Positions 1-45,170 of a stretch of DNA of 45,170 nucleotides are shown here, piece by piece. Source of the stretch: Elusimicrobiota bacterium (GTDB taxonomy: Bacteria; Elusimicrobiota; Elusimicrobia; UBA1565; UBA9628); assembly GCA_003151975.1 (NCBI GenBank), contig PLZD01000019.1:1-45170 (forward strand), read 5' to 3'. The stretch's first letter is position 1. Every line of letters begins with the position of its first letter. Below the pieces are notes generated by a model. That model saw nothing but the letters and a program-made list of their open reading frames with translations. It did not search any database and was not told the origin of the DNA. The position numbers and the translations under genes were made by a program.

Positions 1-140
1 GTCCGAAAAAGTGGGAGTCCTATAACTTGCGACCAAGCGGCCCGAAATTGTTCTTCTTTCCCCGCCTTAAGCTTCCAGCGATAAAATGCGATGAACATTC
101 ACCACCTCTTCAAAATACCGCCAGGGTGCGTGGAGGCCGT

Positions 141-401
141 CTATTCATAAATCTCGCGTCTGTGACCGAGGTCGATGACCACAACCAGGAGTTTCTTGTG
201 GATGGTCTCGTAAAGAATCCTATAGCTCCCCATCCGATACGACCATAAGCCGCGCAGCTCCCCGTGCAGGGGTTTGCCCTGGGCAGGATCTTGGGATATA
301 GATTCAAAGGCGTTGAGAAATCTCTGGTAGAGCTTGCGATCCGAGCGGTAGACCTTTTCCAGGTCTTTCCCGGCCTGGCGGCCGAGCTCTACTTTATACA
401 C
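141..401 (-). CDS. RelE/ParE-family toxin
   Basis: An 86-residue basic protein of the RelE/ParE toxin superfamily, which either cleaves mRNA on the ribosome or poisons gyrase. The sequence shows the usual pattern: an N-terminal strand followed by a lysine/arginine-rich helical hairpin, then LHGELRGLWSYRMGSYRILY (about 44-63) and a C-terminal VVVIDLGHRREIY ending that is typical of the family. The length is normal. Translation starts at GTG (399-401), eight bases inside the antitoxin gene, so the two are translationally coupled. The family is clear, but RelE-like versus ParE-like activity cannot be decided by eye. Confidence 0.88.
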   Translation of the reverse strand: MYKVELGRQAGKDLEKVYRSDRKLYQRFLNAFESISQDPAQGKPLHGELRGLWSYRMGSYRILYETIHKKLLVVVIDLGHRREIYE

Positions 402-666
402 CTTCGAGGCGGCTTCGAAGAGCCTTCAGGGAAACGGTTTTTCCGGCCCGGGCTTCCTTCCAAGATTTGCGGATCCGTTTGGCGGCGGTCTTGTCCGAGA
501 GGATCTCGATGGTCTCAAGCAGACCCTCATAATCCTCCGGGCTGATCAGCATCATCACCGGCTGACCGTGCCGGGTGACGATATAGCGATCGAGCTTGGA
601 CTCGATGGCGTCGGCCACATGGGGCAAGCCGGGCCGAAGCGCCTTCAGGGTTATCGTTCTCGTCAT
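394..666 (-). CDS. Phd/YefM-family antitoxin
   Basis: A 90-residue antitoxin that would bind the adjacent toxin and repress its own promoter. The N-terminal half has the Phd/YefM fold signature: a short strand, then a helix, then YIVTRHGQPVMMLISPEDYE (about 28-47), which matches the family's 'vt.nGkpvavlis.edye' core. The C-terminal half is charged and would be the toxin-binding tail. The ATG at 664-666 is preceded by AGGAG at a good distance. It is the first gene of a two-gene operon, with the toxin overlapping its end by eight bases. Regulation by the inverted repeat at 684-705 is inferred. Confidence 0.9.
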   Translation of the reverse strand: MTRTITLKALRPGLPHVADAIESKLDRYIVTRHGQPVMMLISPEDYEGLLETIEILSDKTAAKRIRKSWKEARAGKTVSLKALRSRLEGV

Positions 667-683
667 TGCGGTCTCCTGGGATT

Positions 684-712
684 AGTATACACTCTAAGGT
701 ATACTTTGTCAA
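684..712 (-). promoter_or_regulatory. sigma70-type promoter and operator of the toxin-antitoxin operon
   Basis: On the minus strand TTGACA (707-712) is followed by a 17-base spacer and TATACT (684-689). A perfect 7-bp inverted repeat, AGTATAC (684-690) and GTATACT (699-705), overlaps the -10 and spacer, the usual place for an antitoxin operator. AGGAG and the antitoxin ATG follow directly. Promoter strength looks high. Binding by the antitoxin is inferred. Confidence 0.8.
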
Positions 713-717
713 TCCCC

Positions 718-941
718 GGCTTTGTAAACATTCCGGCGCGGCCGGTAAACGCGAGCCGGGGCAAACGGCGTTTACAAATCCCAAATATGTAAACATCATG
801 GTAAACACTGCGTAAACCGAGAACACGATTTGTGCTACGGAGCGCTTGATGTGGCACGGTTTTGTGCCACGCGTTTACAAATGTTTACGCGTTTAATCGC
901 GTTGTTTACGGGCTTTGTAAACATCAATTAAATGCGTAAAC
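718..941. repeat. Iteron-like cluster of GTAAAC repeats
   Basis: Eleven copies of GTAAAC or its complement lie in about 220 bases: plus orientation at 724, 745, 789, 801, 812, 917 and 936; minus at 770, 873, 883 and 904. Longer repeats are included: GGCTTTGTAAACAT occurs at 718-731 and 911-924, and GCGTTTACAAAT at 769-780 and 871-882. A perfect 7-bp hairpin GTGGCAC/GTGCCAC (851-870) lies in the middle. There is no coding sequence here. It could be a protein-binding array (regulatory or replication iterons) or the end of a mobile element. Confidence 0.75.
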
Positions 942-949
942 CGGCAGCG

Positions 950-1615
950 TCAGGCCGGGATCTTCGTCTTCAAGAATTCCCGGATCGCCGCGATCGTTTG
1001 GGCCTGGTGCGTCAGCGTGAACGCGTGGCCGGCTTCCTTTAGTACTAGGCCGGGCTCGGCGCAGTCCAAGGGGATGACGCGATCTCGGTCGCCGTGGATG
1101 GAGAGCACCGGGCAATCCAAGCGTTCGACTCCATTCCAAGTCACGACCATGCGTCCAAATCCTCTAATCTGGCCGGCAGGACAGTCCTCGGCCATGGCGA
1201 CCAGGATTTGCTCCGCCTCGGGAGTGACCGGCGCGTACCTCCAGCGCACGAACGGGCGCCAGGAACGCAGCCTTAAAATTCCGTCGGGGATGAATTTGCC
1301 GAGCTTCTCGAAGATTCTGTAGGAACGGGGCAGGCCCGAAGTATTAAGACAGCTGCCGAGCAGGACGACGCCGGCGGCGCCGCGCTGGCGGGCGATTTCC
1401 GCGGCGAGCATGCCGCCGAAGGAGGTTCCGCCGAGGATGTCGGAGGGCTTGGCGCCGGTCAGGTCGGCGACTCTGGCGGCGTATGCGGGAAGGGTTTCAT
1501 TGGCGCGGGGCTCGAGATGTTCGGGAGTGACGATTTCGAGTTCTGGGATTTCGATTGGGCGCGTGAGGCGGCTGTCGCCGCCCATGCCGCTGAAGAGGAT
1601 GAGGCGGGGTTTCAT
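950..1615 (-). CDS. Alpha/beta-hydrolase fold protein
   Basis: A 221-residue alpha/beta hydrolase of unknown substrate. The nucleophile elbow is GGTSFGG (Ser at about 65). The acid sits in SIHGDRDRVIP near 173-183, and the catalytic His in EAGHAFTLTH near 195-204. The fold is compact, with a small lid. The start is ATG at 1613-1615; a TTG one codon upstream is less likely. The gene begins 27 bases after an attC-type heptamer at 1642-1648. A fragment of a second copy of its 5' end is present at 4825-4864. Esterase or lipase activity is likely but not specified by the sequence. Confidence 0.82.
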   Translation of the reverse strand: MKPRLILFSGMGGDSRLTRPIEIPELEIVTPEHLEPRANETLPAYAARVADLTGAKPSDILGGTSFGGMLAAEIARQRGAAGVVLLGSCLNTSGLPRSYRIFEKLGKFIPDGILRLRSWRPFVRWRYAPVTPEAEQILVAMAEDCPAGQIRGFGRMVVTWNGVERLDCPVLSIHGDRDRVIPLDCAEPGLVLKEAGHAFTLTHQAQTIAAIREFLKTKIPA

Positions 1616-1650
1616 CAATTGCGCCGTCAGTAGAAACGTGTGTTAGGCCG

Positions 1651-2265
1651 TCACTTCTTGGAGTTCAATTTTGCCTGCACCAGAACAAGTCGGACTCCGA
1701 TTCCCCTCATTGTTTTACGGACCGCATCTTCTTGTTCATCAAATTTCTTGCGCGGTTGGCCTCGGAATCCACAAACCCCAATAACCTCATCATGAATAGC
1801 AGCGGCCAGAGCGCACTGACCGATGAACCGTTGGAACTCTCCATTCGGCCCCTTCCCCGATGAGAACGCCAGCCATTTAACCTCGACGGCTAAAATCTTT
1901 CCCTCTCGGTCCTTGGCGACGAGGTCAAAGTTATTCCGAGTCCCAAACGCGTTCACGGCAGACCAGCCCTTGCTCTCTTTCCAACATCTTGGGCAACCCT
2001 TGACTCTGCTGGAGGGGTCGGCCCCACCGCATCCGGCACCACACATCTCTCTTTTCTTCGCGGGATGGACGGAAACGCAGATTTCTGGGTGCGCCTGAGA
2101 TAATTCCCACGCCGGATCAATGACGTGATTCCGCTCGAACTCCGCCTCCCTCTTCAGTTGCGCGCTTGGGACCTCCTCTTTAAGCCGCTTCTCGAGTGCA
2201 TTGGCGAAATCATGAATGTTCATTTGCGGTCCCGCCGCGATCTCACTAGTCAGGTTGCGATTCAT
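1651..2265 (-). CDS. PD-(D/E)XK nuclease-like protein with zinc finger
   Basis: A 204-residue protein not recognised as a named family. It shows a zinc-binding pattern, C75-x3-C79 and C91-x2-C94, followed by a PD-(D/E)XK-type core: NFDLVA (D114) and LAVEVKW (E128, K130). A helix with FIGQCALA (Q150) follows, where a conserved Gln often sits. This layout fits a restriction-like or repair-like nuclease. The ATG at 2263-2265 overlaps the preceding gene by 20 bases; an internal ATG at 2223 is an alternative start. It ends two bases before a GCCTAAC heptamer (complement of 1642-1648), as cassette genes do. The substrate is unknown. Confidence 0.7.
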   Translation of the reverse strand: MNRNLTSEIAAGPQMNIHDFANALEKRLKEEVPSAQLKREAEFERNHVIDPAWELSQAHPEICVSVHPAKKREMCGAGCGGADPSSRVKGCPRCWKESKGWSAVNAFGTRNNFDLVAKDREGKILAVEVKWLAFSSGKGPNGEFQRFIGQCALAAAIHDEVIGVCGFRGQPRKKFDEQEDAVRKTMRGIGVRLVLVQAKLNSKK

Positions 2266-2797
2266 GAAATTGCCAGTTGTCCTCGTAATCCTCTACAGCT
2301 GGGGTCGTGACTTTGTACGCCTCCCCCTTTCTTCCAATCCGGAACATTCGCATTGAGATGTCCGGATGCGACTTACCCTCTTCTGCCAACCAGAGCTTAT
2401 GCTGAGCCCGCACATAATCCGCAACCACCTTGCTGGGCACGATGAAAAACCTGGCGTTCTTCGTCTCTAGCCCAATCATCACAAAGCAGTACCAGAGATT
2501 GGGCCGAACAATAGATTCATGTTTTTCGTTCATGATCCAGCCCCCAACTATCCGGCCAAATAATTTTGACGCAGTATCCTTGTCTTTCTTCCGGGAGTCC
2601 AGATTGGTTTTTACTTCGATCTGATAGAATTTCCCATTGCGCGGGTCAGAAGCAAGGATGTCCACGCTTTTGGTTCGCCCCAGGGTCATATTGGCGTCGT
2701 ATCCCCAAAGAGCGAGACGCGATAGTGCTGCAAATTCTCCGGCGAGAGCCACCGAGTTGGGCGAGATTCTGGTCCGCTGTTCTTCTTTCTGTTTCAC
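2246..2797 (-). CDS. PD-(D/E)XK nuclease-like protein
   Basis: A 183-residue protein with a compact PD-(D/E)XK core. An N-terminal helix carries GEFAALSRLALWGYDA (E21), followed by KSVDILA (D46) and YQIEVKTN (E61, K63), the classic order of catalytic residues in restriction-type and Holliday-resolvase-like nucleases. The C-terminal half is an unassigned alpha/beta region. It starts with GTG at 2795-2797, overlapping the stop of the upstream gene by four bases (GTGA), and its end overlaps the next gene, so 3210-1651 is one operon. Whether it cuts DNA and which DNA is unknown. Confidence 0.75.
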   Translation of the reverse strand: MKQKEEQRTRISPNSVALAGEFAALSRLALWGYDANMTLGRTKSVDILASDPRNGKFYQIEVKTNLDSRKKDKDTASKLFGRIVGGWIMNEKHESIVRPNLWYCFVMIGLETKNARFFIVPSKVVADYVRAQHKLWLAEEGKSHPDISMRMFRIGRKGEAYKVTTPAVEDYEDNWQFHESQPD

Positions 2798-3210
2798 TCG
2801 ACCTCAACCTTGATGAAATTGGGGTTGTAGCCTTCGAACTCGACGTGGCTTGGTGTGGCGCGCAATCCTGTCAGAAATTTCCGAAGTCCGTTCCAGGTCT
2901 TATCGTTAAGCTGTCCCGGAGGTTGGATCCTGACTTGGAATTCTCTTTTCTCCCTCGGCCGCAGAAGGCTGCGAGCCTTATTGTCATCCAATTGCGTTTT
3001 CTCCCCAGACGCATCGACTATATACTGCGTGTCGTCGAAAAGAGGCTTCTTGTCCTTGTTGTAAAAGAAAAAGGTGACCCCCAGGAGGGCAACTGGCTTT
3101 TCGCCCACATTTTCCACCCGGCCCGAAATCTGTATTCGTTCTCCGGCGGCACCCTCCGAGATCACCTTTGTTGAAACCAGGCTTACGGCGACCGCATCAA
3201 TGCTTAACAT
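2794..3210 (-). CDS. Unknown protein with beta-sandwich-like domain
   Basis: A 138-residue protein not recognised. It contains IQISGRVENVGEKPVALLGVTFFF, a pattern typical of small immunoglobulin-like sandwich domains (compare FxLYD-type domains) in which a residue N-x-G-x-x-P turn separates two strands. There is no obvious signal peptide. The start is taken as ATG at 3208-3210 because GGAGG lies nine bases upstream; a TTG start eleven codons earlier is possible. It is the first gene of the three-gene operon with the two nuclease-like proteins. A role as partner or sensor of those nucleases is only inferred from position. Confidence 0.6.
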   Translation of the reverse strand: MLSIDAVAVSLVSTKVISEGAAGERIQISGRVENVGEKPVALLGVTFFFYNKDKKPLFDDTQYIVDASGEKTQLDDNKARSLLRPREKREFQVRIQPPGQLNDKTWNGLRKFLTGLRATPSHVEFEGYNPNFIKVEVE

Positions 3211-3342
3211 GGTTGCCAACCTCCGGGCAAACAACAATATCAATTACCTAAGTTTCCGAGTTCTAACGCATACGCTGCGCGTCCGACAACTACTGGCCAA
3301 ACGAATAAACGGCGGCCCGCACGGGCCCATGGGCACGCATCA

Positions 3343-4134
3343 TCAATTCGATCTCCGATTCTGTGCCATAATTTGCCGGGTCATCCGTATGACTACTGAA
3401 GGATCTTCCATAGATCTCAGGAGTTCCACGCCGTCGACCAGGTTTAAAATGATAAAGGCGAATTGCGAATCGTTCTGTTTCGCGGTAATCCCATGGCGGT
3501 AGAAGAGATGAATCGTGAAGTAGCTCATACCTCCGCCATGCTGCTTTTGAGTTTCCTTGAGGCCCGCCAATTCAGCATTAAGGTCTACGTTCAGCTTATA
3601 TTCCTGCCCAACATCCAGTTGGGGAATCGTCGCGGTCGGGAGGGTGCGGTGCCCCCCCAGTTCAAAAGCTTCGTTGGAGCTTAACGAATAAAGAACGCTC
3701 GCAGTCCAGACTTGAATTTCGCTGGCAGGCACTCTGCCAGCATTTCGGATGAGGAACGTTGCCTGTCCATGGTTTAGGGACTTGTCCGGAGAAATGACGG
3801 CAATCACGGGCTCCACGTTGGCAAGAAAGAGGGCGCGCGATGTGCAAGCATAATAAATGCTCGTCGCGGTCATCACGATGGTGGCAAGAGTAATCCAGCG
3901 CTGCCATTTGACGAGGTTTTGCTGCTCGCGCAGGATCTCCTGATGCGACTTCTCCTGACCGGCTACGAGTTCATCGTGAGCAGTCACCTGCGCGGAGATA
4001 AGCCGATTAGTGCTAATCAGCTGTGCAGCGACGAGGCGTGCGGTGTCGCTCGTCCGATTTGATTCACATTTGCTGAGAGCCTCGGCGAGGTCGGCGACTT
4101 CTTTTGGGTCAAGCTTATCGGGCAAATCGCTCAT
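3343..4134 (-). CDS. Unknown membrane-anchored protein with coiled coil and beta domain
   Basis: A 263-residue protein not recognised. Residues 10-75 form a long charged helix with repeated AQ-x-L/V units (LVAAQLISTNRLISAQVTAH and following), followed by one membrane segment at about 80-97. The C-terminal part is beta-rich and holds FLIRNAGRVPASEIQVW (128-143), the same N-x-G-x-x-P-A turn as in the two neighbouring proteins. The start is ATG at 4132-4134; the longer reading frame has no better start. It lies 25 bases downstream of the next gene on the same strand, so the two are probably cotranscribed. Confidence 0.62.
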   Translation of the reverse strand: MSDLPDKLDPKEVADLAEALSKCESNRTSDTARLVAAQLISTNRLISAQVTAHDELVAGQEKSHQEILREQQNLVKWQRWITLATIVMTATSIYYACTSRALFLANVEPVIAVISPDKSLNHGQATFLIRNAGRVPASEIQVWTASVLYSLSSNEAFELGGHRTLPTATIPQLDVGQEYKLNVDLNAELAGLKETQKQHGGGMSYFTIHLFYRHGITAKQNDSQFAFIILNLVDGVELLRSMEDPSVVIRMTRQIMAQNRRSN

Positions 4135-4159
4135 GTCAGTTCCAATTTGCCATTCCAAT

Positions 4160-4642
4160 TCAAAGCGTGAATGAATAATCAGCGCTATTTTTCGAACCGT
4201 CCGAATTCGTCCAGCTGACGCGAGTATGAAAAACCGGTGGGCTACCAAGCGTAACGGCCGCCAGTAAAGAGATTTCCGCTCCTGGCTGAAGCATCCGAAA
4301 TGGGAAGACCTCCTTCACTTGACCTGGGATGAGCGGCGATCTCGCGCAATCAACCATTTCGAAGCCGACGTCTATTGCCGGACTGGAACCCGTATTCCTC
4401 AAATAGAACTTCCAGCCGTCGCTTGATTGAGAGAATTTCGCGACGACACGGGTTCGATGAGCGGCATCATCCTCTGCCTTTAGACGCTCAAGTTGCTTCT
4501 TACTCAGTTCCTCCGTGATTCTCCTGAGATCCCGTTGGTCTTCGTCGAGCCTTCTTGACCGAATGAGGGTGACAACTGAAATGACAAGAGCAATAACCGA
4601 CGAGAGAGCCGCGATCATTTGTGGATAGGAAAGCTCTCTCAT
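4160..4642 (-). CDS. Unknown single-span membrane protein
   Basis: A 160-residue protein not recognised. One N-terminal membrane helix (about 8-27) is followed by a charged helical stretch (28-62) and a beta-rich C-terminal domain with FYLRNTGSSPAIDVGFEM (79-96). This motif resembles the ones in the two genes downstream, suggesting related folds. The ATG at 4640-4642 lies about 100 bases below an extended -10 promoter (4746-4754). The protein is the same architecture as the 263-residue neighbour in miniature: membrane anchor, coiled helix, sandwich domain. Confidence 0.6.
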   Translation of the reverse strand: MRELSYPQMIAALSSVIALVISVVTLIRSRRLDEDQRDLRRITEELSKKQLERLKAEDDAAHRTRVVAKFSQSSDGWKFYLRNTGSSPAIDVGFEMVDCARSPLIPGQVKEVFPFRMLQPGAEISLLAAVTLGSPPVFHTRVSWTNSDGSKNSADYSFTL

Positions 4643-4745
4643 TTAAATTCGTTCCCTACGTCGCCCGAACTCCTGGATATGCCGGCAAGCAGAGAATGCG
4701 GCGTGCTCTGTTTCACCAATCGAATTGCATCGGGAAATCCTGGAT

Positions 4746-4754
4746 ATTATACCA
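4746..4754 (-). promoter_or_regulatory. Candidate extended -10 promoter
   Basis: On the minus strand TGGTATAAT (the extended -10 pattern TGnTATAAT) lies about 100 bases upstream of the 160-residue membrane protein gene. No good -35 is seen, as expected for an extended -10 promoter. It sits just downstream of the chimeric mini-ORF and could drive the run of genes from 4642 to 1651. Confidence 0.45.
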
Positions 4755-4804
4755 CGGCAAGTCAGACCGACGAGGAGACTACAATAAAGATAGGAAAGCC
4801 CGTC

Positions 4805-4864
4805 TCAGCCGTACTTGTACTTCACGCCCATGCCACTGAAGAGGATGAGGCGCTGGCGGTTCAT
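4805..4864 (-). pseudogene. Chimeric 19-codon scar: hydrolase 5' end fused to fixX 3' end
   Basis: On the minus strand ATG (4862-4864) opens a 19-codon frame, MNRQRLILFSGMGVKYKYG. Its first part matches the start of the hydrolase at 1615 (MKPRLILFSGMGG). Its last part matches the end of FixX (GMGVKYKYG), with 30 of 30 bases identical between 4805-4834 and 6726-6755. The join lies within CGCCCATGCC, a 10-bp sequence shared by both parent genes (1579-1588 and 6746-6755). This is a recombination scar rather than a working gene. Gene order at the join fits a tandem duplication of the fixX-to-hydrolase interval followed by divergence. Confidence 0.8.
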
Positions 4865-4885
4865 CAAGTGCCATGTCAATCGCAG

Positions 4886-4984
4886 GGGTAACGCTGCCTC
4901 TGAGCTGCGGTGGTTATAAAGATTCTTGCGTCTGGTGTTCTCGCAAACCTTTCTCCTGGCCACCGCCAGCTCAAGCGGTTAGTT
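4886..4984 (-). repeat. attC-like imperfect palindrome 2
   Basis: The arms are GTTACCC...at 4886-4892 and AACTAAC at 4978-4984 on the minus strand, with a long inner stem: GAGCTGGCGGTGG against CCACCGCAGCTC, which leaves one bulged G. TAACCGCT pairs with AGCGTTA, again with one extra base. The stop codon of the 229-residue gene (4979-4981) lies inside the outer arm. Bulged stems, TAAC/GTTA ends and overlap with a stop codon are hallmarks of integron attC sites. The loop is long (about 46 bases) and carries a small inner hairpin. Confidence 0.6.
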
Positions 4985-5668
4985 AGCCGGCCGCCCAATA
5001 TTCTTTCGTGCTTCTGATTCTGCCTCAGCTTGGCGTGCGAGGCCTTCTGGAATTGCTAACCGATAAACAGAGAGCACCGCCGTCTTCTCGTTCAGACGCT
5101 TAACCGTAGCCTCGAACTCCTTGAATGGATTCGTCGGTTGCTCCGCAAAGAGGACGATCCATGCAAAGATAACCTTTGACGCGAGCTCCGAAGCATAGAG
5201 GAGTTCGCCGTCATAATTGATTAGCAGTCGGGCATCGTGAATGGGATCGGAAGCCGACGACTGAGGACCACGCTTCACCGCATGTAGCACAACGGAATGA
5301 GTCCGGGTACTTAAGACCCCCTTGCCGTGTGTGCCGTGTTTCACCGAGTTCACGAAGCTCGCAATGACCTTGAAAGGTTTTGACTGGCTTACGGCTTTTA
5401 ATGAGTCGAGCGCGATGCCTTGAGCCGTAAAGTATCTTTCAACACCCTCTCTAAGATGAAATATCTCAGATAGAGTATTTTCGTCATCCAAGCTTAACCG
5501 CTGAAGGGCAGCTTGAAAATCCTTCGCCTGCGAAGACTTTGGATCAAAGTCTGAACCACGAAATAGCGATAACCGCCTGCGATGCGAGTCACGTTGTTCC
5601 AAATAGAATGCGATCTTTGCCAGCCGTTCTTTAACTTCCGCCGAATATTGTTCTTCGGGATCGATCAT
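4979..5668 (-). CDS. Unknown cassette protein
   Basis: A 229-residue soluble protein not recognised. It is mostly helical with no signal peptide or membrane segment. The middle holds FKVIASFVNSVKHGTHGKGV (about 99-118) and then a probable beta region, RTHSVVLHAVKRG and ARLLINYDGELLYASEL. It begins ATG at 5666-5668, only eight bases after the terminal heptamer of one attC-like site, and its stop lies in the next attC-like site. The gene therefore fills a typical single-gene cassette. Its function is unknown. Confidence 0.65.
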   Translation of the reverse strand: MIDPEEQYSAEVKERLAKIAFYLEQRDSHRRRLSLFRGSDFDPKSSQAKDFQAALQRLSLDDENTLSEIFHLREGVERYFTAQGIALDSLKAVSQSKPFKVIASFVNSVKHGTHGKGVLSTRTHSVVLHAVKRGPQSSASDPIHDARLLINYDGELLYASELASKVIFAWIVLFAEQPTNPFKEFEATVKRLNEKTAVLSVYRLAIPEGLARQAEAESEARKNIGRPAN

Positions 5669-5675
5669 ATTGTTC

Positions 5676-5753
5676 TGCTAACACATCCGCTGTAATGCCG
5701 GCCAATTGCTGATGCGAGAGTGGCTGCCGGTCAGTACAAGCGCATGGTTAGGC
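5676..5753 (-). repeat. attC-like imperfect palindrome 1
   Basis: On the minus strand it begins GCCTAAC (5747-5753), which contains the TAA stop of the 254-residue gene, and ends GTTAGCA (5676-5682). Folded, CTAAC-CAT-GCGCT-TGTACTGACCGGC pairs with the opposite arm (CTAACACATCCGCT, GTAATGCCGGC in complement) over some 25 base pairs with several single-base bulges. The 78-base length and unpaired bases fit integron attC sites well. Confidence 0.7.
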
Positions 5754-6512
5754 GTCACCGCGCTCACCTAAATTTAGGTCCTTGAAACGAATAAAGCGCA
5801 GTTCGATGCTGGCTGGGCACTTCTCGGTTCGTCTCCGCCAGGAAGACTCGATGCGGGCCAATTCTTTATCGTCAAAATGATAAACGATAGCGAGAATCAA
5901 TTTGAAATCAGGTCCCATTTCTTTCCAAGCTAGTACAGCGTTATACAAGACGCGATCGAGAAACATGCTCGCGGGATAGCGGAGGCTCTTGATTTCGAGG
6001 AATGTGAATTTCCCATTTGAATCAAAAGCTGCATCGAAGCTAACACCCGAATTGCCTATGCCTACATCTCTGTGCAGCGTAGTGCTTCCGAGTTCCTTTT
6101 GAAAAAGTGAGATCACACTTGTCTCGGTCTTCTGGAGTTCAAGCATTCTCCGCTGGATCGCTTGTTGTTCTGTCGCCGTAGATGCGGGGGCCCTCTGAGG
6201 AGGTTCCGGGAGTGCCTCCTGAGCCTCTCTTTCCAGTTTTTTCTCACGTTCCTCTGGCGACAAAGTGCGCAGAAAGGACTTGTCGTCTTTGTAATCACTC
6301 GGCGCGTAAAGTTTCCCATGATGCCTCGCTACGAGACAATAGAACGCTCCCAACACAATGACAGGGAAGACAACGATAAAGATGATAATGGGCCAACGCT
6401 CTGCAGGCGTCAATGTGCTGGCGGTACTACCGAGCAAGAGATTCGCGAAGCCGTAGATGAGAGAGATGAACAGTCCAATGATGCCGATTGGATTTCTAAC
6501 TAAATCTTTCAT
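5748..6512 (-). CDS. Two-span membrane protein with PD-(D/E)XK nuclease-like domain
   Basis: A 254-residue protein. Two membrane segments (about 9-29 and 41-61) are followed by a charged, proline-rich linker (70-115) and a helix. The C-terminal domain shows the PD-(D/E)XK order VSFDAAF (D160) and FTFLEIKSLRYP (E173, K175) with a following helix. Membrane-tethered restriction-like domains are unusual. Cutting activity is inferred from the motif only. The gene starts 15 bases after a GTTAGGC heptamer (6528-6534) and stops within an attC-like site, so it forms a cassette with a very short leader. Confidence 0.7.
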   Translation of the reverse strand: MKDLVRNPIGIIGLFISLIYGFANLLLGSTASTLTPAERWPIIIFIVVFPVIVLGAFYCLVARHHGKLYAPSDYKDDKSFLRTLSPEEREKKLEREAQEALPEPPQRAPASTATEQQAIQRRMLELQKTETSVISLFQKELGSTTLHRDVGIGNSGVSFDAAFDSNGKFTFLEIKSLRYPASMFLDRVLYNAVLAWKEMGPDFKLILAIVYHFDDKELARIESSWRRRTEKCPASIELRFIRFKDLNLGERGDA

Positions 6513-6587
6513 TTAAGCTCCAAGTGCGCCTAACGTACGAATGTACGGTTCCGTGTAGAACGACTTGCCGGAGTCATCCATCACCGA

Positions 6588-6593
6588 ATTATA
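6588..6593 (-). promoter_or_regulatory. Candidate -10 element ahead of the cassette genes
   Basis: TATAAT on the minus strand lies about 75 bases upstream of the 254-residue membrane nuclease-like gene and about 55 bases upstream of the GTTAGGC heptamer. The best -35 at 17 bases is only TGGCGA. It occupies the place expected for an outward promoter driving a cassette array. Support is weak. Confidence 0.35.
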
Positions 6594-6725
6594 CAGTGGA
6601 TATCAGGATTTCGCCATACAATCAATCGAGGACCACCACCTGGAAAAGCCGAGATCATTCCCGGGTTGCAAGGATGAAGGCGGGGCCGAACATATCCGCC
6701 GCGCGGCGGCTATTAAAGGAAGGGC

Positions 6726-7034
6726 TCAGCCGTACTTGTACTTCACGCCCATGCCGCCCGCGGGCCAATCGCAGACGATGTTCTCCCACGGGCACAGCAT
6801 GCGGCAGGCGCCGCACTCGATGCAGTTCTCGTAATTGACGATGATCTTCTTGTGGTCGGCTTCCCACTCGTAAACTTTGGCGGGACAAACCGTCGTGCAG
6901 GGCTTGTTGTCGCACTTCGTGACGCAGGGCGAATCCGCGCCCGCGTTCTTCAAAGTGATGTGCGTCTCGGGCGATTTCTTCCACTCGAGCGTTCCCAGCT
7001 TCGCTTCGACCGACTCGCCGCCTTTGACTTCCAT
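6726..7034 (-). CDS. fixX: Ferredoxin-like protein FixX
   Basis: A 102-residue ferredoxin-like electron carrier that partners FixC. The C-terminal cluster site is CIECGACRMLCP (C71, C74, C77, C81), the normal 4Fe-4S pattern. The upstream cysteines C37, C41, C46 and C50 (ending CTTVCPAKVYEW) follow the degenerate first site usual in FixX. The ATG directly follows the fixC stop codon with no gap, so the two are translated together. The last 30 bases of the gene are duplicated in the chimeric scar at 4805-4834. Confidence 0.92.
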   Translation of the reverse strand: MEVKGGESVEAKLGTLEWKKSPETHITLKNAGADSPCVTKCDNKPCTTVCPAKVYEWEADHKKIIVNYENCIECGACRMLCPWENIVCDWPAGGMGVKYKYG

Positions 7035-8333
7035 TTAGATGGCCACCTTGCGCAACGGCATCAAATCCTTGGCCAGCTTGAGCCACCCGCGCTTGCCGAT
7101 CATACCCAAAGCCGTCTTGAGATGCTCGCGCTTGGGCACGCCGTCGGCCGAGAAGCGCAGATGCGCCAGGTCGCAGGCCAGCTGAGGATAGAATTGCAGG
7201 AAATTCTCGCTCTTCTCGACATGCTCCTCGAGATCTTGGATGTCTTCCATGTCCGAGAGCACATACGAGGCCTTGAGCTTGTCGACATACGCGGAAAGCG
7301 ACGCCTTGGAATAATCGCCGCGGACCTTGGCTTCGATGACCGTCTCGCCGGCGAGCTTGCCCGAGGTCATGGCCAGATTGCTGCCCTCACGATACGCAGG
7401 ATTGGTCATTTGGGCAGCATCACCGGCCACGAGGAAGCCGTCAGCCGCCAGCGGCGGCATCGACTTGAAGCCGCCCTCCGGGATCAGGTGCGAGGAATAT
7501 TCTAAAGTTTTTCCACCGGAGATTAATTTCTTGATATACGGATGCCGCTTGACGAGCTCGAGGTGGTCCGAAGGACGCAGGCCTTTCTTCTGGTAATCCG
7601 AGAGCTTGCAGCCGACGCCCAAGGACAGCGACTCCTTGTTCGTGTAAATGAAGACGTATCCCAACATGCCTAAGGAGGTGGAGCCGAACATCTCCATGGT
7701 GCCGCCCTCGCCGGGATTGAGCTGAAAGCGGTCTTCGATAACGCCAGGCGGGAGCGCGATGACTTCCTTGGCGCCGAGCGCGACTTCGGTCGGCTTGAGC
7801 TCGTCAATGAAGCCCGCCTTCTGCGCTACCAGTGAATTGACGCCGTCGCAGGCGATCACGACATGCGCGTTGAGTTCATCCCCATCCGAAGTCTTGATGC
7901 CCGTGATCTTGCCGTCTTTCTTGACGACCTCGCGCACGGTCACGCCGCAGAACACTTCAGCGCCGGCTTCTTCGGCCTTCTTGGCGTACCACTGGTCGAA
8001 CTTGACCCGGATGATCGTGTAGCAGTTCGGAATGCCTTCCAAAAATTTCAGCGACTTGTAGCCGACCGTGACCCAAGAATCATCCGTCGTGATGCACATC
8101 TTCTGCTCGACGACGGGGCGCTCGATGGCGCAATCGGGCTCTTTCCAAAAATTAGGGACGATGTCGTGCAGCATCTTCGAATAAAGGACGGCGCCCTGGA
8201 CATTCTTGGCGCCGGGGTATTCGCCGCGCTCTAGCACAACGACTTTAAGGCCCGCACGAGCCATAGTGATAGCAGCTGATATGCCGGCGGGGCCGGCACC
8301 GACTACGATCGCGTCGTAAATGTCGTCGGACAC
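7035..8333 (-). CDS. fixC: FixC-type electron-transfer flavoprotein:quinone oxidoreductase
   Basis: A 432-residue FAD enzyme of the geranylgeranyl reductase/FixC family. It passes electrons from an electron-transfer flavoprotein to the quinone pool or, within FixABCX, takes part in flavin-based bifurcation. The dinucleotide motif VVGAGPAGISAA is at 10-21. A second FAD motif, GFLVAGDAAQMTNPAYREGSN, lies near 300. Length is standard. The start is GTG at 8331-8333. fixX follows directly. No fixA or fixB is in the window, so the flavoprotein partner must be encoded elsewhere. Confidence 0.92.
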   Translation of the reverse strand: MSDDIYDAIVVGAGPAGISAAITMARAGLKVVVLERGEYPGAKNVQGAVLYSKMLHDIVPNFWKEPDCAIERPVVEQKMCITTDDSWVTVGYKSLKFLEGIPNCYTIIRVKFDQWYAKKAEEAGAEVFCGVTVREVVKKDGKITGIKTSDGDELNAHVVIACDGVNSLVAQKAGFIDELKPTEVALGAKEVIALPPGVIEDRFQLNPGEGGTMEMFGSTSLGMLGYVFIYTNKESLSLGVGCKLSDYQKKGLRPSDHLELVKRHPYIKKLISGGKTLEYSSHLIPEGGFKSMPPLAADGFLVAGDAAQMTNPAYREGSNLAMTSGKLAGETVIEAKVRGDYSKASLSAYVDKLKASYVLSDMEDIQDLEEHVEKSENFLQFYPQLACDLAHLRFSADGVPKREHLKTALGMIGKRGWLKLAKDLMPLRKVAI

Positions 8334-8346
8334 GGAAAGGAGGTCT

Positions 8347-8721
8347 TCAGGTCTTGGCGCGGTCGACGGCGGCTTGCGCCGCTTGCAACAAGTCTTCGGT
8401 CTTGAACGGCTTGGTCATGAAGCCGACGACTTGCGGGAACTTCTGGAAGAGGGTCTTCGAGGGCTCGAGCGCGGTCAGGACGATGATCGGGGTGTCCTTG
8501 GTCGCGGGATCTTGAGAAATCTTGAGCTGGAGGGAGTAGCCGTCGATGCCGGGAAGCATGACGTCGAGCACGAGCAGGTCCGGCTTGATCTTGAGCAGCT
8601 CGTCCCAGGCGTGGCGGCCGTTGTCGCAGGTGTAGACTTCGAAATCAGCTCTTTCGAGCGTATACTTAACGAGGCTCAGCATCTCCGGCTCGTCGTCGAC
8701 AACCAAGACTTTTTTAGCCAT
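8347..8721 (-). CDS. Stand-alone response regulator receiver
   Basis: A 124-residue CheY-like receiver with no output domain. All phosphorylation residues are present: the acid pair D9-D10 (VVDDEPEM), phospho-acceptor D53 (LLVLDVMLPG), T83 (IIVLTALEP) and K104 (MTKPF). It would signal by protein contact. AGGAAG precedes the ATG at 8719-8721. It lies between the CpaF-like ATPase gene (31 bases upstream) and fixC (13 bases downstream), all on the same strand. No histidine kinase is adjacent. Confidence 0.93.
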   Translation of the reverse strand: MAKKVLVVDDEPEMLSLVKYTLERADFEVYTCDNGRHAWDELLKIKPDLLVLDVMLPGIDGYSLQLKISQDPATKDTPIIVLTALEPSKTLFQKFPQVVGFMTKPFKTEDLLQAAQAAVDRAKT

Positions 8722-8752
8722 TTTCTTCCTCGTTCTCTATGCGCTTACGATA

Positions 8753-9808
8753 TCAATTAGACTTGAAGAAATCAAGGGGCGGCTCGTGCCCCTGTTGGCG
8801 GAGCTGGTCGTAGAAACGCGGGATCGAACCCGTGGGCCGAAGCTGAAAGGTCATGCCGGCGGCGGTCTTGCGCGACTCGGTCTTGTAGAGGTCGGCCATC
8901 GTCAAATTCTCGAGCTCCATGCCCGTGACCTCGGCGACCTGCACGACGCGCCGCGAGCCGTCGGCCAGCCGCGCCATGAAGACGATCAGGTCCAAGGCCG
9001 AGGCGATGTTGCCGCGCACGGCCTTGAGCGGCATCTCCGTGCCCGCCATCAAGACCAAGGTCTCGAGGCGTTGGATGGCCTCGCGGCAGGAGTTGGCGTG
9101 CAAAGTGCCCAGCGTGCCCTCGTGGCCGACGTTCATCGCCTGGAGCAAGGCCAGGGCCTCGGGCCCGCGGACCTCGCCCACGATGATGCGGTCGGGGCGC
9201 ATGCGCAAAGTGTTGACGAGCAAGTCGCCCAAGGTCACATCGGGCTGGCCCGCGGCGTCGCGCGTGCGCGTGCGTAGGCTCATGACATGCGGCTGGGTCG
9301 GGGTCAGCTCGGGCGTGTCTTCTAAAATAATCAACCGTTCTTTGGGATCTATCATCTCGATCAAGGCGTTGAGCAAGGTCGTCTTGCCCGAGCTCGTGCC
9401 GCCGACGACGAGAATGTTTTTCTTGTGCTCGATGGCGTAGGACAGGAAGCCCGCGCACTGATGCGAGAGCGCGCCGCCTTCGGCGAGCTGCGGCAGACTT
9501 GGCCTTTTTGAAGGGCGCTTGCGCACGGTGAGGCAGAGCCCGCCACTGACGAGCGGCGGCGCGATCACGTGCACGCGCGAGCCGTCGAGAGCGAGCAGAT
9601 CGGCGTAAGGCCTTGAAGGGCCGAAGACGCCGGGATCGCCGACGAAGGCCTTCAAGATCGCGAGGACGTCCTCGGGCTTGGCCTGCCCCGGCAGCTTCTC
9701 GAGGCCGGCGCCGGACCTCTCGACGTACATCGAGCCGTCCTGGTTGACCATCAGCTCGACGACGGTGCCGTCACGGAGCGCCGCGGCCAGCGTGTCGAGC
9801 TCGGGCAT
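8753..9808 (-). CDS. CpaF/TadA-family secretion ATPase
   Basis: A 351-residue hexameric-type ATPase of the type II/IV secretion superfamily, CpaF/TadA branch, which powers pilus assembly or protein secretion at the inner membrane. Walker A is GGTSSGKTT (136-144). The Asp box is ILEDTPEL (161-168), Walker B RIIVGEVRG (208-215) and the His box GHEGTLGTLHANS (228-240). It is shorter than many CpaF proteins because the N-terminal helical region is reduced. No TadB/TadC or pilin gene is next to it, so the machine is not complete here. The gene follows the small zinc-finger gene by six bases. Confidence 0.9.
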   Translation of the reverse strand: MPELDTLAAALRDGTVVELMVNQDGSMYVERSGAGLEKLPGQAKPEDVLAILKAFVGDPGVFGPSRPYADLLALDGSRVHVIAPPLVSGGLCLTVRKRPSKRPSLPQLAEGGALSHQCAGFLSYAIEHKKNILVVGGTSSGKTTLLNALIEMIDPKERLIILEDTPELTPTQPHVMSLRTRTRDAAGQPDVTLGDLLVNTLRMRPDRIIVGEVRGPEALALLQAMNVGHEGTLGTLHANSCREAIQRLETLVLMAGTEMPLKAVRGNIASALDLIVFMARLADGSRRVVQVAEVTGMELENLTMADLYKTESRKTAAGMTFQLRPTGSIPRFYDQLRQQGHEPPLDFFKSN

Positions 9809-9814
9809 GGCGGC

Positions 9815-9967
9815 TCAGGGCTTGGGGACCGGCACGACCGGTCCCTTGCAGAAGAAGCAGAAGCGCGTCATGCAGCTGGGGCACAGCCATTCCTGGCACT
9901 TCGTGCAGCGGAACAATTTAGGTATCAGAGCTATCTGTTTGTTGCACTTCCCGCACGCGTCGGCCAT
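9815..9967 (-). CDS. Small double zinc-finger protein
   Basis: A 50-residue protein with nine cysteines, too small for routine ORF lists. C5-x2-C8 and C21-x2-C24 (frame MADACGKCNKQ, then FRCTKCQEW) suggest one zinc site, and C29-x2-C32 with C37-x2-C40 (LCPSCMTRFCFFCKG) a second one. This resembles a cross-brace or tandem zinc ribbon. The ATG (9965-9967) is preceded by AGGGGG. It lies 20 bases after the pseudokinase gene and six before the ATPase gene, on the same strand. The even cysteine spacing makes chance unlikely. Function is unknown. Confidence 0.72.
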   Translation of the reverse strand: MADACGKCNKQIALIPKLFRCTKCQEWLCPSCMTRFCFFCKGPVVPVPKP

Positions 9968-9987
9968 TATTCCCCCTTAACTCACCG

Positions 9988-11508
9988 TCAATGTACTCCC
10001 GGGATCACCAGGTTGCGGAAGGCTCCAAAAAACTCGGACGGCGTGCGGAAGCGCCGCGTCGGATCGGGCGACAACGCGCGCGCGAGCAGTTCGTTGACGC
10101 CCTCGGCCAGCGCCGGGGCCAAACTTGACGCTGGTGGAAAGCGCCCCTCGCGCTTGTTCTGGCCCGCCTCGGGGCCCGAGAACGGCCGCGCGCCCGTGAG
10201 CATCTCGTAGAGGCAGACGCCCAGCGAAAATATGTCGGCCTCGGCGCTCGCGCCTCCAGCCTCGACCTCGGGCGCGATGTAGTCGGACTCGGCCGGCTCG
10301 GGCGGCAGCGCGAAGCCCTTGACCTGGACGCTCAAACGCTCGACGAGGATGTGGGCGGGCGTCAGGTGCCCGTGAAAGATGCCGCGGCCGTGGGCGTGCT
10401 CGAGCGCGTCGCACGCGGCCGACACGACGCGCAGAGCCGCTTCGGGCGCCATGCGGCGATCGGGCAGGCGGCCCATCGCCAGCCGCAGCGGCTCGCCGGT
10501 CGCGGGCTCGCAAGCGAGATAAATGTGGCCGCCCTGCTCGAAGACGCCCTCGACGGGCACGATCGCGGCGTGCTTGAGCGCGCCGGCCGCCTTGGCGCGC
10601 GAGAGCAGAGCCGCGTCGCCGCGGCGCAAGCGCTTGAGCACCCGGGCTCGATCCTCGAGGTCCCGGGCCTCGAAGAGGTCGGCCCCGTCGTCGCGGCCCG
10701 AAGACTTGCCGAGAATGTAGCGGCCGCCCAGCACCGCGCCGATCGCGGGCTCGTCGCCGGGCGGCAGAGGCACGCTCATGATCGAGCCGAAGCGCACGCG
10801 GCGCGAGCGGTGGCTGTGCCAGCCCTTGACGATCAAAATTATCAGCATAATCACGACGACCAAGCCGCCCGTGATGGTCTTCCAGGGCAACGGGGCGGAA
10901 CTCTTCGCTTCAGGAACTTTCGCGACAACAACAACAGGCGCGGGAGCTGGCTCCGGGACTACTACCGTGGGTTCAGGCTTGGAGACTGCCGGCGCCGTAG
11001 GCGCCGGTTGCGCGCTTGCCTTCGGCTCGCGCGCCTTTTCTTTTTCCGGGATTACTTTCTCAACGACGGTGTAGCGCTTCTTTGCTTCCTCATAAACGCT
11101 CTTCCAGCGTTTGTCGAGCTCGGCGGCTTTCTCGAAATCGGCGAGGATCTCCGTCGGGGGCGAGTTGAGCCCCTCGCGCGCGGCGGCGCGGTCGAGATAA
11201 CCGGTCGCGCCTCCCGGATTGACCGACACGGCCATATCCGCGTCGGCGAAAGCCTCTTTGAATTTTCCGAGGCCAGTGCGGGCCGCGGCGCGCGTGTCGA
11301 AGGCCGAGGATTTGCGGTAGCCCAGGTCCATCGCCTTCGTCGAGTCCTTCTCGGCGGCGGCGTAATCCTTAGCCTTGAGCTCGGTGGCGGCGCGCTGGAG
11401 GTAGAAATGCGGATCGTCTACGGCCGCGGTCGAAACCGCGACTTCGGCCGCGGAAGCGAAAATAGGGAAAAGCCCTATCAGCGCCGACAAAATCAGAAGA
11501 CGTCTCAT
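9988..11508 (-). CDS. TPR-transmembrane-pseudokinase protein
   Basis: A 506-residue protein. A signal peptide or anchor (1-21) is followed by TPR-like helices (33-140), a proline/valine-rich linker (160-206), one membrane helix (212-228) and a Ser/Thr-kinase-like domain (262-500). The kinase fold is recognisable: a Lys in RARVLKRL (K292), YIAPE (410-414) and DIFSLGVCLYEMLTGARPF. The catalytic residues are lost: HRDLKPxN reads HGHLTPAH (379-386) and DFG reads GFA (398-400). It is therefore a pseudokinase. TPRs would be periplasmic and the kinase-like domain cytoplasmic. It heads the run with the zinc-finger, CpaF and receiver genes, so a scaffold or sensor role is plausible. Confidence 0.8.
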   Translation of the reverse strand: MRRLLILSALIGLFPIFASAAEVAVSTAAVDDPHFYLQRAATELKAKDYAAAEKDSTKAMDLGYRKSSAFDTRAAARTGLGKFKEAFADADMAVSVNPGGATGYLDRAAAREGLNSPPTEILADFEKAAELDKRWKSVYEEAKKRYTVVEKVIPEKEKAREPKASAQPAPTAPAVSKPEPTVVVPEPAPAPVVVVAKVPEAKSSAPLPWKTITGGLVVVIMLIILIVKGWHSHRSRRVRFGSIMSVPLPPGDEPAIGAVLGGRYILGKSSGRDDGADLFEARDLEDRARVLKRLRRGDAALLSRAKAAGALKHAAIVPVEGVFEQGGHIYLACEPATGEPLRLAMGRLPDRRMAPEAALRVVSAACDALEHAHGRGIFHGHLTPAHILVERLSVQVKGFALPPEPAESDYIAPEVEAGGASAEADIFSLGVCLYEMLTGARPFSGPEAGQNKREGRFPPASSLAPALAEGVNELLARALSPDPTRRFRTPSEFFGAFRNLVIPGVH

Positions 11509-11546
11509 CCGGGTTAGGATATAAAATAAATTCTCCGTTTGATAGA

Positions 11547-12293
11547 ATGCTGGCCATGCTCAGGAAAGAGTTCGCGGCCCGGATCTGGTCCAAGCTCATC
11601 GTCCATGACCGCGAGCAGAAACTGCTCGCGCGCGGAGACCGCGTGCTCGCCATGGTCTCCGGCGGTCCCGACTCGGTGTGCCTCGCGCATTTCTTGAGCG
11701 CCATGGCGCGCCGGCGCGCGCTGAAACTGACTTTGCTGCACGTTCATCACGGCCTGCGCGGGCGCGCCGCCGACGACGACGAGCGCTTCGTGGTCGCGTT
11801 GGGGGTCAAGCTCGGCGTGCCGGTCGTGACGGTCAAGGCGCCCGTGGCCGAGCGCGCCGCGGCGCGCGGCAAGGGCCTCGAGGACGCGGGCCGCGAGCTG
11901 CGCTACGACGCGCTCAAACGCATCGCGGAAAAACTCGGGTGCAACAAAGCCGCGACGGGCCATCAGCTCGACGACCAAGCCGAGACCGTCCTGCTTCACC
12001 TCTTACGCGGGACCAAGCTCTCGGCCTTGGCGGGCATCTCGCCGAAACGAGTTCTAAAGAAAGGGCTCGTCTTGATCCGGCCTCTGCTTCCCCTGTCGCG
12101 CGCGGAGGTGCTCGAGTACCTGAAAGTCCACGGCCTCAAGCACCGCCTCGACCGCTCCAACCTCTCGACGCGCTTCACGCGCAATTGGCTGCGGCGCGAC
12201 ATCCTGCCGAAGCTGGCCGCTCGTCAGCCGCAGGTCCGCGAGCACCTCGCGGGCATCGCGGCCCAAGTCCGGACCCTGTCTGACAAGCGCTGA
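11547..12293 (+). CDS. tilS: tRNA(Ile)-lysidine synthase
   Basis: A 248-residue PP-loop ATPase that makes lysidine at position 34 of tRNA-Ile(CAU), letting it read AUA. The PP-loop is SGGPDS (38-43), followed by LHVHHGLRG (about 64-72), GHQLDDQAETVLLHLLRG and a RPLLPLSRAEV segment, all typical of TilS. It is the short form: the C-terminal anticodon-binding extensions of the E. coli enzyme are missing. ATG 11547 is used; ATG 11556 is an alternative. It is divergent from the pseudokinase gene. It is an essential housekeeping gene in most bacteria. Confidence 0.9.
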   Translation: MLAMLRKEFAARIWSKLIVHDREQKLLARGDRVLAMVSGGPDSVCLAHFLSAMARRRALKLTLLHVHHGLRGRAADDDERFVVALGVKLGVPVVTVKAPVAERAAARGKGLEDAGRELRYDALKRIAEKLGCNKAATGHQLDDQAETVLLHLLRGTKLSALAGISPKRVLKKGLVLIRPLLPLSRAEVLEYLKVHGLKHRLDRSNLSTRFTRNWLRRDILPKLAARQPQVREHLAGIAAQVRTLSDKR

Positions 12294-12377
12294 CTAACGC
12301 CTTGTTGCGGCGTTGCGGGGCGGCCGCTATCCTATGCCAATGCATAAGAGACTGCGGGCCGGATTCTCGAGGAAAAA

Positions 12378-13484
12378 ATGATCACATCCAAGCACATCAG
12401 CGAGTTGTTGAACTTCAAGACCCCTTTGTCCAGCGTTGTCAGCTTATACCTGGACGTCTCCCCGGACCAGGACCATCGCCGCGCCCTGAGCCGTCTTATG
12501 CAGTCCGCGCAAGCCGACCCCGCGCTGGCGCAGAATGCCGAGGACCTCGAGCTCATCAAGCGCTTCGTGGAGTCGGAGTTCGAGCCGGAGCGCTGGCGCG
12601 GCCTGGCTGTGTTCAGCAGCAAGCGCTTCGGCCTTTGGCGCGCCTGCCCGCTGCCGGAGACGGTCAAGACTCTGCTGCGCGTCGAGCGCTCGTGCTACCT
12701 CCCCCCGCTGTTCGCGATGACCGACCAGCGTCATCGATTCGGCGTGGCGCTGGCGCGCGACGGGGCGGCGCGATTTCTGGAAGTCTTCATGGGACAGATC
12801 AAGGAGTATGAGGAATTCGCGATTGCCGCCAAGGATTTCGCGAGCGAGCACGATTACCTGAAAAGCGTCTCGGACAGGCTCGACGGCCTGGCGCGCAACC
12901 AGGGCTTCCAGCGCGTCGTCCTCGGGGCCTCTTCAACGCTGTCGCCGAAGCTCGTCAATCATCTGCACTCCTCGGTGCAGCACAACCTGATCCTCGATGA
13001 GAATCTCGGGCCGGACCACGGTACCGACGCCGTGCTCGAGCGCATACTGGCCTGCGAGGCGCAGGCGCGCCAAGTCCGCGAGACCGTGCTGGCCCACCGC
13101 CTCATCGACGCGGCCAAGACCAGCGCGCGCCTGGCGGTGCTCGGCCTAGAGAGAACCTTAGGCGCCTTGCAAAAAGGCCAGGTCCGCCTGCTGCTCGCGC
13201 GCGACGGCTACGCCAAGCTGGGACGACGCTGCCCCGAGTGCTCCACGCTTTCCATCAATTGGACCAAGTGCCCCGACTGCGGCCTGCCGACCGAGACGGT
13301 CTTCGATCTCGTCGGCGAGATGATCGCGCGCGCGCTGGAGGCGCGCTGCGAGGTCGTCAGGCTCCTGCACGACACGCCGCTCGATAACGTCGGCCGCATC
13401 GGCGCCGAGCTGACCTGCAGCCCCACGGAGGGCGCCTCCTCCTCGCTCGCTCGCGCGCGCGAAGAGAAGGCGGCGGCCCGCTAG
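12378..13484 (+). CDS. baeRF-type eRF1-like protein
   Basis: A 368-residue protein resembling the bacterial eRF1-like (baeRF) group. The N-terminus has VVSLYLDVSPDQDHRRAL, matching the 'sVYL...' opening of the group. The C-terminal part resembles eRF1/Pelota domain 3, with GALQKGQVRLLLARDGY, a four-cysteine zinc ribbon (CPECSTLSINWTKCPDCG) and VGRIGAELTCS. This IGA motif matches the end of the domain. These proteins are proposed to act on stalled ribosomes, but their activity in bacteria is largely inferred. GAGGAAAAA precedes the ATG. The M23 peptidase gene begins four bases after the stop. Confidence 0.75.
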   Translation: MITSKHISELLNFKTPLSSVVSLYLDVSPDQDHRRALSRLMQSAQADPALAQNAEDLELIKRFVESEFEPERWRGLAVFSSKRFGLWRACPLPETVKTLLRVERSCYLPPLFAMTDQRHRFGVALARDGAARFLEVFMGQIKEYEEFAIAAKDFASEHDYLKSVSDRLDGLARNQGFQRVVLGASSTLSPKLVNHLHSSVQHNLILDENLGPDHGTDAVLERILACEAQARQVRETVLAHRLIDAAKTSARLAVLGLERTLGALQKGQVRLLLARDGYAKLGRRCPECSTLSINWTKCPDCGLPTETVFDLVGEMIARALEARCEVVRLLHDTPLDNVGRIGAELTCSPTEGASSSLARAREEKAAAR

Positions 13485-13488
13485 AACC

Positions 13489-14412
13489 ATGATCTCTCCA
13501 CGACGGGTGACGTTCCTGGTGGTGCCGCCGGTGGATTTGCCGCTGTGGCGGGCGAGCCTGAGCCTGCGCGCGGCGCTCCTCACCGCGGGGCTTTGGTCGG
13601 CGCTCACGATCGGCGCGGGCTTCATCCTGGGCAGCGGGGCCGACTACGCCATGACCCGGGCCGACAACCAGGTCATGCGCGCGCGCATGGCGCTCATGGC
13701 CGGCGAGATCGCGCGCTCGCGCACGGAAATGGACAAGGCGCGCCAGGCCGACGACCAGCTGCGCGCCTTGCTCGGGATGCCGGGACGCAAGGCCATCATC
13801 GAGGGCTCCGGCGTCGGGGGACCGTCCTCGAGCGACGAAGGCGCGCTGATGTCCGCGTTTCTCAAAGCGCCCGCGCGCGCCAATCCCTCCGCCGTGCACC
13901 AAGACATCGCGGCCATGATCCGCGAGTCGCGCGAGCGCGTCGCGAGCTTCTCGGAGATCTCCCATCACATCGCGGGCAAGCGCAGCTTGTACCGCGCGAC
14001 GCCGATGGGCTGGCCCGCCTCGGGGCGCAGGACCTCCGGGTTCGGCTACCGTTTCTCCCCTTTCTCGGGCGGAGACGACACGGATGTGCGCGAGTTTCAT
14101 CCGGGGCAGGACATCGCCTCGGACGCCGGGTCGGCGATCCGCGCGACGGCCGACGGCGTCGTGGCGCGCGCGGGCTACGCGGGCGGCTACGGCCTGGTGG
14201 TCATGATCAAGCACGAGTGGGGCTACACGACCCTCTTCGGCCACTGCTCGCGGCTGCTCGTCAAGGAAGGACGCAAGGTCTCGCGAGGGGACATCATCGC
14301 CTTGATGGGCTCGACGGGCCGCTCGACGGGGCCGCACGTGCACTACGAGATCTGGCGCAACGGCAAGCGCGTCGACCCGAAGCCGTTCTTGGCCGTGCGC
14401 GACGCCGACTAG
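13489..14412 (+). CDS. M23-family metallopeptidase (murein hydrolase)
   Basis: A 307-residue membrane-anchored LytM/M23 endopeptidase that would cut peptidoglycan cross-links in the periplasm. One membrane segment at about 28-50 is followed by a coiled-coil-like helix (60-90) and the peptidase domain (170-300). The zinc ligands are seen in EFHPGQDIAS (H and D) and GPHVHYEIW (the HxH pair), with a GYGLVVMIKHEWGYTTLFGH segment between them. No active-site residue appears missing. It sits four bases after the baeRF gene and is convergent with the next gene. EnvC/NlpD-like regulation is possible but not shown. Confidence 0.9.
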   Translation: MISPRRVTFLVVPPVDLPLWRASLSLRAALLTAGLWSALTIGAGFILGSGADYAMTRADNQVMRARMALMAGEIARSRTEMDKARQADDQLRALLGMPGRKAIIEGSGVGGPSSSDEGALMSAFLKAPARANPSAVHQDIAAMIRESRERVASFSEISHHIAGKRSLYRATPMGWPASGRRTSGFGYRFSPFSGGDDTDVREFHPGQDIASDAGSAIRATADGVVARAGYAGGYGLVVMIKHEWGYTTLFGHCSRLLVKEGRKVSRGDIIALMGSTGRSTGPHVHYEIWRNGKRVDPKPFLAVRDAD

Positions 14413-14750
14413 GGACGCCGCTCGAGGCCCTGCAGGAATGCGTTGACGATCGACAGCACGCCCGCGAAGGCCAGGGCCCACAGCAAGCCAGCCACATGGA
14501 AGCCCGGCACCAACCACGCCGTCAGTTCCACGCACAAGCCGATGACCACGAAAGTAAAAAGGCCCAGGGTCAGGATATTAATGGGCAAGGTCAAGATGAA
14601 CAGGACGGGCCTGACCAAAGTATTCACGAGTCCCAGCACGACGGCGACGGCCAGAGCCGTGCCGACGCCGTCGATCGACACGCCAGGCAGCACGCTCGCC
14701 GTCACGTAGACCGCGACCGCGCTGATGAGCAGATGGATCAGAATCCTCAT
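14409..14750 (-). CDS. Phage-holin-4-2-like small membrane protein
   Basis: A 113-residue protein with four predicted membrane helices and short loops (about 5-22, 28-47, 55-80, 87-107). The pattern TLAVAVVLGLVNTLVRPVLF-like core (seen here as VVLGLVNTLVRPVLFILTLPINILTLGLF) is the signature of the 'phage holin family 4_2' group, common in bacterial chromosomes and unrelated to known lysis. The ATG overlaps the stop of the upstream metallo-beta-lactamase-fold gene by four bases (ATGA). The end overlaps that of the M23 gene on the other strand. The role is unknown. Confidence 0.85.
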   Translation of the reverse strand: MRILIHLLISAVAVYVTASVLPGVSIDGVGTALAVAVVLGLVNTLVRPVLFILTLPINILTLGLFTFVVIGLCVELTAWLVPGFHVAGLLWALAFAGVLSIVNAFLQGLERRP

Positions 14751-15451
14751 GACGGCTTCTCCTTTTTGAGCGACTCGGCGACTTTGTGGATCAATTGCCC
14801 CGCGCCCGTGCGGATGACGGGCCCGTGCCCGCAGCAGAGCATCTCGCAGGGGATTTCCGAGAGGCGCCGCACGCTCTTGGCCGCCAGCGCGTTGTCGTCA
14901 TTGTACTCCCCCGGAGAAAGAGCGAGCTTCTCGCCGCGGTTTGACAGCGCGTCGCCGCAGATCAAAGTGTAATCCGTCGGTTGATACAGGCTCAGCGAGC
15001 CCGGAGTGTGTCCCGGCGTGTGCAGGACCTGCCACTGCGGCAGGGCGCGCAAAGTCTCGCTTTGGCGCAGCGGCACGACGACCTCGAGCGGCCGGTACGG
15101 GAACCACCAGCGCTGGACCAGCGCCGAGACCCAGCGCGAGACGTTGAAGGGACGCGCGAGCGGCTTTCCTTGGATCGCGGGAATGTCGTCGGGGTGCGCG
15201 AAGACCTTGATGCGGTTCTTCGTCAAGAGATACGAGGCGCCGCCCGCGTGGTCGAAATGGCTGTGCGTGACGAGGATCTGGTCGATCTCCTTGAGCGAAA
15301 ATCCCCCGAGCGCGATCTCCTCCACCAGCTTCTCTGCCGCGCGCGGATGTCCCGTGTCGACGAGCGTGAGCCCGCGCGGGCCCTCGATGAGGTAAGCGTT
15401 GACGAAGCCCCCGGACTCGAGCAGATAGAGGCCTTTCCTCAGTCTCTGCAT
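14747..15451 (-). CDS. Metallo-beta-lactamase-fold hydrolase
   Basis: A 234-residue protein of the metallo-beta-lactamase superfamily. The metal site is THSHFDHAGG (62-71), with further ligands in HTPGHTPGSL (about 137-146), ICGDAL (about 162-167) and CCGHGPVI near 206-213. This arrangement is that of the glyoxalase II-like and RNase Z-like single-domain hydrolases. The substrate cannot be told from sequence. It sits in a tight operon: its ATG overlaps the stop of the cyclophilin gene by one base, and its stop overlaps the start of the small membrane protein gene. Confidence 0.9.
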   Translation of the reverse strand: MQRLRKGLYLLESGGFVNAYLIEGPRGLTLVDTGHPRAAEKLVEEIALGGFSLKEIDQILVTHSHFDHAGGASYLLTKNRIKVFAHPDDIPAIQGKPLARPFNVSRWVSALVQRWWFPYRPLEVVVPLRQSETLRALPQWQVLHTPGHTPGSLSLYQPTDYTLICGDALSNRGEKLALSPGEYNDDNALAAKSVRRLSEIPCEMLCCGHGPVIRTGAGQLIHKVAESLKKEKPS

Positions 15452-16044
15452 CAGGGACCCTCTATAATAACGCGTTCCAGGTAGACCGGCTTGAGCGGCC
15501 GGTTGGAGCTCTCGAGCTCGAGGCGCGGCACCTTCGAGATGGCCGCCGCGACGTCGAGGCCGCCTACGACCTCGCCGAACATCGGGTGCATCGAATCGAG
15601 GTCATGCGCGGGACCGACCGTGATGAAGAACTGGCTGCTGTTCGTGTTCGGGCCCCAGTTCGCCATCCCGACGAGGCCGGGCTTGTCGTACTTCAAGCCG
15701 GCGAACTCGTCGGCGATCTCGAAGCCGGCTCCGCCGTGGCCCTCGCCGCTCGGGTCTCCCGTCTGAATCATGAAGCCCGGCATCACGCGGTGGAACTCCA
15801 CGCCGTCGTAGAGCGGGCGATTGACCATCGTCCCGGTCTTGGGATCTTTCCAGGATTTTTTCCCGGTCGCCAATCCGATGAAATTTTCGCAGGTCTTGGG
15901 CGCCTTGTCCGTGAAGAGTTTGATCCTGATGACGCCCATCGAGGTTTTCAACACCGCGTAAGTCCCCGCCGGCTTCTTGGCGCAAGAGGATTGAAACGCG
16001 ATGACCGCCGCAATGAAAATTACCCGGGACCGAAGCGCTGGCAT
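15451..16044 (-). CDS. Cyclophilin-type peptidyl-prolyl isomerase, probable lipoprotein
   Basis: A 197-residue cyclophilin that would catalyse proline isomerisation during folding of exported proteins. The N-terminus MPALRSRVIFIAAVIAFQSS followed by Cys looks like a lipoprotein signal, so it would be tethered in the periplasm. The core shows VEFHRVMPGFMIQTGDP (active-site Arg in FHRV), GLVGMANWGPNTNSSQFFIT and a HPMFGEVVGG segment. The start is ATG at 16042-16044; the frame extends 12 codons further but the lipoprotein signal favours this one. The gene heads the operon with the hydrolase and the membrane protein. Confidence 0.9.
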   Translation of the reverse strand: MPALRSRVIFIAAVIAFQSSCAKKPAGTYAVLKTSMGVIRIKLFTDKAPKTCENFIGLATGKKSWKDPKTGTMVNRPLYDGVEFHRVMPGFMIQTGDPSGEGHGGAGFEIADEFAGLKYDKPGLVGMANWGPNTNSSQFFITVGPAHDLDSMHPMFGEVVGGLDVAAAISKVPRLELESSNRPLKPVYLERVIIEGP

Positions 16045-16099
16045 CAGTCCAAGTGTGCCGCAACTGCGAGGCCTTGTCAAGGACCGGAGGCTTTTTTCT

Positions 16100-16127
16100 T
16101 TGATATGGCAACGCTAACGCGTATAAT
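16100..16127 (+). promoter_or_regulatory. sigma70-type promoter of the DUF2059-LPP20 gene
   Basis: TTGATA (16100-16105), a 16-base spacer and TATAAT (16122-16127). The predicted transcription start would fall at about 16134, which is the ATG of the gene, implying a leaderless or near-leaderless mRNA. Confidence 0.55.
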
Positions 16128-16133
16128 GAGAAT

Positions 16134-17129
16134 ATGCTTGGAATTAAGCTCATCTTCATTTCAATTGCCCTGGTTATTACGACTACATGCCCGACGCTCG
16201 CTCAGCAGGCTAGCGGCGATGCACAAGCGACGCGGGCGGACATCCTCAAGCTCTTTAAGGTGATGCACGTACGCGAAGTGTATAAGCAGGCGTGGTCAGG
16301 TATCCTGGAGCAGACAAAGCGCAAGAGTCCTGGAACCACCGACGCCGATCTCGCGAAAATCGACGCGCAGTTTGATCAATTCTATTCCGGCCTTCAAAAC
16401 GACATGATCTCCATTTACCGGAAGCATTTCACGAAGCCGGTTGTCGCCGCGATGATCCGCTTCTACTCCACAGCCAGAGGGCAAGAGTTCTTGAAGCAAC
16501 AGCCCGCCGTAAGCCAGGAATCGATGATGGCTTTCCGGCAGCGGCTGGCGGAGATAAGCAACGAGGCGGAAGGCGTGCATGAACTGTCGAAGGCGGGGGA
16601 TGTAAGCCGGTACGAGGTGACGGTAGACCCCGACCGGAAAACGGCGGAGGGTCAATCCGCGTCTCTGACCCCCGCCCCGGGCTCCGGGGCGCCGGACTGG
16701 CTCCTAAAGGGAAGCGGTGCATTCAGGCACGGCAAGGACGGCGCCCTATACGGCGTCGGCGTCGCCCAAGGCCTCAACAACAAGAATCTCGCCGTGGAGG
16801 CATCCAACAAGAGGGCCATCAGCGAGATCGGTATGATTATGAACGATTACGTGCAGGTTCTCAGGAAGGTCTACGGGATGGGCCGAGCCAGCGCAGAACC
16901 GCCGGCCAGACAGGGCCCCTTGCGAATCACTGTGTACGGAGCGAAGATCGTCGACCACTGGAGGAACACTGACGGCACCATGTTCGCGCTCTGCGTGCTC
17001 GACGGTAATGGTATCCAGCAGACTCTAGACAATATCAAAGAGCTCGATGATGCAACCCGCAGCTTCGCCCAGGTCAACGCCCGCGGTATCTTCGATGATC
17101 TGCAGGTGGAAGAAACAAAAGCTCGGTAA
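16134..17129 (+). CDS. Secreted DUF2059-LPP20 fusion protein
   Basis: A 331-residue exported protein. The signal peptide (1-23, cleavage after TLA) is followed by a DUF2059-like helical domain (30-135: ILKLFKVMHVREVYKQAW, then MISIYRKHFTKPVVAAMIRFYSTARGQEFL). The C-terminal region (about 185-300) resembles LPP20/FlgP-type lipoprotein domains: GALYGVGVAQGLNNKNLAVEASNKRAISEIG. Both families are known only as envelope proteins of unclear role. No ribosome binding site can be placed because the promoter lies too close. Combination of the two domains is what makes it unusual. It is convergent with the cyclase gene. Confidence 0.7.
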   Translation: MLGIKLIFISIALVITTTCPTLAQQASGDAQATRADILKLFKVMHVREVYKQAWSGILEQTKRKSPGTTDADLAKIDAQFDQFYSGLQNDMISIYRKHFTKPVVAAMIRFYSTARGQEFLKQQPAVSQESMMAFRQRLAEISNEAEGVHELSKAGDVSRYEVTVDPDRKTAEGQSASLTPAPGSGAPDWLLKGSGAFRHGKDGALYGVGVAQGLNNKNLAVEASNKRAISEIGMIMNDYVQVLRKVYGMGRASAEPPARQGPLRITVYGAKIVDHWRNTDGTMFALCVLDGNGIQQTLDNIKELDDATRSFAQVNARGIFDDLQVEETKAR

Positions 17130-17253
17130 CGCCGCTGGCGCTGGGTCCCGCACACCCGCTCATCGCAAGTCCGATCGCGGTCCACGCGAACATTTGTGCG
17201 CGTATCAGTGAGTGTCGCTCCCCAAGCCGGTCCGTGTCAAGGCTCGCGAGGCG

Positions 17254-19173
17254 TTATTCTTTTTGACGTAGGTGATAAAGCGGCCATGTCCCAAACCCCT
17301 TGGCCAAGGGAACTTCACCGACGTATTCGCATGTGAAACTCTTTACACCCCGAGAAGCCGAGATCGCGGCGAAGGCTTGGCTGGCGTAGGCGTGGCCCGG
17401 AGGGGCGATGGGCTCGATGCGGGCTCCATGCGTCACATGCGTGCCGGTGAAGATAGGCCGGCCAGTGACGGGGTCTATCACCCGATAGACCGGCCCGGCA
17501 TGCAGGGATATTCGGAAGCTCAGATTCTTGGGGAGGCCGAACTTCGCCCAATGAACGCGCATGATCCTCTCGGAGAGTTCCAGGGCGAATCGGCCCGCAT
17601 TTTCGACATCCGCGAATATGAAATAGAGGGCGTCTCCCCAGGTCGCCTTCGCCTCGGGCGGGTGAGACCAATTTCGCAAAAGACGTCCGGGCACCGCCAT
17701 GAAGCGACGCAAGAATGCGGGTATTTGCTCCTCGCCAAGACGGCTGTAGCCGACGACATCCGCAAAGAGAATGGCCTTGATGCTTTGGATTTCTGGTCTA
17801 AGCGCCTTCACTTTTCGGCGCTGTGCAGAACGCGCGCTATATCGTCGCGGGAGGGATATGATCTCGGTCGCCAGACCCTGATTTCGCCAGTGCCGCACCA
17901 AAGAACCTGTCCCACCGGCGCCTTCCTCCGCTTTCCCATCCCACACTGCAAGCGGTATCAATTCCGTGTCGAGGGAAGCCGCTCTCAAGCGGGCCAATCC
18001 GTCGATCAACAGGTTGGCGTATTCATAGCCGAGATTGCCCGGCACCTTACCGTGATCGTTGACGACGTGAACGCGCCCCGCGCGCCGAAGCAGTCGCTCA
18101 AAGCGCGCGCCCCAGCCTGGGAGCCCGGCAACGTCAACGCTGTCGACGCGGAATTCCGATGGAGCGCAGGGAAGAATAATCTGGATTTCTCCACCGCGCT
18201 TAAGCATTTCCTCCAAGAATAAGATGTCGGAGCCGCATGCGGCTGAGGCGAAGCCAAAGCCAGCGTTCAGTTTCTCAAGCCGCCGTGCGAGCTCCAAGCG
18301 CACCGCACTTTCAGCCGAAGCCGGAAACCGCGGCTGCGCGCGTTTCGGTGAGTCGACCCGGTGGCCGGAAAACGCCACCACGCTGGGAAGCTTCAAACAG
18401 GCATCGAGAGCTGCCATATCCCGACCCATGCTTTTTAGGATCAGCCTCGCCTGACGGCGCGTTGAACTGATGTCGGCATTTCTTCCGTCGCTAAGCCGCG
18501 CTGCCCGCGAGTACCAAAATTCAGCCTGCGACAGGTCACCTAGGATGAGCGAGCTCTCTCCCAAAGTCGCCGCGATCCAATAAGCCTCAGCATCGGCGCC
18601 GCGCGGGCGACGAGATCTCGGCAGACAGATATCTCGGACCTCCCGCGCAAGCCGGCATGCCGCCTCGCGTCGGCCAAGCAAGAGAGCCATGGCCGCCGCA
18701 TTAACCCCAGCGTAATACCCCTTCTGCCCACGATAGGAGCGCAGGTAAAAATTGTAGGCCAGCCTGCGCTGCTCGTCGCGTTCCCGCGGACTTGCCGACA
18801 TGGCGGCCGAGTCCTTGTGCGTGCGCGCGAGGATTCCCAAGGTCTCCTCGTCGCGGTGGCCCCGCTGGTAGAGACCCGTGAGTATCTCGCTGGCGCGTCC
18901 GGGAGCTCCGCTGCGCGCCAGGGAAAGCGCGAGAAGACGAAGCAGTACGGTATCCTTCGGACAGGCGGCGAGCCCTTCTTGGAAAAGATCGTAGGCCAGC
19001 AACGGTTCGCCTCGCTCGAGTATGCGTCGGCCCACCTCCGCGTAGAGCCGCGGGTGCTTGGCCCATTGCTCCGGTTGTCTATGCCTGCAGAGAGACAAGA
19101 GGCCGGGCAGGTCGAATGGAAGACTATTTATGGTGAAAGGTGCCGCGCTTGCCCGGCGCTGCGCGCGGCTCAC
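17254..19173 (-). CDS. TPR-SLOG-class III nucleotide cyclase protein
   Basis: A 639-residue soluble protein with three parts. Residues 25-260 are TPR-like helices resembling the 'TRAFs-binding' domain found in bacterial signalling proteins. Residues 264-415 look like a SLOG/Rossmann nucleotide-binding domain (VVAFSGHRVDSPKR, then FGFASAACGSDILFLEEML and IILPCAPSEF). Residues 464-635 are a class III adenylate/guanylate cyclase domain with both metal aspartates (LFADVVGYSRL, D472; TWGDALYF, D514) and a GARIEPIAPPGHAYAS segment. The start is GTG at 19171-19173; other starts are possible. It is divergent from the GYF-like membrane protein gene. A nucleotide-sensing signal-output role is inferred. 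Confidence 0.75.
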   Translation of the reverse strand: MSRAQRRASAAPFTINSLPFDLPGLLSLCRHRQPEQWAKHPRLYAEVGRRILERGEPLLAYDLFQEGLAACPKDTVLLRLLALSLARSGAPGRASEILTGLYQRGHRDEETLGILARTHKDSAAMSASPRERDEQRRLAYNFYLRSYRGQKGYYAGVNAAAMALLLGRREAACRLAREVRDICLPRSRRPRGADAEAYWIAATLGESSLILGDLSQAEFWYSRAARLSDGRNADISSTRRQARLILKSMGRDMAALDACLKLPSVVAFSGHRVDSPKRAQPRFPASAESAVRLELARRLEKLNAGFGFASAACGSDILFLEEMLKRGGEIQIILPCAPSEFRVDSVDVAGLPGWGARFERLLRRAGRVHVVNDHGKVPGNLGYEYANLLIDGLARLRAASLDTELIPLAVWDGKAEEGAGGTGSLVRHWRNQGLATEIISLPRRYSARSAQRRKVKALRPEIQSIKAILFADVVGYSRLGEEQIPAFLRRFMAVPGRLLRNWSHPPEAKATWGDALYFIFADVENAGRFALELSERIMRVHWAKFGLPKNLSFRISLHAGPVYRVIDPVTGRPIFTGTHVTHGARIEPIAPPGHAYASQAFAAISASRGVKSFTCEYVGEVPLAKGFGTWPLYHLRQKE

Positions 19174-19330
19174 CGTTGTCGCTTTTGACGCCCTGCTGCT
19201 GTCCCGATAATTTTTCCCAGATCCATTGCCCCCCGATTATACCTTGGAAGGGCCTTGACTCGCCGCGATTTTGGGACAAAACTCTGTACGGCTGTGGGTG
19301 CTTGACCGTGCGGGGGTTTCGAGAGCGGCG

Positions 19331-20515
19331 ATGCGGTACTTTATCGAGGTCGACAAAGAAGTCCGTGGGCCCTATGAAGTTCAGGATCTAAAGCAGACTC
19401 CGGGCTTTGGACCCGAAAGCAGGGTCTGTTCCGAAGTATCCACCGATACCGCGGATTGGAAGCCCGCCAGAGCCTATGCTGATTTTGGCCACTCGAACAG
19501 TCCCCACTCAAAGCCGAGCGGAATCCTTTGGATGGCACTGGGAATATTATGTTTCTTAGCGATCGTACCGTCCCATATCGCCTTACTGATGATCGTCAAG
19601 TCAAATAATTTTCAAATCCACCGCTATCTGTTTAGAATCGTCTCACTAATTCTCGGAGCTTATGGGATGTCGTGGATGTACCGGGGGCTAAAGCTCTTGG
19701 CCCCCACGGCCGAGGAGGCCATCCAAAACGACACCCGGCCACCCGTCCTCTACCTTCGGTCTTTCCAGGATGATTCTAAAGGGGTGCCGGTGATGCGCGC
19801 CGCGGATTGGAGCTTCCCCGAATCGGAAGAGCAAGAGATCGCCGCCGTGTTCCGAGTCATCGGGCCTGTCGTCGCTATCGGCAGCCCCTGGGATTCTCTT
19901 CCGATCCTCGGAGCCTCTCGGCTCTATGTGGACGCCGGAGATTGGCAGGCTAAAGTCGGAGAACTCATGGGCAAGGCCTGCATCGTCCTGTTCCGGGCCG
20001 GGCTTACGCCGGGATTTTGGTGGGAGATCCAGAGGGCCGCGAAGACCTTCCCCCTCGAACGCGCGGTATTCCTCCTTCCAAGCGCCTGGGACGAACCGTC
20101 AAGGAAGGCATTCGCTCAAAAGCTTCAAGAAACCATCGGCCGGCCCGTCCCGGCCCTTCCGGAGACAAAGAAAACGTTCGGCAGCATCGGGGCCGTGCTG
20201 ACGTTCGAACCCGACGGGACCCCGCGTACGACCGTTTTGTCTACGGGAGCGGGAGGATTTCAGGAGAGCCTGGCTCTTACTCTCGCCAAACTATGGCGCG
20301 AACGGCGGCCTCAGTGGGCCGCGACGCTCGAAGGCCGGCTCAAGGCGGGATATCGCGTCGGGTTGATTCTAGTGGTGAGTATTCCCGTCTACCTCGTCAG
20401 CTTCCTCGTTTCTGCTTTCGTGTGGTGGGGCAGCAACACCGTCATCGTCGTCTTCATCTGTCTCGGCGGTTGCATTGGGGCAGGCATATGGATGGCCTCA
20501 GCCTTAGGCTTCTGA
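19331..20515 (+). CDS. Membrane protein with GYF-like N-terminus and an unnamed nucleotide-fold-like domain
   Basis: A 394-residue protein. Residues 1-47 (MRYFIEVDKEVRGPYEVQDL and the trailing WKPA) resemble a GYF_2 peptide-binding domain. Two membrane segments follow (about 66-90, 99-118). The large middle domain (138-320) has PPVLYLRSFQDDSKG, VFRVIGPVVAIGSPWDSLPILGASRLYV and ACIVLFRAGLTPGFWWEIQRA. This is a recurring but unnamed bacterial pattern that looks like an alpha/beta nucleotide or TIR-like fold. Two more membrane helices end the protein (345-368, 372-392). The start is ATG 19331; a frame 20 codons longer lacks support. Function unknown. Confidence 0.68.
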   Translation: MRYFIEVDKEVRGPYEVQDLKQTPGFGPESRVCSEVSTDTADWKPARAYADFGHSNSPHSKPSGILWMALGILCFLAIVPSHIALLMIVKSNNFQIHRYLFRIVSLILGAYGMSWMYRGLKLLAPTAEEAIQNDTRPPVLYLRSFQDDSKGVPVMRAADWSFPESEEQEIAAVFRVIGPVVAIGSPWDSLPILGASRLYVDAGDWQAKVGELMGKACIVLFRAGLTPGFWWEIQRAAKTFPLERAVFLLPSAWDEPSRKAFAQKLQETIGRPVPALPETKKTFGSIGAVLTFEPDGTPRTTVLSTGAGGFQESLALTLAKLWRERRPQWAATLEGRLKAGYRVGLILVVSIPVYLVSFLVSAFVWWGSNTVIVVFICLGGCIGAGIWMASALGF

Positions 20516-20574
20516 TTTCGCAGTTCAGTGGGATGAGGGAGCGACTTCAGGACGGGCGGCCGGCTCGCGCAGTG

Positions 20575-20826
20575 TCAATTCGCTCCCAGATCATCGCGGA
20601 TGCGTGCCGTCGGAATTACTTCCTCGGGTCGTACGACCAATTGCTCGACGATGATCTTCTTGAGTTTGTTCCAAATCTGATCGTCGCTCAGATCCTGCCT
20701 TTGCTTTGCTTTGACCGCGGCATGGAGTTCGCCGACCGTAAATATTTTCGCGGCTTCATTATCAGGGATCCGAATCTGAAATTCATCCTCGACCGCGAGG
20801 AGGAGCTCAACGGCTTCGAGGCCCAT
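20575..20826 (-). CDS. Acyl-carrier-protein-like protein with rearranged halves
   Basis: An 83-residue protein. The N-terminal half, MGLEAVELLLAVEDEFQIRI then PDNEAAKIFTVGELHAAV, matches the second half of acyl carrier proteins. The C-terminal half, WNKLKKIIVEQLVVRPEEVI then PTARIRDDLGAN, matches their first half up to the point where 'DSL' should follow. The order is therefore swapped. The phosphopantetheine serine is absent: the DSL position reads EAV. It could be a circular permutation or a half-gene duplication. A role as a true carrier is doubtful. The stop to next gene start distance (10 bases) indicates cotranscription with the secreted protein upstream. Confidence 0.7.
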   Translation of the reverse strand: MGLEAVELLLAVEDEFQIRIPDNEAAKIFTVGELHAAVKAKQRQDLSDDQIWNKLKKIIVEQLVVRPEEVIPTARIRDDLGAN

Positions 20827-20835
20827 TGGTCGGTC

Positions 20836-21492
20836 CTATTTGGCGGGAGGACTCGCCGCCGACTCGCGTATCGCCAGTTGACAAATCTCTTCGCCCGAGA
20901 CGGGCTCGCGCGCGGAGATATTTCCCTTCTTCTCGCGGACGATGCGGAACGTACGCTCGAGCGGCGGGCCGAAGTAGATCTCGAGATATCCATTTTTTAC
21001 GACGAAGCCCTCGAAGGTGAAGACGAAGGAGCCGGCGGAATCCGTGCCGAACTCGAACTGGTCCGTCTGCGTCTCGTCGGCGGCGCACGGATGGGAAGCC
21101 GTGCAGGCCCGGCGATAGGACCGCACGAAGCCTTTGAACGCCTTGACGCCTCGGTGGTCCTGGTATTTCCACGGCCAATCCTTCCAAGGGAAGTCCGCGA
21201 GCGGCCGGCCGTCCGCGTCGGCGATCGAGCCTTGCACGGACGCGCGCACGTAGACGCCGTTGCGGCGAAAGGGCATGGCGAGCAGGTCGCCCGGCGCGGC
21301 CAGGATCGTCAAAGGCGCTTCATAAAGCCGCCGTATGTAGGATTCCGTGTTCTTCATCTCATTGAACGATTCGCGCGTCCACTCCCAACTGTTCGAGTGA
21401 GTCTCCGCGACGCGCAGAATGCCCCCGCAATCGGCGGCCGCGGAGGCTCTCGGCGCCGCGAAGGACAGTAGCAGAGAGAGGATGAGTATCAT
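20836..21492 (-). CDS. Unknown secreted protein
   Basis: A 218-residue protein not recognised. A signal peptide (1-19, MILILSLLLSFAAPRASA) is followed by a mixed, mostly beta-rich body with five cysteines and tryptophan-rich DFPWKDWPWKYQD (about 99-111). No catalytic motif is seen. The gene is 10 bases upstream of the ACP-like gene and six bases below the NnrE stop, so it probably belongs to the run that starts further up at 26474, although no functional link is visible. Confidence 0.62.
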   Translation of the reverse strand: MILILSLLLSFAAPRASAAADCGGILRVAETHSNSWEWTRESFNEMKNTESYIRRLYEAPLTILAAPGDLLAMPFRRNGVYVRASVQGSIADADGRPLADFPWKDWPWKYQDHRGVKAFKGFVRSYRRACTASHPCAADETQTDQFEFGTDSAGSFVFTFEGFVVKNGYLEIYFGPPLERTFRIVREKKGNISAREPVSGEEICQLAIRESAASPPAK

Positions 21493-21498
21493 CGTTGT

Positions 21499-22221
21499 TC
21501 AGCGCTTAGGGGTGAAGAGGTCTGCGGGATAACCGATGTCGAGGACTTTGAGCAGGCCCACGTTGCGCTTGGCGTGCGGCGTCACGAGGCCGCGCTTCGG
21601 AAGGCCCAGGGCTAAAGTCTCGACCGCGGTGATGAAGACGCCGCTGTGGTAGCCGGTGTCGGGGTGGACGCCCGACGGGATGTCGACGGCCAGCACGGGC
21701 TTCTTCGAGCGGTTGATCTCTTGGATCATGTGGTGGATGGCGCCCGCGGGCTTGCCCGCGGATCCCGTGCCGAGCAACGCGTCGAGCACGACGGCGGAAT
21801 TGGAGAGCGCGGTGGCTAATCCCGAATCCGGTCCGGCCTCGACGGCGGCAACGCCCGCCTTCTTGGCCTTGTCGAGGTTCGCGATGAAGTAATCCGGATA
21901 TTCCCCTTTCTTGCCGCCGTCTTTCTTCGGCGGGCAAAGGAACGCCTTGACGTGCGCGCCTTTTTGCGCGAGGCAGCGCGCCGCGACCAGGCCGTCGCCG
22001 CCGTTGGCGCCGCGGCCGCAGCAGACGACCACTTGCGCGTCGTGCGCGGCGCCGCCGAGGAAGCGCTCGGTCTCATCGGCCACCGCACGGCCGGCGTTCT
22101 CCATGAGGTCGAGCGTCTTGAGCCCGAATTTCTCGCCCGCCCTGCGGTCGATCTCGCGCATCCGGTCGGCCGTGACGACCGGCAGGTCCGCGAAGGTCTC
22201 GGGTAGGGGCTCCTTGGGCAT
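21499..22221 (-). CDS. nnrE: NAD(P)H-hydrate epimerase
   Basis: A 240-residue YjeF_N-type epimerase that repairs damaged, hydrated NAD(P)H by interconverting R- and S-NAD(P)HX. Conserved segments are present: DLMENAGRAVADE (about 38-50), VVVCCGRGANGGDGLVAARCL, VVLDALLGTGSAGKP and AVDIPSGVHPDTG. It is the single-domain form; the C-terminal dehydratase of the fused E. coli enzyme is missing. The start is ATG at 22219-22221, overlapping the stop of the YIP1-like gene by one base; the much longer frame on this strand runs through that gene and is not real. Confidence 0.88.
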   Translation of the reverse strand: MPKEPLPETFADLPVVTADRMREIDRRAGEKFGLKTLDLMENAGRAVADETERFLGGAAHDAQVVVCCGRGANGGDGLVAARCLAQKGAHVKAFLCPPKKDGGKKGEYPDYFIANLDKAKKAGVAAVEAGPDSGLATALSNSAVVLDALLGTGSAGKPAGAIHHMIQEINRSKKPVLAVDIPSGVHPDTGYHSGVFITAVETLALGLPKRGLVTPHAKRNVGLLKVLDIGYPADLFTPKR

Positions 22222-22802
22222 TACTGGTGGAAGGCTTTGACCAGCTCGAGCGTAACGCCGACCAACGCGAGGAAGAAGGCCATGATCACGCCGACCACCA
22301 TCGCGATATAGGGGACGCTGAGCATGGCCCAGGCCTTGCCCGGGCCGATCTGGTACGTGTCCTGGAGGCTGCGCGACTTGAGGCTCAAGGTCAGGAACCA
22401 GACGGCCATGAAGATCGTCCCGGTCATCCACGTGGAGTGGCTCCACAAGAGCCGCGTGATCAGGAGCAGCGGGATGGTGAGGGACGCCGCCAGGCTCGTC
22501 ATGCCGAGCAGGACGAACAAGGAGGCCGCGCTGCCCTTGGAGCCGGCGAAGTCCAACAGGATGTGCAGCACGGCCGTCATCATGAATCCGACCAGCACAT
22601 AGGTGAAGATCCAGAGGCCCAGGGCGCTCCACGTGAACGGCAGGAAGGCGAAATGCTGGGTCATGGCGTGGGCGACGAACACGCTCACGCCGCCGAGCAT
22701 GAAGCACAGCACGCCCAAAGCCAGCGGGCGCCTTTCCTGTATCTGCGCCGCGGCGCGGACGTGGTCCTCGAAAAAGTCGAAGATCAGCTCGATGCCGTTC
22801 AT
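22221..22802 (-). CDS. YIP1-like integral membrane protein
   Basis: A 193-residue protein with five likely membrane helices (about 29-48, 58-81, 92-117, 125-140, 160-188). The layout and the charged N-terminal helix (FFEDHVRAAAQIQERRP) resemble small bacterial YIP1-family proteins. The family role in bacteria is unknown. It begins one base after the sppA stop and its own stop overlaps the nnrE start, giving strict translational coupling in sppA-yip1-nnrE. Confidence 0.65.
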   Translation of the reverse strand: MNGIELIFDFFEDHVRAAAQIQERRPLALGVLCFMLGGVSVFVAHAMTQHFAFLPFTWSALGLWIFTYVLVGFMMTAVLHILLDFAGSKGSAASLFVLLGMTSLAASLTIPLLLITRLLWSHSTWMTGTIFMAVWFLTLSLKSRSLQDTYQIGPGKAWAMLSVPYIAMVVGVIMAFFLALVGVTLELVKAFHQ

Positions 22803-22803
22803 C

Positions 22804-23871
22804 TTAGAGGCCGGGCGCCATGTACAGCATGCCGTGCATCTGGATGGCGGCCAGCGGCTGCGCGAGGCCCAGCTTGCCGATGAGGCCGCCCTCGAAGCGC
22901 GAATCCAGCATGTCGAAGAGATCCGAGATGTGCTCTACGTCGCGGCGCAGCTTGGGCTTGCCGGAGATGCCCCCGAGCTTGGCGGCCATCTCGATGGCAT
23001 CCTCGGAGTCGCCCAGAGCGTCCACGAGATTGAGCTTGAGCGCCTGCGATCCGGAGTAGATCTGCCCTTGGGCGAGTTCGCGGACCTTATCCTCGGGGAT
23101 TTTGCGTCCCGTGGAGACGGCCGTGACGAAATCGCCGTAAGCGTCCATGATGAGGTTTTGCAGGAGGTCGTGCTCATCCTTGGTCATCGCGCGCGCCGGC
23201 GAGCCGATGTCCTTGAACTTGCCGGACTTGATCGGGTCGCTCTTGTAGCCGACTTTCGCGAAGAGCCCTTCGAGGTTGCTCACATTGAAGATGACGCCGA
23301 TCGATCCTGTCAGCGTCCCGGGATGCGCGATGATCTTGTCGCAAGCCGAGGCGATGTAGTAGCCGCCGGACGCCGACACGTCGTCGAAGAGAGCCACGAC
23401 GGGGATCTTCTTTTCCTTGCGCACGCGCAAAATCGCGCTGTAGACTTCCTGCACGGCTCCCACGGAGCCGCCGGGAGAGTTGATGTCGAGCACGATCGCC
23501 TTGACGCCCGGAGCGTCGCCGAGGTCGCGGATGCGGTGCGCCCACTGCTCGGCGCCGCGCTCCCAAGGCTTGCCCGAATCGGAGTTCATGATCACGCCGT
23601 GGATCGGCACCCAACCGATGGTGTCCTTCTCGGCCATGGTGAGCAGGCCCTGGTCGGCGCCGCCCTTCTTCTTCGTGTCGGAGGGCCCGCCGCCGCGCAG
23701 GACAAGTATGGCGCCCGCGCCCAAGGACAGGGCGTAGAGGCCGACCATCGCGTACATCAGCCGCCGCTTGATGCGGCGAGCGCCCACCGGATGCTCGGCG
23801 TGGTGAGGGTCGACCACCGGCGGCGGCTGGTGCGAAGGGTCCGGTGTCGGCGCGGAAAATTGCTCGTCCAT
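22804..23871 (-). CDS. sppA: Signal peptide peptidase SppA
   Basis: A 355-residue membrane-bound serine protease (S49 family) that degrades signal peptides left in the inner membrane. An N-terminal cytoplasmic tail is followed by one membrane helix (about 39-58). The catalytic domain shows ALFDDVSASGGYYIASACDK with the nucleophile Ser in SGG, TLTGSIGVI, and a catalytic Lys region in DFVTAVSTGRKIPEDKVRELA. It is the short single-domain form, compared with the double-length E. coli enzyme. GGAGG lies just upstream of the ATG at 23869-23871. It is nine bases after the upstream GGDEF gene. Confidence 0.9.
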   Translation of the reverse strand: MDEQFSAPTPDPSHQPPPVVDPHHAEHPVGARRIKRRLMYAMVGLYALSLGAGAILVLRGGGPSDTKKKGGADQGLLTMAEKDTIGWVPIHGVIMNSDSGKPWERGAEQWAHRIRDLGDAPGVKAIVLDINSPGGSVGAVQEVYSAILRVRKEKKIPVVALFDDVSASGGYYIASACDKIIAHPGTLTGSIGVIFNVSNLEGLFAKVGYKSDPIKSGKFKDIGSPARAMTKDEHDLLQNLIMDAYGDFVTAVSTGRKIPEDKVRELAQGQIYSGSQALKLNLVDALGDSEDAIEMAAKLGGISGKPKLRRDVEHISDLFDMLDSRFEGGLIGKLGLAQPLAAIQMHGMLYMAPGL

Positions 23872-23880
23872 GCTGCCTCC

Positions 23881-25173
23881 TTAAGAACTGTGGCGAATCG
23901 CCCATGAATCGACGACTTGGTTGCGTCCGCGCGACTTCGCCTCGTACATCGCGGCGTCGGCCTCGGCGACGAGCTCTTCCGGAGTGCCGGCGTCGCGCGG
24001 GAAATGGGCGATCCCGATCGACACCGTCACCCTGACCGTCTCGAATCCCAGCTGGAACTTCTCGGCCTCGATGGCCATGCGAATCATCTCCGCCTTGCGT
24101 GCCGCGCCCTCGGGCTGAGCCCGCGGGAGCAAAACGACGAACTCCTCTCCGCCGTAGCGGGCCACGAAATCGGTATCGTAAACGGAGGTATTTAGAATCT
24201 CTCCGACTCGCTTCAGGACCTGATCCCCGAAGGGGTGTCCGTAGCGGTCATTTAACCCTTTGAAATGGTCGATGTCAAGGAGCATGAGCCCGAAGGTCGT
24301 CTTGAAAGTCTTGGCCCTCACCGCCTCGCGCTCCAGCCTTGTATCGAAGTCGCCGCGGCGGTAGACGCCGGTGAGGCCGTCGATCTGGGACAGGTTCTCG
24401 ACTTCTTGGAACAACCGCAGCCTGCGAAACGCGAAGCTGATCTCAGAGGCGAAGGACTGAGCCTTGGAAAGCAGGGCGTCCAAGTCGGCCTTATGCGGCG
24501 CCCGGGCGTAAAAATAGCCGACGAGCTCGCCGTTTTCGAGGACGGGAGCCGTCACCGCTTTTTCCGGGGCGTCGAGGCGGTGCGCTTCCCCGGCCGCCAG
24601 CCCCCGCTCCTGCAGGCAGCGCTCCAAGGTGGCCCACGACGCGCCCGGCGAGCCGTCGAGCCGCCGCGCCGTCAGCAGGCGGAAGCCCTCGCGGTTCTTC
24701 GGATCGGCGATGTAGAGCGCGTAATCGGCGACGCCCAGGTATTGGTCGACGGCGGATTCGAGCGTGGGCTTGACGTCGGCCCACTTCATCGCGTTGGCCA
24801 GGCCCTTGATCAGGCCGTAGAGCGCCAAGGTCTCCTTGTGCTCGCGCTCCGTCTGGGCGCCGACGCGCTTGAGCTCGCCGAGCTCCTTGGCGAGCTGCTG
24901 GCGCCGCGCGCGCACGGAACCGAGATCATTTGTCTGGCCCGCGAAGTCACGCGCGGTTCTCATCGTTAGCGCTAGACTGAAGGCGCCGCCCAGCACGCTC
25001 CAGCCCCCCACGACCAGCGACGTGATCCCCGGGTCCGTGACGTAGAGCGCCGCGGCGCCAGCTGCGGCGACGGCCAAGAATACCGCGGATCGCGCGGAGC
25101 TGCGCGGGTGTCCTACGAAAGTCGAAACCGCCGGGCCCAACGAGACCAGCGCCGTCGGCCAGCCCGTGGTCAT
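23881..25173 (-). CDS. Membrane GAF-GGDEF diguanylate cyclase
   Basis: A 430-residue protein: two membrane segments (about 28-48 and 53-70), a coiled linker, a GAF-like region (105-245) and a C-terminal GGDEF domain. The active loop is RYGGEEF, and DIDHFKGLNDRYGH is intact, so it should make c-di-GMP. The inhibitory RxxD site is missing: the segment before the loop reads YDTD. Output may thus not be product-inhibited. The ATG overlaps the stop of the second GGDEF gene by four bases (ATGA). The two are paralogues with different sensory parts. Confidence 0.88.
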   Translation of the reverse strand: MTTGWPTALVSLGPAVSTFVGHPRSSARSAVFLAVAAAGAAALYVTDPGITSLVVGGWSVLGGAFSLALTMRTARDFAGQTNDLGSVRARRQQLAKELGELKRVGAQTEREHKETLALYGLIKGLANAMKWADVKPTLESAVDQYLGVADYALYIADPKNREGFRLLTARRLDGSPGASWATLERCLQERGLAAGEAHRLDAPEKAVTAPVLENGELVGYFYARAPHKADLDALLSKAQSFASEISFAFRRLRLFQEVENLSQIDGLTGVYRRGDFDTRLEREAVRAKTFKTTFGLMLLDIDHFKGLNDRYGHPFGDQVLKRVGEILNTSVYDTDFVARYGGEEFVVLLPRAQPEGAARKAEMIRMAIEAEKFQLGFETVRVTVSIGIAHFPRDAGTPEELVAEADAAMYEAKSRGRNQVVDSWAIRHSS

Positions 25174-26474
25174 CCTACCACCTGGTTGCGGCCGCCTTCC
25201 TTCGCTTTATAAAGCCGCTCGTCGGCCACGCGGAGCATCTGGCTCGCGGTCGTCGCGTCCTGAGGGAAGCTCGACACGCCGAGGCTCATCGTGATGTTCG
25301 TGTTCTGGCCTTGGAACACGAAAGGCTCGGAAGCTACGCGCTGGCGGATGCGATTGGCGAGCTCGACGGCCTCGGTGCGCACGAAGTTGGGCACGATCAG
25401 CGCGAACTCTTCCCCTCCATAACGGGCGGCACAATCGACGGGGCGGGCAAAGCCCGCGAGGATCGCCGCGATGGTCCGGAGCAGATGGTCGCCCGCCTGA
25501 TGGCCGTAGCGGTCGTTGTAGGACTTGAAGTGGTCGAGATCGCAGAAGATCAGCGAGAGCGGGGTCTGGCTGCGGCCGGAGCGCAAAAGCTCTTCCTGCA
25601 GGCGCGACTGGAAGGACTTGTGGCTGTGCAGCTGGGTAAGGGGATCATGAGTCGCTCTTTCATTCACCTGCTCGAAGACGCGGATGTTCTCGAGGCCGAG
25701 CGCCGCCATCGTCGCGAAGAGGTCGGCGGTCCTGACGTCCTCCGGGCCGAATGTGCCCGGCGCGTCCGACTCCAGGCGCAGGAAGCCCGCGGGCTGGCCC
25801 ATGACCTTCATGGGCACCGCAACGGCGGAGCCTTTCATTCTCAATCTTGCATCGGCGGAGCAGTCCTTCACAAGAACGGGCCCCTTGCGCCGCAAGGCCA
25901 GGTCGAGCAAGGGGTCGTCGCCGGCGGCGGCCGCCACCGTGACCCGCGAGCCCGGGAAACGCGAGGTCAGGATCGCGATGAGGCGCCGCTGCACTTCGCC
26001 GGCGTCCATCGTCGAGCCCAGACTCTTCGCGGATTCCGCCAGGTCGCGGCGCAGACGCGTCTCGCCGCCGACGCTGGCCGAATAAGATTTGTAGTAAGCG
26101 AGATCGCGCTCGTCGTCGCGAATCTGGGTCTCGAGCCCGAGCTGCTCGACGGCCATGTCGCGCTGGTCCTTGGAGGCGCGCGCGCGCGCCGTGGAGAGCG
26201 CCCAGGTCAAAAGCCAGATGCCGAAGACCTCGCCGCTGAGTGCTGCCCGCGCTCCCGGCGCCGACTGCGAGGCGAGCAAAAGACCCGCCGTGCTGACCAG
26301 GAAGATGAAGATGACGGGCATCTCGGACTCGCGCCGGAAGTCCGACCAGAAGATGATCAGCCCGTACAACGGGAAAACGCCGGGCCCCAGCGTCGGCTCG
26401 CGGCTCAACAGAAACGACAATGCGATGAACAAGAACGTCGAGCCGATCAGCGTCGCCGTTCTATAGCTAGGCAT
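25170..26474 (-). CDS. Membrane GAF-GGDEF diguanylate cyclase with I-site
   Basis: A 434-residue protein with several N-terminal membrane segments (about 7-22, 28-42, 52-68, 78-95), a GAF-like domain (145-265) and a GGDEF domain. FCDLDHFKSYNDRYGH and the active loop ARYGGEEFALI are intact. RPVD immediately before the loop supplies the RxxD inhibitory site, so c-di-GMP feedback is expected, unlike its neighbour. The ATG (26472-26474) lies five bases below the 3' CCA of the tmRNA gene on the same strand, with no visible ribosome binding site. A TTG one codon earlier is possible. Confidence 0.87.
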   Translation of the reverse strand: MPSYRTATLIGSTFLFIALSFLLSREPTLGPGVFPLYGLIIFWSDFRRESEMPVIFIFLVSTAGLLLASQSAPGARAALSGEVFGIWLLTWALSTARARASKDQRDMAVEQLGLETQIRDDERDLAYYKSYSASVGGETRLRRDLAESAKSLGSTMDAGEVQRRLIAILTSRFPGSRVTVAAAAGDDPLLDLALRRKGPVLVKDCSADARLRMKGSAVAVPMKVMGQPAGFLRLESDAPGTFGPEDVRTADLFATMAALGLENIRVFEQVNERATHDPLTQLHSHKSFQSRLQEELLRSGRSQTPLSLIFCDLDHFKSYNDRYGHQAGDHLLRTIAAILAGFARPVDCAARYGGEEFALIVPNFVRTEAVELANRIRQRVASEPFVFQGQNTNITMSLGVSSFPQDATTASQMLRVADERLYKAKEGGRNQVVG

Positions 26475-26478
26475 CAAA

Positions 26479-26837
26479 TGGTGGAGGTGGCGGGAGTTGC
26501 ACCCGCGTCCAAACGCCGCCGCTCAAAGTCACTACAGGCTTAGTCCGACTTCAGTTTCACCCGGCAGAGACCGCCGGACGAGTACTACCGGGCTAGCCCC
26601 GTTCGTGCTTAAGACCCCCTCCGACGGTGCCAGCGGTGAGGTCCGCATCCTGCTGTTTGACGCCGAGACCCCTCTAGCAGGAGTTGAGGGCTCGACGTGT
26701 GCTTATCGCGTGTTAGGCGACAGCCCAGGCCAACTGAGTGTTGGCTTTTGTTGTTTGGCCTAATTTTTAGGTGGCTCAGACCTTCCACCGCCTGCGACCG
26801 TTGAACCAACGACGCCTGTCGAACCTAGTTCACCCCC
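26479..26837 (-). ncRNA. ssrA: tmRNA
   Basis: A one-piece transfer-messenger RNA of about 359 bases. The 5' end reads GGGGGTGAACTAGGTTCGAC and the 3' end ends in CCACCTCCACCA. GGGGGTG pairs with CACCTCC to form the acceptor stem, and the T-arm is present in the 3' part. The open frame for the tag reads GQTTKANTQLAWAVA followed by TAA (at about 26714-26761). The first residue is uncertain (resume codon GGC or a shifted GCC) but the AWAVA end fits degradation tags. Its 5' half is partly duplicated at 28386-28419. The next gene starts five bases downstream. Confidence 0.93.
26778..26811 (+). repeat. 34-bp direct repeat, copy 1 (within tmRNA 5' half)
   Basis: Plus-strand sequence with core CTGCGACCGTTGAACCAACG, belonging to the tmRNA 5' half. 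It matches 28386-28419 at 32 of 34 positions. The two copies bracket the caspase gene. Confidence 0.85.
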
Positions 26838-26844
26838 GACGAGA

Positions 26845-26873
26845 AGTATAACAGAAGAACCGTCCGGCGGCAA
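26845..26873 (-). promoter_or_regulatory. tmRNA promoter
   Basis: TTGCCG (26868-26873 on the minus strand), a 17-base spacer and TATACT (26845-26850), followed seven bases later by the mature 5' G of tmRNA at 26837. Spacing is ideal for a sigma70 promoter. Confidence 0.75.
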
Positions 26874-26917
26874 TGGGCGGACCTCGGACGCAGTTCCAAA
26901 TTAAGGTACACTGCTCC

Positions 26918-28357
26918 ATGATACAGACCGGGAACAGGAAGGCGCATATCAAAAACTTCGCGTTGGCGGCGTCCCTACTGACCTTTCTCGGCTGCCTACC
27001 CCCCGCCCCGCCGTTGGTCGACCCTATTGAAAGCTTTCATGCCTCCGCCGATTCGCCGTATAAGAATCTCGTGGCCGCCGTGATCACCTCCGACAACACC
27101 AAGAGCGCGATCAAATATACGCGGGACATGGAGGCTCGTGTCCGAGCGGCCAACATCAACACCGACCATTTATTCCTCGGATTCGACGCCGTTCTCCAGA
27201 GGAATTTTAAAACGACGATTAAAATCGACGCCGGCGATGACGCGTCCGCCCGCGGCGCCGACCTGATCGTCGTCGTCGATATCCACGACGTACTGCGGAC
27301 GAGTTATACCGACCAGAAATTCGACGCGACGCTGATACTCATGACCCTCGCCAAGGACGAGATCGACGCCGTCCACGGTCATGGGTCAAGCCCCACGCAT
27401 TCGAGCTGGTGGGGAGAAGGCTGGGGAAAGGCGGCCGAATTATCCGCGGAGCAGGCGCAAAAAGAGCTGGAAGCCAACCTACTATCGTCGCCCAAGATGC
27501 TGGAATTCGCTCGTGCTCATCATGGAACCGAGAAAAAGACCGGGACCGTCGCCGTCGCCGCGCCCGAGCGCTTGTATTCCGACGTCGACAAGCCGAAGCA
27601 CCACCTCCCCGAGCATCCCGACGATTTCGCCATCGTCGTCGGCATCGAGAAATATTCCAACGATCTGCCGGACGCTCAGTTCGCGGAGCACGACGCTGCA
27701 GCGATGAAGGAGCACCTGTTGGCCTTGGGCTACCCGGAACGAAACATCAAGTTCCTCACGGGCAGCCGCGCCGTGCGCTCGTCTCTTGAAGCGTATCTCG
27801 AGGATTGGCTGCCTCGCAACGTAAAGGACGACAGCCGCGTTTTTTTCTACTTCTCGGGCCACGGCGCGCCCGCGGCGGAATCAGGACAGGCGTATTTGGT
27901 TCCCTGGGACGGCAATCCGAATTTTCTCGACAAGACCGGCTATCCGCTCAGAAAACTTTACGGCGACCTCAACGCGTTGAAAGCCAAGCGAGTGATCGTC
28001 GCTCTGGATTCTTGTTTTTCGGGAGCGGGAGGCCGCTCGCTGCTGCCTGAAGGCAGCCGTCCGTTAGTCAACAATGTGGAGATGTCGCTAGCGAGCGGCG
28101 GCAAGATCTTGCTTTTCGCCGCGGCCTCGCCCAAAGAGATCACCAGCACTCTCACCGAGCAGGGACATGGGATCTTCACCTATTACTTCCTCAAGGGTCT
28201 CGACGGCGCGGCCAAAGATGCCTCGGGAATCATCACTCCGCGCGGGCTTTTCGACTATCTCAAGCCGAAAGTGCAGGACGCCGCCAGCCGTCAGAATCGA
28301 GATCAGACCCCGGTGCTGGACGGCGTGACGTCCGGGAATATCGTGACGTTCCAGTGA
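26918..28357 (+). CDS. Caspase-family (C14) peptidase, probable lipoprotein
   Basis: A 479-residue protein. An N-terminal lipoprotein signal ends in LTFLGC (C26), so the protein would be tethered to a membrane outside the cytoplasm. Residues 40-210 form an unassigned alpha/beta domain (ADLIVVVDIHDVLRTSY, VVDIH). Residues 234-479 are a caspase-like domain: FAIVVGIEKYSNDL, then FFYFSGHGAP (catalytic H315) and VIVALDSCFSG (catalytic C366). The catalytic pair is intact. The ATG at 26918 is chosen because the lipoprotein signal starts there. It is flanked by 34-bp repeats derived from the tmRNA gene. It should cut proteins after specific residues; its target is unknown. Confidence 0.88.
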   Translation: MIQTGNRKAHIKNFALAASLLTFLGCLPPAPPLVDPIESFHASADSPYKNLVAAVITSDNTKSAIKYTRDMEARVRAANINTDHLFLGFDAVLQRNFKTTIKIDAGDDASARGADLIVVVDIHDVLRTSYTDQKFDATLILMTLAKDEIDAVHGHGSSPTHSSWWGEGWGKAAELSAEQAQKELEANLLSSPKMLEFARAHHGTEKKTGTVAVAAPERLYSDVDKPKHHLPEHPDDFAIVVGIEKYSNDLPDAQFAEHDAAAMKEHLLALGYPERNIKFLTGSRAVRSSLEAYLEDWLPRNVKDDSRVFFYFSGHGAPAAESGQAYLVPWDGNPNFLDKTGYPLRKLYGDLNALKAKRVIVALDSCFSGAGGRSLLPEGSRPLVNNVEMSLASGGKILLFAAASPKEITSTLTEQGHGIFTYYFLKGLDGAAKDASGIITPRGLFDYLKPKVQDAASRQNRDQTPVLDGVTSGNIVTFQ

Positions 28358-28385
28358 CGACCTGACTTGAGCCGTTAACCTAGCT

Positions 28386-28419
28386 AGACCTTCCAGGGCC
28401 TGCGACCGTTGAACCAACG
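28386..28419 (+). repeat. 34-bp direct repeat, copy 2 (tmRNA fragment)
   Basis: Matches 26778-26811, the 5' half of the tmRNA gene, at 32 of 34 positions, in the same orientation and 1608 bases away. Downstream similarity may continue with CAATGGGCAGA (28425-28435), compared with CAATGGGCGGA (26871-26881) upstream of tmRNA. It is probably a duplication or integration remnant of tmRNA. Confidence 0.85.
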
Positions 28420-28423
28420 GTCT

Positions 28424-28870
28424 TCAATGGGCAGAGGACGCGAACCGCGACTCCTTCATCTTGACCGTGGGAATGTAGGGCGACTCCGGCCTCGGCGTCA
28501 GTGTTCGCTTGAGGGGGTCGGCGATCAAATCCAAATTCTCCATCACGATCTGCCCGATCAGCGGCTCGCAGCCGGGAGGGCCGACCAGGCAGTCCGTGCT
28601 CATCGAGCGCCCGGCCACGGTCAGCCAGATGCCGGCCGCGAGCGGCAGTTCGATCTTCTGGTCGTTGGCGAGCAGTACGATGCGGTGGGCGACGATCTCG
28701 AGGCCCAAATCTTCCACCAAATCCTGCGGCAAGAGCGTCACGACGGCGCCCGTGTCGGCCACCGCCTCGACCTCCCGCGCGCGGATTTCGTTCTCCGCGA
28801 TTTGTCCGAGCTTAAAGCGCATCCTGTCGCTGATGTTTTCCAACCGAACCGTCGGCCTGATCTCTCCCAT
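28424..28870 (-). CDS. Retropepsin-like aspartic protease
   Basis: A 148-residue clan AA aspartic protease of the retroviral type, which would act as a dimer. The active site is AVADTGAVVTLLP (Asp near 38), and a second conserved segment GCEPLIGQIVMENLDL near 107-122 matches the 'iLG...l...gl' element. Similar short proteins are common in bacterial chromosomes, with unknown targets. The start is ATG at 28868-28870, preceded by GAGGGGG. The frame extends a further 52 codons upstream but lacks a better start. It ends just after the tmRNA-derived repeat and is convergent with the caspase gene. Confidence 0.82.
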   Translation of the reverse strand: MGEIRPTVRLENISDRMRFKLGQIAENEIRAREVEAVADTGAVVTLLPQDLVEDLGLEIVAHRIVLLANDQKIELPLAAGIWLTVAGRSMSTDCLVGPPGCEPLIGQIVMENLDLIADPLKRTLTPRPESPYIPTVKMKESRFASSAH

Positions 28871-29072
28871 CGCTGCCCCCCTCAATATTGAGTTCAGAAG
28901 GCGGACCGACTTTCGGCTTTGCCCTCCAAAGAGCATACGATTGACCCCCCTTTTTTGTTCCACTCTCAGAATACAACCGAGCGGACCTTCATGTCCCAGT
29001 GTAACAGAAGCCTCAAGGAGCCGCAAGCCGCGAACCTCAGCAACCGTTTAGTTCCAACCGTATTTCAAATCA

Positions 29073-30341
29073 TCATTCCGCCGCAGGATGTCGCCTGGCC
29101 AATTCCGCCTGATATTCGGCTTCGTACTCCGAAATCGTCCGAACATTACGCCTTTCGATCTCGTTCAGGTCGCCTTCTTTGTAATCGGGACGCGGTTTAT
29201 AGAAGGTGCCGCTGCCTTCGAACGACCGCTGCAGCTCGGGATCCTTGAAAATTCGGCCGTGCCAGGCGAAGAAGGTATTCCGGAACTGCCTCAGGTCGAA
29301 AAGAGAAAGCGTTTCGAGATCCGCCCGCTCGACGACCGTCGTCGTATATTTCCATTTCCAAATTCCATCCTTCGCGGGAGGATGCGGCGCCCACCAAGCC
29401 CAGCGGTCGTCGTATTCGATGCGGACTCGCAGCGTCTCGCCCTCCGCGGGCTTTCCCGCGGTCATGACGCACTCCGCCGCGCGCTCGGTCAAGCGCCGCT
29501 CGGCGCACTTCGCCTCGCCGTCCTGCTCTTCGCCGGAGAAAGCCCGCGCATCCGGCGCGAACTTGAGGCCCTTGATCCGAGTTCCCGATGAAGCTTCGAC
29601 GACGAATCGGACCGCCCCGATTTCGCCCTTCCACGTTCGCCCCGTGCCGTAAAGATACTCGGCCACCGCGCTTCCCTGCGCATTCAGCTCGCTGTAATCC
29701 GACACGTAAGCGACCCGGACCAGCGTGTGGCTTCGCGCCGGAAAGGTCACATCCTTGATCAACCAACGCCGCTCCTGAACGTCGATTCGTCCGCAGTAGT
29801 CCTCCTCCGTGGGATCCGCGGCCAGCTGCGCTTTCCTCGCCGCTCGGCTCAGGAGAAATTCGCGGGCGATCGCCTCGACGGTTTTATAAGGCGTCTTCAC
29901 GAGAGACCCGGCGTCCGCTCCTCGCGAATCCGCGCGCCAAAAACCTTCCCGAACCTCGCGGACGGCGGCGGAGCTGCCGTCGACCCAAGTCCGGAACCTC
30001 CGCAACTTCCCCTCCGCCGGGAAGGCCTCGATCAAATCCTCCGAAGCGCAGAGATGGGCGTTCACCTCCCGGTATTCGGGAAAACCGACCTGCGTCGTCG
30101 TGGACGGCCCCTCGTTATAAAAATCGAAGACGACATCGACCGCGAAGACATCGGAACCTATCTTGATGTGAACGGTTTCCGAAGCCATTCGAATGTTCTC
30201 GTTCTCCTGATCCGGCAATCGAGCCGTTCCGCCTCGGCTTGAAATCCAGGCGTCGTCGCCGTAGGCGGGGCGCGTCAGGATCGGCAAAGCCGCGATGAAT
30301 ATCAACAAGGAAAAAAATGGAGTCCTGAGTTTCGATTTCAT
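29073..30341 (-). CDS. Secreted DUF4424-like protein with YARHG domain
   Basis: A 422-residue exported protein. A signal peptide (1-28) is followed by a beta-rich domain whose opening resembles DUF4424 (ENIRMASETVHIKIGSDVFAV, then VVFDFYNEG and QVGFPEY). A C-terminal YARHG domain follows at about 340-410 (LFDLRQFRNTFFAWHGRIFK, DPELQRSFEGSGTFYKP). YARHG domains occur in extracellular proteins and are thought to bind peptidoglycan or related ligands. The length is normal. The ATG at 30339-30341 begins 48 bases upstream of the HrpB stop. Function unknown. Confidence 0.78.
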   Translation of the reverse strand: MKSKLRTPFFSLLIFIAALPILTRPAYGDDAWISSRGGTARLPDQENENIRMASETVHIKIGSDVFAVDVVFDFYNEGPSTTTQVGFPEYREVNAHLCASEDLIEAFPAEGKLRRFRTWVDGSSAAVREVREGFWRADSRGADAGSLVKTPYKTVEAIAREFLLSRAARKAQLAADPTEEDYCGRIDVQERRWLIKDVTFPARSHTLVRVAYVSDYSELNAQGSAVAEYLYGTGRTWKGEIGAVRFVVEASSGTRIKGLKFAPDARAFSGEEQDGEAKCAERRLTERAAECVMTAGKPAEGETLRVRIEYDDRWAWWAPHPPAKDGIWKWKYTTTVVERADLETLSLFDLRQFRNTFFAWHGRIFKDPELQRSFEGSGTFYKPRPDYKEGDLNEIERRNVRTISEYEAEYQAELARRHPAAE

Positions 30342-30389
30342 CGGTTCGGCGAGATGCTGAAATGAGTTTGCTCCACAAACCGCCGCGCG

Positions 30390-32780
30390 TCAAGGCCAGG
30401 GATGGCGCGGGTAGCGGCGGGCCAGCTCCCGCTTCACGGTCGGATAGGTGTTCTTCCAGAACGAGCTCAGGTCCTGCGTCTTCTGGACCGTCCGGTGGTT
30501 CGGCGCGAGGATGTCGAACGCCACCGGCAGGCGGCCGTCGCAAAGGCTCAGCGTGCCGCTCATCCGGATGAAGTCGCCCAGGCGCGCCTGCAGCTCCGCC
30601 GGCTGCGACTCGAAGTAGGTAAAGCGCGCCGCCTTGCCCGAGGGCAAGGCGTGCGTCGCGGGCAGCCGGGCGTTCAGGAAGCGCGTGAGCGCCGGCCCCA
30701 GGTAGCTCTCCAAGTGAGGCAGCAGGTGGACCCGCTCGATGTCCTTGAGCGACGTCTTGCCGGCGCAGGCCTCCCCGTAGATCAGTCGCCAGTCGTCGGT
30801 GCCCAGCTCCGGGTAGCCCATGTCCGGGTAGAACCGGCGCATGAGCCTGACCCGCACCACGAACTGGCGCGCCTTCTCGTCGAGGCCCGGATGCTCCAGT
30901 TCGCCCGCGGCGAACTTCTCCGCCCAGATCTCGGCCGAGGCCTTCCGGTCGACCTTGACCGGCTCGCGGCGGTCGAGGATCAGCCCGCGGAACATCAGCC
31001 GCTCCTCGATCAAGGGGCGCTTGGTGCGTTCGTCGAACCCGGAGGCCTTCTCCCACGCGCACTCGCCCGGGAACGCCTCTTGCACCGCCGCCGCCTCAAA
31101 GCCGACGAATAGATTCGCCTCGACTCGCCGCGCTTGCCCGCCGCCCGCGCGCTCGCGGATGTCCAGCGCCAGGATCAGCGGCATTGGTTCTTTGCGCGTC
31201 GAGAGCAGGACGCCGCGCTTGTCCTGCAGGCGATAGTAGCTCCCGGCGCCCTCGCGCGCCGCGAGCCGATCAGAGAACGCCGCGAGCCACACCCGCTCGA
31301 CCGCGCCCTTGGCGGCCGGCGTCGTATGGACGGCCTGCGGGCGCTTCAACTGGCGGAAGACCTCTTGGGTCTCGCGGGGAAACTCCCGGGTCCCCGCGCG
31401 CAGCTCGCGGGCCAGCTCGACAAGGTCGCCCGTGCCCTCGATCCGCAGCTCGTCGGCCGTCTCGAAAATCGCGGCCATCGCGCACGCCCGTTCGAAGGCG
31501 TCCGAGCCGAGCGCCTTGGCGTCCTCGAGGACCGCGGCCACGCGGGGTGCTGCCGGATACGCGAGGAGCGCCCGGCCCCGCGCCGTCGCTCGGCTCGCCG
31601 CGTCCACGGCGCGCAGGGCTTGCAAGTCTTTCTTAGCCAGCGCCCAGGACGCGGCGTGCGGCGGAGTCAACCAATCGAGCTCCTCGGGAAGAGAAGCTGA
31701 CTCGAGCAGCAACGAGCTCAGCTCCAGGCGCGAGATCTCGGGCTTTAAAGCCGCGGCCATGCCGAGCTCATCGGCCTTCGACCACAGCCGCACGCAGCGT
31801 CCCGGCGCCGTGCGTCCCGCGCGGCCCGCGCGCTGGTCGGCGTTGGCCCGGCTGATGCGAGATAAATACAGCGTGTTGATCCCGCGCGCGGCGTCGTAAG
31901 CGGCCACGCGGTGCAGGCCGCTGTCGATGACGGCGGTGACCTCGGGAATGGTCAGGCCGGTCTCGGCCACGTTGGTGGCGACGATGACGCGCTGGCCCGC
32001 CCCGGAGGGTTCAAGCACCGCCTGCTGGTCGGCCAAGTCCATCGAGCCGTGGAGCGACTGCAGGGTCAAGCCTTGCGCGCGGCAATACGGTCCGAGCACG
32101 GCCAGCGCGCGCCGGATCTCGCGCAGGCCCGGCATGAAGACCAGCACCGAGCCGTCCAAGCCTTCGCGGTGCAGCTCTTGAAGAGCTCTGAGCGCGGCCT
32201 CGCCTGGTCCCGAGCGCGTGTCGGGGGCAAGGTGGCGGATGTCAACGGGAAAAAGTCGGCCGGGAACGTCCAGGCGCGCGGCGTCGGGAAGATAGCGTTC
32301 GAGCGGCCCCGCCTCCAAGGTCGCCGACATGACGACGAGCTTGAGGTCGGCGCGCTTCTTCTGGAGGACCTTGAGCCAGGCCAGCGCGAGGTCGCACTCG
32401 AGGGTGCGCTCGTGGAACTCGTCGAGAAGGACCGCGCCGATGCCGGGAAGCTCGGGGTTTTTTAGCATCTGCGCGATGAAGACGCCGTAGGTTTGAAAGA
32501 TCACGGCGGTGTCGGGGCCCGAGCGGTTGTCGAAGCGCACTTGGTAGCCGATTTTTTGGCCAAGGGGAGACCGCGTTTCCGAGGCGACGCGCCCGGCCAA
32601 GCTGCGGGCGGCCAGGCGCCGAGGCTCGAGCACGAGGATCTTTCCGGGGACGGCGCCGATAAGAAATTGCGGGGTTTGGGTCGACTTGCCGCTGCCCGTG
32701 GGGGCGGTCAGAATCAGCGCGCGCGCGCGCGCCAGGGCTTCAAGGATCCGGTCTCGGAACGGCTGGATGGGCAGGATCAT
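30390..32780 (-). CDS. hrpB: ATP-dependent helicase HrpB
   Basis: A 796-residue DEAH-box-type helicase. Motif I is APTGSGKST (about 25-33). The Walker B motif is LLDEFHER, the DEFH variant typical of HrpB, followed by VVMSATLE, and TNVAETGLTIP with QRAGRAGRTAPG in the second half. The C-terminal HrpB-specific region is present (WKNTYPTVKRELARRYPRHPWP). The substrate is presumed RNA; the physiological role is poorly known. The start is ATG at 32778-32780; the open frame runs 92 codons further but that part overlaps the next gene's upstream region and is not protein-like. It is divergent from the ATP-grasp gene. Confidence 0.92.
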   Translation of the reverse strand: MILPIQPFRDRILEALARARALILTAPTGSGKSTQTPQFLIGAVPGKILVLEPRRLAARSLAGRVASETRSPLGQKIGYQVRFDNRSGPDTAVIFQTYGVFIAQMLKNPELPGIGAVLLDEFHERTLECDLALAWLKVLQKKRADLKLVVMSATLEAGPLERYLPDAARLDVPGRLFPVDIRHLAPDTRSGPGEAALRALQELHREGLDGSVLVFMPGLREIRRALAVLGPYCRAQGLTLQSLHGSMDLADQQAVLEPSGAGQRVIVATNVAETGLTIPEVTAVIDSGLHRVAAYDAARGINTLYLSRISRANADQRAGRAGRTAPGRCVRLWSKADELGMAAALKPEISRLELSSLLLESASLPEELDWLTPPHAASWALAKKDLQALRAVDAASRATARGRALLAYPAAPRVAAVLEDAKALGSDAFERACAMAAIFETADELRIEGTGDLVELARELRAGTREFPRETQEVFRQLKRPQAVHTTPAAKGAVERVWLAAFSDRLAAREGAGSYYRLQDKRGVLLSTRKEPMPLILALDIRERAGGGQARRVEANLFVGFEAAAVQEAFPGECAWEKASGFDERTKRPLIEERLMFRGLILDRREPVKVDRKASAEIWAEKFAAGELEHPGLDEKARQFVVRVRLMRRFYPDMGYPELGTDDWRLIYGEACAGKTSLKDIERVHLLPHLESYLGPALTRFLNARLPATHALPSGKAARFTYFESQPAELQARLGDFIRMSGTLSLCDGRLPVAFDILAPNHRTVQKTQDLSSFWKNTYPTVKRELARRYPRHPWP

Positions 32781-32894
32781 CGGCTCGTCGTCGACGCCAT
32801 TATAGCAAGCGCGACGGCGCGCCTTCTTGCCGCCGCCGCCCGCGCTCGCGGGCCACGAGACGCTGGCATGAAAATTGATCCAGTTCGGAGGAAT

Positions 32895-34100
32895 ATGAAG
32901 AAAAACGTCGTTCTGATCAATCGCTGGACGAGCGCGGTCGGCTTCACGAGTTTCGAAACCTACGTCGATCAGGAAGCTTTCCGCGTGCACTACCTCGTCA
33001 CGGAAGGCTCGCGCGGCGCGATTCAAGCGCCGGCGGAGCGCGTGAGCGTGCTGCAAGATTTAGAGCTCGACGCGCTCGCCGCGGAGTTGGAGCGCTTGAT
33101 CGCCGCTCACGGCGCGATCGACTGCTTGATCGCCATGGCCGAGAAGGATCTTCTGGTCGCGGGCCGGCTGCGCGAGCGCTTCGGGATTCGCGGCCAAACT
33201 TTCGCGGAGGCGCGCAAGTTTATCGACAAAGGCATCATGAAGCGGATGATCGCCGACGCGGGAATCGAAACGCCGCGCTTTAGGGAACTCGCGGACGGCC
33301 CAGAGGGCTTGCGATTTCCGCTGATTCTCAAGCCGAAGCGCGAGGCGAGTTCGCGCGGGGTGGAGAAGGTCTCTTCGCCGGCCGAGCTGGCGGCGAAGAG
33401 CGCGGGACTCCGCGCAAGCGATTACTTGCTCGAGGAGTTCTGCCCGGACGGGATCTACCACTTGGACGGCTTCGTCTATCAGGGCGAGATCGTGTTTCAG
33501 ATGTCGAACCAATATATCGGCACGTGCTTGGGGCACGCGCACGGTCGACCGCTGGGCTCCGTTCAAGTGACGGATCCGGCGAGAATCGCGTCCTTCCGCG
33601 GCTTCGCCGGGCGCGTGATCAAAGCGCTGAAGCTTGAGAACGGAAGCTTCCATTTGGAGTGCTTTCTGCGCGGAGATGCGCCGGTATTTCTCGAGATCGG
33701 CGCGCGCGCCGGCGGCGGCGACATTCGCGAAGTGATCGCGCTCGCTCATGGCTTCAATATCGTCAAGGCGTGGATCGACGTGCAGCTTGGGCTGCGTCCG
33801 GAGCTGCCGCGGAACGTGGATACCGCGCGCGCGGGCGGCTGGCTGGTTTTCCCCGCGCCCGCCTATCCGGCGATTTTGGAGGGTGCGAGCTCGTTCCGCG
33901 GCCGCTTCATGTGCCTGGAACGGGAATACACTTTTTCGCGCGGCCACCGGTTCAGCGGCGCCGGCGATATTCACTCCCATTCGGCGGCGCGCTTTCTATT
34001 CGCGGGACCGGAGAGCGACATCCGCGAGGCGGTGCAAACGATTCTGGCGTCGTTCCGCGCGTCGTACCGCGAGGAAATCGCGGCCGTGGTCGAAATCTAA
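32895..34100 (+). CDS. ATP-grasp ligase
   Basis: A 401-residue ATP-grasp enzyme of the L-amino-acid ligase/carnosine synthase-like type, which joins a carboxylate to an amine through an acyl phosphate. The first lobe contains the KRMIADAGIETPRF element (about 115-128) before the ATP-binding lysine in PLILKPKREASSRGVE. The metal site is FLEIGARAGGGDI (about 268-280). GGAGGAAT precedes the ATG. A longer frame to 32493 exists but is not supported. It is the first of three tightly packed plus-strand genes (18 bases before the PaaK-like gene) and would form the peptide-like bond of a product. Confidence 0.85.
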   Translation: MKKNVVLINRWTSAVGFTSFETYVDQEAFRVHYLVTEGSRGAIQAPAERVSVLQDLELDALAAELERLIAAHGAIDCLIAMAEKDLLVAGRLRERFGIRGQTFAEARKFIDKGIMKRMIADAGIETPRFRELADGPEGLRFPLILKPKREASSRGVEKVSSPAELAAKSAGLRASDYLLEEFCPDGIYHLDGFVYQGEIVFQMSNQYIGTCLGHAHGRPLGSVQVTDPARIASFRGFAGRVIKALKLENGSFHLECFLRGDAPVFLEIGARAGGGDIREVIALAHGFNIVKAWIDVQLGLRPELPRNVDTARAGGWLVFPAPAYPAILEGASSFRGRFMCLEREYTFSRGHRFSGAGDIHSHSAARFLFAGPESDIREAVQTILASFRASYREEIAAVVEI

Positions 34101-34118
34101 TCAAGGAAGGGACACGCA

Positions 34119-35402
34119 ATGGATTCAGTTTATAAATTCTCCCCCGATCGGATTCCCGCCGTGCAAAACCGCGAGCCCGCGGACAAGAAACGCCGCCTGG
34201 ACGAGCTGTTCCTGGAATTGGTTCGCCGCGCGCGCAAGGCCCCTTACTTCGCGCGGAAATTAGAGGGACTCGACGTAAACGGCATCGCCGACATCGCGGG
34301 CCTGCCGGTGCTCACGGCGGATGATTACACGCGCAACATGTATCCCTATTCGAACGCGCTGCTCACAACGGACGGGTTTCACGGCGGAACGGTCTCGCGC
34401 ACGGGCGGCACGACCAGCAAGCCGAAATACGCGGTATGGGGCACTTTCGACAAAGACGCGCAGATCGAAGCTTCGCTGCCGCTGCTCGAGACACTGGGTC
34501 TGAGCGAAGGCGATGTGGTAGCGAACATGCTGCACGTCGGAAACCTCTATAGCGGTTTGCTCTCGATAGAGTTCGAAGCGTTCCGCATGGGTTTGACCTC
34601 GCTTGCGCTGTCGGTGGTGAGCCCTGAAACGCTGGTGCAGGTGTGGAAGGATTTTAAGTTCAACGCGATGGTGATTCTGCCCTCGAGCGCGATGCCGGTG
34701 TTGCGCAAAGCGCATGAGCTCGAGCCCTCGTTCCGCGTCGAGAAGGTCATTTTCGGCGGCACTTCGATGACCGCGGCCGACCGCGCGTGGCTGCGCAGCG
34801 CCTTGGGCGTGAAGCGCGTCGCCTCGGTGATCGCGTCGAACGACGGCGGTCCCTTCGGATACCAATGCGAACACATGAGCGGCAATGCGCATCACGCGAT
34901 GGACGAGTACAGCTTTGTGGAGATCGTCGATGAAGACGGCAAACCGGTGCCGGACGGCGGGGAGGGGCGCATCCTGCTCACCAATCTGCACAAGCATGCG
35001 GTGCCGCTGATCCGGTATGAGATCGGCGATGTCGGGCGCTTGGTTCCCGGGCGCTGCGCGTGCGGCCGTTCCGACCGCCGTCTCGAATTTCTCGGCCGCT
35101 CCAAGGACGGCTTCATCCTGATCGGCAACACCACCAACGTCAGCGAAGTGAAGTCGACGCTCGAGCCCCACGGCATCACGGAGCTGCAGATCGTGATCGA
35201 GCAAAAGAACGGCGTCGATCAGGTCAGGATCCGCTTCGCGGCGCCAGTCAAGATCGAAGCGGGCACGCTGATGGATTCGCTCAACGAGCGCTACGGCAAA
35301 CTTGAAGCGGGTCATTTCACCTTCGAACAAGTCGCGATGGGCGCGCTGCCGCGCAATCCGGTGAGCGGCAAGATCGTCGGCCTTATTTACAATCGGAGCT
35401 GA
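34119..35402 (+). CDS. PaaK-like adenylate-forming enzyme
   Basis: A 427-residue protein of the phenylacetate-CoA ligase/adenylate-forming superfamily, which activates a carboxylic acid as an AMP ester. The phosphate loop is SRTGGTTSKPK (93-103), with later segments NDGGPFGYQCE, EGRILLTNLHKHAVPLIRYEIGDVG and GRSKDGFILIG. The small C-terminal lid is present. A cysteine pair (RCACGR) near 308-313 sits where many PaaK-like enzymes bind zinc. Substrate unknown. AGGAAGGG precedes the ATG. It lies 18 bases after the ATP-grasp gene and four bases before the MFS gene. Confidence 0.85.
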   Translation: MDSVYKFSPDRIPAVQNREPADKKRRLDELFLELVRRARKAPYFARKLEGLDVNGIADIAGLPVLTADDYTRNMYPYSNALLTTDGFHGGTVSRTGGTTSKPKYAVWGTFDKDAQIEASLPLLETLGLSEGDVVANMLHVGNLYSGLLSIEFEAFRMGLTSLALSVVSPETLVQVWKDFKFNAMVILPSSAMPVLRKAHELEPSFRVEKVIFGGTSMTAADRAWLRSALGVKRVASVIASNDGGPFGYQCEHMSGNAHHAMDEYSFVEIVDEDGKPVPDGGEGRILLTNLHKHAVPLIRYEIGDVGRLVPGRCACGRSDRRLEFLGRSKDGFILIGNTTNVSEVKSTLEPHGITELQIVIEQKNGVDQVRIRFAAPVKIEAGTLMDSLNERYGKLEAGHFTFEQVAMGALPRNPVSGKIVGLIYNRS

Positions 35403-35406
35403 GCCT

Positions 35407-36648
35407 ATGAAGAGGGAGAATTTGCGGCCGTTGAATCTGGCCACGTTTATCAGCAACTTCGGCGACGGCATGCACACGCTGGCGATCGGCCAGATCTTGT
35501 TCGATCGCACCGGCGCCGTGACCTCGTTCGGGCTCGTGATCGCGCTGAACTACCTGATCGGCATCGTCTGCCAGATCTATGCGGGTCACTTAGCCGACCT
35601 GTTCAAACGCAGCTCGCTCGTGAAGTACAGCGATCTCACGCGCGGGATTTTGGTGATGGGACTCGCTCTGGCGGTAGGCGCGGCGGCACCGATCCGCTGG
35701 ATCGTCGGAATTTCGCTGTTGATCAAAATCGGCACGCAGATCTATCGCCCCTCCTATCAGGCCATGATCTCGGAGGCCGTCGGCGCGGATCGTCTCTCCG
35801 CCTTCAATTCGGCGAATGCGGCGTGCATGCAGGGCGGGCAGGTGCTCGGCATGGCGGCGTTCGGTTTGCTTTTTAAATTCGGACCGGCTTCGGTATTCGT
35901 CGCGGATGCGTTGACGTTCTTCGTGTCCGCGGCGATCGTGCACCGGCTCCAGATCTCCTCGGCGGTCGCGCGTGAAGCGCGCAAGTCGGTGGTCAGAAGC
36001 TGGATCGAAGCCTATCGCTTCGTGCGCGGCGAGAAGGGGCTCCTCCTGCACATCGTGCTCTCGGCCTCGGTCTTTTTGATCTATCCGGTGGTGGAGCTTT
36101 CGATGGTGCCGATCAACGCTCTGCGCTTTGGCGGCGACAAAATGTGGCTCGCGGTTTTGAACGGCGTGTTTTCGGCGGGCTGCGTCCTGTCGATGTGGCT
36201 TAGGAAGTACTGGAAGGACGAAGAGCATGCGTGGTTGTGGATGCTGGCGCAGGCGCTTCTTCTCGGCGTGTTCGCGTTCTCGGGCAGCTCGGGCTCGCTT
36301 GCAATCGCGATTTATCTTGGGCTTGGACTGGTGAGCACGCTCGCCTCGATTCAGCTCTTGAACAGATTGATGAAGCGCAGCCCGGGCGCGTTTCAAGGCC
36401 GCGTTTCGGCGCTTCGCTATTTGACGATCGCGCTGATGATTTCGGCGTTGATGCCCGTGCTCACGTCGACCTTCACGCACAGTCTGGACACGGGTCTTCT
36501 ATGCTCGGCCGGAATGCTCTTGGCGTTTGCTCTGTTGGCGGCCGGCGCCTCGCTGCGTGGTTCGTTCTTGGGCGACGCGACGGTCTTGTGCGCAGAGGAG
36601 AAAGCCCCGGCTCAGGGGCTGGCATTGAAATTGATCGCAATATCATGA
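35407..36648 (+). CDS. Major facilitator superfamily transporter (EntS-like)
   Basis: A 413-residue polytopic protein with about 12 membrane helices, of the MFS_3/EntS-like group that often exports small natural products such as siderophores. The start reads LATFISNFGDGMHTLAIGQI, and the loop GHLADLFKRSSLVKYSDLTR between helices 2 and 3 is the group's version of the conserved MFS loop. The gene follows the PaaK-like gene by four bases and its stop overlaps the start of the next gene (ATGA), so all are cotranscribed. Export of the product of the two preceding enzymes is inferred. Confidence 0.87.
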   Translation: MKRENLRPLNLATFISNFGDGMHTLAIGQILFDRTGAVTSFGLVIALNYLIGIVCQIYAGHLADLFKRSSLVKYSDLTRGILVMGLALAVGAAAPIRWIVGISLLIKIGTQIYRPSYQAMISEAVGADRLSAFNSANAACMQGGQVLGMAAFGLLFKFGPASVFVADALTFFVSAAIVHRLQISSAVAREARKSVVRSWIEAYRFVRGEKGLLLHIVLSASVFLIYPVVELSMVPINALRFGGDKMWLAVLNGVFSAGCVLSMWLRKYWKDEEHAWLWMLAQALLLGVFAFSGSSGSLAIAIYLGLGLVSTLASIQLLNRLMKRSPGAFQGRVSALRYLTIALMISALMPVLTSTFTHSLDTGLLCSAGMLLAFALLAAGASLRGSFLGDATVLCAEEKAPAQGLALKLIAIS

Positions 36649-37709
36649 AGGGCGTATTCGATCGCGCATGCGGCCGCCGTCTTCAGGATTTGTATCATAA
36701 GGGCATCAAAGCGGAAATCTTCAAAGCCGTCCATCAAGTCGCCAGGCCTCGCGGGGCGCCGTCGGCGGAGCAGTTCGCCTTCGTTGAAGGCCCGCTGCCC
36801 GTGCCCGGCCCGGGCGAGGCGCTGGTCGAGAATCTCTATCTCTCGGTCGATCCCTACATGCGCGAGATGATGGACGGCGGCTGGAAGCTCAACGCCCCGC
36901 TCGAGGGGCGGTCGGTGGGCCGCGTCGTCGAGTCCAATGAGCCCGCGCTCAAGCCCGGCCAGCTCGTCTTCCACCGGCAGGGTTGGCGCACGCACGCGGT
37001 GGTCAAGTCGAAGGACGTCCGCTTCCTCATGGAGCGTCCGGGCGTTCCCACGAGCGCCTACCTCGGAATCCTGGGCGGCACGGGCCTGAGCGCCTACATC
37101 GCGTTGGCCAAGGTCGCCAAGCTCGAGAAAGGGGAGGACGTGTTCATCACGTCGGCCGCCGGAGGCGTGGGCACCGCGGCGGGTCAAATCGCGCGGCTCA
37201 TGGGCGCGCGCCGCGTGGTCGGCAGCGCCGGCTCGCCGGCGAAGGTGCGGCATCTTTTGGACGAGCTTCATTTCGACGCCGCCTTCGATTATCACGCTGG
37301 GCCCATGCCCGAGCTGTTGGCCAAGGCCGCGCCCGAGGGCTTTCACGTCTGCGTCGAGAACGTCGGCGGCGAGCAGTTGGAGGCGGCCATCGGCGCCATG
37401 CGTCCGCACGGGCGCATCGCGTGGGTGGGAGCCGTCGCGCAGTACAACGACCTGAAAGCGCCCCCGCCCGCCCCGCGCAACCTCTACGACGTGGTGAGCA
37501 AGAGCCTGCGGCTCGAGGGATTCCTGGTGCGCGATTACAACCATGCGCAGAACGAGCTCGAGGAATTTCTGGCGCCCCACATCGGCTCCGGGCGCGTGCG
37601 CCTCGAGGAGACGGTGGTCGAGGGCTTCGAGAACATCGTGACGGCTTTCCTGGGCGTCATGAAAGGAGCCAACGTCGGAAAGATGATCGTGAAGGCCGCT
37701 CAGCCGTAG
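36645..37709 (+). CDS. Zinc-independent MDR oxidoreductase (NADPH-dependent, CurA-like)
   Basis: A 354-residue medium-chain dehydrogenase/reductase of the 2-alkenal/curcumin reductase-type branch. The cofactor site is AAGGVGTAAGQIARLMGAR (171-189), with VENVGGE and the catalytic-tyrosine-type DPYMR (69-73). Typical family proteins begin near residue 27 here (KAVHQVARPRGAPSAEQF), so the N-terminal 26 residues, starting at ATG 36645, may be a wrong start; other in-frame starts are not clearly better. The ATG overlaps the stop of the MFS gene (ATGA). Substrates are electron-poor enones by family; it may tailor the cluster product or be housekeeping. Confidence 0.82.
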   Translation: MKGVFDRACGRRLQDLYHKGIKAEIFKAVHQVARPRGAPSAEQFAFVEGPLPVPGPGEALVENLYLSVDPYMREMMDGGWKLNAPLEGRSVGRVVESNEPALKPGQLVFHRQGWRTHAVVKSKDVRFLMERPGVPTSAYLGILGGTGLSAYIALAKVAKLEKGEDVFITSAAGGVGTAAGQIARLMGARRVVGSAGSPAKVRHLLDELHFDAAFDYHAGPMPELLAKAAPEGFHVCVENVGGEQLEAAIGAMRPHGRIAWVGAVAQYNDLKAPPPAPRNLYDVVSKSLRLEGFLVRDYNHAQNELEEFLAPHIGSGRVRLEETVVEGFENIVTAFLGVMKGANVGKMIVKAAQP

Positions 37710-38035
37710 ACGGCAAGGCCCAGCACGACCTCGGTCATCGCGTCCGGCGCGCCGGTGAAGCGCAAACCGTACTCCTTGGGGGCAATCCAGGCGACCACAG
37801 CCTCGAACTTGCCGAACCGGCCGACTTCAAGCCGAACCGCAGTTCCCATTTCGAGGTGCGCGTCGATGGAAATCTTCGCGCCGCCGGGAGAGATGTTCTC
37901 GATGAGGCAGTCATGCCAATGCCCGTGCTCCTCGAGACGGCCGTGAAGATTGGGCGCGGCGATCTGGATTTTGGCCGCGTGGCGGACCGGCTTGCGCGCG
38001 TGGCGCCGCCGCTCGGCCCCGGTCTTGGTCGTCAT
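37700..38035 (-). CDS. PilZ-domain c-di-GMP receptor
   Basis: A 111-residue PilZ protein that would bind c-di-GMP and act by contact with a partner. The RxxxR-type N-terminal switch lies in ERRRHARKPVR (about 8-18), and the second motif is ENISPGGAKISID (about 50-62). The start is ATG at 38033-38035, which overlaps the stop of the GAF-PAS-cyclase gene by four bases (ATGA) and is preceded by GGAGGAGAA. The coupling suggests a shared signalling role with the cyclase. Its stop overlaps the end of the MDR gene on the other strand. Confidence 0.85.
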   Translation of the reverse strand: MTTKTGAERRRHARKPVRHAAKIQIAAPNLHGRLEEHGHWHDCLIENISPGGAKISIDAHLEMGTAVRLEVGRFGKFEAVVAWIAPKEYGLRFTGAPDAMTEVVLGLAVYG

Positions 38036-40287
38036 TTCTCCTCCATCGCCCAGACGCCGTTCCACTCGGACTCCGGCGGCCGGCTCTTGAGGCGCTCGCA
38101 GCGGTCGACGTAATACTTGGAAACCTTGTCTTCCGGGTGCAGGCGCAGGGCTTCGTGAAAAGCCTTGATGGCCTGGTCCCAGCGGCCCGCCGCGTACGCC
38201 TTGCGGCCTTCGGCGAAATGGCCCGTGACTTCCATGAGCCGCGGGAAGCTCTCCTCGGAGTGATGGTCGAGGACTTCGTAGATTCTGACGGGCTTGGTCT
38301 TGCCCTTGACGACGACGTCGTCGATGTCGCGCAGGCGGTAAGTCCCTTTAAGCTTCTTGTAGGTTCCCTCGCTCAGCAGAATGCGGGCGCCGTAGTGCTT
38401 GCACGCGGACTCAAGACGCGCGGCGAGATTGACGCCGTCGCCGATCATCGTGTAGTCCATCCGCTTCGGAGAGCCGATGTTGCCGGAGACGACCGTGTCC
38501 GTGTTGAGGCCGATGCCGATCTCGATGGGTTTGCGGCTCGCTTTGATGCGATAGCCGTTCCAAACGCGCAGTTCCGAGAGCATCGCGACGGCACAGCGCA
38601 CGGCGCGGTCCTCGTCGTCGGCGTGGGCGACCGGCACGCCGAAGCCGGCCATGAGGGCGTCGCCGATGAACTTATCGAGGATGCCGCCCTCGGCCTGAAT
38701 GCAGTCGACCATCAAAGTAAAGTACTTGTTGAGCAGATTGACCGTGGTCTGGGGCCCGAGCTCCTCGGAGAAAGTCGTGAAGCTCCGGATGTCCGAGAAC
38801 AGCACGGTGGCCAGCGTGCTCTTGCCGCCGAGTATGTCTTCGCCTCCGGACAGAAGCTGGTCGGCGCGCGCGGGGTCCATGTAGCGCGCCATCGTGGACT
38901 TCATGCGCTTCTCGCTCGAGATGTCGTCGAGCATGATCATCGTCCCGAGCGTCTTGCCCGAGCCGACCAGCGGCAGGACCGTCACGTTGGCCGAGACCGA
39001 AGCGCCCGAGAAGGAAAGCTCCGCGTCCATCGTGACGTCGGGCTGCTGGGTCTCTTCCACGCGGCGCACCTTGTCGACGACCCACGCGTTGCGCTCCGTG
39101 AAGAACGCGGCCGCGGCCTTTCCCAAGACGCGTGCTGTCTCGGTCTTCATCATGCGCAGGCCCGCCGCGTTGCAGGTCACGATCTTGCCCTCCTCGTCGA
39201 GGGTGACGACGCCGTTGCTCATGCTCTGCAGCATGCTCTCGTTGTAATTCTTCATCCGCTGAACGTCGGCGAAAAGCTTGGCGTTCTCGAGCGCGATGGA
39301 AATCTGCGCGGTGAAGGCCCGCAGGCGGGCCTCGTCCTCGTCGCTGAAAGGGCCGCCCTGACGGTTGAGCACCTGGGTGACGCCGATGACCTTGCCCTGC
39401 TGGTTGACGATGGGAACGCAAAGGATCGAGCGCGTAAAAAATCCGGTCTTCTTGTCGAACGAAGGATTAAATCGCATGTCGGCGTAGGCGTGGGGAATGT
39501 TGACCGACTTGCCGCTGCTAAAGACCGCGCCGGCGATGCCGAGGTGGTTGGGAAAGCGGATCTGGGTCGCCTCGATGCCTTCGCCCAGGAGCGACCACAA
39601 CTCGCCGGTCTTTTCGTCGTTGAGGAAGAGCGTCGAGCGCTCGGCCTGCAGCAGGCGGGTCGCCTCGCTCATGACCTTGCGCAGCAGCGTGCCGAGGTCG
39701 ATCTCCGAGGTGACATCGGCGACCACGTCGAGAAACGCCTTCTCCTTGGCCTGGGACTGCCGCATTTTCTCGATGTCCTGGGCGCCGTGCAGGGCGACGG
39801 AGGCCTGGGCGGTCATGGCCTCGAGGAGCGAAAGATCCGAGCGCGTGAAGCGGCCTCGCTTCTTGTTGAGGACCTGGGCCACGCCTTCGATCTCGCCCTT
39901 GACCGAGACGATGGGGGCGCAGACCATGCTCTTGGTCTTGAAGCCGGTCTGCTGGTCGATTTCGCGGTGGAAGCGCTTGTCGCGGGCGACGTCTTGAACG
40001 ATATCGCCGCGTCCCGTCTGAAAAACGTCGCCCGCGATGCCCAGCGCGTTGGGGATGCGGATGCGGCGCTTGGAGGTCCCCTGCGCCACGAGCGAGAAGA
40101 GCTCGTTGGTCTTGGGATCGTTGAGGAAAAGCGAGCCGCGCTCGGCGCCGAGCTCTGCGGTCGTCATCTTGACCAGGGCCTCGAGTATGTCGTCGAGCGA
40201 GTCGATGGCCGCGAGCTTGCGCGAGATCGAAAGCAGCATCTCGGCCTGCGCGAGCATTTTCGCCGGACGCGACGCGCGTCGCTTCAT
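38032..40287 (-). CDS. GAF-GAF-PAS-adenylate/guanylate cyclase-TPR protein
   Basis: A 751-residue soluble signalling protein. Two GAF domains (about 25-165 and 195-345) each hold the repeated RIPNALGIAGDVF or RFPNHLGIAGAVF motif and a KKTGF/QTGF segment. They are followed by a PAS domain (360-465), a class III cyclase domain (about 490-670: ATVLFSDIRSFTTFSEELGP with a metal Asp, and GDALMAGFG with the second) and TPR-like helices (690-735). Both metal sites are intact, so cyclic nucleotide production is expected. The ATG overlaps the coiled-coil gene's stop by four bases (ATGA). Confidence 0.9.
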   Translation of the reverse strand: MKRRASRPAKMLAQAEMLLSISRKLAAIDSLDDILEALVKMTTAELGAERGSLFLNDPKTNELFSLVAQGTSKRRIRIPNALGIAGDVFQTGRGDIVQDVARDKRFHREIDQQTGFKTKSMVCAPIVSVKGEIEGVAQVLNKKRGRFTRSDLSLLEAMTAQASVALHGAQDIEKMRQSQAKEKAFLDVVADVTSEIDLGTLLRKVMSEATRLLQAERSTLFLNDEKTGELWSLLGEGIEATQIRFPNHLGIAGAVFSSGKSVNIPHAYADMRFNPSFDKKTGFFTRSILCVPIVNQQGKVIGVTQVLNRQGGPFSDEDEARLRAFTAQISIALENAKLFADVQRMKNYNESMLQSMSNGVVTLDEEGKIVTCNAAGLRMMKTETARVLGKAAAAFFTERNAWVVDKVRRVEETQQPDVTMDAELSFSGASVSANVTVLPLVGSGKTLGTMIMLDDISSEKRMKSTMARYMDPARADQLLSGGEDILGGKSTLATVLFSDIRSFTTFSEELGPQTTVNLLNKYFTLMVDCIQAEGGILDKFIGDALMAGFGVPVAHADDEDRAVRCAVAMLSELRVWNGYRIKASRKPIEIGIGLNTDTVVSGNIGSPKRMDYTMIGDGVNLAARLESACKHYGARILLSEGTYKKLKGTYRLRDIDDVVVKGKTKPVRIYEVLDHHSEESFPRLMEVTGHFAEGRKAYAAGRWDQAIKAFHEALRLHPEDKVSKYYVDRCERLKSRPPESEWNGVWAMEEK

Positions 40288-40490
40288 CGTGAGACGCGCT
40301 CCTCGAGCTTGGCGCGCAGGGTCTCGATGGTGGCGTGCAAGTGCTTTTTCTCGTCGCGATGGGAGGAGCGCTCTTTGTCCAGGCGCTCCTCGAAGGCGAA
40401 GGCCTGCTTCTCGAGCTCCGCGCGCAGGACCGCGATCGTCTCCTTGAGCTGGCGGACCTCGTCTTTGGAGCGGGCCAGCGCGTCTTCCAT
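40284..40490 (-). CDS. Small coiled-coil protein
   Basis: A 68-residue protein that is almost entirely a charged heptad coiled coil (ALARSKDEVRQLKETIAVLR and following). It has no cysteines, signal or membrane segment. It starts with ATG at 40488-40490, and its last codons overlap the cyclase gene start by four bases, so the two are translationally coupled. It is likely a partner or dimerisation aid of the cyclase. Codon use and coupling support a real gene; the function is unknown. Confidence 0.68.
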   Translation of the reverse strand: MEDALARSKDEVRQLKETIAVLRAELEKQAFAFEERLDKERSSHRDEKKHLHATIETLRAKLEERVSR

Positions 40491-40624
40491 GGCTATAGAA
40501 TTACCATATTCCCGCGGCCTCGGGCCACGTCCCGCCTAGGCCTTCGGGCCCAAGCTCCGGCTTCCCGTTAGCCCCAGGCGTTAGGGCCCAAAAGGTTCCA
40601 TCCTATGAGTCGAGAGAACTCCCC

Positions 40625-42538
40625 GTGCTCAAAGGCCTCGCTCGACGCTGCCTGATCATCGCCTTGGCCATCCTGGCCGCGGCGCCCGCGCGGCCGCAAG
40701 GCCAAAACCGGACCGCCCCGACCGCTCCGGTCATCGTCACGCTCCCCGTCGCCGTCTCGCAAGTCCTGCCCGTAAATATCGATCGGTCCATTTCGATTCC
40801 AAGCAACGCGGCACTGGAGCTCCCCGGCCAGATCCCGAACCTCCCCCCATCGTCGCTGGCGCCCGAAGTTCAAGCCATGATCCAGGCGGAAACGCCGGCG
40901 GCGCCGATCGAGACTCCCGCGATCATCCAGAAAAACGAGGCGCGCGCGCAGGCCTTGCTCGACCGGACCGCGCTCAAGCGCGACGGTCAACAGGAAAAGC
41001 CCGCCGGCGTCGGGGATTCGCACTGGACCGCCGTCTTCGACGGCCTCTCGGCGCGGACCGGCAAGACGGCGGACCTTCCGCGCGTCTCCGTCTCGCAGGC
41101 GCCCGCCGCTAAAAGCTATCTCGCCGAGACCCGCGGCCTTGGCGGCGCCGAGCTCGTCTCCAAGCTTCACGAGCTCTCCGGCCGCGGCGCCAAGATCAAG
41201 CACTACGACGAGGCCAAGTCCTACATGTTCGACAAGGCCGACCACGTCGAGCGCGGCGGCAAGACGGGTCTCGTCGACGCCTACTCCGGCATCTTCGTCC
41301 CCGGCACCGGCTCCGACGGCGGCGCGTACAAGGAGCGCGGCGACCAGAACCACGACGGCTACATCGACAGCGGCGGCATGAACGTCGAGCACGTCTGGCC
41401 CCAATCCTTCTTCAACAAGGCCGAGCCGATGCGCGCCGACCTGCACCATCTGATGGCGACGTTCATGCACCCCAACGGCGAGCGCGGCAACCTGCCTTTC
41501 GGCGAGGTGAAGGGCCGGCCCGAGTACCACAACGACGCCGGCGCGAAAATGGGCGGGGGCGTTTTCGAGCCGCCGGACCTGGCCAAGGGCCGCGTCGCGC
41601 GCTCGCTGCTCTACTTCTACACGCGCTACTACGACAAGCGCATCTTCTCAGGCAATTTCAACCAGGGTTTTTGGGACGAGAAGCTGCCGATGCTCCTGCG
41701 CTGGAACCGCGAGCATCCGCCGGACGACTTCGAGCGCGCGCGCAACGACGCCGTCGAGAGCTTCCAAGGAAACCGCAATCCCTTCGTCGATGACCACACC
41801 TTGGCCGACCGGATCGGCGAGACCGCCTTTAAGACCGGCAATCGCTACGGCGTGCGCCGCGGCTCGGCCAACTACGGCCTCACGGCCGCAGCGCCCGTGC
41901 TTCAGCCCGAGCACGTCGTCGTCGGCGCGCGGATGCGCCCGACCCCCAACAAGCTGGGCCGTCCCCTACGACTCATCATCACGGGTCCTCCGGGGGCGGG
42001 CAAAGGCACCTTCTCGGAGAAGATCTCGGCGGAATACGGCGTGCCGCACATCTCGGTCGGAGAACTGCTGCGCGAGCACGCCAAGACCCACCCGGCGGTG
42101 GCCGCGGTGATGGCCAAGGGCAAGCTCGTCGACACGAGCTTGGTCCTGGCCGTGGTCCGCGAGCGGCTCAAACAGCCGGACGTGCGCTCCCGCGGCTTCA
42201 TCCTCGACGGCTTCCCGCGACGGCCCGTTGAGGCCGAAGCACTCTCACAGCTCCTGGGACCCGGCGGCGTCGACGGAGTGATCTCTCTCGACGTGCCGGA
42301 CGAGGAACTGCTGAGCCGCATCCTCGCGCGCGGCCGCGCCGACGACTCGCCGGCCGTATTCCAAGAGCGCATGAAGATCTACCGCGAGCAGACGGTGCCC
42401 GCCGTCGAGACTTTCGCCAAGGCCGCACCGGTCCTGGCTCCCGAGGTCAAGGGACACGACATCGCGACGAATTACGCGCGCGTGAAAGCCGCGCTCGAAG
42501 ACCTCATCAAAAACCTGGCACCTCGCAAGAAATTCTAG
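40625..42538 (+). CDS. Exported endonuclease I-adenylate kinase fusion protein
   Basis: A 637-residue protein with a Sec signal peptide (1-23), a long low-complexity region (25-125), an endonuclease I-type domain (about 165-415) and a C-terminal adenylate kinase (447-633). The nuclease part shows an EF-hand-like loop DQNHDGYID (240-248), MNVEHVWPQSFF (catalytic H256), LHHLMATFMHPNGERGNLPFG (N289). The kinase part shows GPPGAGKGTFSE (454-465), GFILDGFPRR (524-533) and the short LID RGRADDSPAVFQERM. Both active sites look intact. The start is GTG at 40625-40627. Fusing a secreted nuclease to an ATP/AMP kinase is very unusual. No frameshift is seen between them. Confidence 0.85.
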   Translation: MLKGLARRCLIIALAILAAAPARPQGQNRTAPTAPVIVTLPVAVSQVLPVNIDRSISIPSNAALELPGQIPNLPPSSLAPEVQAMIQAETPAAPIETPAIIQKNEARAQALLDRTALKRDGQQEKPAGVGDSHWTAVFDGLSARTGKTADLPRVSVSQAPAAKSYLAETRGLGGAELVSKLHELSGRGAKIKHYDEAKSYMFDKADHVERGGKTGLVDAYSGIFVPGTGSDGGAYKERGDQNHDGYIDSGGMNVEHVWPQSFFNKAEPMRADLHHLMATFMHPNGERGNLPFGEVKGRPEYHNDAGAKMGGGVFEPPDLAKGRVARSLLYFYTRYYDKRIFSGNFNQGFWDEKLPMLLRWNREHPPDDFERARNDAVESFQGNRNPFVDDHTLADRIGETAFKTGNRYGVRRGSANYGLTAAAPVLQPEHVVVGARMRPTPNKLGRPLRLIITGPPGAGKGTFSEKISAEYGVPHISVGELLREHAKTHPAVAAVMAKGKLVDTSLVLAVVRERLKQPDVRSRGFILDGFPRRPVEAEALSQLLGPGGVDGVISLDVPDEELLSRILARGRADDSPAVFQERMKIYREQTVPAVETFAKAAPVLAPEVKGHDIATNYARVKAALEDLIKNLAPRKKF

Positions 42539-42546
42539 CCCGCGTT

Positions 42547-42581
42547 CGTTGGTCCGAGCGTTCCGCTCAGATGGTCCAACG
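42547..42581 (+). terminator. Hairpin between convergent genes (possible bidirectional terminator)
   Basis: CGTTGG (42547-42552) pairs with CCAACG (42576-42581), enclosing a tight hairpin GAGCG-TTC-CGCTC (42556-42568). It lies just after the nuclease-kinase stop and overlaps the end of the PilZ gene on the other strand. No clear T-run follows. Confidence 0.35.
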
Positions 42582-42932
42582 TATTCCCTCCGCACCCCCC
42601 GGCGCGGTGCAACGAGCGATATAACCGTGAAGAGTCTCGCGGTCTTCCGCGCGAAGATTCAGGAATTGCAAACCAGCTTCAAAAGGGAATTTCCCTTTAT
42701 CGAGAGCGACGACCCACGCGACACGCGCAATCGCGAATACGGAAGTCCTCGAATCGAGGGCACGAATTTCGATCTCCAATAACGCATCTTTGGTGGGGAA
42801 CGACGGCAGTGGGATGCAGATTCCGGTTTCCGACATGTTCTTTCCCATTGAGCCGATGAGTTGATCATTTTCGATTTCACGGATTGACACTTCCAGGGTC
42901 GCGCTCAGTCTGATCGCTTTTCTTTTTTCCAT
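42567..42932 (-). CDS. PilZ-domain protein
   Basis: A 121-residue PilZ-like protein. The N-terminal switch is MEKRKAIRLSATLEV (about 1-15), with KNMSETGICIPLPSF (about 31-45) as the second motif, where the residue order N-x-S-x-x-G is kept although the first Asp is lost. The C-terminal part has ARVAWVVALDKGKFPFEAGLQFL, a normal PilZ end. The start is ATG at 42930-42932; an ATG three codons upstream (42941) is possible. It is convergent with the nuclease-kinase gene and divergent from the next PilZ gene. Confidence 0.8.
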   Translation of the reverse strand: MEKRKAIRLSATLEVSIREIENDQLIGSMGKNMSETGICIPLPSFPTKDALLEIEIRALDSRTSVFAIARVAWVVALDKGKFPFEAGLQFLNLRAEDRETLHGYIARCTAPGGAEGIRWTI

Positions 42933-43131
42933 AGTCAGCATGTTCCAACAATGATCATAGCTCCCATTTATCGCCGCGAACCATCCGGGGAAATACGGTC
43001 GCGGCGCGGTGGTCCGTTTCACCGGATTTCGCCCGCCAGTAGAACTACTCAATCGACCCAGCATAACTTCGCATAGATACGGAGTTCTCGCGGGAGCATA
43101 CTAATCAGAGACGATATGGAGAAATGAATAT

Positions 43132-43431
43132 ATGAAGCGAGTGACCGCGGCCCTCATGGCGAAGGATAGCCGCCGCGCGCCGAGGGCCCGACATGATTCG
43201 GTCCTGGAGCTGTATGATTCCTCGGGCAAGTTCATCGCCGGAATCGGCAGGCTCATCGATGTGTCCAGGTCGGGCGCGTGCTTTGCGAGCAATTTGTCCT
43301 TGCCCGAAGGGGAAAAGTTCAGCGCGCGCCTGCGGCTGCTGGGCGAAGCCATCCACGACTGCCGCGCGCGCATCATCTGGGCCCGCAGGAAGAACAACGC
43401 CATCCTCTACGGGATCGAGTTCGAACGATAG
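43132..43431 (+). CDS. PilZ-domain protein
   Basis: A 99-residue PilZ protein. The switch is DSRRAPRARHDS (about 12-23), with RLIDVSRSGACFASN (about 40-54), an exact D-x-S-x-x-G motif, and CRARIIWARRKNNAILYGIEFE at the end. All features for c-di-GMP binding are present. GGAG lies upstream of the ATG at 43132. It is divergent from the other PilZ gene. With the two GGDEF proteins elsewhere in the window, this supports an active c-di-GMP network. Confidence 0.85.
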   Translation: MKRVTAALMAKDSRRAPRARHDSVLELYDSSGKFIAGIGRLIDVSRSGACFASNLSLPEGEKFSARLRLLGEAIHDCRARIIWARRKNNAILYGIEFER

Positions 43432-43462
43432 CCCAACCGCCATCCGCCGGCCGGACGATGCC

Positions 43463-44827
43463 TCAAGCGATGCGGAAATATCCGACCAGGCTGCACTGCA
43501 GGGGCCGCACAAAATTCGAGGGCTTGGTGATGCCGTCCCCCGTCGGGGTGCCGATGGACATGGAGGCGTAGCCCTCGCCCATGCCCAGGCCGTAAAGGGT
43601 CGGCGCGTTCTTGACGTAAATAGAGCAAGCCATGCGTCGACCCATGCGGGTCAAATTACCCACGTTGGTCGAGTGCATGGCGGCCGTATGGTGGCGTTGA
43701 CCCTCGGTTTGATAGGCCAGTTCGATTGCCGCGTCCACATCCTTCGCGACGGTGACGGGCAGGACCGGCATCATCTGTTCGGTCCAGACCAAGGGGTGGT
43801 CGTTCGGCACCACGCCCCATAACAGGCGCTTGGCCGAGGGCACACGCAGCCCGATGCCTCGGGCGATGACCGACGCGTCGCGGCCCACGTAGTCCCGGTT
43901 TAGAACCGGCTCCGGGCTGCCCTTACGCCCGGTCCTGATGACGAGCCGGGCGACTTTGTCCATCTGCGCGCAGGACAGTTCAAAGGCCCGCGGGTCCCGG
44001 CGCATGCCGTCCAAGAGCCGCGCCTGGGCCGCCTCCACGACGATGACCTGTTTTTCCGAGACGCACACCACGTTGTTATCGAAACTCGCGCCGAAAATGA
44101 TGTCCTGAGCGCACTTGGGGAAAAGCGCCGTCTCGTCAACCACGACCGGGGGGTTCCCCGGACCGGCCGCGATCGTCTTGCAGGGCTTGCCGGCGCTCAT
44201 CGCCGCCTTGACGATGGCCGGACCGCCTGTCACCATGTTTAGATGCACTCCAGGATGAACCAAAAGCGCTCTAGCCGCCTCCTGCGAAGCGGGCCCGATC
44301 GTCGTTATGAGCCCCGCCGGGGCGCCGGCTGAGACCGCGGCGCGCGCGAGCGTCCGCATGACGTCCTGGCAGACCTTCTCCGCGGCCGGGTGCGGCGCGA
44401 AGACCACGGCGTTTCCCGCGGCCAGCATCGCAATCGCGTTGCTGATCACGGTCGCGGCCGGGTTCGTTGATGGAGTGATGGCCGCCACCACTCCAAACGG
44501 GGCGAATTCGATCAAGGTCAGCCCCTGGTCGCCCGTGAAAGCCCGGGACTGCAGATCTTCGACGCCCGGGGTGCGAGTCGCGCACAATAGATTCTTCCGG
44601 ACCTTATCGTCGACGCGGCCCATGCCCGTCTCCTCGCGCGCCATGCGGGCCCACTTCTGAGCATGGGCGATGGCGGCCGCGCGCATGGCCTTGATGACGG
44701 CACGGCGCGCGTCGAGGCCGTGTTCATGAAAGATCGTCTGCGCGCGCTGCGCGGCGCAAACCGCCGCGTCGACCGTGGCATAAACCACGCCGTCGGCGAC
44801 GGGCTTGACGGCCCGCCCATCAGACAT
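43463..44827 (-). CDS. CoA-acylating aldehyde dehydrogenase (PduP/EutE type)
   Basis: A 454-residue aldehyde dehydrogenase of the EutE/PduP/AdhE-N group, which interconverts an aldehyde, CoA and NAD+ with acyl-CoA. The catalytic cysteine lies in SFDNNVVCVSEKQVIV, matching the group's 'DNNLPC..EKE' motif. EFAPFGVVAAITPSTNPAAT and VTGGPAIVKAAM are typical of the CoA-binding type. The N-terminus has no microcompartment-targeting helix. The start is ATG at 44825-44827 with GGAG upstream. A phosphoketolase gene precedes it by 133 bases on the same strand, so they may work in the same C2 route. Confidence 0.87.
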   Translation of the reverse strand: MSDGRAVKPVADGVVYATVDAAVCAAQRAQTIFHEHGLDARRAVIKAMRAAAIAHAQKWARMAREETGMGRVDDKVRKNLLCATRTPGVEDLQSRAFTGDQGLTLIEFAPFGVVAAITPSTNPAATVISNAIAMLAAGNAVVFAPHPAAEKVCQDVMRTLARAAVSAGAPAGLITTIGPASQEAARALLVHPGVHLNMVTGGPAIVKAAMSAGKPCKTIAAGPGNPPVVVDETALFPKCAQDIIFGASFDNNVVCVSEKQVIVVEAAQARLLDGMRRDPRAFELSCAQMDKVARLVIRTGRKGSPEPVLNRDYVGRDASVIARGIGLRVPSAKRLLWGVVPNDHPLVWTEQMMPVLPVTVAKDVDAAIELAYQTEGQRHHTAAMHSTNVGNLTRMGRRMACSIYVKNAPTLYGLGMGEGYASMSIGTPTGDGITKPSNFVRPLQCSLVGYFRIA

Positions 44828-44960
44828 TAGTAGTCTCCATACTGAGAACCTCAGTCCAGTATGCGTCATCGACGACTGAGCCTCAATGCGGAGTTGTGCT
44901 TGGCCGACAGCGTAGTTTTACGTCCTTCGCCTTCAGAGCCGCCAGAAGATCGTCAAATGG

Positions 44961-45170
44961 TCAAGCTTCCCATTTCCAATCGCGGATCTCCGGCAGGTCT
45001 TGGCCGTGCTCTTGGATGTATTGTTTGTGTTCGATCAGCTTATCCATGAGCCGCTGCTTTAGGCGGACGCCCTTGTCGCCGGTCTGAGGCAGGCGGTCGA
45101 CGGCGTCCATCACCAGATGGAAGCGGTCCAGGTCGTTGAGGACCGTCATGTCGAAGGGCGTGGTGATGGT
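44961..45170 (-). CDS. Phosphoketolase, C-terminal part (gene continues beyond the window)
   Basis: The window end cuts this gene; 69 C-terminal residues are visible. TPFDMTVLNDLDRFHLVMDA with the ending YIQEHGQDLPEIRDWKW matches the extreme C-terminus of xylulose-5-phosphate/fructose-6-phosphate phosphoketolase, which splits these sugars into acetyl phosphate and a shorter sugar phosphate. The match over this part is strong. The catalytic thiamine-binding regions lie outside the window. Confidence 0.87.
   Translation of the reverse strand, partial: TITTPFDMTVLNDLDRFHLVMDAVDRLPQTGDKGVRLKQRLMDKLIEHKQYIQEHGQDLPEIRDWKWEA

Follow-up and report, generated by a model that had tools for sequence, protein, structure and literature searches.

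A 637-aa protein in which a signal peptide, a long Pro/Ala/Val-rich leader, an endonuclease I domain and a short-LID adenylate-kinase-type domain follow one another in this order is encoded in the Elusimicrobiota DNA analysed here, a 45,170-nt window corresponding to a whole contig of a 4.64-Mb draft assembly (68 contigs). The protein joins two known families in a new way; its kinase half stems from a new clade of exported, adenylate-kinase-like enzymes in which the base pocket has changed. The best explanation overall, to which we give about an even chance, is that of an exported two-enzyme protein made up of a nuclease and an altered-pocket NMP kinase. The features of the gene and of its product are listed in Table 1.

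Table 1. Features of the fusion gene and of the encoded protein; positions refer to the 45,170-nt window.
Feature	Position (nt)	Strand	Residues and remarks
Fusion gene	40625..42538	+	GTG start, TAG stop, 637 aa
Signal peptide	40625..40690	+	residues 1-22; core CLIIALAILAA after KGLARR; A-x-A-type site
Pro/Ala/Val-rich leader, probably disordered	40691..41095	+	residues 23-157, ~135 residues
Endonuclease I domain	41132..41821	+	residues 170-399; PF04231
EF-hand-like loop GDQNHDGYIDSGGM	41339..41380	+	directly N-terminal to the nuclease active site
E255-H256 (= Vvn E79-H80)	41387..41392	+	invariant in 21/21 rows
N284 (aligns with Vvn metal ligand N127)	41474..41476	+	invariant in 21/21 rows
Interdomain linker	41822..41962	+	residues 400-446; in frame
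NMP-kinase domain, adenylate-kinase type, short LID	41963..42535	+	residues 447-637; PF00406
P-loop GPPGAGKGT	41984..42010	+	K13 equivalent kept, 20/20 rows with sequence there
V478 (= E. coli Thr31)	42056..42058	+	from alignment
E536 (= E. coli Gln92, AK1 Gln101; adenine reader)	42230..42232	+	from alignment

No internal stop interrupts the 637 codons, and GAGAG, a plausible ribosome site, is located just 5' of the GTG. Third-position G+C ranges from 0.81 to 0.94 over the whole frame, linker included, with 0.89 in the 80 codons ahead of the junction, 0.84 in the 80 spanning it and 0.89 in the 80 that follow, so that the coding pattern is kept. The single unbroken frame joining nuclease and kinase described in an earlier note on this DNA is thus confirmed, and the frameshift between the two parts, which the same note had named as the finding that would speak against it, does not occur. 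That two genes were joined during assembly or binning is highly improbable: the assembly is indeed a draft with 3.6% contamination and the fusion is present in a single genome, but the join is in frame, at the domain edges and through a coding-like linker, the nearest relatives of both halves belong to the same order, and neither half was found elsewhere in the source genome. The linker sits where stand-alone kinases carry their signal peptide and leader.

The N-terminus reads MLKGLARRCLIIALAILAAAPA, continuing with RPQ, and cleavage is probably after APA, according to simple scoring rather than a trained predictor. By the same simple scoring, the export signal previously proposed for the fusion is present, and it is conserved among the relatives; the RR ahead of the hydrophobic core makes Tat export also conceivable. 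Leaders comparable to that of the fusion were found in stand-alone nucleases and kinases of the relatives, as well as in other exported-type proteins of the source genome.

The nuclease assignment is based on a match of residues 209-390 with Endonuclease_1 (PF04231; E 2.4e-38, 132.6 bits versus a curated cut-off of 25) and on the match of the nuclease profile with Vvn in the PDB (1oup, E 3e-13); identity with the stand-alone relatives is 60-65%. All Foldseek matches of the nuclease model with E below 1e-3 were Vvn/Vibrio EndA, the agreement in fold being modest (best E about 1e-5, TM 0.44-0.52, model pLDDT 80). Because aligning the whole fusion with the two types of relatives placed the second part of the nuclease wrongly, the two domains were modelled separately. 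The metal and general-base residues Glu, His and Asn of the family are all present (E255, H256 and N284) and R287 is also invariant (21 rows); the correspondence of N284 with N127 derives from the alignment to 1oup, whose position was counted by hand, and the roles of E79, H80 and N127 have been described for the Vvn family (PMC5305256). Concerning the two nuclease residues formerly reported as intact, H256 stands as an invariant position, whereas N289 is variable across the family (N in 9/21 rows), the conserved metal-site Asn being N284. With such an active site, the domain is predicted to cut both DNA and RNA. The EF-hand-like loop close to it, reading GDQNHDGYIDSGG and showing in most family members the pattern GDxNxDGxxD, would fit a calcium-rich milieu outside the cell. 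Compared with endonuclease I / EndA / Vvn (PF04231; 1ouo, 1oup, 2g7e, 2pu3), the fusion has in common the Glu-His plus Asn active site, the export signal and the fold, and adds the long Pro/Ala-rich leader, the EF-hand-like loop and the C-terminal kinase.

The C-terminal domain matched ADK (PF00406) over residues 452-600 (E 5.5e-33, 114.7 bits versus a cut-off of 26.8), and its model (pLDDT 93) retrieved the M. tuberculosis adenylate kinase 2cdn as top PDB match (E 1.2e-16); none of the listed NCBIfam adenylate-kinase models was reached at its cut-off, the best score being 141 versus 187 bits. Residues were compared in an alignment of 21 exported and 18 housekeeping kinases, numbered according to the E. 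coli enzyme. K13, R36, R88, R119, R123, R156, D158, D159 and R167 are conserved in all exported kinases whose sequence covers these positions, whereas the two residues reading the AMP base in adenylate kinase, Thr31 and Gln92, are not kept in the fusion (V478 and E536). The change extends to the whole exported clade, with Val (17), Ala (2) or Ser (2) at position 31 versus Thr (16) or Ser (2) in housekeeping kinases, and Glu (19) or Asp (2) at position 92, i.e., acidic in 21/21, versus Gln in 18/18. The domain was formerly regarded as a complete adenylate kinase, a definition that holds for the phosphoryl-transfer residues and fails for the nucleobase pocket. From these positions we infer a working NMP kinase with a changed or broadened base preference, probably preferring, or additionally accepting, an NMP other than AMP. 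As glutamate only accepts hydrogen bonds, the pocket would suit a base carrying an N-H on its Watson-Crick edge (guanine or uracil, for example), and purely on this hydrogen-bond logic we hypothesise that guanine or uracil is favoured over adenine. Since no catalytic residue has been lost, the reading of the kinase as a regulatory, non-catalytic module was dropped.

Alternatively, the kinase part might be an ordinary AMP kinase for which the Gln-to-Glu replacement is immaterial and which, once exported, interconverts AMP, ADP and ATP outside. We regard this as possible but doubtful: the catalytic residues are all retained and the top structural match is a true adenylate kinase, but the acidic residue at the Gln92 site together with the loss of Thr31 is a clade-wide uniform change, unlikely to be neutral, and at the same position of AK1, Q101, an AMP-site residue, the patient substitution Q101K goes with low activity (PMC8317388). 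With short-LID adenylate kinases (M. tuberculosis Adk 2cdn, AK1) the altered-pocket kinase shares the fold, the P-loop, all the catalytic arginines and the RADD motif; it differs from them in the signal peptide, in Gln92 to Glu and Thr31 to Val, and in falling in a clade apart from the organism's own adk. By alignment, one domain of human AK9, reading DGFPRHPEEAQFL, likewise has Glu in place of Gln92; AK9, indicated as a nucleoside mono- and diphosphate kinase (Amiri 2013, cited in PMC10248530), is a multi-domain eukaryotic protein without the nuclease-kinase architecture. Another natural fusion, the Zobellia galactanivorans HGPRT/adenylate kinase, also carries a C-terminal adenylate-kinase domain behind a nucleotide-metabolism enzyme, and both of its activities were measured; its partner is, however, a phosphoribosyltransferase, and a signal peptide is unmentioned in the paper (PMC7326950).

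Besides the fusion, PF00406 matched one protein of the source genome, a 217-aa adenylate kinase whose LID bears cysteines (zinc type) and which is encoded on contig 14 in a secY-adk-map operon; between secY and map is the usual place of the housekeeping adk. The separate adk that the earlier note had suggested looking for thus exists and, given this ordinary enzyme, the fused kinase is a second, specialised kinase of the genome.

To place the fusion among its relatives, 97 of these and 341 genomes of the phylum were compared. The fusion occurs only in the source genome among the 341, nuclease and kinase being separate genes in the relatives, and no plasmid or phage record covered 80% of the query (0 records). 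A single pattern-based scan of genome contigs, through which phyla beyond Elusimicrobiota were reached, returned one relative only, a stand-alone nuclease of Elusimicrobia UBA9639, and the uniqueness of the fusion is accordingly claimed within the phylum. The absence of a second fusion in the phylum genomes, plasmids and phages searched is in accordance with the previous remark that no described protein of this kind was known to its author. The nearest kinases are those of genomes G027 and G011 (70-74% identity), followed by G016. In the maximum-likelihood tree, the exported kinases formed one clade separate from the housekeeping ones (100/99) and the fusion kinase was nested beside the stand-alone exported kinases of G016, G011 and G027 (100/97), a position implying that export preceded fusion. 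Signal peptides were indeed found, by simple scoring, in the fully assembled single-kinase relatives inspected and in nearly all the full-length nuclease relatives, and kinases encoded on their own likewise start with a signal peptide and a Pro/Ala-rich leader, as in L029 (MTLLLAVLLCFAGGASAQQ) and L028 (MRLTTLLALLLCAAPLSAQQ). The picture of a cytoplasmic housekeeping kinase placed inside a secreted protein has therefore to be abandoned, since the kinase belongs to a clade whose members, in the same order, bear signal peptides as stand-alone proteins.

Within the phylum, this type of kinase is restricted to the order of the source genome (21 genomes), the distribution of the nuclease being wider. 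Of the order genomes, 35 have the nuclease and 21 of these also the kinase paralog, which was found in none of the 21 that lack the nuclease (Fisher p 2e-6). This co-occurrence gives weak support to a link, since genome size acts as a confounder: the mean is 3.9 Mb for genomes with both genes and 2.3 Mb for those with neither. No shared gene neighbourhood was found around the stand-alone kinases.

For an exported nuclease-kinase protein, the following sequence of events can be proposed. The signal peptide, present and conserved, would move the fusion out of the cytoplasm, where the endonuclease I domain, judging from its active site, would cut DNA and RNA, and the C-terminal domain, a presumably competent NMP kinase from an order-specific clade exported before the fusion arose, would phosphorylate an NMP, perhaps not AMP. 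Through the fusion, two enzymes of nucleic-acid and nucleotide turnover would remain side by side, whether in the periplasm, on the cell surface or in the medium. Their most likely role would be to scavenge or recycle nucleotides where lysed cells supply NTP, which is the weakest step of the proposal. Cleavage by endonuclease I enzymes is internal and produces oligonucleotides; nuclease and kinase thus make no simple pipeline, and a further nuclease would be needed to yield the NMP substrate. The former suggestion that nucleotides freed by digestion are then interconverted does not hold as a direct coupling, and the common factor of the two enzymes may be the place, i.e., nucleic-acid debris with NTP, and not substrate hand-over. 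Literature searches on secreted or extracellular bacterial adenylate kinase and on Elusimicrobiota export gave nothing on point.

The main difficulty for an exported kinase is that a phosphate donor is required and none is evident outside the cell. ATP-requiring kinases are unexpected where signal peptides lead, and here a whole clade carries them. In a 1.56-Mb sample of the genome, 30 of 513 signal-peptide-like frames showed a leader of this kind (by a simple filter, some being false), joined to amylase, GH15, glycogen debranching with subtilase, peptidase (M1, S41, trypsin-like) and metallophosphoesterase domains. ATP users of normally cytoplasmic kinds were also found behind such leaders, namely a complete Lon, an acyltransferase with AMP-binding synthetase and an ATP-grasp ligase, so that either NTP exists at the destination of the leader proteins, or the leader signifies something other than periplasmic export. 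Under the first option, the order might export an ATP-dependent set behind the shared Pro/Ala-rich leader (NMP kinases with new base specificity, a second Lon protease, an acyl-CoA-type synthetase and an ATP-grasp ligase) to a compartment or target outside with usable NTP, the fusion being one member; we advance this tentatively and consider it rather improbable. If the leader-bearing enzymes were truly outside, an unrecognised NTP source, e.g., lysed prey or host, would have to be there.

The Lon mentioned above (L081:9378-12884, plus strand, contig 8 of the source genome; 1168 aa with LON substrate domain, AAA and Lon_C) begins with a signal-peptide-like segment followed by a long Ala/Pro-rich leader, and another, normal Lon is encoded on contig 2. 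The synthetase (L084:16842-19568, minus strand, 908 aa) has a signal peptide and Pro/Ala leader, then acyltransferase and AMP-binding (acyl-CoA/ACP synthetase type) domains, and the ligase (L150:13728-17588, plus strand, 1286 aa) shows ATP-grasp / L-amino-acid-ligase-like domains. Two further leader-bearing proteins are larger: L076:7308-15908 (minus strand, 2866 aa), with subtilase, HEAT repeats, GH77 4-alpha-glucanotransferase and amylo-alpha-1,6-glucosidase, apparently an exported fusion of a protease with glycogen-debranching enzymes, and L119:10151-19240 (plus strand, 3029 aa), with VWA, TPR and DUF58 domains.

Under the second option there would be no ATP-free destination at all, the protein being held at the inner membrane or kept inside and the pair acting on cytoplasmic nucleic acid. 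The same kind of leader on Lon, synthetase and ligase, and the kinase found in some relatives behind PQ-loop-like membrane segments with positively charged loops, would agree with this; it is nonetheless unlikely, as many members have clear cleavable-type signal peptides (simple scoring), an active non-specific nuclease would harm the cell interior, and endonuclease I enzymes reside in the periplasm or outside the cell (PMC5305256). Still less credit is given to the idea that the protein serves in digestion, or acts on a host, after release into a eukaryote (host or prey) with its ample ATP: it would account for exported ATP users, the leader is also borne by amylases, a subtilase, peptidases and a debranching enzyme, and one large-genome member of the Elusimicrobiota has been recovered from an amoeba culture (PMC9476967), but neither a secretion-system link nor a targeting motif was found, which makes it very unlikely.

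In five relatives (L031:2679-5555, plus strand, L033, L034, L035 and L038), proteins of ~960 aa combine a signal-type N-terminus, a Pro/Ala region, a PQ-loop-like membrane part and a uridine-kinase-like domain (PF00485), and end in an altered-pocket NMP kinase. This kinase is possibly on the cytoplasmic side, and the topology of these proteins would reveal the side on which altered-pocket kinases act. A further leader-bearing protein (L040:2479-4854, plus strand, 792 aa) carries the altered-pocket kinase after a HEYAH zinc-peptidase-like motif.

As to the surroundings of the fusion gene, its neighbours in the window indicate no operon, the upstream gene being divergent and the downstream one convergent. 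The former (38032-40287, minus strand) codes for a GAF-GAF-PAS-class III nucleotide cyclase-TPR protein, and PilZ-domain genes, including the convergent one downstream, lie nearby at 37700-38065, 42567-43064 and 43132-43431.
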